Of a stretch of 64,000 bases of DNA, positions 1 to 64,000 are shown piece after piece. A program made the position numbers and the translations under genes. Each line of letters begins with the position of its first letter. Positions within the stretch are counted from its first letter, which is position 1. Origin of the DNA: Microbacterium terrisoli (GTDB taxonomy: Bacteria; Actinomycetota; Actinomycetes; Actinomycetales; Microbacteriaceae); the NCBI RefSeq assembly GCF_030866805.1, contig NZ_CP133019.1:434001-498000 (forward strand). Direction: 5' to 3'. The notes under the pieces were generated by a model, which saw only the letters and a program-made list of their open reading frames with translations, had not been told where the DNA came from and searched no databases.

Positions 1-384
1 GACGGCGACCTCGTCGTAGAGCGTGATGATGTGCAGACCGCTCTTGTCGATCGGCAGGCGCACGAGGGCGGCATCGACCGTGTCGAGCCCCGCGCGCTGG
101 CCGGCGACGGGGATCGGCACGAGCTCAAGCGGGCTGCGCGGCATCCGCTCGTTCCACACGCGGATCCATTTGCCCGGCGTCGCACCCTCGACCGCTCCGA
201 GCCGGAACGGCCCGGGTACGACGGTGGATGCTGCAGCTTCACCGGTCTCGTCGCCGCGGGAGCGCTTCGCCGTGGAGGTGGATGCGGGCTTCTTGCCGGC
301 CGGCTTTCCGCCGGACGTGCCGGCGGCCACGGTGCGGGGGGAGGCGGATCTGCGCGGTCGTCCGCCCTGTCGCTTGTTCGCCAT
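1..384 (-). CDS. LysR-type substrate-binding-domain protein (partial, 3' end outside window)
   Basis: I translated this minus-strand frame by hand from an ATG at 384; it stays open to base 1 (128 codons). The first 55 or so residues are a low-complexity basic Lys/Arg/Ser/Thr/Ala tail (MANKRQGGRPRRSA...). This is followed by FRLGAVEGATPGKWIRVW and later VDAALVRLPIDKSGLHII, which look like the periplasmic-binding-protein-like effector domain of LysR regulators. No helix-turn-helix precedes it, so this appears to be a stand-alone effector-domain protein. A -10 box TATCGT lies exactly six bases before the ATG, which suggests a leaderless mRNA. The next gene in the same direction is the aminotransferase ending at 448. 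Family assignment is from motif recall; the C-terminal part is not visible. Confidence 0.6.
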   Translation of the reverse strand, partial: MANKRQGGRPRRSASPRTVAAGTSGGKPAGKKPASTSTAKRSRGDETGEAAASTVVPGPFRLGAVEGATPGKWIRVWNERMPRSPLELVPIPVAGQRAGLDTVDAALVRLPIDKSGLHIITLYDEVAV

Positions 385-390
385 CCCCCC

Positions 391-396
391 ACGATA
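391..396 (-). promoter_or_regulatory. -10 box TATCGT of a leaderless start
   Basis: TATCGT on the minus strand is followed by six G residues and then the ATG at 384. That spacing puts the transcription start on or next to the start codon. No -35 box is obvious in the GC-rich sequence upstream. Confidence 0.4.
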
Positions 397-447
397 GGTC
401 CCTGCGCGCCCCGCCCGCCCTCACGGTGCGGCGGGCCGGCGCCTGCC

Positions 448-1851
448 TCAGAGCCGCGCCCAGGCCTTGGTCAGCGCGCCGCGCAGGATCTGCTCGATCT
501 CATCGAACTCGTTCTGCCCGATCGTCAGCGGCGGGGCCAGCTGGATGACCGGGTCGCCGCGGTCGTCGGCGCGACAGTACAGGCCCGCGTCGAACAGCGC
601 CTTGGAGAGGAACCCGCGCAGCAGCCGCTCGGACTCCTCGTCGTCGAAGGTCTCTTTCGTCGTCTTGTCTTTGACGAGCTCGATGCCGAAGAAGTATCCG
701 TCGCCGCGCACGTCCCCGACGATCGGCAGGTCGGTGAGCTTCTCGAGCGTTGAGCGGAACGCCGGGGAGTTTTGCCGCACGTGCTGCAGCAGTCCCTCTT
801 CTTCGTAGATGTCGAGGTTCTCCAGGGCCACAGCGGTCGAGACCGGGTGCCCGCCGAACGTGTAGCCGTGCGGGAAGGAGGCGTCGCCGTGCGCGAAGGG
901 TTCGTAGATCCTGTCGCTGACGATCGTGCCGCCCAGCGGCGCATAGCCGCTGGTGACGGCCTTGGCGAACGTGATCATGTCGGGCTTGTAGCCGTACGCG
1001 TCGCACGCGAAGTACTCGCCGATGCGGCCGAACGCGCAGATCACCTCGTCGGAGACCAGCAGCACGTCGTACTTGTCGCAGATCTCGCGCACGCGCTGGA
1101 AGTACCCGGCCGGCGGCGGGAAGCATCCACCGGAGTTCTGCACCGGCTCCAGGAACACCGCGGCAACGGTGTCGGGACCTTCGAACTGGATCATCTCCTC
1201 GATGCGGTTGGCCGCCCACTGCCCGAACTGCTCAGGGGTGCCGCCCGGAAAGCCCATCTCGCCGGCGCGGTAGTAGTTCGTGTTCGGCACGCGGAAGCCG
1301 CCCGGGGTCACCGGCTCGAACATCGACTTCATGCCCGGCAGGCCGGTGATCGCCAGCGCCCCCTGCGTGGTGCCGTGGTAGGCGATGAAGCGCGAGATGA
1401 CCTTGTGCTTGGTCGGCTTGCCCTGCAGCTTCCAGTAGTACTTCGCGAGCTTGAACGCGGTCTCCACCGCCTCGCCGCCGCCGGTGGAGAAGAACACGTG
1501 GTTCAGGTCGCCGGGCGCATAGCCTGCCAGGCGGTCGGCGAGCTCGATAGCCGACGGGTGGGCGTACGACCAGAGCGGAAAGAACGCCAGCTGCTCGGAT
1601 TGGCGGGCAGCTCGCATCGCCAGCCGGCGCCTGCCGTGACCGGCGTTGACGACGAACAGACCGCTGAGCCCGTCGACGTACTGCTTGCCGTGCGAGTCCC
1701 AGATGTGGTGCCCCTCGCCGCGGACGATGATGGGCACGCCGGGCCCATCGGTCATGACGGACTGGCGGGAGAAGTGCATCCACAGGTGGTCGCGGGCCAT
1801 CTGCTGCAGTTCCGCTTCGGTGCGGCTGGATGTCGTGGGTGTGAGAGTCAT
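448..1851 (-). CDS. class III PLP-dependent aminotransferase (omega-amine/diamine type)
   Basis: A 467-residue cytosolic fold-type I transaminase. Visible signatures are the phosphate-binding STGGGEAVE segment near residue 122, the cofactor aspartate in LLVSDEV (D268) and the Schiff-base lysine in MITFAKAVTSGYAPLGG (K297). Length is normal for diamine:pyruvate or beta-alanine:pyruvate transaminases. It follows an Lrp-type regulator with a 4-base overlap (1848-1851), so the two are co-transcribed and translationally coupled. Divergent from them is a PuuB-like FAD oxidoreductase, and downstream lie a second aminotransferase and aldehyde dehydrogenases. A role in putrescine, cadaverine or beta-alanine breakdown is therefore inferred. 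The exact amine donor cannot be read from sequence. Confidence 0.9.
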   Translation of the reverse strand: MTLTPTTSSRTEAELQQMARDHLWMHFSRQSVMTDGPGVPIIVRGEGHHIWDSHGKQYVDGLSGLFVVNAGHGRRRLAMRAARQSEQLAFFPLWSYAHPSAIELADRLAGYAPGDLNHVFFSTGGGEAVETAFKLAKYYWKLQGKPTKHKVISRFIAYHGTTQGALAITGLPGMKSMFEPVTPGGFRVPNTNYYRAGEMGFPGGTPEQFGQWAANRIEEMIQFEGPDTVAAVFLEPVQNSGGCFPPPAGYFQRVREICDKYDVLLVSDEVICAFGRIGEYFACDAYGYKPDMITFAKAVTSGYAPLGGTIVSDRIYEPFAHGDASFPHGYTFGGHPVSTAVALENLDIYEEEGLLQHVRQNSPAFRSTLEKLTDLPIVGDVRGDGYFFGIELVKDKTTKETFDDEESERLLRGFLSKALFDAGLYCRADDRGDPVIQLAPPLTIGQNEFDEIEQILRGALTKAWARL

Positions 1852-2321
1852 CGCGTCCCCCAGTTGTAGAGCTGTTTGTGGAGTCTCAGATAGACGAACG
1901 TCTCGGTGGAGACGACGCCGTCGAGCCCGCGGATGCGGGAGTTGAGGATGTCGATCAGCTCGTCGTCGCTTTCGCAGACGACTTCGACGAGCAGGTCGAA
2001 CGAGCCGGCGGTCATCACGACGTACGTGACGCTGTCGAGCGCAGAGAGGGCATCGGCGACGCGGCTGGTGTCGCCGGCGACCGTGACGCCGATCATGGCC
2101 TGACGCGCGAACCCGAGCTGCAGGGGATCGGTGACGGCGACGATCTGCATCGCCCCGCTGTCGGTCAGGCGCTGCACGCGCTGGCGCACGGCGGCTTCGC
2201 TGAGTCCGACGGCCCGCCCGATGTCGGCGTACGAGCGTCGGCCGTCCTCTTGCAGCTGCTCGATGATCGCCTTCGAGGTGTCATCGAGCGTTGCGGCCGG
2301 TGGCCGCGGTGTGCCGGGCAT
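1848..2321 (-). CDS. Lrp/AsnC family transcriptional regulator
   Basis: A 157-residue regulator with an N-terminal winged helix-turn-helix (IIEQLQEDGRRSYADIGRAV, then GLSEAAVRQRVQRL, about residues 18-55). A C-terminal alpha/beta RAM effector-binding domain follows (GSFDLLVEVVCES near residue 107). The start is the ATG at 2321 behind an AAAGGAGG ribosome site. It overlaps the aminotransferase by four bases and is divergent from the FAD oxidoreductase at 2441, so it probably senses an amine or amino acid and controls both directions. A plausible own promoter is TTGTAT (2372-2377) with TATCGT (2348-2353) at 18-base spacing on the minus strand. Confidence 0.92.
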   Translation of the reverse strand: MPGTPRPPAATLDDTSKAIIEQLQEDGRRSYADIGRAVGLSEAAVRQRVQRLTDSGAMQIVAVTDPLQLGFARQAMIGVTVAGDTSRVADALSALDSVTYVVMTAGSFDLLVEVVCESDDELIDILNSRIRGLDGVVSTETFVYLRLHKQLYNWGTR

Positions 2322-2440
2322 CGGATGCCTCCTTTGCGGGTGATCCTACGATATCAGTCGTTGGATGCCGCATACAAGAGTGATTCCGAAGCTACAATGT
2401 GTTTCAACCTATGTAAACCGCATCAGAGCGAGGGTGACCA
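2322..2440. promoter_or_regulatory. divergent promoter region between lrp-like gene and FAD oxidoreductase
   Basis: This 119-base region is AT-richer than its flanks. On the plus strand TACAAT (2393-2398) is a good -10 for the oxidoreductase gene, but I find no convincing -35. On the minus strand TTGTAT-18-TATCGT fits the regulator gene. I could not identify a clean Lrp-type palindrome here. Confidence 0.45.
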
Positions 2441-3826
2441 GTGGTGGTGGACTCCGACGGCGCACGAGCCGTCCGCAACGGCGACGTGTCGTTCTGGTGG
2501 CACCAGCTCGGCCGGCCCGCAGCGCGGCCGCCGCTGCCCGGCGACATCGACATCGATGTGTGCATCGTGGGCGCGGGGTTCACCGGGCTGTGGACGGCGT
2601 ACTACCTGCGCATGCTCGACCCGTCGGTGCGCGTCGCGGTCGTCGAGGCGCGGTTCGCGGGGTTCGGCGCCTCGGGCCGCAACGGCGGCTGGCTCACCAA
2701 CTCGGTCACCGGCGGGCGCGAGCGATACGGCCCGGAGGGCGGCGTGCGCCAGCAGCTGGCGCTGAACGCCGCGGTCGACGAAGTGATCAGGGTGGTGGAT
2801 GCCGAGGGCATCGATTGCGATGTCGCCAAGGGCGGCGAGCTGAACGTGGCCTATACGCCGGCTCAGCTCGCGCGGATGCGCGCGTTCGCGGCGGATGAGG
2901 CATCCTGGACCGGCGCTGATGTGATCGAACTCTCGCCCGCCGAGACCGCCGCGCGGGTGGGAGTGGACCGGCCGCTCGGGGCGGTGTGGCATCCGCACTG
3001 CGCGCGGGTGCACCCCGCGAAGCTCGTGCAGGGGCTTGCCGCGGCGGCCGAGCGGGCGGGTGCGATGATCTACGAAGACACCCCGGCGGTCGCGCTCTCG
3101 CCCGGGCGAGTCGAGACCGCGCGCGGCACGGTGCGGGCGGCGCATGTGCTGCGGGCCACCGAAGGGTTCACGGCGAACCTGCGTGGCGAGCACCGCACGT
3201 GGCTGCCGATGAACTCGTCGCTGATCGTGACCGAGCCGTTGCCTGCCGCCGCCTGGTCGGCGATCGGCTGGGAGCATGCCGACACGCTCGGCGATCTGGC
3301 CCACGTGTACACGTACGCGCAGCGCACGGCCGACGGGCGCATCGCATTCGGCGGGCGCGGCGTGCCGTACCGGTACGGGTCGCGCGTCGACACCGACGGG
3401 CGAACCCGGGCGCGCACGATCGCCGGACTGACACGACTGCTGCACACAGTGTTCCCGGCGACGGGGCAGGTGCCGATCGCGCACGCGTGGTCGGGCGTGC
3501 TGGGTGTTCCGCGCGACTGGGCCGCCGGCGTCGGCTTCGACCGGAAGACCGGGATGGGCTGGGCCGGCGGCTACGTCGGAACCGGCGTGACCGCGACGAA
3601 CCTCGCCGGCCGGACGCTGGCCGACCTCGTGCTCGGTCGCGCGACCGACCTCGTGACCCTGCCCTGGGTCGGGCACCGCGCGCGCCGATGGGAGGTCGAA
3701 CCGCTGCGGTGGCTCGCCGTGAACGCGATCTATGCCGCCTACGGCCTGGCCGACAGGCAGGAGGCGCGCGGCCGGGCGACGACGTCGCCTATCGCGAAAC
3801 TCGCCGACCTCATCTCTGGTCACTGA
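2441..3826 (+). CDS. PuuB-like FAD-dependent amine oxidoreductase
   Basis: A 461-residue DAO-type flavoprotein. The N-terminal dinucleotide fold DVCIVGAGFTGLWTAYYL (about residues 38-56) and the GFGASGRNGGWLTNSVTGG stretch are characteristic of gamma-glutamylputrescine oxidase and glycine/sarcosine oxidase-like enzymes. The C-terminal FAD contact GWAGGYVGTGVTATNLAGR is also present. Three consecutive GTG codons at 2441, 2444 and 2447 make the exact start uncertain; a GA-rich ribosome site lies just upstream. It is divergent from the lrp-aminotransferase pair and convergent with the aldehyde dehydrogenase. Together they could oxidise a (glutamyl)polyamine to the aldehyde. No gamma-glutamylputrescine synthetase is in this window, so the substrate may be the free diamine. 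Confidence 0.85.
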   Translation: MVVDSDGARAVRNGDVSFWWHQLGRPAARPPLPGDIDIDVCIVGAGFTGLWTAYYLRMLDPSVRVAVVEARFAGFGASGRNGGWLTNSVTGGRERYGPEGGVRQQLALNAAVDEVIRVVDAEGIDCDVAKGGELNVAYTPAQLARMRAFAADEASWTGADVIELSPAETAARVGVDRPLGAVWHPHCARVHPAKLVQGLAAAAERAGAMIYEDTPAVALSPGRVETARGTVRAAHVLRATEGFTANLRGEHRTWLPMNSSLIVTEPLPAAAWSAIGWEHADTLGDLAHVYTYAQRTADGRIAFGGRGVPYRYGSRVDTDGRTRARTIAGLTRLLHTVFPATGQVPIAHAWSGVLGVPRDWAAGVGFDRKTGMGWAGGYVGTGVTATNLAGRTLADLVLGRATDLVTLPWVGHRARRWEVEPLRWLAVNAIYAAYGLADRQEARGRATTSPIAKLADLISGH

Positions 3827-3882
3827 GCTCCGCAGGCCCCGGGCGCCCTTCGTCTCGGGGCTTCGCCCCTCGCGCAGGGCTC

Positions 3883-4004
3883 AGTCGTCACCTCTGACGG
3901 CGGCGCTTCCGGCCGGTAAGAGGTGACGACTCAACAGCGGCATCCCCTGTTCAGTCGTCACCTGTGGCGATGACGCGGCAGCGAGAGCGGTAAGAAGTGA
4001 CGAC
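3883..4004. repeat. tandem pair of related inverted repeats between convergent genes
   Basis: Unit A has arms AGTCGTCACCTCT (3883-3895) and AGAGGTGACGACT (3919-3931), a perfect 13-base inverted repeat. Unit B has GTCGTCACCTGT (3954-3965) and AGAAGTGACGAC (3993-4004), matching at 10 of 12 positions. The left arms of A and B also form a direct repeat about 70 bases apart, as do the right arms with their GGTAAGA lead-in. The pair lies between the stop codons of two convergent genes, so it may act as a bidirectional terminator. The duplication suggests a REP-like element. Confidence 0.75.
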
Positions 4005-4040
4005 CGAACCCGCATTCCGGATCATCCAGGGCCGAGCGCG

Positions 4041-5465
4041 CTACTCGAGGCTCGACATGACGTGCTTGAGGCGCGTGTAGTCCTCGAAGCCGTAGATCGA
4101 GAGGTCCTTGCCGTACCCCGACCGCTTGAACCCGCCGTGCGGCATGTCCGATACGAACGGGATGTGGGCGTTGATCCACACGCAGCCGAAATCGAGTGCG
4201 CGGCTCATCCGCATCGCGGTGGCGTGGTCGGTCGTCCACGTCGAGGCCGCCAGCGCGTAGGGCACGCCGTTGGCGAGGGCGACGGCATCCTCTTCGGTGT
4301 CGAAGGGCTGCACGGTCAGCACCGGGCCGAACACCTCGGACTGCACGATCTCGTCGTCCTGCCGCACGCCGGTGACCACCGTCGGCTTGAGGTAGTACCC
4401 GGTCTCACCCTGACGGCGCCCGCCGATCTCGACGCGCGCATGGGCGGGCAGGCGGTCGATGAAACCGGTGATGCGCTCCAGCTGGCCGGCGTTGTTGACG
4501 GGGCCGAAGAACGCTCCAGAGTCGGGCGATCCGGTCTGCACGTTCTCGCGCACGTAGGAGACGAGTTCGCGCACGAACGCATCGTGCACCGAGGCCTGCA
4601 CGATCACACGGGTCGCGGCGGTGCAGTCCTGGCCGGCGTTGACGTACGCGGCCTGTGCGATGCCCGCGGCCGCGCGCGCGAGGTCGGCGTCGGCGAACAC
4701 GACCGCGGGGGCTTTGCCGCCGAGCTCGAGGTGCACGCGCTTGAGCTGGGTGGCGGCAGAGGATGCCACCGCCATGCCCGCACGCACAGACCCGGTGATC
4801 GCGACCATCGCCGGCGTCGGGTGCTCGGTCAGCAGGGCGCCGGTGGCGCGGTCGCCGAGCACGACGTTGAACACCCCCGCCGGCAGGATCTCAGCCGCCA
4901 GCTGCGCGAGGCGCACGGTCGTGGAGGGTGTCGTCTCGCTCGGTTTGAGCACGATGGTGTTGCCGGCGGCCAGGGCCGGCGCGATCTTCCAGATCGCCAT
5001 GTTCAGCGGATAGTTCCACGGCGTCACCTGCGCCACCACGCCGACCGGCTCGCGCCGCACATACGACGTGAACCCTTCGGCGTACTCGGCGGCGGCGCGG
5101 CCGTTCAGCTCGCGGGCGGCTCCTGCGAAGAACCGCAGCTGATCGACGGACTGGTCGATCTCATCGGCGACCAGGCTCGCGCGCGGCTTGCCGGTGTCGC
5201 GCGATTCGAGGTCGGCGAACTCGTCGGCATGCGAGGCCAGCGCGTCGGCCAGTCGGAACAGGGCCAGCTGTCGCTGCGCCGGCGTCGTGTCGCGCCACGC
5301 CGGGAAGGCATGGGATGCCGCCGCGAAAGCAGCATCCACCTCTGCTGCCGTCGAGATCGGCGCCTGGCCGTACACCTGCTCGGTCGCCGGGTCGACGAGG
5401 TCGAGCAAGGCGCCGGCGGAGGCCACGGCGACCCCGTCGATGATGTTGTGCAGGATGTCGGCCAT
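4041..5465 (-). CDS. aminobutyraldehyde dehydrogenase-type aldehyde dehydrogenase
   Basis: A 474-residue NAD(P)-dependent aldehyde dehydrogenase that would oxidise 4-aminobutanal (or glutamylated aldehyde) to GABA. The general base is E247 in VHLELGGKAP and the nucleophile C281 in NAGQDCTAATR. The TPWNYPL oxyanion-hole region and ITGSVRAGM nucleotide-binding loop are in the usual order. The C-terminal FKRSGYGKDLSIYGFEDYT is typical of the PuuC/PatD/GABALDH group. The ATG at 5465 shares one base with the stop codon of the upstream aminotransferase (TGATG), indicating translational coupling. Substrate preference is inferred from neighbours. Confidence 0.88.
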   Translation of the reverse strand: MADILHNIIDGVAVASAGALLDLVDPATEQVYGQAPISTAAEVDAAFAAASHAFPAWRDTTPAQRQLALFRLADALASHADEFADLESRDTGKPRASLVADEIDQSVDQLRFFAGAARELNGRAAAEYAEGFTSYVRREPVGVVAQVTPWNYPLNMAIWKIAPALAAGNTIVLKPSETTPSTTVRLAQLAAEILPAGVFNVVLGDRATGALLTEHPTPAMVAITGSVRAGMAVASSAATQLKRVHLELGGKAPAVVFADADLARAAAGIAQAAYVNAGQDCTAATRVIVQASVHDAFVRELVSYVRENVQTGSPDSGAFFGPVNNAGQLERITGFIDRLPAHARVEIGGRRQGETGYYLKPTVVTGVRQDDEIVQSEVFGPVLTVQPFDTEEDAVALANGVPYALAASTWTTDHATAMRMSRALDFGCVWINAHIPFVSDMPHGGFKRSGYGKDLSIYGFEDYTRLKHVMSSLE

Positions 5466-6835
5466 CACGACACGTGATCGTCGGCGACGTGCAGGGCTGC
5501 GTCGATGATGTCCAGCCCCCGCACCAGGTCGGCTTCGTCGATGACCAGGGGCGGGGCGATGTGCAGACCGTTGAAGTGCGAGAACGGCCACAGGCCTGCC
5601 TTCTTGCACGCCGTGACGACGGCGTTCATGGGCTCGGCAGCTTTGCCCGACGCGTTGAAGGGCACGAGTGGCTCGCGCGTCTCGCGGTTCGTGACGAGCT
5701 CGAGCACCCAGAACAGACCGCGCCCGCGCACGTCGCCGACCGACGGGTGGCGACGTGCCATCTCGTGCAGGCGCGGCTCGACCACGCGCGAGCCGAGGTC
5801 GCGCACGCGCTCGAGGATGCCGTCGCGGCGGAACACCTCGAAGGTCGCCACGCCCGCCGCGCAGGCCAGCGGGTGGCCCGAATAGGTCAGGCCGCCCGGG
5901 AAGGGCACGGTGTCGAAGTGCGCGGCGATGCGATCCGAGATGACGACGCCGCCCAGCGGCACGTAGCCCGAGTTGACGCCCTTGGCGAAGGTGATCAGGT
6001 CGGGCACCACATCGAATCCCTGGAACGCGAACCACTCGCCGGTGCGGCCGAAGCCGACCATGACCTCGTCGGCGATGTAGACGATGCCGTACTTGTCGCA
6101 CAGTGCGCGCACGCCTGCGAGGTACCCGGGCGGGGGCACGAGCACGCCGTTCGTGCCCACGATCGTCTCGATGATGACCGCGGCGATCGTCGAGGCGCCC
6201 TCGAGCACGATCGTCTGCTCGAGGTGCTCGAGCGCACGCTCGGACTCCTGCTCGGGTGAGGACGAGTGGAACGGCGAGCGGTACGCGTACGGCCCGAAGA
6301 AGTGCGCGACCGACCCGTCGCTGGGCTCGTTCGCCCACCGGCGCGGGTCGCCGGTCAGGGCGATCGCCGTGGACGTGTTGCCGTGGTAGCTGCGGTACAT
6401 CGCCAGCACCTTGCGCCGCCCGGTGACGGCGCGGGCCATGCGCACGGCGTTCTCGTTGGCGTCGGCGCCGCCGTTGGTGAAGAACACCTTCGCGAACCCG
6501 TCGGGGGCGACTTCGCTGATGTGGCGGGCGAGCTCCCCGCGCACGTCGTTGGCCAGTGCGGGCTGGATCGTGGCCAGGCGTCCGGCCTGGTGCTGGATGG
6601 CGGCGACGAGGTCGGGATGCTGATGCCCGAGGTTCAGGTTCACCAACTGACTCGAGAAGTCCAGGTACGTGTTGCCGGCGTAGTCCCAGAATCTGACGCC
6701 GGCGCCGCCGGCGATGGGCAGCGGGTCGATGAGGGCCTGCGCGCTCCAGGAGTGGAAGACGTGGCCCCGGTCGTCGGCGCGCACGCGGGCGTCGGCGTCG
6801 AGGTCGACGGTGGGCGAGGTGAGGGTGTCGGTCAT
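5465..6835 (-). CDS. class III PLP-dependent aminotransferase (second copy)
   Basis: A 456-residue class III transaminase, clearly distinct from the one at 448-1851. It has FFTNGGADANENAVRMAR for phosphate binding, D256 in YIADEVMVGFGRTGEW and the Schiff-base K285 in LITFAKGVNSGYVPLGG. The GADANENA and AKGVNSGY variants are frequent in taurine/beta-alanine:pyruvate-like and putrescine-associated enzymes. It is the first gene of a two-gene unit with the aldehyde dehydrogenase (one-base overlap) and lies 104 bases downstream of mmsA. It could convert diamine to aminoaldehyde, GABA to succinate semialdehyde, or beta-alanine to malonate semialdehyde; the last would feed MmsA. Confidence 0.88.
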   Translation of the reverse strand: MTDTLTSPTVDLDADARVRADDRGHVFHSWSAQALIDPLPIAGGAGVRFWDYAGNTYLDFSSQLVNLNLGHQHPDLVAAIQHQAGRLATIQPALANDVRGELARHISEVAPDGFAKVFFTNGGADANENAVRMARAVTGRRKVLAMYRSYHGNTSTAIALTGDPRRWANEPSDGSVAHFFGPYAYRSPFHSSSPEQESERALEHLEQTIVLEGASTIAAVIIETIVGTNGVLVPPPGYLAGVRALCDKYGIVYIADEVMVGFGRTGEWFAFQGFDVVPDLITFAKGVNSGYVPLGGVVISDRIAAHFDTVPFPGGLTYSGHPLACAAGVATFEVFRRDGILERVRDLGSRVVEPRLHEMARRHPSVGDVRGRGLFWVLELVTNRETREPLVPFNASGKAAEPMNAVVTACKKAGLWPFSHFNGLHIAPPLVIDEADLVRGLDIIDAALHVADDHVS

Positions 6836-6939
6836 GATCGTGTCCTAGCTCCCGATCGTCGAGCGAGGCCCGAAGGCCCGGGGCGGAACGTCGCGGTGGT
6901 GACGTCGTCTCGCCTCGCCCGCTCAGCGGTCGAGCAGTG

Positions 6940-8502
6940 TCAGTTGTTCTGGGGGAAGCCGAGGTTGATGCCTCGGTGGTGGGTGTTGTCGGCGGCGGGG
7001 TCGCTCCACCGGGTGGTGATGGCCTTCTCGCGGGTGAAGAAGTCGAATCCGTGGGTGCCGTAGGCCTTCGCATCGCCGAACAGCGAGTTCTTCCAGCCGC
7101 CGAACGAGTGATACGCGACAGGGACGGGGATGGGCACGTTGATGCCGATCATGCCGACCTGGATCTCGGACTGGAACCGGCGGGCGGCGCCCCCGTCGTT
7201 GGTGAAGATCGCGGTGCCGTTGCCGAACCGGCCGGAGTTGATCAGCTCCACACCCTCGTCGAAGGTCGCGATGCGCACGATCGAGAGGACCGGGCCGAAG
7301 ATCTCCTCGGTGTAGGCCTGTGAGGTGGTGGGGATGTTGTCGATCAGGGTCGGACCGAACCAGAACCCGTCTTCGTGCCCGTCGACGGTGAACCCGCGGC
7401 CGTCCACCACGATGTCCGCGCCGTCGGCCTCGGCGATGTCGACGTAGGAGGCGACCTTGTCACGGTGCACCGCCGAGATCAGCGGTCCCATGTCGGGCTC
7501 TGTGCCATCCGCGGCGCCGGCGCCGTTGCCGATGCGCAGCGCGGCGATGCGCTCCTGGATCTTGCGCGAGAGCTCATCGGCCACCGGCTCGACCGCGAGC
7601 ACGACCGAGACGGCCATGCAGCGCTCACCGGCCGCTCCGTACCCGGCGTTGATGGCCTGATCGGCCACCAGATCCAGGTCAGCGTCGGGCAGCACCAGCA
7701 TGTGGTTCTTCGCTCCGCCCAGAGCCTGCACCCGCTTGCCGGCCTTGGACGCCTCCTGGTAGATGTACTGGGCGATCGGCGTCGAGCCGACGAACGAGAT
7801 CGATTGCACGGCATCCGCGTGCAGCAGCCCGTCCACTGCCTGCTTGTCGCCTTGCAGCACCGTGAACACACCGTCGGGCAGGCCCGCCTCGGTCCACAGT
7901 GCCGCCATCCACAGCGCCGCCGACGGGTCCTTCTCGCTCGGCTTGAGGATCACGCTGTTGCCGGCGGCGATCGCGACCGGGAAGAACCACAGCGGCACCA
8001 TCGCCGGGAAGTTGAACGGCGAGATGATCGCGGTGACCCCGAGCGGCTGGCGCAGCGTGTACACGTCGATGCCGGTGGAGGCGTTCTCGGTGTAACCGCC
8101 CTTGGTCAGTGCGGGAAACCCGCACGACAGGTCCACGACCTCCAGGCCCCGGGCCACTTCACCGGCCGCGTCGGAGAGCACCTTGCCGTGCTCGGCCGTG
8201 ATCACCGCCGCGAGCTCTCCGCGACGGGCGTTCAACAGCTCACGGAACGCGAACAGCACCGCCTGGCGCTTGGCGACCGAGAACCGCGACCACACCTCGA
8301 ACCCGGCCTGGGCCGAGGCCACCGCCGCAGCGATCTCCGCATCATCGGCCAGAGCGACCCGTGCGCTGACCGCGCCCGTGGCCGGATTGAACACCGGTGC
8401 CGTTCGGCCGCTCGCCGACGCCCGCGGCGCGCCATCGATCCAATGTCCGATCACCGTCGCCTCGGTCGCCGTGTCAGCGGGCTCGGTCTGCGTGAGGGTC
8501 AT
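6940..8502 (-). CDS. mmsA: CoA-acylating methylmalonate/malonate-semialdehyde dehydrogenase
   Basis: A 520-residue member of the aldehyde dehydrogenase superfamily. The nucleophile is C295 in GAAGERCMAVSV. The usual catalytic glutamate motif is replaced by QALGGAKNHMLV, the hallmark of MmsA/IolA enzymes that transfer the acyl group to CoA. ISPFNFPAMVPLWFFPVA is also diagnostic. The reaction is (methyl)malonate semialdehyde + NAD+ + CoA to propionyl- or acetyl-CoA + CO2 + NADH. Its place between transaminases suggests beta-alanine or a short-chain amine as the source of malonate semialdehyde; valine or inositol catabolism genes are not adjacent. The start at 8502 has a GGAAGGA ribosome site. 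The 190 bases upstream (8503-8692) show nothing else I can assign. Confidence 0.93.
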   Translation of the reverse strand: MTLTQTEPADTATEATVIGHWIDGAPRASASGRTAPVFNPATGAVSARVALADDAEIAAAVASAQAGFEVWSRFSVAKRQAVLFAFRELLNARRGELAAVITAEHGKVLSDAAGEVARGLEVVDLSCGFPALTKGGYTENASTGIDVYTLRQPLGVTAIISPFNFPAMVPLWFFPVAIAAGNSVILKPSEKDPSAALWMAALWTEAGLPDGVFTVLQGDKQAVDGLLHADAVQSISFVGSTPIAQYIYQEASKAGKRVQALGGAKNHMLVLPDADLDLVADQAINAGYGAAGERCMAVSVVLAVEPVADELSRKIQERIAALRIGNGAGAADGTEPDMGPLISAVHRDKVASYVDIAEADGADIVVDGRGFTVDGHEDGFWFGPTLIDNIPTTSQAYTEEIFGPVLSIVRIATFDEGVELINSGRFGNGTAIFTNDGGAARRFQSEIQVGMIGINVPIPVPVAYHSFGGWKNSLFGDAKAYGTHGFDFFTREKAITTRWSDPAADNTHHRGINLGFPQNN

Positions 8503-8692
8503 GTGCGTCCTTCCGGGGCGGGTGCGCCGTCGGCGGGACGAGGATGCCTCGAACCCCGGTCAGCCGGTCAAGACAGATCGACCGACTGCGCGACGCGCGG
8601 GTGTCGTCCCAGTGTCGCAACTGGCGCCGCCCGGGGTCAGCCCCGTTCCGTCGTGAACTCCGCAGTCGTTCGGACGCTCTGTTCGACCGGCC

Positions 8693-9100
8693 TCAGGCCG
8701 CCAGGCGCAGCCCCCGCTTGTCGGTGGCGATGCGCTCGCCGTCGCCGATCGTCTCGTCGTCGCCGATCAGCGAACCGACGGCCACATATGCGTGCTCTCC
8801 GACGTATGTGCGCACGCCGATCTTGGCCCTCGCGCCGATGGAGGCGCGGGGTCCGATGTGCGCGTGTGCGGCGATGTCGGCTTCGGGGCCGATGACGACG
8901 TCCTTCTCGATCCATGCACCACGACCGACGTGTGCGCCGGCCGCGATCTGGGCTCCGGGTTCGACATAAGCGCCCGCCTCCACGACGGCGCTCGCGTGCA
9001 CCTTCGCTCCATGCGCGATAAGGCCGCGACCGTTTGCATGCTTGCGGTAGCGCAGCGTGTCGCCCTGGTCGTTCTCGATGTCGATGTAGTTCTTACCCAC
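8693..9100 (-). CDS. small left-handed beta-helix (hexapeptide-repeat) protein
   Basis: About 135 residues. After a short head (NYIDIENDQGDTLRYRKHAN) the chain is a run of hexapeptide repeats of the type IAHGAK-VHASAVV-EAGAYV-EPGAQI-AAGAHV, continuing to ERIATDKRG. There is no acetyltransferase active-site loop that I recognise, so it may be a scaffold or bactofilin-like protein rather than an enzyme. I prefer the GTG at 9100 because GGGAGGA (9105-9111) sits at the right distance. ATG codons at 9118 and at the end of the MFS gene (about 9160, overlapping its stop) are alternatives; the DNA between them is AT-rich and promoter-like (TATAAG). It follows the MFS gene in the same direction. Confidence 0.7.
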   Translation of the reverse strand: MGKNYIDIENDQGDTLRYRKHANGRGLIAHGAKVHASAVVEAGAYVEPGAQIAAGAHVGRGAWIEKDVVIGPEADIAAHAHIGPRASIGARAKIGVRTYVGEHAYVAVGSLIGDDETIGDGERIATDKRGLRLAA

Positions 9101-9156
9101 GACGTCCTCCCGCGGCATCCTCAGAGTGCCGCTTATAGGAATAACTCTGTAAGAAA

Positions 9157-10950
9157 TCATCTCATTCCCGACCGCTCCAGCGAAACCGTCTCTTCGTAGG
9201 CGTATTTTCCGCCTCTGAGCACCGAGGCCACGGCAGCGATCAGGCACATCACGATGGCGAAGGCGAACGCCACGGTGAGCCCGTCGGCGAACGGCCCCGC
9301 GATCAGCGAGGGGAAGAACGCGCGACCGGTCAGGTACGAAGCGGAGGATGCCGGCAGCTGCGCGAGCACGGCCGGCCCGAGCAGCGCCTGCACCGGGTTG
9401 TAGCCCAGAAGCGAGGCGAACAGCACGCTCACCGGGGGAAGTGCTGCGACCTTGGCTGCGGCGGCCGCCGGCACACCGTGCGCCACGAGCCCCGTGGTCA
9501 GCGCGTGGGGCAGCGATGCGGCCAGTCCCGCGATCATGAGCGAGAAGAAGATCCCGATCGACAGCACCATCGCCGCATTCTGGAACACCGTGCTCATGCC
9601 CGCCCCGACGCCGCGTTCGCCCGGCGGCAGGCTGTTCATGATGCCGGCCCGGTTGGGAGCGGCGAACACGCCCATGCCGATCCCGTTCAGCAGCAGCGCC
9701 GCCGCGAACGGCAGATAGGTGAAGTCGACCGGCAGTTCGAGCAGCCAGAAGAAGCTGGCGGCGGCCAGCAGCATGCCGCCGGTGGCGAACGCCCGTGCGC
9801 CGAAGCGGTCGCTGAGCCAGCCCGAGACCGGGCCCGCGATGAGGAACCCGACCGTCAGCGGCAGCATGTAGATGCCCGCCCACAGCGGCGTCGAGGCGAA
9901 GTCGTATCCGTGCTGGGGCAGCCAGATGCCCTGCAGCCAGATGATCAGCACGAACATGAGCCCACCGCGACCGAGCGACGACATGAGCGACGCGAGGTTG
10001 CCGGCGGTGAAGGCCCGGATGCGGAACAGCGCCAGGTGGAACATCGGTTCGGGTACGCGCAGCTCGATCACGCAGAACACGATGAGCACGAGGGTGCCAC
10101 CGCCCAGCGCCGCAAGCACCGCCGGGTTGGTCCACCCCATGGTCGAATCGCCGTAGGGCTGGATGCCGTAGGTGATGCCGACGAGCACCGCGACCAGACC
10201 CACGGCGAAGGTCACATTGCCCCACCAGTCCATGCGGGCCGGGCGTCGCACGCCCGTGTCGTGCAGGCTCACGTACGCCCAGATCGTGCCGAGGATGCCC
10301 ACCGGCACCGACACGAGGAACACCAGCCGCCAGTCGAGCGGACCGAGCAGGCCGCCGATGATCAGCCCGAGGAAGGAGCCGGCGATGCCGGCCACCTGGT
10401 TCAGGCCGAGGGCGAGACCACGCTGATCGACGGGGAACGCGTCGGTGATGATCGCGTTCGAGTTGGCGAACAGCATCGCCCCGCCCACTCCCTGCAGAAT
10501 GCGCATCACGATCATCCACAGCGCGCCGCCAGTTCCCGACATCCACGTCACCGACAGCAGGATCGAGAAGATCGTGAAGATCGCGAATCCGGCGTTGTAC
10601 ATGCGCACGCGACCGAACATGTCGCCCAGGCGCCCGAAGCTGACCACGAGCACGGCCGTGACGACCATGTAGCCCATGATGAGCCAGAGCATGAGGCTCG
10701 TGTTGCCGGGTTCGAGCGGGTTGACGTCGATGCCGCGGAAGATGTCGGGCAGTGCGATCAGCAGGATCGATGCGTTGATCGACGCCATCAGCACGCCGAG
10801 GGTCGTGTTCGACAGCACGATCCAGCGGTAGCGCGGGCTCGCCGTCAGCTGCGCAGCACGCTGCGCTCGGCGCGCACGCCGTGCACCGCGCATGTCGAGC
10901 TGGGCGCGGCGCGGGGTGGTCGGTGGTGTGCGCTGGCGCTGCGTTCTCAC
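9157..10950 (-). CDS. MFS multidrug transporter, DHA2/EmrB-QacA type (14 TM)
   Basis: A 597-residue polytopic inner-membrane protein. The first segment (WIVLSNTTLGVLMASINASI) is followed by MFS motif A-like FGRLGDMFGRVRMYN and motif C-like GLNQVAGIAGSFLGLIIGG, as in 14-helix drug:proton antiporters. The family is usually 470-550 residues. The extra length is a basic, poorly conserved N-terminus and an extended loop before the last helices. I chose the GTG at 10950 because it overlaps the stop of the TetR gene as GTGA; ATG 10893 is a conservative alternative. It forms a unit with SPW and TetR genes (order SPW, TetR, MFS) and is probably repressed by that TetR. The exported substrate is unknown. 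Confidence 0.88.
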   Translation of the reverse strand: MRTQRQRTPPTTPRRAQLDMRGARRARRAQRAAQLTASPRYRWIVLSNTTLGVLMASINASILLIALPDIFRGIDVNPLEPGNTSLMLWLIMGYMVVTAVLVVSFGRLGDMFGRVRMYNAGFAIFTIFSILLSVTWMSGTGGALWMIVMRILQGVGGAMLFANSNAIITDAFPVDQRGLALGLNQVAGIAGSFLGLIIGGLLGPLDWRLVFLVSVPVGILGTIWAYVSLHDTGVRRPARMDWWGNVTFAVGLVAVLVGITYGIQPYGDSTMGWTNPAVLAALGGGTLVLIVFCVIELRVPEPMFHLALFRIRAFTAGNLASLMSSLGRGGLMFVLIIWLQGIWLPQHGYDFASTPLWAGIYMLPLTVGFLIAGPVSGWLSDRFGARAFATGGMLLAAASFFWLLELPVDFTYLPFAAALLLNGIGMGVFAAPNRAGIMNSLPPGERGVGAGMSTVFQNAAMVLSIGIFFSLMIAGLAASLPHALTTGLVAHGVPAAAAAKVAALPPVSVLFASLLGYNPVQALLGPAVLAQLPASSASYLTGRAFFPSLIAGPFADGLTVAFAFAIVMCLIAAVASVLRGGKYAYEETVSLERSGMR

Positions 10951-11624
10951 GATGCCGCCGGGTGCGGCATCGTGACGTGAGCTGCGGCCGTCGGGTGCGC
11001 CGCGGCCGTGCCGTCGCCGTGCACCCACGCCTGCAGCCCGGCGCTGAGCAGGCGGGCGATCGCGCGGAGGCTCGTCGCTTCGTGCAGGCGGGCGTGCTTG
11101 CCGCCGCTCTCGGAGGGGGGCGATTCGAGCGGCCGGGCTGTGATCGTGGCCGTCCATGCGGCGGCGGCCGCCCGCACCGCGTCCTCGTCGACGGGTGCGG
11201 GCAGACTTGCGGCCAGGGCGTGCTCGACGGCGTCGTGCAGCGCATATCGATAGCGGGTGAGAGCCGTACTCACCTCGGGCCGGAGGTGGGACTCGTGCCA
11301 GATGATCTCGCGCAGCACGTTGGATGCCGCGTGGTTGCTCAGGATGCGATCACCGAGGTTGACGAGCGTCTGGGCGGGGTCTCCGCGCACCGTCAGCGCT
11401 GTCGGGTCCAGCGAATCGGTGCCGAGCCGCTCTTCGAGGAGCGCGGCGAGGATGTCGGGCTTGGACGGGAAGTAGTAGAACAGCAGGCCCTTGGGCACAC
11501 CCGCGGTGCGGGCGATGCGTGCCGTAGAGGTTCCGTCGAAGCCGTGCTGGGCGAACAGCGCCTCCGCGGCATCCAGGATCTTCGCGCGGGAGCGGACGGG
11601 GTCGTCGATCTTCTCGGGCATCAC
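10947..11624 (-). CDS. TetR/AcrR family regulator of the efflux pump
   Basis: A 225-residue repressor. The N-terminal TetR helix-turn-helix is clear: ILDAAEALFAQHGFDGTSTA, then RIARTAGVPKGLLFYYFPSK (about residues 16-56). The C-terminal ligand pocket is divergent, and the last 25 residues are Ala/His-rich. GTG 11624 and ATG 11621 are adjacent possible starts behind AGAGG. The 4-base overlap with the MFS gene couples the two. A classic TetR operator (TTGACTGACCAGTCGGTCAA) lies upstream of the SPW gene that starts this unit, so autoregulation is likely. The inducer is unknown. Confidence 0.9.
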   Translation of the reverse strand: MMPEKIDDPVRSRAKILDAAEALFAQHGFDGTSTARIARTAGVPKGLLFYYFPSKPDILAALLEERLGTDSLDPTALTVRGDPAQTLVNLGDRILSNHAASNVLREIIWHESHLRPEVSTALTRYRYALHDAVEHALAASLPAPVDEDAVRAAAAAWTATITARPLESPPSESGGKHARLHEATSLRAIARLLSAGLQAWVHGDGTAAAHPTAAAHVTMPHPAAS

Positions 11625-11703
11625 TCATCCTCTGGCCGTGCGAATCGATGCGAAGATGCGGGGCGGCGGTGAACCGTCGCCCCGATCTGTTGTGTGCTGC
11701 GGG

Positions 11704-12078
11704 TCATGCGTGGGCGGTGCGTGGGCCGCCGTGCGATGCGTGATGCATCTTCTCGGCGGGCGCGAGCGCCCACAGCCCTGCGATCACGCCGACGCCCCCG
11801 CAGATCCACGCGGTCCATGCCGGACCTGCGTCGCCCGAGAAGACGCCGACCCACGGGGAGATGAACAGCAGCGCACCGATCACGGCGATGATCCATTCCA
11901 TCGACACGAGACCGGGGGCTGCCAGGCTCCACAACCCGGCGGCGATCATCAGAATGCCCAGCACGATCATCACGGAGATCGACGCACCCGTGCGCGGGGT
12001 CGTCCAGATGCTCGCCAGGGCCGCATACAGGCCGGCGGCTACCGCCACCCAGTCCTGCCAGCGTGTCCACCTCTTCAT
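11704..12078 (-). CDS. SPW-repeat membrane protein
   Basis: A 124-residue protein with four hydrophobic helices. The sequence ALLFISPWVGVFSGDAGPAW carries the Ser-Pro-Trp motif of the SPW family; a second, looser copy is ALASIWTTPRTG. Starting at ATG 12078 places AGGAGG (just before 12087) nine bases upstream. The ATG at 12087 would abut the ribosome site and is less likely. Its function is unknown; the family is common in actinobacteria. It is the first gene of a unit with a TetR regulator and an MFS pump (79-base gap to TetR) and is divergent from the PucR regulator. Confidence 0.82.
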   Translation of the reverse strand: MKRWTRWQDWVAVAAGLYAALASIWTTPRTGASISVMIVLGILMIAAGLWSLAAPGLVSMEWIIAVIGALLFISPWVGVFSGDAGPAWTAWICGGVGVIAGLWALAPAEKMHHASHGGPRTAHA

Positions 12079-12130
12079 AGAACTCATCCTCCTGTTGTCA
12101 GATGGCTCCCGAATCAGGGGGTCGAGGCTC

Positions 12131-12170
12131 ATGATACGCCCTTGACTGACCAGTCGGTCAAGAATATTTC
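12131..12170. promoter_or_regulatory. divergent promoters with a TetR-type operator
   Basis: TTGACTGACCAGTCGGTCAA (12142-12161) matches its own reverse complement at 16 of 20 positions and contains the TGACnnnnnnGTCA core common for TetR repressors. On the plus strand TTGACT (12142-12147) and TATTTC (12165-12170) at 17-base spacing form the PucR promoter. On the minus strand TTGACC (12156-12161) and TATCAT (12131-12136) at 19 bases form the SPW-TetR-MFS promoter. The operator covers both -35 boxes, so one bound repressor could silence both directions. Confidence 0.65.
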
Positions 12171-12248
12171 CCGTGCGCCGGACGGATCGACCGGATCTGC
12201 GTATGCTGGAGAATCCCCGTGCGTGCGGGGATGGAGAGGACGCCGCCG

Positions 12249-13913
12249 ATGACCGCCGACCGCAAGGGATCCGCGATGAGCGGCCCCGTCGAGACGGATC
12301 GTCCGGCACCCGCAGACGCGCTGCCCACCATCCGCGATGTGCTGCAGCTGGATGTCGTCGTCGACGGCGTGCCCGAGGTGCTCGCCGGGGCGGATCGGCT
12401 CGACAGCGCCGTGCGGTGGGTGCACGTCTCCGACAGCGCAGGCGTGGCCCGGCTGCTCAACGGCGGTGAGCTGCTGCTGTCGACCGGCTCGGGCTGGCCC
12501 GCCGACCCCGCGGCGCTGCGCGCCTTCATCGCCGATCTGGTCGGCGTGGGCATCGCCGGACTCGTGCTGGAGCTCGGAACCCACTACCGTTGGACGCCCG
12601 CTGTCATCGTGCAGGCGGCGGCCGAACTCGGTCTGGTGCTGGTGGCGCTGCACCGCGAGGTGAAATATGTCGCCGTCACCGAAGTCGTGCACCGACTGAT
12701 CATCGACCGGCAGACCGCGGCGCTGCGGGCACGAGACGACGTGCGCGACCGATTCACCGAGCTCGCGCTGCGCGGCTCGCCCGCCGATTTCGTGGTGCAG
12801 CAGCTGGCGCTGACGCTGGGCGCTCCGATCGTGCTGGAGAACCTCGCGCACGAAGTGGTCGCCGCCGACGTGCCGCCCGCGCGCGAGACCGAGGTGCTCG
12901 CCGACTGGGAGCGCCGGTCGCGCGCCGCACGCCGGCCCGACGCCGACGAGGACTGGCTGGTGGTGCCGGTCGAGGCGCGCGGCATGCGGTGGGGCTACCT
13001 CGTCGCCCTCCCGGGACCGGAGCACCCCGCCGGGCGCGTGGGCGTCCTGCAGCAGGGCGCGATCGCCCTGGCGCTGGGGCGTCTGGCCGACGGACCGGTC
13101 GACGAATGGGAGCGTCAGGCGCGGCGGCGCCTGGTCGACCGGCTGCTGTCGGGCCGTTATGCCAGCACGGCGGGGGCCGCCGCACGCCTGTCGGCCGCGG
13201 GGCTGCCGGTGCAGGGACGGCAATTGGTCGGAATGGTCGTCGCGCGTGCGACGGTGAGCCCGGAGCGGATGGATGCCGCCGCCCGCGCCCGCGGCGCTCG
13301 CGTGCTGGTCGGCGATGCGGCCGGGGCGGGGATCGCCGCGGCGGGCAGGGCGGCGGGCACTGCTGTCACCGTGCTCGTCTCGCTGCCGTCCGGCGCCGCG
13401 TTCGACGATGCCGAGGTGCGTGCGTTCGTGTCGGCATCGCTCCTGGACGGTGAGCCCGCGGCGGTGATCTCGGTGGGGACGGCGGCGTCGGGACTGGATG
13501 CGGCGCTGACCTCGCTGCAAGAGGCGATCGACCTCTCGCGTGCCCCGTCGGATCGACGGCACGGCGACCGCACGGCCCATCAGGTGCGGCGGGCCGATGC
13601 CCGTCCGCTCGTGCGGCTGGTCACGAACCTGCGCGATGATCATCGACTGCTCGAGCACGGCGAGCGCATGCTGGCCCCGCTCGTCGAACACGACCTGAAC
13701 CGCGGGGGAGACCTGCTCGAGGTGCTGGCGGCCGTGCTCACCCACCCGGCGAACCGCACGGCCGCCGCCGCGGCATCCCACCTCTCGCGCTCGGTGTTCT
13801 ATCAGCGCATCACTCTGATCGAGCGGCTGCTGGGCCTGAACCTGGATGACGGCGAGACGCAGACGGCGCTGCACCTGGCCCTGCTCGTGCGTCGCGCGAA
13901 CCCCTCGCGCTAG
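12249..13913 (+). CDS. PucR family transcriptional regulator
   Basis: A 554-residue activator-type regulator. Residues about 25-145 form the PucR N-terminal sensory domain (PTIRDVLQLDVVVDGVPEVL; SAVRWVHVSDSAGVARLLNG; ELLLSTGSGW). The C-terminal end is the PucR helix-turn-helix (RGGDLLEVLAAVLTHPANRT; AAASHLSRSVFYQRITLIER). Such proteins control purine, GABA or polyamine catabolism in Gram-positive bacteria, which fits the surrounding amine genes. The start is ATG 12249 with GGAGAGGA eight bases upstream. A small hairpin, ATCCCCG/CGGGGAT (12213-12232), lies immediately before the ribosome site. The gene ends three bases from the convergent TetR stop. The target promoter cannot be read from sequence. 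Confidence 0.88.
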   Translation: MTADRKGSAMSGPVETDRPAPADALPTIRDVLQLDVVVDGVPEVLAGADRLDSAVRWVHVSDSAGVARLLNGGELLLSTGSGWPADPAALRAFIADLVGVGIAGLVLELGTHYRWTPAVIVQAAAELGLVLVALHREVKYVAVTEVVHRLIIDRQTAALRARDDVRDRFTELALRGSPADFVVQQLALTLGAPIVLENLAHEVVAADVPPARETEVLADWERRSRAARRPDADEDWLVVPVEARGMRWGYLVALPGPEHPAGRVGVLQQGAIALALGRLADGPVDEWERQARRRLVDRLLSGRYASTAGAAARLSAAGLPVQGRQLVGMVVARATVSPERMDAAARARGARVLVGDAAGAGIAAAGRAAGTAVTVLVSLPSGAAFDDAEVRAFVSASLLDGEPAAVISVGTAASGLDAALTSLQEAIDLSRAPSDRRHGDRTAHQVRRADARPLVRLVTNLRDDHRLLEHGERMLAPLVEHDLNRGGDLLEVLAAVLTHPANRTAAAAASHLSRSVFYQRITLIERLLGLNLDDGETQTALHLALLVRRANPSR

Positions 13914-13916
13914 CGG

Positions 13917-14546
13917 TCAGAGGTGTGCGGTGACCGTGCCGGGGGCTGCGCCCACGAGCGTCTCGCAGGCCTGCGCGAGGCGAGCCGTGAAGGGTGCGGG
14001 GTCGGTGCCGCGCGTGAGCGCATGGGCTGAGATGCCGTCGATCATGGCCAGGATCTGCCAGGCAACGGCATCCGGATCGTCCGTCGTGAACAGTCCCGCG
14101 GTCCTGCCCGCGCGCACGACGCCGGCGAGGAATGCCCGCCAGGCGTCCATCTGCTCGTCGATCGCCGCCGACAGCGGGGCGTTGCCGCGGCCCAGCGACC
14201 AGGCGTCCACCCACACGAGCGTGACGTCTTCGTGGTCGTGGCCCAGCACCGTGGCGAACAGGGTCGCCAGCTGCACCGCGGGGTCGGAGGATGCCTCGAC
14301 CCGCGCGCGCACGTCGCTCAGCTCGGCACCCGTGAGGTCGGTGAAGACCGTGGCCACCAGGCCGTCCATGCTCGTCGCATAATGGGCGACCAGGCCCGGC
14401 GCCACCCCTGCTCGCTGGGCGACGGCGCGCAGTGTCAGGGCGGACAGCCCCCCGTCACGGGCGAGCGCGGCGGCCGCGGCGGTGATCTGCGCCGAGCGCT
14501 GCGACGGCGTGAGGCGAGTGCGGGTGTGGGCAGGTGCTGTTGACAT
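13917..14546 (-). CDS. TetR family repressor divergent from agmatine deiminase
   Basis: A 209-residue regulator. The helix-turn-helix is LARDGGLSALTLRAVAQRAG followed by VAPGLVAHYATSMDGLVATV (about residues 28-67). The C-terminal domain resembles the BetI-type TetR group often found next to amine or choline catabolism genes. It is transcribed away from aguA with a 76-base gap that holds a perfect palindrome at 14574-14595, so it most likely represses aguA-amidase-permease and itself. A polyamine or its degradation product is the probable inducer (inference). TACACT (14556-14561, minus strand) is a candidate -10 leaving only a very short leader. Confidence 0.9.
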   Translation of the reverse strand: MSTAPAHTRTRLTPSQRSAQITAAAAALARDGGLSALTLRAVAQRAGVAPGLVAHYATSMDGLVATVFTDLTGAELSDVRARVEASSDPAVQLATLFATVLGHDHEDVTLVWVDAWSLGRGNAPLSAAIDEQMDAWRAFLAGVVRAGRTAGLFTTDDPDAVAWQILAMIDGISAHALTRGTDPAPFTARLAQACETLVGAAPGTVTAHL

Positions 14547-14595
14547 CTTCTGTCCAGTGTAGGAACATTCATCGTATTGATCGCGTGATCAATAC
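14540..14595 (+). promoter_or_regulatory. aguA promoter and perfect TetR palindrome
   Basis: GTATTGATC (14574-14582) and GATCAATAC (14587-14595) are a perfect 9-base inverted repeat around GCGT. TTGACA (14540-14545), which overlaps the TetR start codon, with GAACAT (14563-14568) at 17 bases is a possible promoter; its -10 is weak. The palindrome would then cover the early transcribed region, a typical roadblock position. AT-richness against a GC-rich background supports function. Confidence 0.7.
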
Positions 14596-14622
14596 CTTAC
14601 AGGGACCGCCGAAGGAGTCGAC

Positions 14623-15666
14623 ATGGCGTGGAGGATGCCTCACGAGGGCGTGGCGCACGAGCGCACCTGGATGGCGTTCCCGCGCGAGGGGATCACCCTC
14701 GGCGAGGGCGATGCCTGGCGCGAGACCGGCTACCGCGCGTGGGCCGACACGGCCCTGGCGGTCGCCCGGTTCGAACCGGTGTCGATGGTCGTCGACCCGA
14801 CCGAGATGACGCGGGCTCGCAACCTGCTGGGCTCGGCTGTCGAGATCGTCGAGGCCCCGCTCGACGAGTTCTGGATGCGCGATTTCGGCCCCACGTTCGT
14901 GCTCGACGACGAGCGGCCGGGCGTCCTGGGTGCGGTGGACTGGGTCTTCAACGGCTGGGGCGATCCCGCCTGGGCACAGTGGCAGGTGTCGGCCGGCATC
15001 GCGCGCGTCATCGCCGAGCTGGTCGGCGCTGAGCGGATTCCCTCGCTGCTCGTGAACGAGGGCGGCGGCATCCACGTCGACGGCGAGGGCACCGTGCTGC
15101 TGACCGAGACCGTGCAGCTGGACCCGCATCGCAACCCGTACGCCGACAAGACGCGGGTCGAGGCCGAGATGGCGCGCACTCTCGGCGCCGCGCGGGCGAT
15201 CTGGCTGCCGCGAGGTCTGACCCGCGACTACGACGACTTCGGCACGCGCGGCCACGTCGACATCGTCGCCGCATTCGCCGGACCGGGGCGCGTGCTGCTG
15301 CACGAGCAGCGCGACCGGCAGCATCCCGACTTCGCCGTCACCGACGACCTGAAGCGGCAGCTGTCGCACGAGCGGGATGCCGCGGGCCGCACGCTCGAGA
15401 TCATCGATCTGCCCGCACCCGCCACGCTGCGCGACGACGAGGGATTCGTCGACTGGAGCTACGTGAACCACCTCGTCGTGGGCGGCGGCGTGATCGCCTG
15501 CGGCTTCGGCGAGCCCGAGGCCGACGCGCGGGCGCGGGATATCCTCTCGGAGGCATACGGCCGGCCCGCCGTGACCGTGGACGCGCGGCCCATCTTCGCG
15601 CGCGGCGGCGGCATCCACTGCATCACGCAGCAGCAGCCGGCCGTGGGTTCTGGGAAGGCGGCCTGA
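14623..15666 (+). CDS. aguA: agmatine deiminase
   Basis: A 347-residue member of the peptidyl-arginine-deiminase fold. Catalytic features are all present: the WMRDFGPTF segment with its Asp, NEGGGIHVDGEGTVLLTE, the GTRGHVD histidine motif, and the terminal nucleophile in RGGGIHCITQQQP (C333). The reaction is agmatine + H2O to N-carbamoylputrescine + NH3, in the cytosol. The start is ATG 14623 behind a GGAG site. It heads a unit with an amidase (one base between stop and start) and an APC permease, and is controlled by the divergent TetR. No nitrilase-type N-carbamoylputrescine amidase (AguB) is present in the window; see the amidase. Confidence 0.95.
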   Translation: MAWRMPHEGVAHERTWMAFPREGITLGEGDAWRETGYRAWADTALAVARFEPVSMVVDPTEMTRARNLLGSAVEIVEAPLDEFWMRDFGPTFVLDDERPGVLGAVDWVFNGWGDPAWAQWQVSAGIARVIAELVGAERIPSLLVNEGGGIHVDGEGTVLLTETVQLDPHRNPYADKTRVEAEMARTLGAARAIWLPRGLTRDYDDFGTRGHVDIVAAFAGPGRVLLHEQRDRQHPDFAVTDDLKRQLSHERDAAGRTLEIIDLPAPATLRDDEGFVDWSYVNHLVVGGGVIACGFGEPEADARARDILSEAYGRPAVTVDARPIFARGGGIHCITQQQPAVGSGKAA

Positions 15667-15667
15667 C

Positions 15668-17353
15668 ATGTTCGACGTGGTCGAGGCATCCATCGCCGAC
15701 CTGCGCGGTGCGTTGGAGGCAGGCGACACCACGAGCGTCGAACTCGTGCAGGCCTATCTCGCCCGCATCGACGCGTACGACGCCCCGGGCACTGCCACGG
15801 CGCTGAACGCCGTCGTGGTGCGCAACCCCGAAGCGCTGGCCGAGGCCGCCGCCTCGGACGCCCGGCGGGCACGGGGCGAGGTGTGCGGACCGCTCGACGG
15901 CATCCCGTACACGGCGAAAGACAGCTACCTCGTGAAGGGGCTCACCGCCGCCGCCGGATCGCCCGCGTTCGCGAACCTGGTCGCTCAGCGCGACGCGTTC
16001 ACCATCGAGCGGCTGCGCGCGGCCGGCGCGGTCTGCCTGGGGCTGACGAACATGCCGCCGATGGCCAACGGCGGAATGCAGCGCGGGGTCTACGGTCGCG
16101 CCGAGAGCCCCTACAACGCGCGGTTTCTGACCTCGGCGTTCGGGTCGGGGTCATCGAACGGATCGGGCACCGCGACCGCGGCGTCGTTCGCCGCGTTCGG
16201 GCTCGGTGAAGAGACGTGGTCCAGCGGCCGGGCCCCGGCATCCTGCAACGCACTGTGCGCCTACACTCCCAGCCGCGGACTGATCTCGGTGCGCGGCAAC
16301 TGGCCGCTGGTTCCGACCATGGACGTCGTGGTGCCGCACACGCGCACGATGGCCGACCTGCTCGAGGTGCTCGATGTGATCGTCGCCGACGACCCCGACA
16401 CCCGCGGCGACTTCTGGCGCGCGCAGCCGTGGGTGGAGATTCCGGATGCCTCGACCGTGCGCCCCGCGTCTTACCCGGCCGTTCGCGGCGACCTGCGCGG
16501 CAGGCGCTTCGGCGTGCCGCGCATGTACATCAACGCCGATCCCGATGCGGGCACCGGCACGACGATCGGCGGCGCGACGGGGGAGCGGATCCGCACCCGC
16601 GACGCGGTCATCGCGCTCTGGCAGGCCGCGCACGCCGACCTCGAGGCGGCGGGTGCCGAGGTGATCGAGGTCGACTTCCCGGCCGTGACGAACTATGAGG
16701 GCGACAGGGCGGGCGCTCCCACGATCACGACCCGGGGGTTCGTGTCGCCGCAGTTCCTGCACAGCGAGATCGTCGACCTGTCGGCATGGGCGTGGGAGGA
16801 CTTCCTGGCCGCCAACGGCGACCCGGCCCTGTCGGGTCTGGCCGCCGTCGACGGCGCGCAGATCTTCCCCCACCCGGCGGGAGCCCTTCCCGACCGCTAC
16901 ACGGGGTTCGACGACGACATCGCGGGCTACCCCGCGCAGGTGCGTGCGCATCCGTACGCGTCGTTCACCGACATCCCGCATCTGGACGAGGTGTCGGGGC
17001 TGGAGCGGACCCGGCGCGTCGACCTGGAGGAGTGGATGGATGCTCTGCACCTGGACGCAGTCGTCTTCCCGGCGATGGCCGACATCGGCGCGGCCGACAT
17101 GGATGTGAACCAGGCGGCAGCCGACGACGGCTGGCGCAACGGCGTGTGGGTCGCGAACGGCAACCTCGTTCCGCGGCACCTGGGGATCCCGACCGTCACG
17201 GTGCCGATGGGCACGATGGCCGACATCGGCATGCCGGTGGGCCTGACATTCGCCGGCCGGGCGTACGACGACACGGCGCTGCTCGGGTTCGCAGCGGCGT
17301 TCGAAGCGACGGGCGACAGGCGCACGTCACCACCCCGCACACCGCGGCTCTGA
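15668..17353 (+). CDS. amidase-signature hydrolase, candidate N-carbamoylputrescine hydrolase
   Basis: A 561-residue amidase-signature enzyme. The catalytic lysine lies in GIPYTAKDSYLVKG (about residue 80), the cis-serine in GSGSSNGSGTA and the serine nucleophile in ETWSSGRAPAS, aligned with the usual DTGGSIRIPAS. The deviations (WSS for GGS, GSGSSNGSG for GGSSGGS) mark a divergent subgroup. One base separates it from aguA, so the two are translationally coupled. I infer it hydrolyses an amide or ureido product of agmatine breakdown, possibly N-carbamoylputrescine in place of AguB, but another amide is possible. Its last codons lie inside a 19-base tandem repeat that contains the stop. Confidence 0.85.
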   Translation: MFDVVEASIADLRGALEAGDTTSVELVQAYLARIDAYDAPGTATALNAVVVRNPEALAEAAASDARRARGEVCGPLDGIPYTAKDSYLVKGLTAAAGSPAFANLVAQRDAFTIERLRAAGAVCLGLTNMPPMANGGMQRGVYGRAESPYNARFLTSAFGSGSSNGSGTATAASFAAFGLGEETWSSGRAPASCNALCAYTPSRGLISVRGNWPLVPTMDVVVPHTRTMADLLEVLDVIVADDPDTRGDFWRAQPWVEIPDASTVRPASYPAVRGDLRGRRFGVPRMYINADPDAGTGTTIGGATGERIRTRDAVIALWQAAHADLEAAGAEVIEVDFPAVTNYEGDRAGAPTITTRGFVSPQFLHSEIVDLSAWAWEDFLAANGDPALSGLAAVDGAQIFPHPAGALPDRYTGFDDDIAGYPAQVRAHPYASFTDIPHLDEVSGLERTRRVDLEEWMDALHLDAVVFPAMADIGAADMDVNQAAADDGWRNGVWVANGNLVPRHLGIPTVTVPMGTMADIGMPVGLTFAGRAYDDTALLGFAAAFEATGDRRTSPPRTPRL

Positions 17354-17391
17354 CCGCACACCGCGGCCCTGACCGCACACCCGCGGTCGCG
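17335..17391 (+). repeat. 19-base tandem repeat, three units, starting in the amidase 3' end
   Basis: Units begin at 17335, 17354 and 17373 and read CCGCACACCGCGGCTCTGA, then CCGCACACCGCGGCCCTGA, then a shortened CCGCACACCCGCGGTC form. The amidase stop TGA is the end of the first unit, and the second unit carries a TGA again. Each unit contains CCGCGG. No known element is recognised. Confidence 0.8.
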
Positions 17392-17453
17392 GCATCCCAT
17401 CTCGTCCCACACAGCTGCGAGACGTCCCTTTCGGAGAACGAGGAGGTCTCTCC

Positions 17454-18848
17454 ATGACCGCAACGACCACGGCCGCACCGGCGGCCCTGCATCGGTCGCT
17501 CAAACAGCGCCACGTGGTGTTCATCGGCTTGGCGTACATGTCGCCGTTCGCGGTGTTCGACACGTTCGGCATCGTGTCGGAGGCGACGAAGGGCCACGTG
17601 CCGATGTCGTACATCATCGTCACCATCGCCGTCCTGTTCACGGCGTTCAGCTACGCGAAGATGGTGCGCGTGTATCCGTCGGCCGGCTCGGCGTACACGT
17701 ACACACGGCGCACGATCGCCGCTCCGGTCGGGTTCCTCGTCGGGTGGGCGGCGCTGCTGGACTACCTGTTCCTGCCGATGATCAACGCACTCCTGGCCAA
17801 GATCTATCTGTCGGCGGAGTTCCCCGACGTGCCCGGCTGGGTGTGGATCGTGGGGCTGATCGTCGTGATCACGGCGCTGAACATCGTCGGGGTGCGCATC
17901 AGCGCGGTCGCGAACATGATCATGGTCGTGTTCCAGGCGCTGCTGGCGATCGTCTTCGTGCTGCTGACGATGCGGGCGATCATGTCCGACAACGCGCTGG
18001 CGTTCTCGCTCGCGCCCTTCTATTCGATGAACGAAGACGTCGCGAGCCTGGTGGGCGGGGCGTCGGTGCTGGCACTGGCGTTCCTCGGGTTCGACGCCGT
18101 GACGACGCTGTCGGAAGAGGCGATCGAACCGCGCAAGACCGTGCCGCGCGCGATCATGTGGGTCGCCGCCCTCGGCGCGGCGTTCTTCATCAGCGTGACC
18201 TACGTGATGCAGACGCTGGTGCCGGACTTGGATGCGCTGAAGGCCATCACGCCCGACATCGAGGGAGCCTCGCCGTACATCGCGCTGTTCATCGGCGGCA
18301 TCGTGTTCCAGACGATCTTCCTGGTGGGGGCGACGGTGTCGGTGGTCTCCTCGGGGCTGGCGTCGCAGTTGAGCGCGTCGCGCCTGCTGTACGCGATGGG
18401 GCGCGACGGGATCCTCGCACGCAAGCTGTTCGGGTACGTGCATCCGAAGCTCGGGACGCCGGTGATCAACATCCTGGTGGTCGGGGCGATCGCGCTGACG
18501 GCACTGCGGCTGGATCTGAATGCGGCGACCTCGCTGATCAACTTCGGAGCGTTCACCGCATTCGCGTTCGTGAACCTGTCTGTCGTGGCGTACTGGCTGC
18601 GGCATCGGCGTCACGAGGTGCTGCACGGCAGCGTGCTGGCGTGGACCGTGGTGCCGGGGATCGGGTTCGTGATCAACGTGTGGCTGTGGATCAGCCTCGA
18701 CCAGCTGGCGATGACCGTCGGGCTCATCTGGGCCGGCTTGGGAGCGGTGTACCTGATCTGGCTCACGCGCGGGTTCCGGCGGCCGACTCCCGATGTCGCG
18801 TTCGAAGAGGCGGACGAGCCGATGCTCGTACGCGAGCCGCGGGCGTGA
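17454..18848 (+). CDS. APC family amine/amino-acid permease (PuuP-like)
   Basis: A 464-residue inner-membrane protein with about twelve hydrophobic helices. SPFAVFDTFGIVSEATKGHV near residue 30 and FSYAKMVRVYPSAGSAYTYT near residue 67 are APC-superfamily signatures (unwound helix 1 and helix 2). FLGFDAVTTLSEEAIEPRKT near residue 206 is the APC helix 6-7 motif. It is most similar in pattern to putrescine or amino-acid importers. The start is ATG 17454 after AGGAGG. It is the last gene of the aguA unit, so agmatine or putrescine uptake is the likely job (context inference). A 36-base duplication starts at its stop codon. Confidence 0.88.
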   Translation: MTATTTAAPAALHRSLKQRHVVFIGLAYMSPFAVFDTFGIVSEATKGHVPMSYIIVTIAVLFTAFSYAKMVRVYPSAGSAYTYTRRTIAAPVGFLVGWAALLDYLFLPMINALLAKIYLSAEFPDVPGWVWIVGLIVVITALNIVGVRISAVANMIMVVFQALLAIVFVLLTMRAIMSDNALAFSLAPFYSMNEDVASLVGGASVLALAFLGFDAVTTLSEEAIEPRKTVPRAIMWVAALGAAFFISVTYVMQTLVPDLDALKAITPDIEGASPYIALFIGGIVFQTIFLVGATVSVVSSGLASQLSASRLLYAMGRDGILARKLFGYVHPKLGTPVINILVVGAIALTALRLDLNAATSLINFGAFTAFAFVNLSVVAYWLRHRRHEVLHGSVLAWTVVPGIGFVINVWLWISLDQLAMTVGLIWAGLGAVYLIWLTRGFRRPTPDVAFEEADEPMLVREPRA

Positions 18849-18913
18849 CCGCGCGCGGAGCCCGCCGCCGGGCGCGCGATGTGACCTCGGGCGGAGCCCG
18901 CCGCCGAGCGCGC
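18846..18913 (+). repeat. 36-base direct duplication beginning at the permease stop codon
   Basis: The permease stop codon starts TGACCGCGCGCGGAGCCC... at 18846. The same sequence recurs from 18882 (TGACCTCGGGCGGAGCCC...). The core GCGGAGCCCGCCGCCG is identical in both (18855 and 18891), and the 23-base segments 18855-18877 and 18891-18913 differ at one position. The second copy recreates a TGA. Confidence 0.75.
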
Positions 18914-18984
18914 AGCATCCGTACGGTTCCGAAATCGGCATTGAACTTCGTGCTCACGCGGCTCGGCGTGCCGTTTCGGTGAGG

Positions 18985-19032
18985 TGACACAAGTGGCCGG
19001 AATACGTCAACGTATTCCGGCCACTTCTGTCA
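18985..19032. terminator. long perfect inverted repeat downstream of convergent genes
   Basis: AAGTGGCCGGAATACGT (18991-19007) and its exact reverse complement (19010-19026) are separated by two bases. The pairing extends outward through TGACA (18985-18989) and TGTCA (19028-19032) after one mismatch. There is no U-tract. The site lies between the APC permease and the convergent EamA gene, so bidirectional termination is the simplest reading. Confidence 0.7.
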
Positions 19033-19043
19033 TCTCAGGGATG

Positions 19044-19122
19044 AGGGGCGGGGTTCGACGGGGCGGGGATGCCGGGCGAAGGGGGGGGATGCCGGGGCCA
19101 GGGGAGGGGCGGGGAGGGCGGG
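19044..19122 (+). other. G-tract-rich intergenic stretch (G-quadruplex candidate)
   Basis: The plus strand carries many runs of three to eight or more G in about 80 bases (GGGGCGGGG, GGGGCGGGG again, an uninterrupted G8 run at 19081-19088, GGGG-CCA-GGGGAGGGGCGGGG). It ends about 20 bases before the EamA stop codon on the other strand, so the EamA transcript would carry a C-rich 3' end while the DNA plus strand is G-rich. There is no coding signal. Confidence 0.6.
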
Positions 19123-19140
19123 CGCGTCGGGCGAAGGCGG

Positions 19141-19980
19141 TCAGCCGACGCCGATCAGCACGACCGCCGCGATCGCGCCCACGAGGCCCACCACCTGCAG
19201 GCGCGCCCACCGCTCCTTCTCGATGAAGCGGGCCATCAGTACGGTGACGGCGGGGTAGAGCGCGGTGATCACCGCGACCACGGCGAGCTGGCCGAATCCG
19301 GTGGCGAACAGGTACGCGAGGGCGGCAAGCCCACCGAGCACGCCCGACAGCAGGCCCGGGCGCAGCGACGGCTCCCACGCCTCCCGCGCGGGGCGACGCC
19401 CGGGCGGAAGAGCAGCGGCGACCACGACGACCACTGACACGGCCTGAGTGGGCACGAGCGGCCAGGCTCCGGCATCCGTGCCTGCCTGCGCCAGGGCGAT
19501 GAACAGCACAGCGAACCCGACGCCGGCGATGATCCCTTCGGCCACGCCGCTGTGCTGTGCGCGTCCGTCGGCGCCGGGATGCAGCGACACGAGCAGCGCC
19601 GCAGGCACGGCGACGGCGACACCGACCCATGACAGCCATGGCAGACGGTCGCCGAGGAATGCCCCGACCACGACCGGCAAGGCGGCGGTGAGCACACCCG
19701 ACAGCGGGGCGACCACGCTCATCCGCGCGGTGGCAAGACCGCGATACAGGGCGAGGGTTCCGATGCCGCTGCCGATTCCCGCGGCGGCACCCCACCACAG
19801 GGCGCTCGCGGTTGGCGCGGGCGCGGCGGCCACCAGCACCGCCACGACGGCGGCCACCAGTGTCAGCGGTTGGGCGATGATGGCGACCGCGCCGGCGTCT
19901 CCGCGGCGCCCGCCGATCCCGGCTGCGAAATCGGACGTGCCGTAGCAGACGGCGGCGACCAGGCTCAGCAGCACCCCCAC
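19141..19980 (-). CDS. EamA/DMT superfamily transporter
   Basis: A 279-residue inner-membrane protein with ten predicted helices as two EamA repeats. The first repeat starts LLSLVAAVCYGTSDFAAGIG and contains ALYRGLATARMSVVAPLSGV; the second contains AYLFATGFGQLAVVAVITAL and YPAVTVLMARFIEKERW. DMT members export amino acids or metabolites; the substrate here is unknown. GTG 19980 is preceded by TAAGCT (19987-19992) with six bases between, so the mRNA is probably leaderless. It lies downstream of the cupin-FAD-amidohydrolase unit but is separated from it by two long inverted repeats. Confidence 0.87.
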   Translation of the reverse strand: MGVLLSLVAAVCYGTSDFAAGIGGRRGDAGAVAIIAQPLTLVAAVVAVLVAAAPAPTASALWWGAAAGIGSGIGTLALYRGLATARMSVVAPLSGVLTAALPVVVGAFLGDRLPWLSWVGVAVAVPAALLVSLHPGADGRAQHSGVAEGIIAGVGFAVLFIALAQAGTDAGAWPLVPTQAVSVVVVVAAALPPGRRPAREAWEPSLRPGLLSGVLGGLAALAYLFATGFGQLAVVAVITALYPAVTVLMARFIEKERWARLQVVGLVGAIAAVVLIGVG

Positions 19981-20015
19981 CCGGCGAGCTTATCGGTCCG
20001 GCGGCACCGCGCCCG

Positions 20016-20099
20016 GTTCACAACTCAACCAATCCGTCGGGGTGCGTGCGCATCTGCCGCGTGTTTCCGTGGCTGTGCGCCGGTGCATGAGTTGTGAAC
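20016..20099. repeat. imperfect long inverted repeat upstream of EamA gene
   Basis: GTTCACAACTCA (20016-20027) pairs perfectly with TGAGTTGTGAAC (20088-20099), and the interior shows partial further pairing. It lies between the EamA promoter and a second inverted repeat. No gene overlaps it. Confidence 0.65.
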
Positions 20100-20157
20100 A
20101 CACCAATCGGCGGCCGGACGGTGTTCGAGCGCTGAGTACCCCGTCGGCGCAGCCCAT

Positions 20158-20247
20158 CCTCGTTTGAGGCGAGGGGATCTCACGAAACGAGGGCCGAAAG
20201 TGCGATTCCGGTCCTCGCTCGGTGAGATCTCCTCGCCTGGAGCGAGG
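20158..20247. repeat. 90-base hairpin-forming element downstream of the cupin gene
   Basis: The 26-base arms 20158-20183 and 20222-20247 match at 22 positions (left begins CCTCGTTTGAGGCGAGG, right ends CCTCGCCTGGAGCGAGG). A second pair sits inside them (CGAGGGCCG and CGGTCCTCG). It is about 70 bases past the stop of the cupin gene and could terminate that transcript. The nested structure resembles a mobile palindromic element more than a simple terminator. Confidence 0.65.
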
Positions 20248-20314
20248 GCGGTCAGGGCGAGAGGCCGGGCCATTCGTCGGGTCACGGGGCTCTCGCCCGG
20301 CGACCCGGGCGCAC

Positions 20315-20659
20315 TCAGGCGATGTAGACCTTGCGCAGCGTCTCGCGGACGGTCCACACCGTGCGCATGCCCTCGGTCAGCCGCACGATCACGCCGGGGC
20401 GCAGCTCGACCGGCGGCAGCGCCGGCTCGGTGAACTCGAGCAGGCCCGATCCCGCCACCACGACGAACACCTCATCCGACTCGACGTCGGTCGAGGTTCC
20501 GGGGGAGTGCTCCCACACGCCGATCGTGCGCCGGTCGGCCTCGTCGAGCTCGACGAAGCCCGCCCGCGGCGACCCGGCGCGCACCTGTGCCGCCTCGATC
20601 GGTTCGTCGTCGATGACGAGGGATGCCGCGACCACGGCGGCTCCGGCATCCAATCTCAT
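20315..20659 (-). CDS. cupin-domain protein (ethanolamine-utilisation/DUF861 type)
   Basis: A 114-residue single-domain cupin. GVWEHSPGTSTDVESDEVFV followed by VVAGSGLLEFTEPALPPVEL is the cupin motif 1 region, and LRPGVIVRLTEGMRTVWTVR is motif 2. The metal-binding set is incomplete, since only one His is obvious in motif 1, as in (S)-ureidoglycine aminohydrolase-like and DUF861 proteins. The ATG overlaps the stop of the FAD oxidoreductase by four bases, so it is translated with it. The family often accompanies PuuB-like oxidases; its role may be binding or stabilising a product. Exact function unknown. Confidence 0.85.
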   Translation of the reverse strand: MRLDAGAAVVAASLVIDDEPIEAAQVRAGSPRAGFVELDEADRRTIGVWEHSPGTSTDVESDEVFVVVAGSGLLEFTEPALPPVELRPGVIVRLTEGMRTVWTVRETLRKVYIA

Positions 20660-22107
20660 GAGTCGAACCCCAATCCGACCGCATCCAGCGTCTTCAGCAG
20701 CAGGTTGCGTCGGCCCTCGTTGTGATCGGCGCGATTCAGCGACCAGCGCGTCGCGTTGATCCCCATCGCGGCCGCCGGCTCGGGCGGGAAGGGCAGCGGG
20801 CGCTTGCGCACCATCTCAAGCGACGTGCGCTCGTTCTCGACGCCGTCGAGCAGGTCGAGCATGACCTCCGCGGCGAAGCGGGTCGAGCCGACGCCGAGGC
20901 CGGTGAAGCCGGCGGCGTAGGCGACACGACCCCTGCGGGCGGTGCCGAAGAACGCCGTGAACTGGGTGCTGGTGTCGATGGCTCCCGCCCACTGGTGCGA
21001 GAAGCGCAGACCCTGCAGCTGCGGGAACGTCGTGAAGAAGTGGTTCGCGAGAGTGCGCCACGTCTCGGGCCGGTTCTCGTACTCGCTGCGCACCTTGCGG
21101 CCGTAGTGGTAGACGGCGTCGTAGCCGCCGAACAGGATCCGGTTGTCTTTCGTGATGCGGTAGTAGTGGAACTGGTTGGCCATGTCGCCCAGGCCCTGCC
21201 GGTTCTGCCAGCCGATCGAGGCGAGCTGCTCGGCGCTGAGCGGCTCGGTCATCAGCACGTAGTCGTACACCGGCACGGTCATGAGGCGGTTGCGCTTGAT
21301 CAGCGACGGGAACACGTTCGTGGCCAGCACCGCGCGCCCGGCGCTGACCCGCCCCTGCTCGGTGACGACCTCGACGGCGCCGGTGGCGCTGTCGGTGCGC
21401 AGGTCGCGCACGCGCGAGCGCTCGAAGATCCGCACTCCGCGCTCTTCGATGACGCGGGCCAGCTCGGCGGCGAGCCGCGCGGGGTGCAGCATGCCGCAGC
21501 CGTTCTTGTCCCACACGCCGGCCAGGAACGTGGGCGAATCGACCTCGGCGCGCACGGCATCCTGGTCGAGATAGACCAGGTCTTCGAGCTCGGATGCCTC
21601 GCCCACCCACTCCTGCAGCCACTCGACCTGGTGCTGCTCGACGGCCGGCGCCAGCTCGCCGGTGCGCTCGAAGTGGAAGTCCATGCCGTAGGTCGCCTCG
21701 GACGCTTCGATCGCGTCGAGGTTCGCAAGGCCGAGCCGGTCGAGCGTGGGCATCTCATCGGGCCAGCGCGACAGGCCGTTCTCGCGCCCATGCGTGAGGC
21801 TGGCCTCGCAGAAGCCGCCGTTGCGGCCGGATGCCGCCCAGCCGACGCGCTGCGCCTCCAGCAGCACGATGTGCGCGCCGGGCATGCGCTCGGTCGCCAG
21901 CAGCGCCGTCCACAGCCCGGTGTAGCCGCCGCCGACGATCACGAGGTCGGCGCTGAGCGCGGTGGTCAGAGGCGCGCGGTCGGGCGCGAGCTCCGCCGGC
22001 AGGTCGTCGCGCCAGAAGACGGCGTGCGCCGTGCCCTCGAGCGCATGATCGACGACCGCGGCGGCGGGACGGTTCCGTTCGAAGACGGTGGTTCCCACGG
22101 GTATCAC
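20656..22107 (-). CDS. second PuuB-like FAD-dependent oxidoreductase
   Basis: A 483-residue DAO-type flavoprotein. LVIVGGGYTGLWTALLATER is the FAD dinucleotide fold (about residues 55-75), VGWAASGRNGGFCEASLTHG is the same family marker as in the gene at 2441, and AGFTGLGVGSTRFAAEVMLD near the C-terminus closes the FAD site. It is not a recent duplicate; much of the middle differs. The start is given as GTG 22107. GTG 22095 has better ribosome-site spacing (AGGAA) and is an alternative. It is coupled to the cupin gene and lies 36 bases behind the amidohydrolase. The substrate is probably an amine or N-methylated amino compound. Confidence 0.85.
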   Translation of the reverse strand: MIPVGTTVFERNRPAAAVVDHALEGTAHAVFWRDDLPAELAPDRAPLTTALSADLVIVGGGYTGLWTALLATERMPGAHIVLLEAQRVGWAASGRNGGFCEASLTHGRENGLSRWPDEMPTLDRLGLANLDAIEASEATYGMDFHFERTGELAPAVEQHQVEWLQEWVGEASELEDLVYLDQDAVRAEVDSPTFLAGVWDKNGCGMLHPARLAAELARVIEERGVRIFERSRVRDLRTDSATGAVEVVTEQGRVSAGRAVLATNVFPSLIKRNRLMTVPVYDYVLMTEPLSAEQLASIGWQNRQGLGDMANQFHYYRITKDNRILFGGYDAVYHYGRKVRSEYENRPETWRTLANHFFTTFPQLQGLRFSHQWAGAIDTSTQFTAFFGTARRGRVAYAAGFTGLGVGSTRFAAEVMLDLLDGVENERTSLEMVRKRPLPFPPEPAAAMGINATRWSLNRADHNEGRRNLLLKTLDAVGLGFDS

Positions 22108-22143
22108 TTCCTGTTCATGGTTCTCGGACGGGCGCGAGCGCGG

Positions 22144-23790
22144 CTACGGTGCCGCGTACACCCGCTCGCCCTCGACGAAGGTCTGCTGCACCGCGGTCGC
22201 ACCGATCTCGTCCGCGGGCCCGTCGAACGGGTCACGGTCGAGCACGACGAGGTCGGCGAGCTTACCGACCTCGATGGTTCCGGTCGTGGCATCCAGGTGG
22301 TTCACCCAGGCCGACCCGGCTGTGTAGGCGACCAGCGATGTGCCCAGGTCGATCGCCTGCTCGGGCAGGAAGGCGTCGTCGTCGCCCTCCGCATAGCCGG
22401 GCGCGGCCGTGCGGTTCACGGCGGTGTGGATCGCCGCGAGCGGGTTGGGGCTGGACACCGACCAGTCGCTGCCGGCGGCAAGCACCGCACCCGCGCGCAG
22501 CAGGTCGCCGAACGGGTACTGCCAGGCAGCGCGCTGCGGTCCCAGGAACGGCAGCGTGAGCTCGACCATCTGCGGCTCGAGCGTCGCCCACAGCGACTGC
22601 ATGTTCGCGACGACGCCGAGGTCGCGAAAGCGCGGGATGTCGTCGGGGTGGACCACCTGCAGGTGGGCGATGTGATGCCGGTTGTCGCTGCGCCCGTTGC
22701 GCCGCACGGCGTGGGCGACGGCATCCAGGCACTGTCGCACGGCCCGGTCGCCGATCGCATGGAAGTGGACTTGGAAGCCGAGTGCGTCCAGCCGAGGCAC
22801 CGCCTCGTCGAGCATCTCGGGAGCGACGAACGAGATCCCCGAGTTGTCGGTCGGATGGCCGTGCCCGTCGTGGTAGGGCTCGAGCATCGAGGCCGTGAAG
22901 TTCTCGGCGACGCCGTCCTGCATGATCTTCACGCTCGTGGCGGCGAACCGGCCGGCACGGTAGCGGTCCCGTCGCTCCAGCAGCGACGGGATCTGCTCGA
23001 GACCGGCGGTGCGATCCCACCAGAGAGCCCCGACCACGCGGGCGGTCAGGCGCCCGTCGGCGCCGGCCGTGACATACGCCGGGCCCGGGTCGCCGGCGTC
23101 GCCGTACGATCCGATGATCGCGTCCTGCCAGGCGGTGATGCCGTACGAGTGCAGGTAGCGCTGCCCCTGCAGGAGTGCCTCGACCAGGCGTTCGGGCGAC
23201 TCGACCGGCAGCAGCCGGTTCACGAGCGTCATCGCTCCTTCGTGCAGCGTGCCGGTCGGGATGCCTTCGGCGTCGCGCTCGATGCGACCGTCGGCCGGGT
23301 CAGGGGTGTCGCCGTCGATGCCGGCCAGCCGCAGCGCCGTCGAATTCACCCACGCGCCATGTCCGTCGCGGTTCGGCAGGAACGCGGGTCGATCGAGGAC
23401 GACGGCGTCGAGCGCGGCGGCTGTGGGCGTGCCGCCGGGGAACGCCGACATCGCCCAGCCTCCGCCGAGCACCCACTGGTGGTCCGGATGCGACGCGGCG
23501 TACTCGCCGATCGCCGTGAGGTACTCGCGCTCGGTGTCATACGGTGACAGGTCGCATCGCAGCATGTCGAGCCCGCCCCACATCGCGTGCACGTGGGCGT
23601 CCTGGAACCCGGGCGCCAGCATCCTGCCGCGCAGGTCGACCACCTCGGTGCGCGGGCCGATGAGGTCGTCGACGTCGTGACCGACGGCGATGATGTGCCC
23701 GCCCGAGACGGCCACGGCGCTCGCACGGGAGCGCACGGTGGTCGCGGTGAAGACGGAGCCGCCGGTGAAGACGAGGTCGGCGTGGCCCAT
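22144..23790 (-). CDS. YtcJ-like metal-dependent amidohydrolase
   Basis: A 548-residue member of the amidohydrolase superfamily (Amidohydro_3). Metal-ligand motifs are visible in order: LAPGFQDAHVHAMWGG (HxH), QVHFHAIGDRAVRQCLDAVA, HHIAHLQVVHPDD and LAAGSDWSVSSPNPLAAIHT with the catalytic Asp. LVFTGGSVFTA at the start and VGKLADLVVLDRDPFD at the end form the small beta-sandwich. The start is ATG 23790 with GGAGG seven bases upstream. It heads the unit amidohydrolase, FAD oxidoreductase, cupin. It likely hydrolyses an amide, formamide or cyclic amide; the substrate is unknown. Confidence 0.88.
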   Translation of the reverse strand: MGHADLVFTGGSVFTATTVRSRASAVAVSGGHIIAVGHDVDDLIGPRTEVVDLRGRMLAPGFQDAHVHAMWGGLDMLRCDLSPYDTEREYLTAIGEYAASHPDHQWVLGGGWAMSAFPGGTPTAAALDAVVLDRPAFLPNRDGHGAWVNSTALRLAGIDGDTPDPADGRIERDAEGIPTGTLHEGAMTLVNRLLPVESPERLVEALLQGQRYLHSYGITAWQDAIIGSYGDAGDPGPAYVTAGADGRLTARVVGALWWDRTAGLEQIPSLLERRDRYRAGRFAATSVKIMQDGVAENFTASMLEPYHDGHGHPTDNSGISFVAPEMLDEAVPRLDALGFQVHFHAIGDRAVRQCLDAVAHAVRRNGRSDNRHHIAHLQVVHPDDIPRFRDLGVVANMQSLWATLEPQMVELTLPFLGPQRAAWQYPFGDLLRAGAVLAAGSDWSVSSPNPLAAIHTAVNRTAAPGYAEGDDDAFLPEQAIDLGTSLVAYTAGSAWVNHLDATTGTIEVGKLADLVVLDRDPFDGPADEIGATAVQQTFVEGERVYAAP

Positions 23791-23906
23791 CGTGATCCCT
23801 CCGGCCCTTCCGCGGCCCTGGACGGCCGCCCGGCTGCATACCGGGTGCCCCCGAGTCAAGCCCGCTTGCCTCCGGCACGCAACCGAGCGGCGGCCGAAAC
23901 GGACGA

Positions 23907-23924
23907 ATCCGCCCGGGGGCGGAT
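23907..23924 (-). terminator. hairpin downstream of the DNA glycosylase gene
   Basis: ATCCGCCC (23907-23914) and GGGCGGAT (23917-23924) with a two-base centre lie about 47 bases past the glycosylase stop. There is no T-tract. The surrounding 180 bases (23791-23970) hold nothing else I can support, apart from the promoter region of the amidohydrolase. Confidence 0.45.
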
Positions 23925-23970
23925 CGGGACCGCACAGTCTGTCCGGTCGTCGCCGGCTGTCGACACGGGG

Positions 23971-24736
23971 TCAGCGCTGGCAGCGCGGGCACCAGAACAC
24001 CATGCGCTCGCGAGTGGGGTCGGCACCCAGGTCCATCCGGCGGATGAGAGTGCCGCAGCGTCGGCACGGGCGGTTCTGCCGCCCGTACACCCAGCGTTCG
24101 TACCCGCGCCGGCTGTCGCCGGTGAAGGTGCGGATCGTCCGATCGCGGTTGGCGCGCAGCATCCGCGCTCCCGTCTCGACGAGCGCCGCCGTGTCGGTCT
24201 CGTGCGCCGGCGTCGTGGGAAGGATGCCGCGCACGAACAGCAGCTCGTTCGCATACTCGTTGCCGAGCCCGGCGAGGTTGCGCTGGTCCAGCAGCGCGAC
24301 GTGCACCTCCCTCGTGTCGGCGGCCAGTCGCTGGGCCGCCTCACCCGGATCCCAGTCGGGCTGCAGCGGGTCCGGCCCGAGGTGGCCGATCAGCGTCTGC
24401 TCGTCGGCGGTGCGCACGACGGCGATCTCGGCAAGATCGAAGCCGACCGTCTCGACGCCGTCGGCGCACACGATGGCCCGCGCAGTGTGCGCGGGGCGCG
24501 GCCAGCGGGCCCCGGGCCGCAGCACTGCCCAGCTGCCCTCCATCTTCAGGTGCGAGTGCAGGGTCCACTCGCCGATGCGGTGCAGGATGTGCTTGCCGCG
24601 CGGCACGACCTCGCGGACGGTCTGTCCGCCCAGGTCGACCAGGGCCTCGCGGGGCACGCGCAGCTCGAATCGCGTGACTTCGCGCCCGGCCAGGGCCGCA
24701 TGCAGCCGTGCCGCGGTCTGCCAGACGGTGTCGCCC

Positions 24737-24744
<8 letters not shown>
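23971..24744 (-). CDS. Fpg/Nei family DNA glycosylase (Nei2-like)
   Basis: A 257-residue base-excision-repair enzyme. The catalytic N-terminal proline and Glu are in MPEGDTVWQTAARL (P2, E3), the conserved lysine in VPRGKHIL, the helix-two-turn-helix in LAGLGNEYANELLFVRGI and a C-terminal zinc finger in CRRCGTLIRRMD...WCPRC. It removes oxidised pyrimidines or opens AP sites by beta/delta elimination. ATG 24744 overlaps the end of lhr by eight bases, an arrangement I recognise as common in actinobacteria, so helicase and glycosylase are likely co-translated. This is a complete, ordinary-length member. Confidence 0.93.
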
Positions 24745-29494
<4,750 letters not shown>

Positions 29495-29580
29495 TCCTCC
29501 ATCTTTACTGTGTTCGCCGACATCCGGGATAAGCTGGAGCTTCTTTGCCACGTGCAACCGAGTGGGGAAGGGGGCAGGTG

Positions 29581-29982
29581 ATGAGCCTGACAGGACCCGT
29601 GTGGATGACTCCGGCCGCTTTTGCGGCCCTCGAGGCCGAGCTTGCCGAGCTCACGGCCAAAGCCGACGACGCAGATCAGGCCCGCGTGCTCGAGCTGCGC
29701 GAGCTGATCCGCAATGCCGAGGTCGGCACCAAGCCCGACGACGGTCTGGTCGAGGCCGGCATGCGCATCACGGTGAAGTTCCATTCGGACGATTCTGTCG
29801 AGACGTTCCTGCTGGGCAGCCGCGATCTCGCGCAGGTCGACGACGACATCGACGTGTATTCGCCGACCTCGCCGCTGGGCTCGGCGATCGACGGGCACCA
29901 CGTGGGCGACGAGGTGAGCTTCACGGCTCCGAACGGCGCGACCCTCACCGTGACGATCGTCTCGGCGACGCCCTTCGCCTGA
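29581..29982 (+). CDS. GreA/GreB C-terminal-domain protein
   Basis: A 133-residue protein. A short helical N-terminus (WMTPAAFAALEAELAELTAK) is followed by RVLELRELIRNAEVG, and the C-terminal FKBP-like GreA/B fold contains SPTSPLGSAIDGHHVGDEVS, the hallmark phrase. Full GreA is about 160 residues with a longer coiled coil carrying the acidic tip. Here the coiled coil is reduced, so it may bind RNA polymerase without classic cleavage stimulation. ATG 29581 follows a G/A-rich ribosome site; GTG 29578 is adjacent. It is divergent from lhr. Role in transcription modulation is inferred from the domain. Confidence 0.82.
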   Translation: MSLTGPVWMTPAAFAALEAELAELTAKADDADQARVLELRELIRNAEVGTKPDDGLVEAGMRITVKFHSDDSVETFLLGSRDLAQVDDDIDVYSPTSPLGSAIDGHHVGDEVSFTAPNGATLTVTIVSATPFA

Positions 29983-30048
29983 CGGCCGCCTCACCAGCGC
30001 TTCCTCCGCGGCCGCGCCGACGCCGACCCGCCGACGCCGGCGTTCTTG

Positions 30049-30054
30049 TAGACT
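30049..30054 (+). promoter_or_regulatory. extended -10 box of the histidine-kinase unit
   Basis: TGTAGACT gives an extended -10 (TAGACT at 30049-30054). Transcription from about 30061 would leave a leader of roughly 115 bases before the TTG start. That leader is very GC-rich with self-complementary stretches (GCGGCGG/CCGCCG near 30137). No -35 consensus is seen. Confidence 0.4.
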
Positions 30055-30175
30055 CGCCGTGACCGGCCGCGGCGTGTGCCGCCGGCGGGCCCGGCCGCCC
30101 GACGACGGGCGACCCACGGAAGGGTGCTGCATCCGCGGCGGCCTCCGCCGACTCGCGTCTCTGGGGAGGACGACG

Positions 30176-32011
30176 TTGGCTGCATCAGAGCTGGGGCTCG
30201 AGCAGTGGCCCGAGGGCGTTGCTGCCCAATTGCTGAACCTGTCCGTGGATCTCACGTGCGTCGCGGGATTCGACGGATACTTCCGGGAGCTCTCCGAGGG
30301 GTGGATGCCGCTGCTCGGCCGGCCGATGTCGGTGCTGACCTCTCGTCCGCTGCTGGAGTTCGTGCACCCCGACGACGTCGACAGCACCGCCGCGGCGCTC
30401 GACGAGGCCCGTCGGGGCGGTGAGGTCACCTGCTTCGAGAACCGGTTCGTCGCAGCCGACGGCACGAACCGATGGCTGCAGTGGACGGCCGTCGGTGTGC
30501 CCGCCGAGCAGGGCTTCCGTGCCGTCGCGCGCGATCTCACCCCCCAGCGCGAGGCCGAGCTGGCGGTGGGCGAGAGCGAGCAGCGCTACCTCGACCTCAT
30601 CCAGTCCTCGTACGACATCGTGCAGTCCATCGCCCCCGACGGCCACTTCATGTTCGTCAACCGCGCGTGGCACGAGCATCTGGGCTACACCGAGGAGGAG
30701 CTGGCAGGCCTGACCCTGTTCGACATCGTCGTCGAGGCCGACTATGCGCACTGCTCGATGCTGATCGCCCGGCTCATGCAAGGAGAGTCGTTCGACCACG
30801 TCGAGGTGACCTTCATCGCCAAGGGCGGACGCACGTTCCCCGTCGAGGGCAACGCCACCGGACGCTTCCGCGACGGCGAGTACGTCGCCACACACACGTT
30901 CTTCCGCGACGTCACCGACGTGAGGAAGGCCGAAGCGCTGACCGCCGCCTACCAGCACGAACTCGAGCACGACGTCGCGGAGCGCTCCGCCGCTCTGGTG
31001 CGCAGCGAGAAGCTGGCGACACTGGGACGCCTGAGCGCGGGCATGGCGCACGAGCTGAACAACCCGGCCGCTGCGGCGCGGCGCGGCGCGGCGCAGCTGC
31101 AAGAGGCGGTGACCCGCACCTACACGGCGCTGACGGCGCTGGCGGCCGAAGAGTTCGACGCCGACGCCGTGACGCGACTGGGCGAGCTCATCCGGTCGGC
31201 CGCCGCCGGGGCGTCGTCGGTGACGACGCTGGACCCGCTGATTCGCAGCGACCGCGAAGAACAGGTCGAGCAATGGCTGCATGCCCGAGGCGTCGCCGAT
31301 TCGTGGTCGTTGGCGGGGTCTCTCGTGGCGCAGGAGCTCGACCCCGATGCACTCGACCGTGTTGCGGCATCCTTCCCGCCGTCGGCGCTGCCGGCGGTGC
31401 TGACCGCACTGGCGGACTCCTATTCGACCGCCGCGATCCTGGAGCAGATCGGGCACGGGGCCCAGCGCATCTCGCAGATCGTCGGGGCGCTCAAGGACTA
31501 CAGCTACATGGATCGCGCGCCGGTGCAGGATGTCGACGTGCACGACGGCCTGAACAGCACGCTGGTCATGCTGCAGTCCAAGCTCAAGAGCGGGATTGTG
31601 GTCGAGCGACAGTACGGGCCGGATCTGCCGCACATCGAGGCGCCGGGCAGCGAACTCAACCAAGTGTGGACGAACCTCATCGACAACGCGATCGATGCCA
31701 TGGGCGGCACGGGTCGGCTGGTGATCCGCACCGAGGCGGCCGGCGACGGCGTCGCGGTCGAGATCGAAGACGACGGCCCGGGCATCCCCTCCGGGGTGGT
31801 CGACAGGGTGTTCGATCCGTTCTTCACCACGAAGGGCCCCGGCCGGGGCACCGGGCTGGGGCTGAACATCACGTTCAACATCGTGCGCGGCTGCGGCGGA
31901 ACGATCGACGTCGATTCGCGGCCGGGACGAACCGTCTTCCGCGTACGGCTGCCGTTGCGCCTGGAAGCCGACAGAACACAGGATGCCGCAGCCGAAGGAG
32001 ACCCGTCATGA
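30176..32011 (+). CDS. PAS-domain sensor histidine kinase
   Basis: A 611-residue cytosolic kinase without membrane segments. Two PAS domains (about 15-120 and 135-250; for example HFMFVNRAWHEHLGYTEEEL and RDGEYVATHTFFRDVTDVRK) precede the dimerisation/phosphoacceptor segment LATLGRLSAGMAHELNNPAA with H292. The ATPase domain has NLIDNAIDAM (N box), IEDDGPGIP (G1), FDPFFTTKG (F box) and GTGLGLNITF (G2). I chose the TTG at 30176 because GGGGAGGA sits five bases upstream; an in-frame GTG at 30059 would add a Arg/Gly/Pro-rich tail without homology. Its stop overlaps the next gene by four bases, so its partner is the receiver-reductase fusion. Confidence 0.9.
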   Translation: MAASELGLEQWPEGVAAQLLNLSVDLTCVAGFDGYFRELSEGWMPLLGRPMSVLTSRPLLEFVHPDDVDSTAAALDEARRGGEVTCFENRFVAADGTNRWLQWTAVGVPAEQGFRAVARDLTPQREAELAVGESEQRYLDLIQSSYDIVQSIAPDGHFMFVNRAWHEHLGYTEEELAGLTLFDIVVEADYAHCSMLIARLMQGESFDHVEVTFIAKGGRTFPVEGNATGRFRDGEYVATHTFFRDVTDVRKAEALTAAYQHELEHDVAERSAALVRSEKLATLGRLSAGMAHELNNPAAAARRGAAQLQEAVTRTYTALTALAAEEFDADAVTRLGELIRSAAAGASSVTTLDPLIRSDREEQVEQWLHARGVADSWSLAGSLVAQELDPDALDRVAASFPPSALPAVLTALADSYSTAAILEQIGHGAQRISQIVGALKDYSYMDRAPVQDVDVHDGLNSTLVMLQSKLKSGIVVERQYGPDLPHIEAPGSELNQVWTNLIDNAIDAMGGTGRLVIRTEAAGDGVAVEIEDDGPGIPSGVVDRVFDPFFTTKGPGRGTGLGLNITFNIVRGCGGTIDVDSRPGRTVFRVRLPLRLEADRTQDAAAEGDPS

Positions 32012-33690
32012 GCGCCGCCGCCCCGGCATCCGGACCGACCGCCCGTCGTCGTCCCGTGATCCTGGCCGTCGATGACGACCAGGCGGTGCTGGCCGCCGTC
32101 CGGGCCGATCTGCGCGGACGCTACGGCCATGACCACCGCGTGATCGCCGTCGACGGCGGCGCACAGGCCATCACCACGCTCGGGCAGATGGCCGTGCGCG
32201 GCGATGAGGTCGCCGTCGTGGTCTGCGATCAGCGGATGCCCGACATCACCGGCGTCGACGTGCTGCGCGAGGCGTCTCGCCTGTTCGAGGGGGTGCGCAC
32301 CGTGCTGCTGACGGCGTATGCCGATACGGACGTCGCGATCGATGCGATCAACGATCTGCACCTGGACTACTACATCCTCAAGCCGTGGGACCCGCCCGAG
32401 GAGCGGCTGTTCCCCGTCATCGACGATCTGCTGGGCGACTGGCACGCGGCCCACCCGCCGATCCAGCAGCTGACCCGCGTTGTGGGAAGTCGCTGGTCGC
32501 AGGCCACGCACCTGGTGCGGGACTTCCTGCAGCGCAGTCAGATCCCGATGGTGTGGCTGGATGTCGACACCGACAAGCAGGCGCGGATGCTGCGCAGCGC
32601 CGCCGGCGACGGCGAGCTGCCCCTGGTGATCACGCCCGACGGAACGCAGCTGTCGGCCCCCGGCATCCCGGAACTGGCCGCCGCCCTCGGCCACCCCGCT
32701 CCCTCCGACGCGCAGACCTTCGACCTCGCGATCGTGGGCGCAGGGCCGGCAGGTCTTGCAGCGGCCGTGTACGGCGCCAGCGAGGGGCTGCGCACAGTGT
32801 GCATCGAGCAGATGGTCGCCGGTGGGCAGGCCGGGCAGTCCTCGCGCATCGAGAACTATCTCGGGTTTCCCAACGGCATCGCCGGGGCCGACCTCGCCCG
32901 ACGCGCCCTCACCCAGGCGCGACGCTTCCTGGTCGATGTGATGGCTCCGCAGACCGTGGCGGCGGTGGACGTGTCGGGCCCGTACCCGCAACTGACACTG
33001 GCCGGCGGGCAGACGGTCAGCTGCGGTGCGCTGATCCTGGCGTGCGGCGTGTCGTACCGCAGCCTCGACGTGCCCGGCAGCGACCGGTTCGAGGGGCGGG
33101 GCGTGTACTACGGCGCGGCGCTCAGCGAGCGCGACACCGTCGCGGGTGAAGACATCATCGTGGTGGGCGGGGCGAACTCGGCCGGCCAGGCAGCGGTCTT
33201 CTTCTCGGCATTCGCCCGGTCGGTGACCATTCTGTGCCGCGCCACCCAGCTGGGTGCCAAGATGTCGCAGTACCTGGTCGACCAGATCGCCGTGCTGCCG
33301 AACGTCACCGTCGAATGCGGCACCGTCGTGCGCGAAGTCGCGGGCGCCGACCATCTCGAGCAGGTGACGGTGGATGCCGTTTCGGGCGGCGACGAGCGCA
33401 TCCTGGCGGCCACCTCCCTGTTCGTGTTCATCGGCGCCTCGCCGCGCACCGACTGGTTGCCGCCGCAGATCGTGCGCGACGAGCGCGGATTCGTGGTGAC
33501 CGGCTCTGGGTTGGGCACCCAGCGTCACCGCACGGCGGACGGCGAGCGCGACCCGTTCCTCTACGAGACGAGCGTGGCGCGCGTGTTCGCCGTCGGCGAC
33601 GTGCGCGCACAGTCCGTCAAGCGCGTGGCCTCGGCCGTGGGTGAGGGGTCGGTGGCGGTGCAGTTCGTGCACCGCGTGCTGCACGAGTGA
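32008..33690 (+). CDS. response receiver fused to thioredoxin-fold and thioredoxin-reductase-like flavoprotein
   Basis: A 560-residue three-part protein. Residues about 15-145 are a receiver domain (AVDDDQ acidic pocket; VVVCDQRMPD with phosphoacceptor D74; LLTAYAD; LKPWD with K125). Residues about 155-230 look like a glutaredoxin/thioredoxin-type fold without a CxxC (SRWSQATHLVRDFLQRSQIP, then LPLVITPDGTQL). Residues 238-560 are a TrxR-like two-dinucleotide-domain reductase: FAD motif LAIVGAGPAGLAAA, GGQAGQSSRIENYLGFP, and NAD(P)H motif IIVVGGANSAGQAA. Where TrxR has CATC, this protein reads GRGVYYGAALSE, so the redox-active cysteines are absent. ATGA overlap with the kinase gene makes it the output of that kinase. 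The reaction driven by phosphorylation is unknown; possible acceptors include quinones or a separate partner protein. Confidence 0.88.
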   Translation: MSAAAPASGPTARRRPVILAVDDDQAVLAAVRADLRGRYGHDHRVIAVDGGAQAITTLGQMAVRGDEVAVVVCDQRMPDITGVDVLREASRLFEGVRTVLLTAYADTDVAIDAINDLHLDYYILKPWDPPEERLFPVIDDLLGDWHAAHPPIQQLTRVVGSRWSQATHLVRDFLQRSQIPMVWLDVDTDKQARMLRSAAGDGELPLVITPDGTQLSAPGIPELAAALGHPAPSDAQTFDLAIVGAGPAGLAAAVYGASEGLRTVCIEQMVAGGQAGQSSRIENYLGFPNGIAGADLARRALTQARRFLVDVMAPQTVAAVDVSGPYPQLTLAGGQTVSCGALILACGVSYRSLDVPGSDRFEGRGVYYGAALSERDTVAGEDIIVVGGANSAGQAAVFFSAFARSVTILCRATQLGAKMSQYLVDQIAVLPNVTVECGTVVREVAGADHLEQVTVDAVSGGDERILAATSLFVFIGASPRTDWLPPQIVRDERGFVVTGSGLGTQRHRTADGERDPFLYETSVARVFAVGDVRAQSVKRVASAVGEGSVAVQFVHRVLHE

Positions 33691-33722
33691 GTCCCGCGGA
33701 GGGCCTCGTGCAGCACGCGGTG
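33670..33722. terminator. 18-base perfect inverted repeat spanning a stop codon
   Basis: CACCGCGTGCTGCACGAG (33670-33687) encodes the last residues HRVLHE. Its exact complement CTCGTGCAGCACGCGGTG lies at 33705-33722, and the loop contains the TGA. It is placed between convergent genes; the other gene ends at 33734. A strong hairpin without a T-tract, it is probably a bidirectional terminator. Confidence 0.75.
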
Positions 33723-33733
33723 GGTACCCGGCC

Positions 33734-35386
33734 TCAGCCGCGCTGCGTCAGCCCGTCGGCAGTGAGCTCGAGCGTCGTGTCGACGTCGAGCCGGCCGAGG
33801 AACGCGTCGTCGTGGCTGACCACGAGCACCGCGCCGCGGTAGGCCGAGAGGGCCGCGACGAGTCGGCCGACGGTGTCGAGGTCGAGGTTGTTCGTCGGCT
33901 CGTCGAGCACGAGCAGCTGCGGCGGTGGGTCGGCCAGCAGCAGCCGCGCCAGCGCCACCCGGAACCGCTCGCCGCCCGACAGTGACGCGACCGGCCGATC
34001 CACGGCATCCCCTCGGATCAAGAACCGGGCGAGCCGGTTGCGGATCTCGGCCGGCGGCACACCGGGAGCGGCCGCGCGCACGTTCGCGAGCACGCTGGCG
34101 ATCTCATCCAGCCCGTCGACGCGCTGCGGCAGGTACCCGATGCGGTCGGTGTGCGCCTCGGCGTATGCAGAACTCATCCATTCCGCGTCCGAAGGGCCGG
34201 AATCGTCTCGTCTCATGCTCGAATCGTCGAGATCGACGGAGTTCTGAACGCCCGACGCGATCAGCCGCTCGAGCAGCGTCGTCTTCCCGGCACCGTTCGC
34301 GCCGATCAGCGCCACCCGCTCGGGCCCCTGGACGATCCACGCGTGCTCGGCGTCGCCGATCGTCGCGATCCGCCGCCCGGCGGGTACCCCCGGGTCGGGC
34401 AGGTCGATCACGACCCTGTCGTCGTCGCGCACTCGCCGCTCGGCGACATCGAGCGCCGCCCGGGCCGTCGTCTCCTTCGCTCCGACCTCGGTGCGCAGCT
34501 TGCCGGCCGAGACCTGGGCGGCGCGCTTGCGTCCGTTCATGATGATCTTCGGCTCGCGCTTCTCGGCATAGGCCTTGTTGCCGTACGCCCCACGGCGGGC
34601 GATCTTGGTCTCGGCCTCGACGCGCTGGCGCTTCTCACGCGCGAGCACCTGGGTGGCGGCGCGCTCGGCTTGACGCGCGGCGGACTGCTCGGCATCCAGC
34701 CATGCGTGCCACTCAGAGTACGGCCCGCCGAACACGCTCAGCTCGTTGCCGTACAGCTCGGCGGTGTCGTCCATGAGCTCGAGCAGCGCGAGGTCGTGGC
34801 TGACGACGACCAGCGTTCCGCGCCAGCCGAGCACCAGGTCGTACAGCCGCGCCCGCGCGTCGCGGTCGAGGTTGTTCGTCGGCTCGTCCAGCAGCGTGAT
34901 GGGCGCACCGCGCAGCCGGATGCCCGCGACCGCCGCAAGGACCGCCTCGCCGCCGGAGAGTTCGCCCACACGACGCCCGAGCGCCCCTTCGGGCAGCCCT
35001 GCCTCGGCGAGGGCGGCCGCAGCCCGGGCCTCGATGTCCCAGTCGGCGCCGACCGTGTCGAAGTGCCGCGGGTCTATGTCGCCGGACTCGATCGCGCGCA
35101 GCGCGGCGATCGTGTCGGCCACGCCCAGCAGCTCGGCGACCGGCCGGTCGACGTCCAGGGTCAGCTGCTGGGGCAGCAACGCGATGTCGGATGCCGCGGA
35201 CACGCGTCCGGCGGTCGGGGCGAGTTCGCCCGCGATGACGCGCAGCAGGGTCGACTTGCCGGATCCGTTGCGGCCGATCAGGCCCGTGCGTCCGGAGCCG
35301 AACGCGCCCGAGACGTCGTCGAGCGCGAGCGAGCCGTCCGGCCAGGCGAGCGTGATGCGGTCCAGGATGATGGGGGTGTCGTGCAT
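33734..35386 (-). CDS. ABC-F family ATP-binding protein
   Basis: A 550-residue soluble protein with two ABC cassettes and no membrane domain. The first has LIGRNGSGKSTLLRVIAGEL, the signature GELSGGEAVLAAV and ITLLDEPTNNLD. The second has LIGANGAGKTTLLERL, the signature ASLSGGERFRVAL and LLVLDEPTNNLDLD. The P-site linker between them is Arg/Lys/Ala-rich (REKRQRVEAETKIARRGAYG). ABC-F proteins act on ribosomes; some confer antibiotic resistance. The start is ATG 35386 with AGGAGGA. The second cassette carries an unusual insertion after its Walker A region (residues about 381-407). The gene has a 210-base leader with a peptide ORF and three hairpins, the layout of ribosome-mediated attenuation. 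A role in antibiotic protection is inferred. Confidence 0.9.
   Translation of the reverse strand: MHDTPIILDRITLAWPDGSLALDDVSGAFGSGRTGLIGRNGSGKSTLLRVIAGELAPTAGRVSAASDIALLPQQLTLDVDRPVAELLGVADTIAALRAIESGDIDPRHFDTVGADWDIEARAAAALAEAGLPEGALGRRVGELSGGEAVLAAVAGIRLRGAPITLLDEPTNNLDRDARARLYDLVLGWRGTLVVVSHDLALLELMDDTAELYGNELSVFGGPYSEWHAWLDAEQSAARQAERAATQVLAREKRQRVEAETKIARRGAYGNKAYAEKREPKIIMNGRKRAAQVSAGKLRTEVGAKETTARAALDVAERRVRDDDRVVIDLPDPGVPAGRRIATIGDAEHAWIVQGPERVALIGANGAGKTTLLERLIASGVQNSVDLDDSSMRRDDSGPSDAEWMSSAYAEAHTDRIGYLPQRVDGLDEIASVLANVRAAAPGVPPAEIRNRLARFLIRGDAVDRPVASLSGGERFRVALARLLLADPPPQLLVLDEPTNNLDLDTVGRLVAALSAYRGAVLVVSHDDAFLGRLDVDTTLELTADGLTQRG
34168..34246. repeat. hairpin-rich in-frame insertion in the ABC-F gene
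   Basis: CAGAACTC (34168-34175) and GAGTTCTG (34239-34246) enclose a second pair, ATTCCG (34180-34185) and CGGAAT (34198-34203). The segment encodes VQNSVDLDDSSMRRDDSGPS and the following residues, between the second Walker A helix and the HTDRIGYLPQR motif, where ABC-F proteins normally have a shorter link. Confidence 0.45.
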
Positions 35387-35396
35387 GAGGTCCTCC

Positions 35397-35455
35397 TCGG
35401 TGTCGGATGCGCCGACACCGATGCCCGAGGCATCCCGCACAGTGCGGGAGGAGAG
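35397..35455 (-). promoter_or_regulatory. three tandem hairpins and an anti-ribosome-site in the ABC-F leader
   Basis: Hairpin 1: TCGGTGTCGG (35397-35406) with CCGACACCGA (35412-35421). Hairpin 2: GATGCC (35420-35425) with GGCATC (35429-35434). Hairpin 3: CCCGCAC (35434-35440) with GTGCGGG (35442-35448). In the transcript they follow each other immediately before the ribosome site AGGAGGA. TCCTCC (from 35447-35454) could alternatively pair with that site. The hairpins share bases at their junctions, so mutually exclusive folds are possible. Confidence 0.65.
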
Positions 35456-35545
35456 ATCGACGGTCAGCGCGCGAACGTGCTGCAGAGGCAGCGGATTGTT
35501 CGGTGACGGCGCGACACGTCGATGCTTCGACGGATCAGCGCAGCG

Positions 35546-35572
35546 TCAGCACGCGGCGAAGATCTCGGTCAT
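35546..35572 (-). CDS. leader peptide MTEIFAAC upstream of ABC-F gene
   Basis: An eight-codon ORF (ATG at 35572, stop ending at 35546) with a GAGG ribosome site six bases before its ATG. An in-frame GTG four codons upstream could lengthen it. It lies about 27 bases after the predicted transcription start and about 100 bases before the hairpins. Short leader ORFs of this kind let a drug-stalled ribosome change the fold of the downstream leader in many ABC-F and Erm genes. That this one does so is inference. Confidence 0.5.
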   Translation of the reverse strand: MTEIFAAC

Positions 35573-35605
35573 TCCATTCCTCACACTCGGGACAAGGACC
35601 GGCAA

Positions 35606-35611
35606 ACTCTA
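35606..35611 (-). promoter_or_regulatory. -10 box TAGAGT of the ABC-F leader
   Basis: TAGAGT on the minus strand would start transcription near 35599, just ahead of the leader peptide. No clear -35 lies at 17-18 bases. It is divergent from TTGACG (35661-35666), a likely -35 for the DUF1254 gene. Confidence 0.4.
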
Positions 35612-35696
35612 GCAGAACTCAGACGCGGTCGCAGTCGGACGCGTGCCGATGCCGCCGTGCTTGACGGTCAGGACCCCGTAGTGCAGTGTTCGAGTC

Positions 35697-36635
35697 ATGG
35701 GAATCCATGTCAGTGTCGACAACTTCGCGCGTGCCGAGACGCATCGGATGATGCACGACCTGCAATCGGATGCGGGCGGCATCAATCGCTTCTTGCACAA
35801 TCGCCTGCCTGCGGCTGTCGACAAGCAGACGGTCATCCGTTTGAACCGCGACACGCTGTACAGCTTCGCCGTCCTGGATCTCGCCGCCGGCGCCACGTTC
35901 ACGATCCCGGACCACGGCCGGCGGTACCTCTCGGCGATGGTCGTGAACGAGGACCACTACATCAATGCGATCTTCCACGACGCCGGCGAGCACCGGCTGA
36001 CTCAGGAGCAGTTCGGCTCGCGATACGCGGTGCTCGCGGTGCGTACCCTGGTGGATCCTTCGGATTCCGTGGATCTCGCGGCCGTGGCGGCGCTCCAGGA
36101 CCGGATCGATCTGGATGCGGGATCAGCGGCTGCGTTCGAGATGCCCGACTACGACACGACCAGTTTCGACGAGACGCGCAACGCGCTCCTGTCTCTGGCG
36201 CGCAACCTGAGCGGGTTCGACCGCATGTTCGGTGCGCAGAGCGAGGTCGATCCGGTCCGTCACCTCATCGGCACCGCGGCCGGTTGGGGCGGGCTGCCCT
36301 CGGCCGAGGCGAGCTACATCGGGGTCGACCCGCGGCTGCCGGTGGGACGGTACGAGCTGACCGTCGGTGAGGTGCCCGTCGATGGGTTCTGGTCGATTTC
36401 GATGTACAACGCCGACGGCTTCTTCGAGCCGAACGACCGCGACGCGTACACGATCAACAACGTCACCGGGGTTCGCAACGACGACGGCACGATCACCGTG
36501 CGGTTCGGCGACCACCCCGCCGACGCCGCCAACGTCCTGCCGATCACCGAGGGCTGGAACTACCTCGTCAGGCTCTACCGGCCGCGGCCGGAGGTGCTCG
36601 ACGGAAGCTGGATGTTCCCCGCGCTCGCCGGCTGA
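35697..36635 (+). CDS. DUF1254/DUF1214 domain protein
   Basis: A 312-residue protein. RLNRDTLYSFAVLDLAAGAT is the DUF1254 core, and VDGFWSISMYNADGFFEPND, NNVTGVRNDDGTITVRFGD, LPITEGWNYLVRLYRPRPEV and LDGSWMFPAL make up DUF1214. No signal peptide is visible, whereas many Gram-negative relatives are exported. The biochemical role is unknown. TTGACG (35661-35666) and a weak -10 near 35684-35689 put transcription start at or next to ATG 35697. It stands alone, divergent from the ABC-F leader and convergent with the GH51 gene. Confidence 0.85.
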   Translation: MGIHVSVDNFARAETHRMMHDLQSDAGGINRFLHNRLPAAVDKQTVIRLNRDTLYSFAVLDLAAGATFTIPDHGRRYLSAMVVNEDHYINAIFHDAGEHRLTQEQFGSRYAVLAVRTLVDPSDSVDLAAVAALQDRIDLDAGSAAAFEMPDYDTTSFDETRNALLSLARNLSGFDRMFGAQSEVDPVRHLIGTAAGWGGLPSAEASYIGVDPRLPVGRYELTVGEVPVDGFWSISMYNADGFFEPNDRDAYTINNVTGVRNDDGTITVRFGDHPADAANVLPITEGWNYLVRLYRPRPEVLDGSWMFPALAG

Positions 36636-36651
36636 CGATCGGGCGGCGCGT

Positions 36652-36715
36652 CTCAGGCCCGCCCCTCAGGCCCGCGCCTCAGGCCAGCCCTCGGGCCCGC
36701 GCCTCAGGCCAGCTC
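36652..36715. repeat. 12-13-base tandem repeat, five units, at the GH51 stop codon
   Basis: CTCAGGCCCGCGC-type units start at 36652, 36665, 36678, 36690 (CTCGGG variant) and 36703. The last unit contains the GH51 stop codon (TGA on the minus strand), and most other units carry a TGA on that strand again. The array fills the gap between two convergent genes. Confidence 0.8.
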
Positions 36716-38230
36716 CAGCGACACCGTGACGTAGGAGTGCGCGGGAAGGTCGACTTCCAGCCCCCGCGCGTGCGTGCGGATGCCGTCGTGAGAGACGGGG
36801 ACCACGGCGGTGGGCCGGTCGGGCGTGTTGTGCGCCTGCAGGGCACCGCCGGTCAGCACGCGGGCGCTGAACCCGGCCACCTGGCCCCCGCGCAGGTCGA
36901 GCACGACGGTGTGGGCCTGGGCGGCGTCGAGGTTGGACAGCGAGACGAGCGCGTTGCCGTCCTTCGTCGACGCCGATGCCGACACGAGAGGCAGCACCGT
37001 GCCGTCCACGTCGCGCGTGGGCACGTCGCCGGCCAGTGCGACCTCGAGCGAGGCGGCGTCGTGATGCCCGGTGTTCATCTCGAACACGTGGTAGGTCGGA
37101 GTGAGCACGAGCGCGCCCGAGTCGGGGTCGGTGAGGATCATCGCCTGCAGTACGTTCACGGTCTGGGCGATGTTGGCCATCGTGACCCGGTGCGCGAAGG
37201 CGTGGAAGACGTCGAAGTGGGTGGATGCCACCAGGGCGTCGCGCAGGGTGTTCTGCTGGTAGAGGAAGCCCGGGTTGGTGCCCTCCTCGACGTTCCACCA
37301 GGTGCCCCACTCGTCGACGACCAGGCCCACGGTGCGTTGCGGGTCGTGCACGTCCATGACCGCGCTGTGCCGTCGCACGAGCTCTTCGATGTGCCGCGCG
37401 CGGCGAAGGGTCGTATACCACTCGTCTTCGGTGAATCGCGTCGCGTCACCCTTGTCGTCCCAGGCGCCGGACATCGTGTAATAGTGCATCGACACCGCCT
37501 GGAAGCTCTTGCTCAGGCCGCCGCTGCAGTCGTTGCAGGCGAGCGAGGCCATCAGCGTCTCTGTCCAGGAATAGTCGTCGGAGTTCGCACCGGCAGCGAT
37601 CTTGTACACGGTGTTGCCGCCGTGGTCGCGGATGTACGTGCTGTACTGGCGGGCGAGATCTTTGTAGTGGTCCGCGGTCATGTTGCCGCCGCATCCCCAC
37701 GGCTCGTTCCCGATGCCGAAGAACGGCACCTTCCACGGCTCGTCGCGACCGTTGCGGCGACGCAGCGCGGCCATCGGCGAGTCGTCACCGCGCGTGAGGT
37801 ACTCGACCCACTCGCTCATCTCGCGGACGGTGCCCGACCCGACGTTGCCGTTCACGTAGGGGTCGGCGTTCAGAAGCTCGCACAGGTGCAGGAACTCGTG
37901 CGTGCCGAAGGAGTTGTCTTCGACGACGTCGCCCCAGTGCGAGTTCACCATGCGCGGGCGCTGGTCGCGCGGGCCGATGCCGTCCTTCCAGTGGTAGTCG
38001 TCGGCGAAGCAGCCGCCGGGCCAGCGCAGGTTCGGGATGCGGATCGCCCGGAGGGCGTCGACGACGTCGAGCCGGATGCCGCCCTCGTTCGGGATCGGGG
38101 AGTCTTCGCCGACGAAGAACCCGCCGTAGATGCACCGGCCGAGGTGCTCAGCGAAGTGTCCGTAGATGTGTCGGCTGATGGTCGCACCAGGAAGGTCCAG
38201 GTTGATGACGGCTCTGAGGTCGGTGGTCAC
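36704..38230 (-). CDS. GH51 alpha-L-arabinofuranosidase
   Basis: A 508-residue intracellular glycosidase (no signal peptide) that removes arabinofuranosyl side groups from arabinoxylo- or arabino-oligosaccharides. GH51 markers are [39 protein letters not shown], the acid/base Glu in [15 protein letters not shown] (about residue 175) and the nucleophile Glu in [10 protein letters not shown] (about residue 305). The start is GTG 38230 with GGAG seven bases before; the upstream ATG at 38272 overlaps the end of the xylanase gene and lacks a site. It is the last gene of the enzyme operon that begins at 42489, 38 bases behind the GH10 gene. Confidence 0.94.
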
Positions 38231-38268
38231 TTCATATCTCCAGAAAGGTGTGTGCGAACGGCGCGAGG

Positions 38269-39483
38269 TCACGCCATGGCGGCGACGGTCTGCGACGCGC
38301 CGGGGCGGATTTCGGCCACGGTGCGCCCGCGCGCGGTGGTGATCTCGTAGGTGCCGGCGAAGCCGGCCAGGGTGATCCGTCCGGCCTGGTCAGTGCGGCT
38401 GGTCTGCGGCGGCAGCCACCATTCGCCGCGGATGAGGTCGTGCAGCGCCCGGTAGGCGGGCTTGGGCGTGCCGTCGGTGCGCACGAGGCCGGCGGGAGCG
38501 CCCAGCCACGCGGTCGCGTCGTCGAGCCCCCAGTAGGTGATCGACTGCACCGCGGGGTGTTCGACCAGGGTCCGGTAGTGGCGCACGATCTCGGCCGCCT
38601 GCCGCTGCTCGCCCTGTGCCGTCGACGGCCACGCATCGACTCGGTAGTCGTTCAGATCGACGATCTCGGCGGGCATCAGGTCTCCCGAGACGAGGGTCGT
38701 CTCGGTCCAGTGCAACGGCAGCCCGAACCGGGCGAAGCGGTCGCAGATCTCGCGCAGCCCGTCTTCGCCGCGGAAGCCCTGATGCATGTGCGACTGCAGG
38801 CCGATCGCGTCGATGGGGATGCCGGCGTCCAGCACGTCCTCGATGAGGTGCTCATACTCGGGGCCGAGATCGAAGTCGTTGAGCACCAGCAGCGACGCGG
38901 TGCCGACGCTGCGAGCCTCGTCGACGGCGAGCCGGACCATCTCGACCCGGCCCTTCTGCGCCGCCAGCCGGGTCACGGCGTTGGCGATGCCGTCGGGCTC
39001 GTTGTCGAAGCGGGGCATGATGACCGTCTCGTTGATGACGTCCCACGCATCCACGAGGCCCGCGAAGTCGCGGACCTCTCGCCGGATCCGTCCGCGCAGC
39101 AGCGTTTCGGCTTCGGGCAGCGGCAGTTCGTCGAGCCAGCGCGGTTTGACGGTGTGCCAGACGAGGGGATGCCCCTTCAGCCGCACTCCGCGCTCGGCGT
39201 ACCAGCGTGCGAGCCGCAGCACGGCGTCGCGGCGGGTGCGGCCGCGTTCGGGCTCGTACCTGCCCCAGTAGAAGCGGGGAAGCGTGGCGGTGTCGAACAG
39301 ATCGAGCCAGAGCGAGCGCAGGCTCTCGTCGGCGTCCAGATCCACCGCGGTGCAGCCGAACTGGAACGCGTGGCGCAGCTGGCGCACCTGGACGTCGGTG
39401 TCGGACAGTGCGACGCCGCGTTCGTCGGTGAGCTCGATCACCGCGTCGCCGCGGCGGTGGGCGTAGGGGTCGGCGTCGCTCAC
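38269..39483 (-). CDS. GH10 endo-1,4-beta-xylanase-like enzyme, intracellular
   Basis: A 404-residue GH10 enzyme. [11 protein letters not shown] replaces the usual F-iGtAv start; [13 protein letters not shown], the acid/base in [11 protein letters not shown] (about residue 152), [10 protein letters not shown] and the nucleophile in [11 protein letters not shown] (about residue 261) are all present. No signal peptide or carbohydrate-binding module precedes the domain, so it should act on imported xylo-oligosaccharides. A C-terminal beta-sandwich-like tail (about residues 345-404) follows. The ATG overlaps the stop of the oxidoreductase gene by four bases. Substrate could also be a short aryl- or modified xyloside. 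Confidence 0.92.
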
Positions 39484-40604
39484 TCCGTGCCCCGCCAGAT
39501 GGCAGCGGCGGTCAGCGGCACGAGCGGAGGCAGCGTCGGGCGTGAGTCGATCGGCAGACGCCGACCCTCGTCGGCCGCGGTCAGCATCGTCATCATGACC
39601 TCGAGCACGTGCGCAGCCAGATCACCGCTTGCCCGGTTCGTCGAGGGGCCGATGCCGGCGGCTCCGAGCATGTCCAGCAGTCCGACCCCGCGATCGGCGT
39701 CGATGTATCCGGCTGCGGGATCCAGCTCGCGCCATCCGTCCACGCCGCGTGCGGTGTGTTCGACGGGGCCGCTGAAGGCGTTCGGATCGGGCACGAGCAG
39801 CGTGCCGTCCTCGCCGTGCACCTCGATCGGGCGCGCCGCGGAGCGGAACCCGTCGAAGCTCATGACGACCGTCGACAGCGCACCGCCGGCGTGTTCGAGG
39901 ATGCCGGTGACGTGTGTGGCGACCTCGACCGGGATGCGCTCTCCTGCGCGCGCCCCGGACCCGATCACCCGTTCGTCGCGGGAGCGGCCGGCCGCCCCCG
40001 TCACCGCGACGACGGGGCCGAGCAGCTGCACGAGCGACGTCACGTAATACGGGCCCATGTCCAGCAGCGGCCCGCCGCCGGGCAGGTAGTAGAAGTCGGG
40101 GTTGGGGTGCCAGGACTCGTGCCCCGGGGCGATCCAGGTGGCCACGGCCGCCGTGGGGCGCCCGATGAGTCCTGCCTCGACCGCGTGGCGGGCGGTCTGG
40201 ATGCCGGTGCCCAGCACCGTGTCGGGCGCGCACCCGACCAGCGTGCCGCGCGCGGCGGCCTCGGCCAGCAGCGGTGAGGCCCCCGCGAGGGTGGCCGTCA
40301 GCGGCTTCTCGACGTAGACGTTCTTGCCGTGTGCGATCGAGCGGCGGCCAACCTCTTCGTGCGCGCGGGGGATCGTGAGGTTCACGACCGTGTCGATGTC
40401 GTCGCGCGCCAGCAGCGCGTCAACCGTGAGCGCGACCGTGCCGGGGTGCGCGTCGGCCACCGCGGTCGCGCGCTGCATGTCCAGATCGGCCACGGCGACC
40501 AGGTCGATGCGCGGGTGCGCGGCCAGGGTGCGCAGGTAGACGGCGGAGATGACCCCGACGCCGATGATTCCGATCCTGTGCCGATCGCTGCTCGTGGTCG
40601 TCAT
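39480..40604 (-). CDS. Gfo/Idh/MocA family oxidoreductase
   Basis: A 374-residue NAD(P)-dependent dehydrogenase. HRIGIIGVGVISAVYLRTL is the Rossmann start, KNVYVEKPLTATLAGA the conserved EKP motif with the catalytic-site lysine, and GGPLLDMGPYYVTSLVQLLG the C-terminal substrate-domain GPY signature. It would oxidise or reduce a sugar hydroxyl or an inositol-like ring. The ATG at 40604 overlaps the ThuA stop by four bases and its own stop overlaps the xylanase start by four. Sugar substrate not determinable. Confidence 0.9.
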   Translation of the reverse strand: MTTTSSDRHRIGIIGVGVISAVYLRTLAAHPRIDLVAVADLDMQRATAVADAHPGTVALTVDALLARDDIDTVVNLTIPRAHEEVGRRSIAHGKNVYVEKPLTATLAGASPLLAEAAARGTLVGCAPDTVLGTGIQTARHAVEAGLIGRPTAAVATWIAPGHESWHPNPDFYYLPGGGPLLDMGPYYVTSLVQLLGPVVAVTGAAGRSRDERVIGSGARAGERIPVEVATHVTGILEHAGGALSTVVMSFDGFRSAARPIEVHGEDGTLLVPDPNAFSGPVEHTARGVDGWRELDPAAGYIDADRGVGLLDMLGAAGIGPSTNRASGDLAAHVLEVMMTMLTAADEGRRLPIDSRPTLPPLVPLTAAAIWRGTE

Positions 40605-41293
40605 GCTCGGGTTGCCCACAGCATCCCCCTCTCGATGATGGTGCGCACGGTGGGGTGTTCGAGGATGTCCACCGAGTGACCCGGCGTCGCCACGACGATG
40701 CGGCCGGCGCCCCACGAGCGGGTCCAGACCGCAGGCGAGACGATCGGACGGTGCCACGGATGCCACGGCCGAGTCGGATGGGTCGTGGTGGCCAGGATGT
40801 CGATCAGCGAATCGTGCAGCACCCAGTACTGCTCGGTCTCCAGAGCGAAGTCCTCGAGTCCTGCGGTGATCGGGTGGGTGCTGCCCTCCTCGGTGAACTC
40901 GACCGTATAGGGAAGGTAATTGTCCGTCTCGTCGCCGTGCCGCAGCGACGGCTCTTTGCCGGGGTGGGTCGCGAACTGACCGCCGATCAGCTGCAGATAG
41001 TCGGAGTCGTTGCGATACGAGTCCGCGATGCCGCCGTGCCAGCCGACCAGGCCCGTGCCCGCCTCGACCGCCGCGCGCAGGCCCTGACAGGCCTCTCGGC
41101 TGATCGATGACATCGTCACGCTCTGCACGATGAGGTCGACGCGGCCCATGCGGTCGCTGTCGGCGTAGATCTGGTTGGAGTCGGTGACCTGCACGTCATA
41201 GCCGTGCTCGCGCAGGTACGGGATGAACAGCTCGGTGGCTTCGACCGGGTGATGGCCGTCCCATCCGCCGCGAACGACGAGGGCGTCTTTCAT
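40601..41293 (-). CDS. ThuA-domain (trehalose-utilisation-like) protein
   Basis: A 230-residue class-I glutamine-amidotransferase-like fold protein of the ThuA family. DALVVRGGWDGHHPVEATEL begins it, GLVGWHGGIADSYRNDSDY is the family core, and WGAGRIVVATPGHSVDIL lies near the end. ThuA proteins accompany Gfo/Idh dehydrogenases in 3-keto-sugar metabolism. The gene is sandwiched between two such dehydrogenases with ATGA overlaps on both sides, so all three should be made together. Enzymatic activity is not established for most members. Confidence 0.9.
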   Translation of the reverse strand: MKDALVVRGGWDGHHPVEATELFIPYLREHGYDVQVTDSNQIYADSDRMGRVDLIVQSVTMSSISREACQGLRAAVEAGTGLVGWHGGIADSYRNDSDYLQLIGGQFATHPGKEPSLRHGDETDNYLPYTVEFTEEGSTHPITAGLEDFALETEQYWVLHDSLIDILATTTHPTRPWHPWHRPIVSPAVWTRSWGAGRIVVATPGHSVDILEHPTVRTIIERGMLWATRA

Positions 41294-42489
41294 GAGGGTG
41301 TGCTTTCTGTGCGGGAGGGATGGGGGACGACGGTGAGCCGCGAGGAATCGGCGGCGCTGGCGGCGACGGCGTCGAGCACGCGCTGCACATCGAGGGCGTC
41401 GGCGAACGTCGGTGCGACCTCGGTCCCGTCGGCGATCGCGCGCACGAAATCGACGGCCTGGTGCGTGAACCCGTGCTCGTAGCCGATGCCGTGGCCGGTG
41501 GGCCACCAGGCTGACATGTAGGGATGCTGCGGCTCGGTCGCCAGCACGCGCCGGAATCCCTGCGCGACCAGGGGATCGGTCGTGTCGTAGACCTCGAGTT
41601 CGTTGCTGCGCTCGTAGTCGAACGCGATCGCGCCGCGCTCACCGCTGATCTCTATGCGGTTGGCGTTGCGCCGCCCGGTCGCCATGCGCGTCGCCTCGAA
41701 GACGCCCAGGGCGCCATCGTCGAACGTCGCGGTGAAGGCGGCCGCGTCATCCACCGTGACAGGTCCCCGTTCGCCGTCGGTGTCGCCGCGACCGCCCAGG
41801 CCCACCTGCTCGGCGAGCACCGGGCGCGTGGGCACGAAGGTCTTGAGTATCGCCGAGACGGCCGTGATGCGGCTGCCGGTGAGCCACTGCGCCGTGTCGA
41901 TCGAGTGCGCGGCGATGTCGCCGAGGGCGCCGCTGCCGGCCTGTGACGCATCCAGCCGCCAGGTCAAGGGCGCGTCGGCGTCGGTGAGCCAGTCCTGCAG
42001 ATATTGCGCGCGCACGTGGCGGACGGCTCCCACCAGGCCGTCGTCGATCAGCTGCTTGGCCAGCGCGAGCGCGGGCGTGCGCCGATAGCTGAAACCGCAC
42101 ATCGCGACGACGCCGCGCGCGTGGGCGCGGGCGGCCGCATCGGCCATGACCGTCGCGTCCTGGGTCGAGTTGGCCAGCGGCTTCTCGCACAGCACATGCT
42201 TTCCGGCGGCCAGTGCCGCCAGCGCGATCGGCGCGTGCAGGTTGCCGGGTGTGCAGATGTCGACGACGTCGATGTCGGTGCGGGAGACGACATCCTGCCA
42301 GTCGGTGCTGACTTCGGCCCAGCCGAACCGGTCGGCGAGATCCTGCGCACGCCCCGCATCGCGGCCGACGAGCACAGCGGTCTCCACGGTTCGGGGAAGG
42401 TCGAAGAACGCTCCGGCTGTGCGCCACGCGTGGGAATGGGCGCGGCCCATGAAGCCGGTGCCGATGAGGGCGATACGAAGGGGCGGCAT
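41290..42489 (-). CDS. Gfo/Idh/MocA family oxidoreductase (operon's first gene)
   Basis: About 399 residues. RIALIGTGFMGRAHSHAWRT is the Rossmann fold, KHVLCEKPLANSTQDATVM carries the EKP motif, and SGALGDIAAHSIDTAQWLTG is the C-terminal domain signature with the catalytic-site His. Two start codons are possible. ATG 42489 has AGAGG six bases upstream and is preferred over ATG 42495, which abuts the site. It is the first of five genes (Gfo/Idh, ThuA, Gfo/Idh, GH10, GH51), the first four joined by 4-base overlaps. The operon has a strong promoter at 42635-42662 and a LacI-type site on it. The leader also contains a hairpin near 42575-42599. Confidence 0.9.
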   Translation of the reverse strand: MPPLRIALIGTGFMGRAHSHAWRTAGAFFDLPRTVETAVLVGRDAGRAQDLADRFGWAEVSTDWQDVVSRTDIDVVDICTPGNLHAPIALAALAAGKHVLCEKPLANSTQDATVMADAAARAHARGVVAMCGFSYRRTPALALAKQLIDDGLVGAVRHVRAQYLQDWLTDADAPLTWRLDASQAGSGALGDIAAHSIDTAQWLTGSRITAVSAILKTFVPTRPVLAEQVGLGGRGDTDGERGPVTVDDAAAFTATFDDGALGVFEATRMATGRRNANRIEISGERGAIAFDYERSNELEVYDTTDPLVAQGFRRVLATEPQHPYMSAWWPTGHGIGYEHGFTHQAVDFVRAIADGTEVAPTFADALDVQRVLDAVAASAADSSRLTVVPHPSRTESTPS

Positions 42490-42624
42490 GGACATCCTCT
42501 GAAATCAAGGGATCACGGTCGGCGGGTGAGTCCCTCTGGGTGAATCACTGTGGTGCGCACACTTATGCGTTGCCTCTGAGTCGCACCTGCGAGACTCGCT
42601 GGTATCGAACAACGGGCTGTTTAT

Positions 42625-42662
42625 CGATAGACTCATCATAGTCGACGGAAGGCCGAGTTCAA
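42625..42662 (-). promoter_or_regulatory. promoter of the hemicellulose enzyme operon with LacI-type site
   Basis: On the minus strand TTGAAC (42657-42662) and TATGAT (42635-42640) at 16 bases form the best promoter in the window. Over the -10 lies GACTcatcatAGTC. Read on the plus strand, CGATAGAC-N6-TAGTCGA spans 42625-42645. The same half-sites with a 5-base spacer occur upstream of the importer operon (48341-48360). The LacI gene starts at 42704 on the other strand. Confidence 0.65.
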
Positions 42663-42703
42663 AGCGAACGGGTCGATGAGACAATGCGACAGGGGGAATC
42701 GCG

Positions 42704-43696
42704 ATGGTCACGATGAGCGATGTCGCTCGCGAAGCGGGCGTGTCTGTGATGACGGTCTCACACATCCTGAACGGACGGCCCCGCGCATCGGAAGCGACCC
42801 GAGAACGCGTCCTGAGCGTCGTGGCCGAACTGGGCTACGAGATCAATCTCACCGCGCGCAATCTGCGGGCCGGGCGCACGGACTCCGTCGCCCTCATCGT
42901 GCCGAGCTTCCACGACTACTTCGGCGCCGTCGCCGACCGGCTGGCACTGCTGATCGAGGCCTCGAATCGTCACCTCGTGCTCGAGCGCACGGCAGCCAAT
43001 GCGCAGCACGAACGAGAAGCGCTGTCGCTGGCGCGACTGCGCATGTACGACGGCGTGCTGCTGTCGGCCTATGGGATCAGCTACGCCGAGCTCGAGCTGA
43101 TCGGCAAGGCGGTTCCGCTCGTGCTGCTGGGCGAACGAGAGATGCCGGCCGACCTGAACCACGTGCGACTGGACAACGAAGAGGGCGCGCGCCTGGCCAC
43201 GGAACATCTCCTGTCGCGCGGGGCGCGGCACATCGCGGTGCTGGGCGGGCGGTTCGACCCCGAGCAGAGCATGGCCTCTTCCCGCCGCGAGGGCTGGGAG
43301 ACTGCGCACCGTGAAGCGGGGCTGTCCACCGATCCGCGGCTGGTGGTGCCCGTCGCGGAGTACGCGATGGCCGACGCGCGCACCGCGATGCGGCAGCTGC
43401 TGGACTCGGGGCTCCCTGTGGACGGCGTGTTCGCCGTCACCGACGTCTTGGCCCATGGTGCGCTCGCGGCGCTGGGCGAGCGGGGGATCCGCGTGCCCGA
43501 CGAGGTGCAGGTCGTGGGTTTCGACGACCTCGACGTCGACGAGTTCGTCTCGTCGGGGCTCACCTCGATCAATCCGAATCACGACCAGCTCGCCGCCACC
43601 GCAGTGCGACTGCTCGAGCAGCGGATCGCCGGCGGCACCGCCGCCGAGCACGTGGTCACGCCGGTGAGTCTGGTCGTGCGCGGCTCCACCCGCTGA
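42704..43696 (+). CDS. LacI family transcriptional regulator
   Basis: A 330-residue repressor. The helix-turn-helix and hinge MSDVAREAGVSVMTVSHILN, then GRPRASEATRERVLSVVAEL occupies residues about 4-55. The sugar-binding domain follows (DSVALIVPSFHDYFGAVADR; GVFAVTDVLAHGALAALGER; VQVVGFDDLDVDEFVSSGL). ATG 42704 has GGGGGAA nine bases upstream. It is divergent from the enzyme operon and convergent with the importer operon's last gene (10-base gap). It most likely represses both until a xylo- or arabino-oligosaccharide binds. Confidence 0.93.
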   Translation: MVTMSDVAREAGVSVMTVSHILNGRPRASEATRERVLSVVAELGYEINLTARNLRAGRTDSVALIVPSFHDYFGAVADRLALLIEASNRHLVLERTAANAQHEREALSLARLRMYDGVLLSAYGISYAELELIGKAVPLVLLGEREMPADLNHVRLDNEEGARLATEHLLSRGARHIAVLGGRFDPEQSMASSRREGWETAHREAGLSTDPRLVVPVAEYAMADARTAMRQLLDSGLPVDGVFAVTDVLAHGALAALGERGIRVPDEVQVVGFDDLDVDEFVSSGLTSINPNHDQLAATAVRLLEQRIAGGTAAEHVVTPVSLVVRGSTR

Positions 43697-43706
43697 CGCG
43701 CCGTGC

Positions 43707-44453
43707 TCACCCCTCGCTGGTGAACCGGGCCGTGACATCCTGCACGACCGGGCGCGAGACCAGCTCGCACATCGCCACGAACGCCCAGGCGAGGGCCAGC
43801 AGGCCGACCTCCGTGGCGAGGTAGACGACGGCGATGGCCACGATCAGCAGCGAGGCGAACGCGAGCGTGACCTGCCAGCGGGAGAAGAGCTCCACCACGG
43901 CCACACGCAGCACGTCGCGGGTGCGGAAGGAGAAGAACGCGCTGATCACCAGCGCGTGCCCCGACCACAGCGTCAGCGTGACCGCGAGGACGATGCCGAT
44001 GCCGCGCAGCACGCCGGCGCCGGGCACCGCTTCGGCGAAGACGATGTCGATGCTGAGCACGACACCGATCAGCACCAGCGGAGCCCACCATTTCGTGACA
44101 TCCCACAGATTCAGCCGATAGCCCCGCACGAACAGCGCGAACGGTCCGGCATCGGGCGTGCGCCGCCAGCTGCGGACCGTGTAGAGCCCGGCCGCCAGCG
44201 CAGGCGCGACCGGCAGCAGCGCCGCGACGAACACCGCCACACTGGATGCCTCGGGCCGGAACAGCGTCTGCACGATGACAGTCGGCAGACAGGCAAGGGC
44301 CAGGCTGACTCCCAGCGCGAGATGGCGGTACACCGCCGTGGTGAAGCGGGTCAGAGGGCCCTCGTCCGGCACTCCGGCCGACGCCGGCTCTTCGCCCGCG
44401 CGCGCGGCGGCGGGGTGCCGGCCCGCCGCCGCGTCGGATGCGGGGCTGCTCAT
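43707..44453 (-). CDS. YesL-like (DUF624) membrane protein
   Basis: A 248-residue protein. After about 35 polar residues, TAVYRHLALGVSLALACLPT begins five to six hydrophobic helices; KWWAPLVLIGVVLSIDIVFA and LWSGHALVISAFFSFRTRDV fit the DUF624/YesL pattern. The family accompanies LplABC-type oligosaccharide importers in Firmicutes and actinobacteria; its mechanistic role is unknown. The ATG overlaps the stop of the permease gene by four bases, so it is the fourth gene of the importer operon. Confidence 0.85.
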   Translation of the reverse strand: MSSPASDAAAGRHPAAARAGEEPASAGVPDEGPLTRFTTAVYRHLALGVSLALACLPTVIVQTLFRPEASSVAVFVAALLPVAPALAAGLYTVRSWRRTPDAGPFALFVRGYRLNLWDVTKWWAPLVLIGVVLSIDIVFAEAVPGAGVLRGIGIVLAVTLTLWSGHALVISAFFSFRTRDVLRVAVVELFSRWQVTLAFASLLIVAIAVVYLATEVGLLALAWAFVAMCELVSRPVVQDVTARFTSEG

Positions 44454-45382
44454 CCCTTGACCGAGCCCAGCATCACGCCCGAGACGAAGTACCGCTGGAC
44501 GAACGGGTAGACGAAGAGGATCGGGACGAGGGTCAGGATCATCGTCACCGCCTGGATGTTCGCGTCGATCGCGTCCTTCTGCGTTCCCGCTGCCGCCGCG
44601 CTCTCGGTGGCCGCAGTCGATGCCCCCGCGATGAGGTTTCGCAGATAGAGCGTCACCGGGAACAGGTCTCGCTGGTCGAGATACAGGAACGCGCTGAACC
44701 AGTCGTTCCAGTACGCCACCGCGTAGAACAGGATCATCGTGGCCAGCACGGCCTTCGAGAGGGGAATGGTGATGCGGGTGAAGATGCCCCACCAGCCCAG
44801 CCCGTCGATCTGCGCGGCCTCTTCGAGCTCGCGCGGAAGATTCTCGAAGAACGATTTCATCACCAGCAGGTTGAACACCGACAGCGCTGCGGGCAGGATC
44901 ACCGCCCACATCGTGTTCTTCAGCCCGATGGACGAGATGAGCACGTAGTTGGGGATGATGCCGCCGTTGAAGAACATCGTGAAGACGGCGACCCCGATCA
45001 GGAACGAGCGCCCGCGCAGGTGACTCTTGGAGATCACGTAGGCGAGCATCGTGGTCAGCACCATCGCGATCGTCGTGCCGACCACGGTGTACAGCACGGT
45101 GTTGCCGTAGGCCTGCCAGAACTGCTTGTTCTGCGACACGGCCACGTAGGTCTCCACGTTGAACCCGACCGGGAACAGGTTGACCTGGCCCGCCTTGATC
45201 GCCCCCGGGCTCGAGAACGACTGCGCCAGCACCGTGAGGAACGGGTACAGCATCACGGCGCAGATCATGAGCAGGAAGACGGTGTTCACCACGACGAAGG
45301 CACGGTGCCCCCTGGTGTCGCGGATGCTGACCGGCCGGAAGTCGCGACCTGCGTGCGAGGGCGCCGACATGCTTTGGATCAC
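44450..45382 (-). CDS. carbohydrate ABC transporter permease (LplC/YtcP type)
   Basis: A 310-residue inner-membrane protein with six helices. AFVVVNTVFLLMICAVMLYP is the first, and ELEEAAQIDGLGWWGIFTRI TIPL is the EAA loop that contacts the ATPase. FNGGIIPNYVLISSIGL and the C-terminal YFVSGVMLGSVKG are typical of LplC/YtcP. I use GTG 45382 because it overlaps the previous stop as GTGA; ATG 45370 is possible. No ATPase gene is in the operon, so a shared MsmX/MsiK-like ATPase encoded elsewhere must energise it. Confidence 0.92.
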   Translation of the reverse strand: MIQSMSAPSHAGRDFRPVSIRDTRGHRAFVVVNTVFLLMICAVMLYPFLTVLAQSFSSPGAIKAGQVNLFPVGFNVETYVAVSQNKQFWQAYGNTVLYTVVGTTIAMVLTTMLAYVISKSHLRGRSFLIGVAVFTMFFNGGIIPNYVLISSIGLKNTMWAVILPAALSVFNLLVMKSFFENLPRELEEAAQIDGLGWWGIFTRITIPLSKAVLATMILFYAVAYWNDWFSAFLYLDQRDLFPVTLYLRNLIAGASTAATESAAAAGTQKDAIDANIQAVTMILTLVPILFVYPFVQRYFVSGVMLGSVKG

Positions 45383-46419
45383 CACAGGCTCGTCCCTACT
45401 ACTCGCCGCGAGATCAGGTTCGCGGACATGACCATCACGAAGCCGATGCAGGCCTGGAACAGGCCGATCGCCGCCGCATAACTGAGATTGTTCGAGACCA
45501 GACCGACGCGGTACAGGTACGTCGATATGACGTCGGCCGTCTCGTACGTGAGCGGGTTGTACAGCAGCAGCACCTTCTCGAAGCCCACATTGAGGAAGGT
45601 GCCGATGTTCAGGATCAGCAGTGTGATCATCGTGGGGCGGATGCCGGGCAGGGTGACGTGCCACGTCTGGCGCCACCGGCCTGCGCCGTCGATGCGTGCG
45701 GACTCGTACAGCGACGCATCCACGGTGGTCAGTGCGGCCAGGTAGAGGATCGTACCCCAGCCGACGGTCTGCCACGCCTCGGTGCCGACGTAGATCGCGC
45801 GGAACCATTCCGCGCGCTGCAGGAAGGGGATCGCGTCCCCGCCCACCGCCTCGATGAACTGGTTGACGGTGCCGGTCACCGACAGCAGCTGCATCGTCAT
45901 GCCGACGATGATCACGATCGACAGGAAGTGCGGGAGGTAGGTGATCGACTGCACCGTGCGCTTGAAGAACGTCTTGCGCACCTCGTTGAGCATGAGGGCG
46001 AGCACGATCGGCAGCGGGAAGCACACCAGCAGCGTCAGACCTCCGATGATGGCGGTGTTCCAGAACACGTGCCAGAATGTCGGGTCGTTGATGAACATGT
46101 CGATGTAGCGCAGCCCGACCCATTGCTCGCCGAAGATGTTGCCGCCGGGGCGGAACTTCCGGAAGGCGATGATGTTGCCGAGCATCGGCACGTAGCGGAA
46201 GATCGCGAGGAAGATCAGCGGCAGGGCCGCCATCGCGTACAGCGCCCAGTCGCGCCGGAGAGCCGTGCGCCACGGAACAGCGCGCACCGTGGCGCGGTGA
46301 CGGTCTCTTCGAGGTCGCCGCCCCGGGAAGGGCCGCCGTCGAGGGGATTCGGTGGTGAGGGTCCTCGTGTCGGGCGGCAGCTCCGTCGACGCGATCTCCT
46401 GACCCAGGTTGATGGTCAT
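45379..46419 (-). CDS. carbohydrate ABC transporter permease (LplB/YteP type)
   Basis: A 346-residue permease. A basic cytosolic N-terminus (about 55 residues, Arg-rich) precedes WALYAMAALPLIFLAIFRYV. PMLGNIIAFRKFRPGGNIFG is the LplB-family FKNY-like motif, and YESARIDGAGRWRQTWHVTL is the EAA loop. The start ATG 46419 has AAGGAG nine bases upstream. It lies between the binding protein (79-base gap) and the second permease (4-base overlap) and imports oligosaccharides with them. Confidence 0.92.
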   Translation of the reverse strand: MTINLGQEIASTELPPDTRTLTTESPRRRPFPGRRPRRDRHRATVRAVPWRTALRRDWALYAMAALPLIFLAIFRYVPMLGNIIAFRKFRPGGNIFGEQWVGLRYIDMFINDPTFWHVFWNTAIIGGLTLLVCFPLPIVLALMLNEVRKTFFKRTVQSITYLPHFLSIVIIVGMTMQLLSVTGTVNQFIEAVGGDAIPFLQRAEWFRAIYVGTEAWQTVGWGTILYLAALTTVDASLYESARIDGAGRWRQTWHVTLPGIRPTMITLLILNIGTFLNVGFEKVLLLYNPLTYETADVISTYLYRVGLVSNNLSYAAAIGLFQACIGFVMVMSANLISRRVVGTSLW

Positions 46420-46498
46420 CTGCAGTCGCTCCTTTGCGATGCACGGGTGGCGGGCCGCCATGGGGGGACTGGCGACCCACCGCCCGTTCACATCGGGA

Positions 46499-48172
46499 TC
46501 AGCCGTTCTTCTCCGCGAAGCGCTTCTGCGCCCCGTTGATCAGGCCCAGGTACCCCGAGAGGTTCTGGCCTTCGACTTCACCGAGGAAGGTGCTCCACTC
46601 GCTGAGCGGGCGCTGTCCGAGGATGAACTTCAGCGTGTTCGTGTTCAGCGTGTCTTTGATGGGGGTGGCCATCAGCGCGGACTGCTCGAGCTCGGACTCG
46701 TTCAGCGGCGCTGCCGGGAACGGCGCACGCGGCGTGCGCGTGGAGCTCACCGCATCGATGTAGTCCACGAGCTGGTGCGAGTTGTACGACTCCTTCAGCG
46801 CACGGGACTCGGTCGCGTCGGCGAGCACGTTGGTGCCGAAGCCGAGGTCCTTGAGGATGTCGGTCTTGCCGTCGGGGTTGATTCCGAATGCGTCGTACGA
46901 GAACTCCGGCTTGAGCGTGATCTTGCCGTCGGCATCCTTGGTGTAGGTCTGGCCCTCCACTCCCCAGCGCAGCATCTCACGCGCGTCCGGGTTGTAGTAG
47001 AGCCAGTCGAGGAACTGCAGCATTGCGAGGAAGTGCGGGTCCTTGGCAGCATCCGTGGTCAGCATGAAGCCGTTCCAGAAGTTGCGGGGCTCGACGACCT
47101 GGCCGGCCGGGCCGCCCGGCGGGGCGATCTGCACGAGCTCGTAGTTGCCCTTTCCGACCGTCTGGTCCAGCGCCGTCGAGAAGTCCTGCACGGTTCCGGC
47201 CGATCCCGACGCCGCGAACACCTTGCCGGCCGCGAACTTCTCGGTCACCGTTCCGCTGCCGTCGTTGGACGCGGTGAACGAGTCCCCGTCCAGCAGTCCG
47301 TCGTCGTACAGGCCGCGGAAGTATTCGACCATCTGCTTGTAGCCGTCGTTGCCGGCGAACTCGAACTTCTTCTCGTCCTTGTTCCAGAACGTTGCGTTGC
47401 CCAGGCCCCAGCCGGCGACGGTGCCGAAGGCATGCGCAGCGTAGTTGATCATGGACTGGCCTTCGAAGCCGTCGGCCAGCGGGTGCGAGTCGGGGTACTT
47501 CGCCTTGATCTTCGCCAGTCCGTCGCGCAGTTCGTCCCATGTCTCGGGGATCTTGGCACCGACCTCGTCGAAGACGTCCTTGCGCAGGATCAGCGTGAAG
47601 ACGGGCACGGACACCTCCTGCAGGCCCGGCAGCATGTAGTACTTGCCGTCTGCCTGGCGCAGGTTGTCCATCATGTCTTCCAGGTGCCACTCCTTGACGT
47701 ACTTCTGGAAGTTCGGCATCTGCTCGACGTAGTCGCTCATGGGCAGAACCGCTCCGGAGGCGGCGAACTGCGTCTCGTCACCCGTGTAGGTCAGCGGGAT
47801 GACGTACGGCGCGTCGCCGGCGCTGATGAGCAGGCTGCGCTTCTCGGTCGCGTCGCTGAACGGGATGTTCGTGAGATCGAGCGAGACGTTCGTGCGCTTC
47901 TTGATCTCATCGAAGATCTGCCAGGTGTCGGTGATCGGGGTGTCGGGCCAGTCGGTCCACAGCATCGAGAAGTCGACCGGCTCGGTCGCCGTGAACTGCT
48001 CGTCGGCGGTGAAGTTCTCCATGGCGCCCGCGGTGTGGCCCTCCAGCGACGGTCCGTCATCGCTGCTGCTGCCACCGCCTCCGCTGCAGCCGGCGAGTAC
48101 GAGCGCGGCGCTGACGGCGATCGCCGCGAGTGCGCTTCCCCGTCGCGCCAGAAGTGATGTCCTTCGTGTCAT
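46499..48172 (-). CDS. extracellular solute-binding lipoprotein (LplA/YtcQ type)
   Basis: A 557-residue lipoprotein. The signal peptide MTRRTSLLARRGSALAAIAV ends in the lipobox LAGC with lipidated C29, followed by a Gly/Ser/Asp linker. The mature part is a long type of sugar-binding protein (EPVDFSMLWTDWPDTPITDT; WDELRDGLAKIKAKYPDSHP; RQADGKYYMLPGL), longer than the usual 430 residues, as in LplA/YtcQ proteins that bind pectic or hemicellulosic oligosaccharides. It heads the importer operon and should be abundant. The LacI-type site upstream suggests substrate-induced expression. Confidence 0.92.
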   Translation of the reverse strand: MTRRTSLLARRGSALAAIAVSAALVLAGCSGGGGSSSDDGPSLEGHTAGAMENFTADEQFTATEPVDFSMLWTDWPDTPITDTWQIFDEIKKRTNVSLDLTNIPFSDATEKRSLLISAGDAPYVIPLTYTGDETQFAASGAVLPMSDYVEQMPNFQKYVKEWHLEDMMDNLRQADGKYYMLPGLQEVSVPVFTLILRKDVFDEVGAKIPETWDELRDGLAKIKAKYPDSHPLADGFEGQSMINYAAHAFGTVAGWGLGNATFWNKDEKKFEFAGNDGYKQMVEYFRGLYDDGLLDGDSFTASNDGSGTVTEKFAAGKVFAASGSAGTVQDFSTALDQTVGKGNYELVQIAPPGGPAGQVVEPRNFWNGFMLTTDAAKDPHFLAMLQFLDWLYYNPDAREMLRWGVEGQTYTKDADGKITLKPEFSYDAFGINPDGKTDILKDLGFGTNVLADATESRALKESYNSHQLVDYIDAVSSTRTPRAPFPAAPLNESELEQSALMATPIKDTLNTNTLKFILGQRPLSEWSTFLGEVEGQNLSGYLGLINGAQKRFAEKNG

Positions 48173-48335
48173 GTGCTCCTGCTCCTCATTGAGATGTGCC
48201 CGGTCCGTCGGCTGCTGGCGGGCGGGGTGTCACGCGGTCGACAGTGATCCTCGCAACGGTGATCCTGCGTACTTCTTTTGCGATTGCCCTACGGAGGCTA
48301 TGACGGCCTCTTCTGGCGATCAAAGGCGAGTGTAT

Positions 48336-48393
48336 AACGATCGACTAATAAGGTCTATCGTTCAACTAAGTGTGGCAGATCACCGCGGTGATC
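48336..48393. promoter_or_regulatory. operator-like palindromes upstream of the importer operon
   Basis: AACGATCGAC (48336-48345) and GTCTATCGTT (48353-48362) match as an inverted repeat at 9 of 10 positions around TAATAAG. On the minus strand this reads CGATAGAC-N5-TAGTCGA, the motif shared with 42625-42645. Next to it GATCACCGCGGTGATC (48378-48393) is a perfect 16-base palindrome. TTGAAC (48360-48365) and TATACA (48331-48336), minus strand, are promoter-like but 23 bases apart. The rest of the 297-base gap (48173-48469) shows nothing further. Confidence 0.6.
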
Positions 48394-48469
48394 GAGAACG
48401 TGCAGAAGTCTGCGGATCATGTGCTCCGCAGTGCCGCCGAGGCCGGTCGGTCCGGCCGATCGTCTCCGT

Positions 48470-49135
48470 TCAGAGTGCGGCAAGGCGCTTGTCGAGGAAC
48501 GCGCGCACGTCGGCGAGCTCGTCCTCCGAGACGCCGTGGGTCAGCTCCGGATAGACGCGGCCCGACAGGTCGCTGTGCGCGGGCAGCCACTGCGCGGTGT
48601 GCTCGACGAGCGCCGGCGGGATGACGTCATCGCGCGCTCCGCGCCCCCAGAACACCGGAATGCGCGCGGCGGCAAGCTCCGCGTCGTGCGGCAGCTCGCC
48701 CGGCGCGGCGTAGCCGCTGAGGTTCACCGCGAACGCGAACCGTTCGGGCCGCAGCCGCAGCGCCTGCAGCGCGACCGACGCGCCCTGCGAGAAGCCGAGC
48801 ATGCCGATGGTCTGCGCAGGGGAGGCCGCAGCATCCAGCCACTGCACGAAGGCGGATGCCGCAGCCGTCACACGTGCGGGGTCGCGGCCGGCGAGCTGCA
48901 CATCGACCACGTCGTCGATCGGATACCACGAGAAGCCGGGGGCGGGCCAGGGCAGGGTCAGCGGTGCCCGCACGGCCGCGTACGCGAAGCCGTCGGGCAG
49001 GAGCGGGGCGAGCGCGAACAGATCGTTCTCATCGGCGCCGTACCCGTGCATGAGCACCAGCAGGGGCCGGTCTGTGCGCTCGGCCTCCGTCTGCGACCAC
49101 AGCGTGACGCCCGCATCGATGGGTGGCTGGTCCAT
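48470..49135 (-). CDS. alpha/beta hydrolase (phospholipase/carboxylesterase family)
   Basis: A 221-residue cytosolic serine hydrolase. LLVLMHGYGADENDLFALAP is the oxyanion region, IGMLGFSQGASVALQAL carries the nucleophile Ser (GFSQG), IPVFWGRGARDDVIP the acid and LTHGVSEDELADV the His. It matches the short carboxylesterase/lysophospholipase family. The start is ATG 49135, where similarity begins; upstream codons are unsupported. It stands alone, divergent from the NUDIX gene. Substrate unknown. Confidence 0.88.
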   Translation of the reverse strand: MDQPPIDAGVTLWSQTEAERTDRPLLVLMHGYGADENDLFALAPLLPDGFAYAAVRAPLTLPWPAPGFSWYPIDDVVDVQLAGRDPARVTAAASAFVQWLDAAASPAQTIGMLGFSQGASVALQALRLRPERFAFAVNLSGYAAPGELPHDAELAAARIPVFWGRGARDDVIPPALVEHTAQWLPAHSDLSGRVYPELTHGVSEDELADVRAFLDKRLAAL

Positions 49136-49235
49136 GTGCCCAGTCTGCCAGGCGAGCCGCCGCGCACGGCGGTACGCAGGTGGCGATGGACGACCGGTAC
49201 CCGCCGACGCCGACCCGGTGGGGTATACAGGAGGC

Positions 49236-49883
49236 ATGCCCGTCCGCACGCCCGATCCCGAACCGGAGCCCGATGAGCCCGAAGGTCATGGGCTCGGCAA
49301 TGGCGAGCCGTTCGTGGCCGGGTCGCTGAGTTCGTTCGGCGCACCGGCGTCGGGCGACGCGGCGGCCAATCCCGGGTGGTTGACCGAGCTCGAGTTGGCC
49401 GAGGCGCGTCGTCGGCTGCCGATGCTGTACGTCGAGGCTGTGCCGGTGCGCACCGATGGCATGGGTGCGGTCACCCAGGTGGGCCTGCTGCTGCGTGCCA
49501 CCGCTCTGGGCGAGATCACCCGCACCATCGTGTCGGGGCGTGTGCGGTACGCCGAGACGATCCGCGACGCACTGTTCCGACACCTGGAGAACGATCTGGG
49601 CCCGATGGCCTTCCCCCAGCTGCCGCTGCAGCCGGCACCGTTCACGGTCGCCGAGTACTTTCCGCTGCCCGGCTTGAGCGCGTTCCACGACGACCGTCAG
49701 CACGCGGTCTCGCTCGCGTTCGTCGTGCCGGTCACCGGCACCTGCGACCCGCGTCAGGACGCGCTGGAAGTCACGTGGATGACGCCGGCCGAAGCCGCGT
49801 CGGGCGGCGTGGCCGCCGACATGGAGGGCGGGCGCGGCACACTGTTGCGCATGGCGCTGGCGAGTGTGGGCGCACTGCGCTGA
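49236..49883 (+). CDS. NUDIX-fold protein of the DUF4916 type
   Basis: A 215-residue protein. The first 45 residues are Pro/Glu/Asp-rich and probably disordered. WLTELELAEARRRLPMLYVE, then VRTDGMGAVTQVGLLLRATA and ALEVTWMTPAEAASGGVAAD recall actinobacterial DUF4916/NUDIX-hydrolase-family proteins. A canonical NUDIX box (Gx5Ex7REUxEExGU) is not present, so hydrolase activity is doubtful. TATACA (49224-49229) lies six bases before ATG 49236, which predicts a leaderless mRNA. A small CCCC/GGGG hairpin follows the stop. Confidence 0.72.
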   Translation: MPVRTPDPEPEPDEPEGHGLGNGEPFVAGSLSSFGAPASGDAAANPGWLTELELAEARRRLPMLYVEAVPVRTDGMGAVTQVGLLLRATALGEITRTIVSGRVRYAETIRDALFRHLENDLGPMAFPQLPLQPAPFTVAEYFPLPGLSAFHDDRQHAVSLAFVVPVTGTCDPRQDALEVTWMTPAEAASGGVAADMEGGRGTLLRMALASVGALR

Positions 49884-49987
49884 AAATGATCCCCTGAGGG
49901 GGTGAGTCACACAGGCTGGCGAGGTAGGGTTCAAGTGCCCGATTCCGCCGCTGTGCCGCGGCACACACACTTGCCGGAGAGCCCCCG

Positions 49988-51550
49988 ATGTCCGACCACG
50001 CCCCCTCTACCGCACCCCTGTCCTTCGACAGCCTGATCGGCGGCAGCGCACCCGAGACCGTCTTCACCACCGCGTTCCGCGGCTACGACAAAGAAGAGGT
50101 CGACGCCACGCTCGATGACCTGCGCGCCCGCGCCGTCGCGGCGCAGGACGAGATCGCCAAGCTCAAAGACGATCGTCACCGCGCGGCATCCGCTCTGGGC
50201 GAAGCCCGCCGTCGTGTCACCGAGCTGCAGTCCGTCGTCGACACGGCCCAGTCGCACGAGGGGGACGAGGTCGCGCAGCTGCGCGCCCAGCTGGCGGATG
50301 CCGAAGCCGCCCGCGACGAGGCCGCCGAGGCCGCGCGCGCCGAACGGGGCGACGAGCTGGCACAGCTGGCCGATCAGATCGCCCAGCTCAAGGACGAGCT
50401 GACCGCTGCGCAGACGCAGACCGCGGATGCGCAGAAGCAGGTGCAGGTGCTCTCCGAAGAGCTCAGCGGCAGCGGCGTCGACACCCCCAACCGGCCGCAG
50501 TTCGAAGAGATCCTGCGGGTCGCCGAGGAGCAGGCGTCGACGCTGATCCGCAACGCCTCGGTGCAGGGCGACCGGCTGCTGCAGGCCGCCCGGGTCGAGA
50601 TCGAGAACTCGCGCGCGCATGCCCAGGCCGACGCCGAGGCGATCATCTCGCAGGCACAGCACGAGGCCCAGCAGTCGCGGCTGCGCATCGAGACGGAACT
50701 CGCCGCCCATGAGGCGCAGCTCGAGCGCGAGGCCGCGCGCTCTGCCGAGAAGGTCGAACAGGCTCAGCAGGAGGCCGCGGCCATCCGCTCCGAGGCGGAG
50801 AAGGGGGCGGCGGCGCTGCGGGCGATGGTCGCCCGCGAGACGAGTCGCGACCGCGGCGAGGCCGAAGAGGCGGTGCGCGAGCTGCGCGTGCGCACGCTCG
50901 AGTTCGAGGAGTCGCTGACCCGGCGCCAGGATGACGCGCACCAGGAGTTCTTGGTGCTGCACAATCAGGCCGTCGCCCACGCCGAGCGGATCACCGCGGA
51001 CGCCAACGAGCAGGTCGCGGCATCCCTCGAACACGCCAAGCGCGTCTCGAGCAAGGCCGACGACTACGAGAAGCTCGCTCGGGCCCAGGCCCAGCAGATC
51101 GAGGCTGACGCGCGCGTGCGTGCCGCCGACCACCTCGACAGCGCCCGCACCCGTGCGCAGAAGATCATCGACATGGTGACCTCGAACGCGCAGTCCGTGC
51201 TGCACGACGCCGAGGATCGCACCCGCCAGCTGCGCTGGCAGCAGCACCAGCTGACCAGCTTCATGGCCGAGGTGCGCGAGCTCATCCGGCCCGCGGGCCT
51301 GGATGGCGCGTCGATCGTCGGTGCCGGTGAAGAGGATGCCGCGCCTGCGGCCGATGGGTCCGCAGAGCGGGATGGTGAGGTCATCGACGAAGCCACCGGG
51401 CTCGAGCAGGCCGACGGCGGCGCCGATGCCGACGCCGACGGCGATGCTGGCCACGACGACACGGACACCGACGCGGACGGCTCCCAGTCGCATGACGAGG
51501 GCGACCTCGCGACCCTGGATGCGGACGCCGACCGGTCAGTGAACGCCTGA
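49988..51550 (+). CDS. DivIVA-like coiled-coil protein
   Basis: A 520-residue protein. The N-terminal part VFTTAFRGYDKEEVDATLDD LRARA (about residues 26-52) is the DivIVA membrane-binding motif (F-x-rGYd-EVD). It is followed by an almost unbroken coiled coil of Ala/Glu/Gln/Arg heptads to about residue 420 (EARRRVTELQSVVDTAQSHE; QAQHEAQQSRLRIETELAAH). The last 90 residues are very acidic and repetitive (GGADADADGDAGHDDTDTDA). Such proteins act at poles or septa in actinobacterial growth (Wag31/Scy-like). ATG 49988 has a GGAGAG site and TAGGGT (49925-49930) as likely -10. Its specific partner is unknown. Confidence 0.82.
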   Translation: MSDHAPSTAPLSFDSLIGGSAPETVFTTAFRGYDKEEVDATLDDLRARAVAAQDEIAKLKDDRHRAASALGEARRRVTELQSVVDTAQSHEGDEVAQLRAQLADAEAARDEAAEAARAERGDELAQLADQIAQLKDELTAAQTQTADAQKQVQVLSEELSGSGVDTPNRPQFEEILRVAEEQASTLIRNASVQGDRLLQAARVEIENSRAHAQADAEAIISQAQHEAQQSRLRIETELAAHEAQLEREAARSAEKVEQAQQEAAAIRSEAEKGAAALRAMVARETSRDRGEAEEAVRELRVRTLEFEESLTRRQDDAHQEFLVLHNQAVAHAERITADANEQVAASLEHAKRVSSKADDYEKLARAQAQQIEADARVRAADHLDSARTRAQKIIDMVTSNAQSVLHDAEDRTRQLRWQQHQLTSFMAEVRELIRPAGLDGASIVGAGEEDAAPAADGSAERDGEVIDEATGLEQADGGADADADGDAGHDDTDTDADGSQSHDEGDLATLDADADRSVNA

Positions 51551-51580
51551 CCGCCGAGCTCGAGAAGCCCTCGTCGGGCG

Positions 51581-51664
51581 TGCACAACGGCGGGGATTCT
51601 CGCCGCCGCGCCGGGCAGCGGCATCCCCCGCCGGCGTGTCATCGACAATCCCCGCGGCTGTGCA
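51581..51664. repeat. nested inverted repeat downstream of the DivIVA-like gene
   Basis: TGCACAACGGCGGGGATT (51581-51598) and AATCCCCGCGGCTGTGCA (51647-51664) pair at 16 of 18 positions around a 48-base GC-rich loop. It is directly followed by the perfect repeat at 51694-51738. Confidence 0.65.
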
Positions 51665-51693
51665 CGCGGCCCGAGGCCGACCTGCTCGGTCGA

Positions 51694-51738
51694 ACGACTC
51701 ACGCCTTGATGCTGCAGGAGCATCAAGGCGTGAGTCGT
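51694..51738. terminator. 20-base perfect inverted repeat between convergent genes
   Basis: ACGACTCACGCCTTGATGCT (51694-51713) and its exact complement (51719-51738) flank GCAGG. It lies between the stop codons of the DivIVA-like gene (51550) and the aldolase gene (51785). There is no T-tract. A stable bidirectional terminator is the simplest explanation. Confidence 0.75.
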
Positions 51739-51784
51739 GCGGAGGGCACGTGCTGCTTGCCGGTGAAGGCCGGCGTGCGAGGGT

Positions 51785-52852
51785 TCAGGCCGTGGTCTCG
51801 CGCGCGATCGCGGCGATGAAGGCGTCGATGTCATCCTCGGTGGTGTCGAACGAGCACATCCACCGCACCTCGTTGCGCGAGGCATCCCAGTCGTAGAAGC
51901 GGAACGACTGCCGCAGCCGGTCGGCGACGCCGTCGGGCAGCGTCGCGAACACGCCGTTGGCCTGCGTGGCCTGTGTGAAGCCCACGCCGCGGATCGACCC
52001 GTCGGCCAGGCCCGCCTCGACGCCCGCGCGCAGGCGCTGCGCCATCGCGTTGGCGTGCTGGGCGTTGCGCAGCCACAGGTCGCCGTCGAGCAGCGCGACC
52101 AGCTGCGCCGAGATGAACCGCATCTTCGAGGCGAGCTGCATGTTGAGTTTGCGCAGATAGATCAGACCGGTGGATGCCTCGGGGTTGAGCACGACGACCG
52201 CCTCGCCGCCCATCGCCCCGTTCTTGGTGCCGCCGAAGCTCACGACGTCGACGCCCACGTCGCGGGTGAACGCCCTCAGCGGCAGGTCGAGGGATGCTGC
52301 AGCATTGGACAGGCGGGCGCCGTCCATGTGCACGTGCATGCCGCGCTCGTGGGCGTGGTCGGTGATCGCCTTCAGCTCGGCCGCGGTATAGAGAGTTCCG
52401 ACCTCGGTGGACTGCGTCAGCGAGACCACGAGCGGCTGCGCGCGGTGTTCGTCGCCCCAGCCCCACGCCTGCCGGTCGATCAGCTCGGGGGTGAGCTTGC
52501 CGTCGGGCGAGGGAACCGTGAGCAGCTTCATACCGCCGATCCGCTCGGGCGCGCCCTGCTCGTCGACGTTGATGTGCGCGGTCTCGGCGGCGACCACGGC
52601 ACCCCAGCGGGGCAGCATCGACTGCAGGCCCGTGACGTTGGCGCCGGTGCCGTTGAACACCGGGAACGCCTCGACGCCCTCGCCGAAATGATCGACCATG
52701 ACCTCTTGCAGCCGGGCCGTGTAGGCGTCTTCGCCGTATGCGATCTGGTGGCCGTTGTTGGCCTGGGCGATCGCCTCGAGGATCTCAGGATGGATGCCGG
52801 AATAGTTATCGGATGCGAAGCCGCGGACGTTCGGGTCATGCAGAGGGGTCAC
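51785..52852 (-). CDS. low-specificity L-threonine aldolase/beta-eliminating lyase
   Basis: A 355-residue fold-type I PLP enzyme. FASDNYSGIHPEILEAIAQA begins it, FPVFNGTGANVTGLQSMLPR binds the phosphate, VHMDGARLSNAAASLDLPL holds the cofactor Asp and VVSFGGTKNGAMGGEAVVV the Schiff-base K210. It splits L-threonine or allo-threonine into glycine and acetaldehyde. I set the start at GTG 52852 (TPLHDPNVRG), the position where relatives usually start. ATG 52888, overlapping the SDR stop by one base, is an alternative. It is downstream of, and co-oriented with, the SDR gene. Confidence 0.87.
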   Translation of the reverse strand: MTPLHDPNVRGFASDNYSGIHPEILEAIAQANNGHQIAYGEDAYTARLQEVMVDHFGEGVEAFPVFNGTGANVTGLQSMLPRWGAVVAAETAHINVDEQGAPERIGGMKLLTVPSPDGKLTPELIDRQAWGWGDEHRAQPLVVSLTQSTEVGTLYTAAELKAITDHAHERGMHVHMDGARLSNAAASLDLPLRAFTRDVGVDVVSFGGTKNGAMGGEAVVVLNPEASTGLIYLRKLNMQLASKMRFISAQLVALLDGDLWLRNAQHANAMAQRLRAGVEAGLADGSIRGVGFTQATQANGVFATLPDGVADRLRQSFRFYDWDASRNEVRWMCSFDTTEDDIDAFIAAIARETTA

Positions 52853-52887
52853 GGGTGTCCATTCTCGTTCATACTGGCGTGGTCGCA

Positions 52888-53586
52888 TCACGCCGTCAGG
52901 TCGATGACCGTGCGGTTGACGTCGGCGGGGTCGGCGTCCCACAGGGCGACGAACCGGTCGGCCAGGGTCTGCTCCAACCCTGACAGCGACTTCACGCGGA
53001 AGATGACGGATGCCGCCGCCAGCGGGCGCTCGCCGTCACGGGCGTTCTTGGCGAAGCCGTGGCCGGCCGCGCGCATCCAGGCCTCGCCGGCGGCCTTGAC
53101 CGCCGCATAGTTCGCGCCGCCGGCCAGGGGGTTCGTGACCGAGACCGAGGAGACGAAGGCCAGGCGCGCGGCATCCGACGCATTGAGGTCGTCATCGAAC
53201 ACACGGGTCACGTGTCGCAGTGCGGTCAGCGACTGTTCGAGGAAGCGGTAGTCGTCGTCGGTCTGACCGGCAAGGCCCCCGCCGCCGCGCCAGCCGCCGA
53301 CCAGATGCAGCAGGCCGTCGACGTGGATGTCGGCCGTGTGCAGTCGCTCGGCGAGGCTGTGCACGGAGTCCTCGTCGGCGAGGTCGCAGGCCTCGACCAT
53401 CCAGGGGTCGTCGGCGCCGGCCGCGGTGCCGGCGCGCAGTGTCTCGGCGAGCTGCTCGAGCTTGCCGGGATCGTGGCCGACGGCCACCACGTTGGCTCCG
53501 ACATCCAGCAGTGTCTGCGCCGCAACGTGGCCGCTCGCACTCGTCGCGCCCGCGATCAGCACCGTCCGTCCGGTCAGGTCTGTCAT
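52888..53586 (-). CDS. short-chain dehydrogenase/reductase
   Basis: A 232-residue Rossmann oxidoreductase. The cofactor motif is a variant, RTVLIAGATSASGHVAAQTL (GxxxxxGH instead of TGxxxGIG). LLHLVGGWRGGGGLAGQTDD follows, then FVSSVSVTNPLAGGANYAAVK with the Ser-Tyr-Lys triad (YAAVK). The start ATG 53586 has GGAG eight bases upstream. Its upstream region (53587-53747) holds the palindromes TTGACGTCAA and ATCATATGAT and is AT-rich, but I cannot assign a regulator. Substrate unknown. Confidence 0.87.
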   Translation of the reverse strand: MTDLTGRTVLIAGATSASGHVAAQTLLDVGANVVAVGHDPGKLEQLAETLRAGTAAGADDPWMVEACDLADEDSVHSLAERLHTADIHVDGLLHLVGGWRGGGGLAGQTDDDYRFLEQSLTALRHVTRVFDDDLNASDAARLAFVSSVSVTNPLAGGANYAAVKAAGEAWMRAAGHGFAKNARDGERPLAAASVIFRVKSLSGLEQTLADRFVALWDADPADVNRTVIDLTA

Positions 53587-53747
53587 GTCAGGTGCTCCTT
53601 CGCGGTGGGCCGCGGCATCCATCGCTCACGAGCCCGAAGGGGTCGGCGAGGGATCCACAACATAGGGATTCGACGAGCGCACATCGCATTGACGTCAAAG
53701 CGGTGTGCGCTTGTCGAAATCATATGATCTTGACGCGAGGAGTGCGG

Positions 53748-55175
53748 TCAGGCGTCCGTCGCGCGGATGCCCGAGGTCGACTCGATCACGGCGCGCATCT
53801 TCTTCTCGAGCGCCTCGTAGAACATCGACAGCGGGAACTCGTCGTCCAGCACCTGGTCGGTGTAGCCGCGGGTGGGGCCGGCCAGCACCTCGTCGGACAG
53901 TCCGCGCGCCCACACCGAGGCGGGGTTCGGGGTCAGCACCGAGCTGACCAGCTCGTACGCGGCGAGCCAGTGCGCGGTCTTGGGTCGGTCGATCGAGCGC
54001 CAGTACAGTTCGTCGATCGCATCCCCGAGCGCCACGACGGCGGCGGGGACGTCGGCCCAGTCGAACGCGAGCGCGGTGTCGGTCCAGTGCAGCACCTTGT
54101 GCTGGTGCAGCCACGCGAACAGCAACTGGCCGCCCAGCCCGTCGTAGTTGCGCACGCGGGAGCCGGTGATCGCGAACCGGAAGATCCGGTCGAAGATCAC
54201 GGCGTACTGCACGAGCTTGGCGTGCGCGAGGATCTGCTTCTCGACATCGCTGAGCTCGGCCGGCGACGACTCGAGTCTCTTCTGGATCGCGACCGACTCG
54301 CGGAACGCGGTCATGTCGCAGCGCATCTCTTCGAGCGAGTACAAGAAGAACGGCATCCGCTGCTTGATCATGAACGGGTCGAACGGCAGGTCGCCGCGCA
54401 TGTGCGTGCGGTCGTGGATCATGTCCCACATCACGAAGGTCTCTTCGGCCAGTTTCTGGTCGTCGAGCATCTCGACGGCGTCGGCGGGCAGGTCGAGCTT
54501 GGTGATCTCCGCTGCCGCGCGCACGACGCGGCGGTAGCGGGCCGCCTCGCGGTCCTGGAAGATCGCGCCCCACGTGAACGAGGGGATCTCGCGCATCGCG
54601 ACCGTCTCGGGGAAGAGCACCGCCGAGTTCGTGTCGTAACCGGGCGTGAAATCGATCAGGCGCAGTGAGACGAACAGTTTGTTGCCGTAGTCGCCGGCTT
54701 CGAGCGCCGCGACGAACTCGGGCCAGATGACCTCGACGATCAGCGCCTCGACGTGCCGGTTGCTCGACCCGTTCTGCGTGTACATCGGAAAGACGACCAG
54801 GTGTCGCAGGCCGTCGACGCGGTGCTGCTCGGGGTGGAAGGCGACCAGCGAGTCGAGGAAGTCCGGCTCGCCGAACCCGTCGTCGGCCCAGCGGCGGAAG
54901 TCCGCGATGGATGCCGCGAGGTAGGCCTCATCGTGCGGGAAGCGCGGTGCGAGCTCGGCGATCGACGCTGTGATCGTGGAGACCAGTTCTGCGGCGCGCG
55001 CCTTCTCGTCGGGCACCGAGCCGTCTTTGATCTGGATGGCCTGCAGAGCGGTCGCGGCATCCTTCAGCGCCAGCCAGGCGGCGCTGTCTTCGACGCCGCG
55101 GGCGTCTTCGAGGACCTCGGGTTCGCCGACGACGGTCTTCTGCGTACGCTCTGCGTGGACCTGACTCATGGACAT
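53748..55175 (-). CDS. DUF6421 family protein
   Basis: A 475-residue soluble protein with no signal peptide or helical membrane span. I recognise it as DUF6421, a conserved actinobacterial family of unknown function. Notable conserved-looking segments are FPMYTQNGSSNRHVEALIVE, MWDMIHDRTHMRGDLPFDPF, FLYSLEEMRCDMTAFRES and IFDRIFRFAITGSRVRNYDG, rich in His, Asp and Glu and suggestive of a metal site. ATG 55175 with GGAGG five bases before it is preferred to ATG 55169. It is divergent from an Lrp regulator, and its promoter contains a perfect palindrome, so expression is probably controlled by an amino-acid-like signal. Confidence 0.75.
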   Translation of the reverse strand: MSMSQVHAERTQKTVVGEPEVLEDARGVEDSAAWLALKDAATALQAIQIKDGSVPDEKARAAELVSTITASIAELAPRFPHDEAYLAASIADFRRWADDGFGEPDFLDSLVAFHPEQHRVDGLRHLVVFPMYTQNGSSNRHVEALIVEVIWPEFVAALEAGDYGNKLFVSLRLIDFTPGYDTNSAVLFPETVAMREIPSFTWGAIFQDREAARYRRVVRAAAEITKLDLPADAVEMLDDQKLAEETFVMWDMIHDRTHMRGDLPFDPFMIKQRMPFFLYSLEEMRCDMTAFRESVAIQKRLESSPAELSDVEKQILAHAKLVQYAVIFDRIFRFAITGSRVRNYDGLGGQLLFAWLHQHKVLHWTDTALAFDWADVPAAVVALGDAIDELYWRSIDRPKTAHWLAAYELVSSVLTPNPASVWARGLSDEVLAGPTRGYTDQVLDDEFPLSMFYEALEKKMRAVIESTSGIRATDA

Positions 55176-55213
55176 GGGAACCTCCGATCCGTGTGGTGCG
55201 TGCCATAAAACCG

Positions 55214-55243
55214 GCACTAGCCGTAAAATTTACGGCAAGGCAA
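55214..55243 (-). promoter_or_regulatory. DUF6421 promoter with Lrp-type palindrome in the spacer
   Basis: GCCGTAAAATTTACGGC (55220-55236) is a perfect palindrome with one central base. It fills the 18-base spacer between TTGCCT (55238-55243) and TAGTGC (55214-55219) on the minus strand, a position where a bound protein would block polymerase. The AT core and arm length fit Lrp/AsnC sites. Confidence 0.68.
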
Positions 55244-55268
55244 CGTTACTACCGGTAATCTTACGCTT

Positions 55269-55748
55269 ATGTCCGATGTGATCTCTCCCGCCGACGCGCG
55301 CTTGGATGCGGCCGACACCCGGATCCTGGCCGAGCTGTCGCGCGACGCGCGTGCCACGCTGACGCACGTCGCCGACCGGGTCGGACTGTCGGTGTCGAGC
55401 GTGCAGGCGCGGCTGCGCCGGCTCGAGGCGCGCGGAGTGGTCACCGGTTACCGGCCGGTGCTGGATGCCGAAGCCGTCGGCCGTCCGCTGTCGGCGTTCA
55501 TCGAGATCACTCCGCTGGATCCCGCCCAGCCCGACAACGCCCCCGAGCTGCTCGAGCATCTGGACGAGATCGAGGCGTGCCATTCGATCGCGGGCGATGC
55601 CGCATACATGCTGTTCGTGCGCGTCGCCTCGCCGCGCGAACTGGAGCGGCTGATCCGCGACATCCGGCTCGCGGCGAACGTGCGCACCCGCACCACGATC
55701 GTGCTGCAGACCTTCTACGAACAGCGCCCGATCGTCTCCGTCGGCTGA
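55269..55748 (+). CDS. Lrp/AsnC family transcriptional regulator (second)
   Basis: A 159-residue regulator. The winged helix is ILAELSRDARATLTHVADRV, then GLSVSSVQARLRRLEARGVV (residues about 19-58); the RAM domain includes DAAYMLFVRVASPRELERLI. TAATCT (55256-55261) lies seven bases before ATG 55269 and suggests a leaderless mRNA. It is divergent from DUF6421 with a 93-base gap that contains the palindrome described above, so it is the obvious candidate regulator of that gene and of itself. Ligand unknown. Confidence 0.92.
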   Translation: MSDVISPADARLDAADTRILAELSRDARATLTHVADRVGLSVSSVQARLRRLEARGVVTGYRPVLDAEAVGRPLSAFIEITPLDPAQPDNAPELLEHLDEIEACHSIAGDAAYMLFVRVASPRELERLIRDIRLAANVRTRTTIVLQTFYEQRPIVSVG

Positions 55749-55844
55749 GCCGACCCGCCCGCGCGCCCCGAAACTGCGGCAATATGGCAAGCAGGGTCTC
55801 GCAAGGGTGGCTTGCGACCGCGATTGTGCCAGGAGGCGATATCG

Positions 55845-58652
<2,808 letters not shown>

Positions 58653-58738
58653 CTCCTGCCGGGGCCGCGGCGCGCGGGCAGGCAGGGATACATCGCAGGA
58701 TGGATGCCGCGCGCAGGCCGCTCCCGTAGCGTGGGAGG

Positions 58739-59908
58739 GTGTTCCGTCGCCTGACCACCGCCCAGATCGTCATCGACGTGACGGTTGCGGTGCTGTTCGC
58801 GCTCGTGTCTCTGCCCCGGGAGATGTGGACGACGTTCGGCGGTCTGCCGAGCGAGGCGATCTCGGTGCTCGTGTGCGCGATCTTCGGCGCAGCCGTCGCT
58901 GTACGCCGCCTGTCGCCGCCGCTGGCGCTGGGGATCGCGTGGGCCGGTGCCATCGTGCAGATGTCGTTCGGCCGGGGGCCGGCGATCGTCGACTTCGCGG
59001 TGTTCGCAGTGCTGTACACCGCGGCGGCGTATGGATCGCGTCTGGTGTTCTGGTTCGGCTTCTCATCGGCGATCGCGGGTGCGGCGGTGGCCACGGCCTA
59101 TCTGTTCCTGGTGCTCGGTGCGATTCCGCTGTCGATGAGCACGTTGACCACGGCGGTCGCGGTGCTGATCGCTGCAACCTTCGCACTGCTGCTGGCCTGG
59201 ACGGCGGGGGCGCTCGTGCGCACGTCGCGCCGGGCCCGAACGACCCGTGTCGCGCAGCAGCGTGCCGAGGCCGAGACGGCCGCCGAGGCAGAGCGGGCGC
59301 GCATCGCGCGTGACATGCACGATGTCGTCGCGCACTCGCTCGCGGTCGTGATCGCGCAGGCCGACGGAGCGCGTTATGCCACGGCGGACCGCACGCGGCT
59401 CGACGCGCTGGAGACGATCTCGGTGACCGCCCGTGCGGCGCTGGCCGACGTGCGCGTGCTGCTGGCTCAACTGCGCCACCGGCAAGAAGACGGGCCGCAG
59501 CCGACCATCGCCGATCTCGACCTCATGTTCGCCCAGATGCGTGCCGCGGGCCTTGAGCTTCGCATCGACATCGACCCGACGCCGAAGACGGATCCGCCCG
59601 CGGCCACGCAGCTGGCGGTCTATCGCATTCTGCAAGAGGCGCTCACCAATGCTCTGCGACACGGAGCCGGCGCAGTCGAGGTCGGCCTGGCATGGCACGC
59701 CGACCGGGTCGACCTGTCGGTGCGCAACGCGCTGCGGCCCGGCCGCGCGACGGCCGCGTCGCCCCCGATAGGGGAGCGGACGGCGCGCGGGCACGGACTG
59801 ATCGGCATGCGCGAACGCGCGCTGCTGGTCGGCGGCGAACTGGATGCCGCAGCCCACGGCGACGGGTTCATCGTGCAGGCGGCGCTGCCGATCGGAGGTG
59901 CCCTGTGA
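58739..59908 (+). CDS. sensor histidine kinase (HisKA_3/NarL-partner type)
   Basis: A 389-residue membrane kinase. Five to six hydrophobic helices (residues about 8-160) form the sensor; a short linker leads to RARIARDMHDVVAHSLAVVI with the phosphoacceptor H194. YRILQEALTNALRHGAGAVE is the N box and TARGHGLIGMRERALLVGGE the G box. GTG 58739 is preceded by TAGCGT with six bases between, again a leaderless layout. The stop overlaps the response-regulator start by four bases. The signal is unknown; such membrane-only sensors often respond to envelope stress or antibiotics. Confidence 0.92.
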   Translation: MFRRLTTAQIVIDVTVAVLFALVSLPREMWTTFGGLPSEAISVLVCAIFGAAVAVRRLSPPLALGIAWAGAIVQMSFGRGPAIVDFAVFAVLYTAAAYGSRLVFWFGFSSAIAGAAVATAYLFLVLGAIPLSMSTLTTAVAVLIAATFALLLAWTAGALVRTSRRARTTRVAQQRAEAETAAEAERARIARDMHDVVAHSLAVVIAQADGARYATADRTRLDALETISVTARAALADVRVLLAQLRHRQEDGPQPTIADLDLMFAQMRAAGLELRIDIDPTPKTDPPAATQLAVYRILQEALTNALRHGAGAVEVGLAWHADRVDLSVRNALRPGRATAASPPIGERTARGHGLIGMRERALLVGGELDAAAHGDGFIVQAALPIGGAL

Positions 59909-60543
59909 TCCGGGTGGTGCTCGCGGACGACCAGGCGCTGTTCCGCGCGGGCATCCGCATGGTGATCGATTCGCAGGCCGACCTCGAGGTCGTGGGCGAG
60001 GTATCCAACGGACGTCAGGCCATCGACGTGGTGCGCGCGACGAGCCCGGACGTCGTGCTGATGGACATCCGCATGCCGGTCATGGACGGCCTGGTCGCGA
60101 CGGCTGAGCTGCTGCAGGATGCCGATGCCCCCCGCATCGTGATGCTCACCACGTTCGACCTGGATGAGGCTGCGGCCCGGGCGATCCGGCAGGGTGCGAG
60201 CGGCTTCCTGCTCAAGGACGCCGACCCGGAGTTTCTGCTGGCGGCGATCCGCACCGTGCATGCCGGGTCGGCCGTGATCGCGGCATCCGCGACCCGCGAC
60301 CTGTTCGCGCACACGATGGATGCCGCGTCCCACCCCGTGCCGGACTCGTACGGCGATCTCACCGAGCGCGAGCGCGAGATCTTCGCCCTGGCCGCGCGCG
60401 GGCTGTCGAACGCCGAGATCGCGGCGCGGGAGTTCCTGTCGGAGGCGACCGTGAAGACGCACATCAGCAGGATCCTCGCCAAGCTCGCCCTGCGTGACCG
60501 AGTGCAGCTGGTGGTCTTCGCCTTCGAGCACGGCCTGGCCTGA
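59905..60543 (+). CDS. LuxR/NarL-type response regulator
   Basis: A 212-residue regulator. The receiver domain has D8/D9, phosphoacceptor D54 (VVLMDIRMPVMDG), T in MLTTFD and K in SGFLLKDADPEF. The C-terminal LuxR helix-turn-helix is LTEREREIFALAARGLSNAE followed by IAAREFLSEATVKTHISRIL. The start is GTG 59905 with GGAGG six bases upstream, overlapping the kinase stop (GTGA). It pairs with the kinase just upstream. No target is evident in the window. Confidence 0.95.
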   Translation: MIRVVLADDQALFRAGIRMVIDSQADLEVVGEVSNGRQAIDVVRATSPDVVLMDIRMPVMDGLVATAELLQDADAPRIVMLTTFDLDEAAARAIRQGASGFLLKDADPEFLLAAIRTVHAGSAVIAASATRDLFAHTMDAASHPVPDSYGDLTEREREIFALAARGLSNAEIAAREFLSEATVKTHISRILAKLALRDRVQLVVFAFEHGLA

Positions 60544-60578
60544 CGGCCCCCTTCGCAACCTGCACTGCGCGCTCCGTG

Positions 60579-60608
60579 CGTCCTGCTCTCGCCCGCGAGA
60601 GCAGGACG
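60579..60608. terminator. 14-base perfect inverted repeat between convergent genes
   Basis: CGTCCTGCTCTCGC (60579-60592) and GCGAGAGCAGGACG (60595-60608) with a two-base centre lie between the response regulator and the convergent DoxX gene. There is no T-tract. Confidence 0.7.
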
Positions 60609-60625
60609 CCGACCGCGGTGTCGGG

Positions 60626-61084
60626 TCAGCGGGAGGAGCGGCCCCACGGCTTGTCGTACACCGAGGCCAGACGCGACAGCGCGAGAGCCGCCACCAGCAG
60701 GCCGAAGTCGCGCAGCGCGACGTCGTAGAAGCCCGACCAGGTCAGGAGGTTGACGACGATGCCGGCCAGCCACAGCGCGACGACATAGCTCGCGTAGCGC
60801 GGCTTGATGAGCATGGCGATCGCGGCGACGATCTCCACGACGCCGACGATGTACATCGCCGTCTGCGCCGAGAACGGCAGGATGTCCACGATCCACGGAG
60901 CGAGATAGTGCGGCCAGTCTGTGAGGGCGTTGACGAACTTGTCGATGCCCATCCACAGGGGCAGCACGATGAATCCGACCCGAAGGATCCAGAATGCCGC
61001 GAACGCAGGTTCGTCCTGCAGACGCGTCCAGAATGACGCGTTCACCGACACGCTGTTGCGCGCGCGTAATGCCGACTCGGTCAT
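60626..61084 (-). CDS. DoxX-like membrane protein
   Basis: A 152-residue protein with four hydrophobic helices (FAAFWILRVGFIVLPLWMGI; AQTAMYIVGVVEIVAAIAML; YASYVVALWLAGIVVNLLTW; DFGLLVAALALSRLASVYDK). This pattern and the YIVGVVEI/LR-GF motifs fit the DoxX/YkgB group, linked in some bacteria to oxidative stress and thiosulfate or quinone metabolism. ATG 61084 has GGAGG eight bases upstream. TATAAACA...TGTTCATA (61100-61123) overlaps its promoter. It stands alone. Function unknown. Confidence 0.83.
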   Translation of the reverse strand: MTESALRARNSVSVNASFWTRLQDEPAFAAFWILRVGFIVLPLWMGIDKFVNALTDWPHYLAPWIVDILPFSAQTAMYIVGVVEIVAAIAMLIKPRYASYVVALWLAGIVVNLLTWSGFYDVALRDFGLLVAALALSRLASVYDKPWGRSSR

Positions 61085-61099
61085 GATGAGAGCCTCCTC

Positions 61100-61123
61100 T
61101 ATAAACAACTCTGTATGTTCATA
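61100..61123 (-). promoter_or_regulatory. AT-rich inverted repeat over the DoxX-gene promoter
   Basis: TATAAACA (61100-61107) and TGTTCATA (61116-61123) pair at 7 of 8 positions around ACTCTGTA. On the minus strand the 3' arm supplies a -10-like TATAGA. It is likely an operator; no adjacent regulator gene is present. The remaining bases up to 61226 show nothing I can assign. Confidence 0.5.
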
Positions 61124-61226
61124 GAATCCACCCAGAACCCTCTTGTGTCAAGATCAGCTGCATTAGAAGTGCCGACGTCACCGCGCACACACGCAACAGC
61201 CCACTCTGTGCAGGGCCGCTGCGCGC

Positions 61227-63653
61227 TCAGACCGCCGCAGCCGTGGCTACGTCGATCTTCTCGCACCGCACGGTGCGCGCCTCGGCGCCGGTCACGGCGT
61301 GGGGCCGGCCCGTCAGCGCCACGGTGGCACGCGCGGTGGCAGCACCCGCCACCCGGAGCTCGGTCGCCCTGTGCCCGCCGTCGGCGCTGACGCCGAACCC
61401 GCCGTCGTCGCGCGCGTCGGCCGCGGTCTCGGCGTCGGCGGCCGTCGCCTCGGAGTGCGCGCCGATCCACACCTGCACATCGCCGGGCTCGACGATGCGC
61501 GTGAGGGACCGGTCGCTGAAGGCGAATCGCACGCTGGGCACCCGGAATCGGACGCGTACCGACTCACCCGCCTCGAGGTGCACGCGGGCATAGCCGAGCA
61601 GCTGGGCGACCGGACGTGCGATCTGGGCCTGCACGTCGTGGCCGTACAGCTGCACGACGTCGGTGCCGGCGACCGATCCGGTGTTGGTCACGGTCACTTC
61701 GGCGTCGAACTCGTCACCGGCCGGGCATTCGGCGTCGACGACCAGGTCGCGATAGGCGAAAGTCGTGTACGACAGACCGAAGCCGAACGGCCGCACCGGC
61801 CTGGAGTGCGCCGCCGTCACGTCGGAATCGCCTCCCAGGATGGGGTGCAGGTACGTGTAGGGCTGCGCGCCCGTCGACCGGGGGAGCGAGATCGGCAGGC
61901 GGCCCGACGGTGCCGCGTCGCCGCTGAGCACGTCGGCGATCGCCGTGCCGCCCTCCTCGCCTGGGAAGAACGACTGCAGCACCGCGTGCGGACGCGGGCC
62001 CTCGGCATCCAATGCCCAATCCAGCACGTAGGGACGCCCGGTCAACAGCACCACCACCACGGGGGTGCCTGTGGCAACGACCGCCTCGATGAGTGCACGC
62101 TGCACGCCGGGCAGCTCGAGCGACTCGGCGTCGTTGCCCTCGCCGACGGTGCCGCGGCCGAACAGGCCCGCCTGGTCGCCGGCGACGATCACGGCCACGT
62201 CTGCATCACGGGCGGCGACGACGGCGTCGGCGAAACCCGACGTGTCGGTGCCGTCGACAGCACAGCCGTGGGCGAACGTCGTCTCGAACCCGGCGGTGCG
62301 CAGCGCCTCGGAGACGGTGGGGATCTGCACCCCGACCGGCACCCCCGGGTGGTGGGCGAGCACGTGGTTCGCGAACGAATAGCAGCCCTGCAGGGCCTCG
62401 GATCGGTCGGCGTTGGGCCCGATCACCGCGATGCGGGTGGCCGGCTTCAGCGGCAGTGTGCCGTCGTTCGAGAGCAGCACGACCGATTCCTGCGCGAGCC
62501 GGCGCGCGATGTCGCGGTGGCGCGGGGAGTCCAGGTCGATGAGGGTGGGCGGCTCGTCCTCGTACGCGTCGGCGTCCAGCAGGCCGAGCTGCTCCTTCTG
62601 CCGGAGCACCCGCAGCACGGCACGGTCGATGTAGCGCTCATCGAACGCCCCGGAGCGCACGCGCTCGCGCAGCGGCTCGAGGTAGGCGTCGCCGGTGGGC
62701 AGCTCGACATCCACTCCCGCTTCCAGGGCGAGTGCGGCGGCGTGGCCGCGGTCGGATGCCACGGCCTGCATGACCTCGAGGAAGGCGACCGAGAAGTAGT
62801 CGGCCACCACGACGCCGTCGAACCCGAGCCGATCGTGCAGCAGCGTGGTGAGGTAGCCGGGGTCTGCCGCCATCGGCAGACCGTCCAGGGCCGTGTAGGC
62901 GTTCATCACCGAGGCGGGGCGCCCTTCGGCCACCGCCATCTCGAACGGAGGCACGAACACGTCGGCCATCTCGCGCGGGCCGACGTGCACCGGGGCGTGG
63001 TTGCGGCCCGACTGCGAGGCCGAGTATCCGGCGAAATGCTTGAGGGTGGCGTGGATGCCGGAAGCCTGCAGGCCCTGCACGTACGCGGTGCCGACGGTGC
63101 CGACCAGGTACGGGTCCTCGCCGATGCATTCGTCGACGCGTCCCCACCGCGGGTCCTGGATGACGTCCAGCACGGGTGCCAGTCCCTGGTGCACGCCGAG
63201 CTCGCGCATCGAATCGCCGATGGCCTGGGCCATCTCGCGCACCAGGTCGGGGTCGAACGCGGCGCCCCAGGCCAGGGGAGTGGGGAAGACGGCAGCCTTC
63301 CATGCGGCCAGACCCGTCAGACACTCCTCGTGCACGATGGCCGGGATGCCCAGTCGCGTCTCGCGCTTGAGGCGGCGCTGTTCGTGCCACAGCCACTGAG
63401 CGCGCTCGGCGGGTTCGACCGGCCGCGTGCCGTAGACGCGGGTGTAGTGGCCGATGCCGTCGCGGGTGACCTCGGCCAGCGCACCGGCCGCCTTCTGCCC
63501 GGCCGCCATCTCGCTCTGCATCGGCGCGACGGTGCCGTTCTGGTCGAGCCAGTAGCCCACGAGCTGGGCGAGCTTCTCATCGAGGGTCATCTGCGCATGC
63601 AGCGTCTGAACCCGTTCCGAGACATGGGGGAACGCGGGGACGTCGTCGTACAT
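61227..63653 (-). CDS. GH3 family beta-glycosidase (beta-glucosidase/xylosidase)
   Basis: An 808-residue cytosolic enzyme. The (beta/alpha)8 domain has RLGIPAIVHEECLTGLAAWK, ATLKHFAGYSASQSGRNHAP and the nucleophile Asp in DGVVVADYFSVAFLEV (about residue 285). The second domain has LLSNDGTLPLKPATRIAVIG and AGDQAGLFGRGTVGEGNDAE (acid/base region), then a C-terminal fibronectin-III-like domain (FGFGLSYTTFAYRDLVVD onward). No signal peptide. ATG 63653 has GGACC upstream. It lies 34 bases behind an ABC permease, so it hydrolyses the imported disaccharide. The HEECLTG motif is common in enzymes called beta-xylosidase or beta-glucosidase; the choice cannot be made here. Confidence 0.92.
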   Translation of the reverse strand: MYDDVPAFPHVSERVQTLHAQMTLDEKLAQLVGYWLDQNGTVAPMQSEMAAGQKAAGALAEVTRDGIGHYTRVYGTRPVEPAERAQWLWHEQRRLKRETRLGIPAIVHEECLTGLAAWKAAVFPTPLAWGAAFDPDLVREMAQAIGDSMRELGVHQGLAPVLDVIQDPRWGRVDECIGEDPYLVGTVGTAYVQGLQASGIHATLKHFAGYSASQSGRNHAPVHVGPREMADVFVPPFEMAVAEGRPASVMNAYTALDGLPMAADPGYLTTLLHDRLGFDGVVVADYFSVAFLEVMQAVASDRGHAAALALEAGVDVELPTGDAYLEPLRERVRSGAFDERYIDRAVLRVLRQKEQLGLLDADAYEDEPPTLIDLDSPRHRDIARRLAQESVVLLSNDGTLPLKPATRIAVIGPNADRSEALQGCYSFANHVLAHHPGVPVGVQIPTVSEALRTAGFETTFAHGCAVDGTDTSGFADAVVAARDADVAVIVAGDQAGLFGRGTVGEGNDAESLELPGVQRALIEAVVATGTPVVVVLLTGRPYVLDWALDAEGPRPHAVLQSFFPGEEGGTAIADVLSGDAAPSGRLPISLPRSTGAQPYTYLHPILGGDSDVTAAHSRPVRPFGFGLSYTTFAYRDLVVDAECPAGDEFDAEVTVTNTGSVAGTDVVQLYGHDVQAQIARPVAQLLGYARVHLEAGESVRVRFRVPSVRFAFSDRSLTRIVEPGDVQVWIGAHSEATAADAETAADARDDGGFGVSADGGHRATELRVAGAATARATVALTGRPHAVTGAEARTVRCEKIDVATAAAV

Positions 63654-63687
63654 CTGTGGTCCTGTCGTGATGGTGTCGGACGTCTCG

Positions 63688-64000
63688 TCAGCCCTTGACC
63701 GCGCCGGTCAGGCCCCCGACGATGCGGCGCTGGAAGACGAGGAAGAACAGTAGTGCCGGGAGCATCGCCAGCGAGGTGAAGGCGAGCACGCGGGCGGTGT
63801 CGACCGAGTACTGGGACGAGAAGGCCTGCACGCCCAGCGGCAGTGTGTAGGTGGATGCGTCGTTCAGGATGAACAGCGGCAGCAGGTAGCTGTTCCAGCT
63901 GCCGATGAACGCGAGGATGCCCACCGTCACCACGCCGGGCACCGCCAAGCGCAGCACCATGCGGAAGAAGAAGCCGAGTCGGCCCGCGCCGTCGATCGCG
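63688..64000 (-). CDS. carbohydrate ABC transporter permease (MalG type), 5' end outside window
   Basis: The C-terminal 103 or so residues of a sugar permease. The frame is open through 64000 and reads AIDGAGRLGFFFRMVLRLAV, the EAA loop of MalG-type permeases. It is followed by FIGSWNSYLLPLFIL, YTLPLGVQAFSSQYSVDTAR and the terminal FQRRIVGGLTGAVKG. It differs from the LplC-type permease at 44450 and belongs to a second importer. It precedes the GH3 gene by 34 bases, so the two form a uptake-plus-hydrolysis unit. Confidence 0.9.
   Translation of the reverse strand, partial: AIDGAGRLGFFFRMVLRLAVPGVVTVGILAFIGSWNSYLLPLFILNDASTYTLPLGVQAFSSQYSVDTARVLAFTSLAMLPALLFFLVFQRRIVGGLTGAVKG

Follow-up and report, generated by a model that had tools for sequence, protein, structure and literature searches.

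Response regulators in which a receiver (REC) domain is joined to thioredoxin reductase (TrxR) have been described as a 'Mycobacterium-like combination', and thioredoxin reductase is listed among the predicted enzymatic output domains of response regulators (PMC5847659). The same two named domains are joined in a 560-residue protein encoded in the Microbacterium terrisoli DNA analysed here (a stretch of 64,000 nucleotides, hereafter the window), a likeness by domain names and not by sequence; the accessible part of PMC5847659 makes no mention of cysteine loss, a glutaredoxin (Grx)-like domain, a dedicated kinase, a zf-UBP protein or a function for such fusions. In the literature we found no functional study of the REC–TrxR-like family, nor a three-part module of kinase, flavoprotein and zf-UBP protein described as such.

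AhpF requires two CxxC centres. Its TrxR-like part comes after a Trx/Grx-like one, the same order as in the window protein, and the accessible text of PMC8945050 describes its N-terminal Cys pair; in the window protein, by contrast, both CxxC are replaced (by S164-x-x-T167 and YGAA) and the first element is a REC domain. The AhpF structure 4xvg was the top Foldseek row, covering 558 columns, but the rmsd of 24.4 and TM of 0.37 indicate that the overall arrangement is not shared. Only residues 217-560 aligned to the AhpF structure by VIA, and the NCBIfam AhpF model TIGR03140 scored 157 bits against a cut-off of 502.9. The low-Mr TrxR (TrxB) shares with the window protein the FAD/NAD two-lobe fold, at ~30% identity to solved TrxRs, whereas the window protein lacks CATC, has an altered NADPH phosphate site and carries VKRVAS in place of YRQAVT. 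Since the TrxR equivalog model TIGR01292 scored 207.2 bits against a cut-off of 343.45, an ordinary thioredoxin reductase is ruled out by the cysteine loss together with the curated cut-offs. TrxR-like ferredoxin/flavodoxin-NADP reductases and YpdA/Bdr were weaker sequence matches than TrxRs, and to our knowledge they have neither a REC nor a Grx-like domain, nor the YYGA motif; the YpdA model matched residues 335-484 only, with 44.6 bits against a cut-off of 339.9.

The sensor kinase and its DHp insertion

All features of the window given here with coordinates lie on the + strand. The sensor histidine kinase gene (30176..32011) starts with TTG, preceded at a distance of 6 bases by the likely Shine-Dalgarno sequence GGGGAGG (30163..30169), and encodes 611 residues arranged as PAS-PAS-DHp(with insertion)-HATPase up to a stop at 32011. 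Its coordinates and the ATGA overlap with the downstream gene agree with an earlier reading made from the sequence only, and the two PAS domains named there were recovered by Pfam (best stretches at residues 39-113 and 152-248, within 30290..30919). Sequence reading, Pfam and the structure model together indicate that the kinase is probably soluble and cytosolic. HATPase_c spans residues 493-595 (31652..31960), and the HisKA score was 19.7, below the cut-off of 26.9. The histidine of the H-box AHELNNP (H292, codon 31049..31051) and the N and G boxes of HisKA histidine kinases are present; H292, N504, D532, G534, G536, G556, G558, G560 and G562 are invariant in the 37 rows of kinase alignment A2.

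In place of a compact two-helix DHp domain, the AlphaFold2 (AF2) model shows the pair of DHp helices separated by an insertion of four helices (residues 324-401, 31145..31378), a stretch also present in the neighbour kinases. The stretch matching residues 306-428 measured 118-132 aa in 65 of the 67 neighbour kinases, the truncated sequences from L049 and L074 being excluded from the length comparison. Neither Pfam nor the PDB sequences gave a convincing relative of the insertion: Pfam matches were scattered, never in more than 2 of 34 members with an E of 0.1 or lower, and the best E in PDB was 0.39. A Foldseek search with the whole kinase listed ordinary kinase matches. Among 296 Actinomycetota genomes, all those bearing the insertion (35/35) also carry the flavoprotein core. 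The insertion offers a clean sequence marker of the pathway.

The receiver and its exchangeable position

The response regulator gene (32008..33690) encodes REC, a Grx-like domain and a TrxR-like flavoprotein in a single chain, in which Pfam detected no DNA-binding domain. The receiver occupies residues 18-130 (32059..32397; Pfam Response_reg, alignment), and the phosphoacceptor D74 and K125, both described earlier as intact, are indeed in place, the D74 codon being read at 32227..32229. The D22, D23 acid pair, D74, T102 and K125 are kept in 81/81 aligned rows drawn from several phyla, and a receiver fold with the full residue set stands here beside a kinase gene, as in two-component response regulators. 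On these sequence grounds the phospho-switch looks real, and the universal REC residues, together with the FAD-site motifs considered below, suggest that the switch is functional and the cofactor retained.

REC-like relatives without an insertion-bearing kinase nearby behaved differently: each of the 22 compared had lost at least one switch residue, T102 being lost in 21. Into this set went the 20 copies fetched from among 33 more distant ones that cover REC, less L129 and L130, which were dropped, together with the genus proteins L083, L084, L085 and L087. Across the family the N-terminal switch is variously a REC, a CNBD or a decayed REC. Pfam places a CNBD where the window protein has its REC in L086 and L089, and the same combination occurs in the NCBI name listing; these relatives share the core of a Grx-like and a YYGA/YYAA TrxR-like domain, and a zf-UBP gene lies beside several of them. 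At the 18 genus loci of the CNBD, decayed-REC or other REC-less kind, no related kinase was found. Because the core is also fused to CNBD, the flavoprotein would be the common output and the N-terminal domain a swappable control.

A glutaredoxin-like domain and a flavoprotein domain without their CxxC sites

The earlier suggestion of a thioredoxin/glutaredoxin-like fold without CxxC could be narrowed, by means of a family profile, to a glutaredoxin-like domain at residues 155-228 (32470..32691), in which S164-x-x-T167 stands at the CxxC site and P205 and G228 are invariant. This domain of the window protein alone gave no glutaredoxin match; the profile of 38 family members matched the solved glutaredoxin 2lqo (Rv3198.1) with E 2.6e-8, and 29 of the 38 matched PF00462 with E values no higher than 1, the lowest being 2e-6. 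In the family, the Grx CxxC is mostly replaced by S-x-x-S/T.

The low-Mr TrxR-like FAD/NAD(P)H domain extends over residues 238-558 (32719..33681), as delimited by structure comparison and Pfam Pyr_redox_2 (238-547). Alignment with the W-CATCDG of the TrxR from the same genome (L082) bore out the observation that YYGAALSE (residues 367-374, 33106..33129) takes the place of the redox CATCDG. At this site the family mostly shows [FY]YG[AS][AS]x[TS]E, and Y368, G369 and E374 are invariant in 81/81 rows from several phyla, which points to selection on a different site and not to decay; a degenerate pseudogene is likewise ruled out by this invariance. The FAD-site motifs GxGxxG, E267, GGQAG and G530-D531-x-R533 are kept in 98-100% of rows.

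The AF2 model of the 560-residue protein reached a pLDDT of 87.3 and a pTM of 0.76. Its TrxR module, in a lobe arrangement that is itself predicted, superposed at 1.7 A on the Lactococcus TrxR labelled flavin-reducing (5mh4), whereas the figure for the structure of that enzyme labelled flavin-oxidised (5mjk) was 7.6 A. In TrxR, the 2'-phosphate of NADPH is bound by the residues of HRRxxxR. The HRRDELRA of L082 corresponds to CRATQLGA in the window protein, and, because the phosphate-site residues are mostly gone, dinucleotide use is uncertain.

Distribution and kinase pairing

All of the 8000 candidates scored were relatives of the flavoprotein at E <= 1e-3, so that relatives number at least 8000, of which the best 120 are listed; this places the pattern far beyond chance. 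Their spread over several phyla rules out a local oddity of the M. terrisoli genome. Related fusions had been expected in other actinobacteria, where they do occur, but they are not confined there, since the 80 best loci include, by record title, Cyanobacteria, Bacteroidetes, Chloroflexi, Acidobacteria, Gemmatimonadetes and Proteobacteria. A kinase scoring above 80 bits lies within 600 bp at 67 of these 80 loci; of the other 13, some of them on contigs that end early, four have a kinase at 0.9-2.4 kb and nine have none above 80 bits.

Within the 296 Actinomycetota genomes, the insertion-bearing kinase was found within 2.5 kb of 37 of the 41 close REC-type homologues, two of which are partial (G140:C253, at a contig end, and G239:C205, with two stops), but beside no copy among either the 33 more distant ones that cover REC or the 17 non-REC ones. 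These counts used 91 of 105 core match rows, the 14 omitted being fragments or weak matches, none on a contig with an insertion-kinase match. Copy numbers per genome are lower bounds, the best 14 or best 4 candidates having been scored in most genomes, and the Fisher tests on kinase pairing and zf-UBP co-occurrence ignore relatedness.

A wider shared operon was not supported by neighbour clustering: over 81 loci, the neighbour family that recurred most often after core and kinase was that of short-chain dehydrogenases, with 7 loci. This clustering missed the zf-UBP family, found later by profile, and so may have overlooked further short genes.

A zf-UBP protein as candidate partner

By profile search, a small zf-UBP zinc-finger gene adjoins 33 of the 80 loci, and in two (L030 and L049) zf-UBP is fused to the kinase; the adjacent arrangement is seen, for example, at Streptomyces and Dyadobacter loci. 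It is present in 35/35 core-positive genomes of the genus, and in the window genome it is unlinked to the kinase–flavoprotein pair. The own-genome protein, encoded outside the window at G000:C1:246975-247169, scored 51.5 bits with PF02148 (cut-off 22.7); over 55 rows the ligands C9, C12, C25, C28, C33, C34, H41, H45 and H51 are conserved at 98-100%, and H30 at 81%. Eukaryotic zf-UBP members bind the C-terminal Gly-Gly of ubiquitin-like proteins. The search found no zf-UBP in 27 of 46 core genomes without an adjacent copy, whose assembly completeness is not given, nor in 23 of 72 core-positive Actinomycetota genomes (14 of 63 after dropping nine genomes with weak best matches, 9.6e-60 to 5.6e-53). 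The 27/46 and 23/72 absences rule out zf-UBP as an obligatory partner; the link nevertheless provides a concrete partner for tests.

Proposed mechanism and alternative readings

The case for the pair is one of anatomy, conservation, gene pairing and co-occurrence. Judging from sequence and models, we lean, with confidence only a little better than even, towards a two-component system whose output is an enzyme, a phosphorylation-controlled, non-thiol NAD(P)H:flavin oxidoreductase. The PAS-PAS kinase would autophosphorylate on H292 and pass the phosphoryl group to D74, whereupon the phospho-receiver might move the redox-inactive Grx-like domain and the two TrxR-like lobes, a movement that could switch, in one direction or the other, a thiol-relay-free transfer of electrons from NAD(P)H to FAD. 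As a thiol relay is missing, the flavin electrons would leave directly to a non-disulfide acceptor, be it a small molecule, O2, a quinone or a protein. The zf-UBP zinc protein of many relatives may belong to this pathway, whether as a partner, as an adaptor for targets or as the acceptor. An earlier proposal of a flavin redox output gated by phosphorylation stands in part, for the intact switch residues and for the TrxR-type fold without a thiol relay. The spread over phyla, the Ser/Thr substitutions at the two glutaredoxin cysteines, the CNBD alternative to REC, the DHp insertion of the kinase and the zf-UBP link go beyond that proposal. If the oxidoreductase reading holds, many bacteria would govern a flavin oxidoreductase directly via phosphotransfer, an uncommon two-component output, and an entire family of switchable enzymes awaits its substrate.

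A fuller scheme, a three-part module of insertion kinase, switchable cysteine-free AhpF-like flavoprotein and zf-UBP protein as dedicated acceptor or adaptor, is a tentative one that we consider rather improbable. Were it true, flavin chemistry at a zf-UBP-bound target would be started by phosphorylation, or in the one-gene version by a cyclic-nucleotide-type domain, and the output of the two-component system would be a redox reaction and not transcription.

The protein could instead be a redox-dead scaffold, holding FAD and possibly also NAD(P)H without catalysis; it would sense the state of NAD(P)H or of the flavin and offer REC-gated binding to a partner such as zf-UBP. The replacement of both thiol centres (mostly by S-x-x-S/T in Grx, by YGAxx in TrxR) would fit, and the zf-UBP co-occurrence throughout the genus and the two kinase fusions suit a binding output; however, the replaced site holds three invariant residues that show no drift, and the kept FAD and NAD-lobe motifs are those expected for catalysis, which leaves this a doubtful reading. 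Less probable still, and in our view unlikely, is that the flavin domain serves as input, its redox state setting REC (de)phosphorylation in a redox sensor acting on another output. REC does share one protein with a flavoprotein without known substrate, and the kinase has PAS sensors of its own, so that two inputs could converge; yet the CNBD in the relatives tested is a sensor-type N-terminus, leaving the flavoprotein as output, and general clustering of 80 loci gave no further high-frequency neighbour family. Least probable of all is a surviving thiol-disulfide reductase that works through other cysteines or through a mycothiol or thioredoxin partner docked on the Grx-like domain: the TrxR fold, the Rv3198.1 profile match (the best in PDB) and the lone cysteine C378, present in 71/81 rows, speak for it, but position 378 is not Cys in 10 rows including the window protein (V). 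Between residues 150 and 560 the window protein has no CxxC, and only 4/81 rows have some CxxC there; the cysteines that the window protein does have (73, 265, 339, 346, 410, 437) are not conserved, the best, 339, being Cys in 38/81.

As to annotation, many relatives are named 'thioredoxin reductase' or 'FAD-dependent oxidoreductase', but those aligned here lack the defining TrxR chemistry. The NCBI name of the CNBD-fused relatives is 'cyclic nucleotide-binding domain-containing thioredoxin-disulfide reductase'.

Results

The sensor kinase gene (30176-32011, + strand; TTG start with GGGGAGG upstream) and the gene of the 560-residue flavoprotein (32008-33690, + strand) share the ATGA overlap described in the sequence-only reading, which is confirmed at 32008-32011. 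The same reading called the kinase soluble; by eye, a transmembrane segment is not evident in the sequence. The two genes appear to form a unit by themselves, since a GreA/GreB C-terminal-type gene (PF01272; 29545-29982, + strand) lies directly upstream and an ABC-F-like ATPase gene (33734-35440, - strand), scoring below the ribo_prot_ABC_F cut-off (279.7 bits against 380), is convergent downstream. A further long reading frame (24737-29557, - strand; 1606 residues) resembles by eye a large Lhr-type DEAD/H helicase. The genome is a single contig of 3,625,519 bases, and the best named relative among the matches listed is from Microbacterium sp. H1-D42 (76%).

The flavoprotein begins with a receiver (REC, residues 18-130) that retains not only the previously noted D74 and K125, but also the acid pair and T102. 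Residues 155-228, where strands and helices alternate in the AF2 model, form a glutaredoxin-like domain: a profile of 38 family members matches the solved glutaredoxin 2lqo (Rv3198.1; E 2.6e-8, PDB sequence comparison), and 29 of the 38 match PF00462 at E up to 1. The W-CGYC stretch of 2lqo aligns with a family W-S-P-x-S stretch, W163-S164-x-x-T167 in the window protein, supporting the earlier view of such a fold devoid of CxxC. Residues 238-558 are a pair of thioredoxin reductase (TrxR)-like FAD/NAD lobes, in which the reported replacement of CATC holds: YYGAALSE aligns on W-CATCDG of the genome's own TrxR. In the same alignment HRRDELRA, the dinucleotide phosphate motif, becomes CRATQLGA, and YRQAVT becomes VKRVAS.

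The replacements of the two CxxC sites are, as judged from the aligned sequences, a family trait. Among 81 proteins (the window protein and those of the 80 best relatives' loci), Y368, G369 and E374 at the CATCDG place are invariant, and the octet is mostly [FY]YG[AS][AS]x[TS]E. S164 is accompanied by S or T at 167 in 66/81, any CxxC beyond residue 150 occurs in four, and a lone C378, V in the window protein, is found in 71.

The switch domain in front of the glutaredoxin-like and TrxR-like parts (the core) is exchangeable. The core was detected at E <= 1e-60 in 35 of 99 genomes of the genus, with 40 of 45 matches starting at query residue 147 or later. According to Pfam, a cNMP-binding domain (CNBD) replaces REC at loci L086 and L089, the latter retrieving a large CNBD-fused family, while no N-terminal domain was found at L088. 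Other relatives carry a decayed REC-like domain; the full switch-residue set is kept in none of 22 such proteins read, all from copies without a nearby kinase of the inserted type described below (21 lack T102; L135 comes closest to the full set). In contrast, the switch residues are kept in all 81 close-family proteins. Pseudo-receiver cores lacking a nearby kinase of this type were seen at L083-L085, L087 and most of L124-L143, and no related kinase was found at 18 fetched genus loci with a REC-less or decayed-REC core.

In 67/80 loci a related kinase is encoded no more than 600 bp from the core, downstream of it in 47, upstream in 17 and divergent in 3. The N-terminal parts of these kinases differ (PAS, CNBD or others), and 37 that were aligned have in common the H-box, the N and G boxes and an insertion that separates the DHp helices. 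The AF2 model of the window kinase (pLDDT 80.5, pTM 0.50) places four helices within 329-398 between helices 249-323 and 402-446, with block pLDDT of 81-98 across 321-410; the stretch equivalent to 306-428 spans 118-132 residues in 65 kinases measured. No convincing sequence relative of the insertion was found in Pfam or the PDB. Across 296 Actinomycetota genomes (insertion profile E <= 1e-8, core E <= 1e-50), the insertion occurs in 35, all among the 72 core carriers, and in none of the 224 others. Such a kinase lies within 2.5 kb of 37/41 REC-covering homologues that are 48% or more identical, of 0/33 below 48%, and of 0/17 copies without REC coverage, this count excluding 14 weak or fragmentary core rows, none with such a kinase on its contig. 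Ten of 52 kinase matches are farther away, several adjoining other copies located on their contig. At L008, L009, L013 and L017 and on contigs of genomes G228, G293, G325, G335 and G346, one flavoprotein gene has two or three related kinases clustered nearby, suggesting several inputs onto one output.

Discussion

The kinase would be expected to pass a phosphoryl group to D74, because the genes are paired and the switch residues covary with kinase presence. Phosphorylation should then shift REC relative to the glutaredoxin-like domain, and thereby the lobes. Since FAD motifs are kept and invariant alternative residues occupy the CATC site, the output is best read, from sequence, as flavin chemistry that involves no thiol relay. 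The main rival is a putative scaffold that reads NAD(P)H without catalysis. The core shares with AhpF the order of a glutaredoxin-like and then a TrxR-like part, its two redox centres being replaced by non-thiol residues; the likeness is limited to order and folds, as the top Foldseek match, 4xvg, covers 558 columns but with rmsd 24.4 and TM 0.37.

TrxR lobes alternate between a flavin-oxidised form, with CATC touching the flavin, and a flavin-reducing form, with nicotinamide touching it. Structure prediction, a check proposed earlier, supported the glutaredoxin-like region and gave a TrxR module whose structural-match list is headed by ten PDB entries at 1.7-2.2 Å, many other TrxRs lying at 5-8 Å. 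PDB titles give the lobe state for only some matched entries: among these the fit is 1.7 Å for 5mh4 (flavin-reducing), against 7.6 Å for the flavin-oxidised form of that enzyme (5mjk) and 5.4 Å for 5w4c, likewise flavin-oxidised. The predicted flavin-reducing-like arrangement would suit an enzyme having no CATC half-cycle.

A two-domain fusion of REC and thioredoxin reductase is already in print (PMC5847659). In the open-licence literature searched, we found no functional study, nor any description of the cysteine loss, kinase insertion or zf-UBP link. The system is real and apparently uncharacterised, and we judge it testable.

The sole recurring candidate partner found is a zf-UBP domain, which 33/80 loci encode within 366 bp of core or kinase or in frame with the kinase. 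Loci with a neighbouring zf-UBP include Streptomyces, Pseudonocardia, Dyadobacter, cyanobacteria, Acidobacteria, a betaproteobacterium and Chloroflexi, and the domain also adjoins CNBD-type cores. It is fused to the kinase N-terminus in a Chloroflexi locus (L030:2188-3876) and to the C-terminus in a cyanobacterial one (L049:8060-9727). In the genus sample zf-UBP occurs in 35/35 core-positive versus 8/64 core-negative genomes, and in the phylum sample in 49/72 versus 19/224. A strict requirement is countered by genome searches, 27 of 46 core genomes without an adjacent zf-UBP having none. The window genome's own zf-UBP gene (G000:C1:246975-247169; L110:5907-6281) lies outside the window, unlinked to the pair; it is an open reading frame with the conserved Cys and His present. 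The best PDB match of the zf-UBP protein, 2ida, is named just 'Hypothetical protein'.
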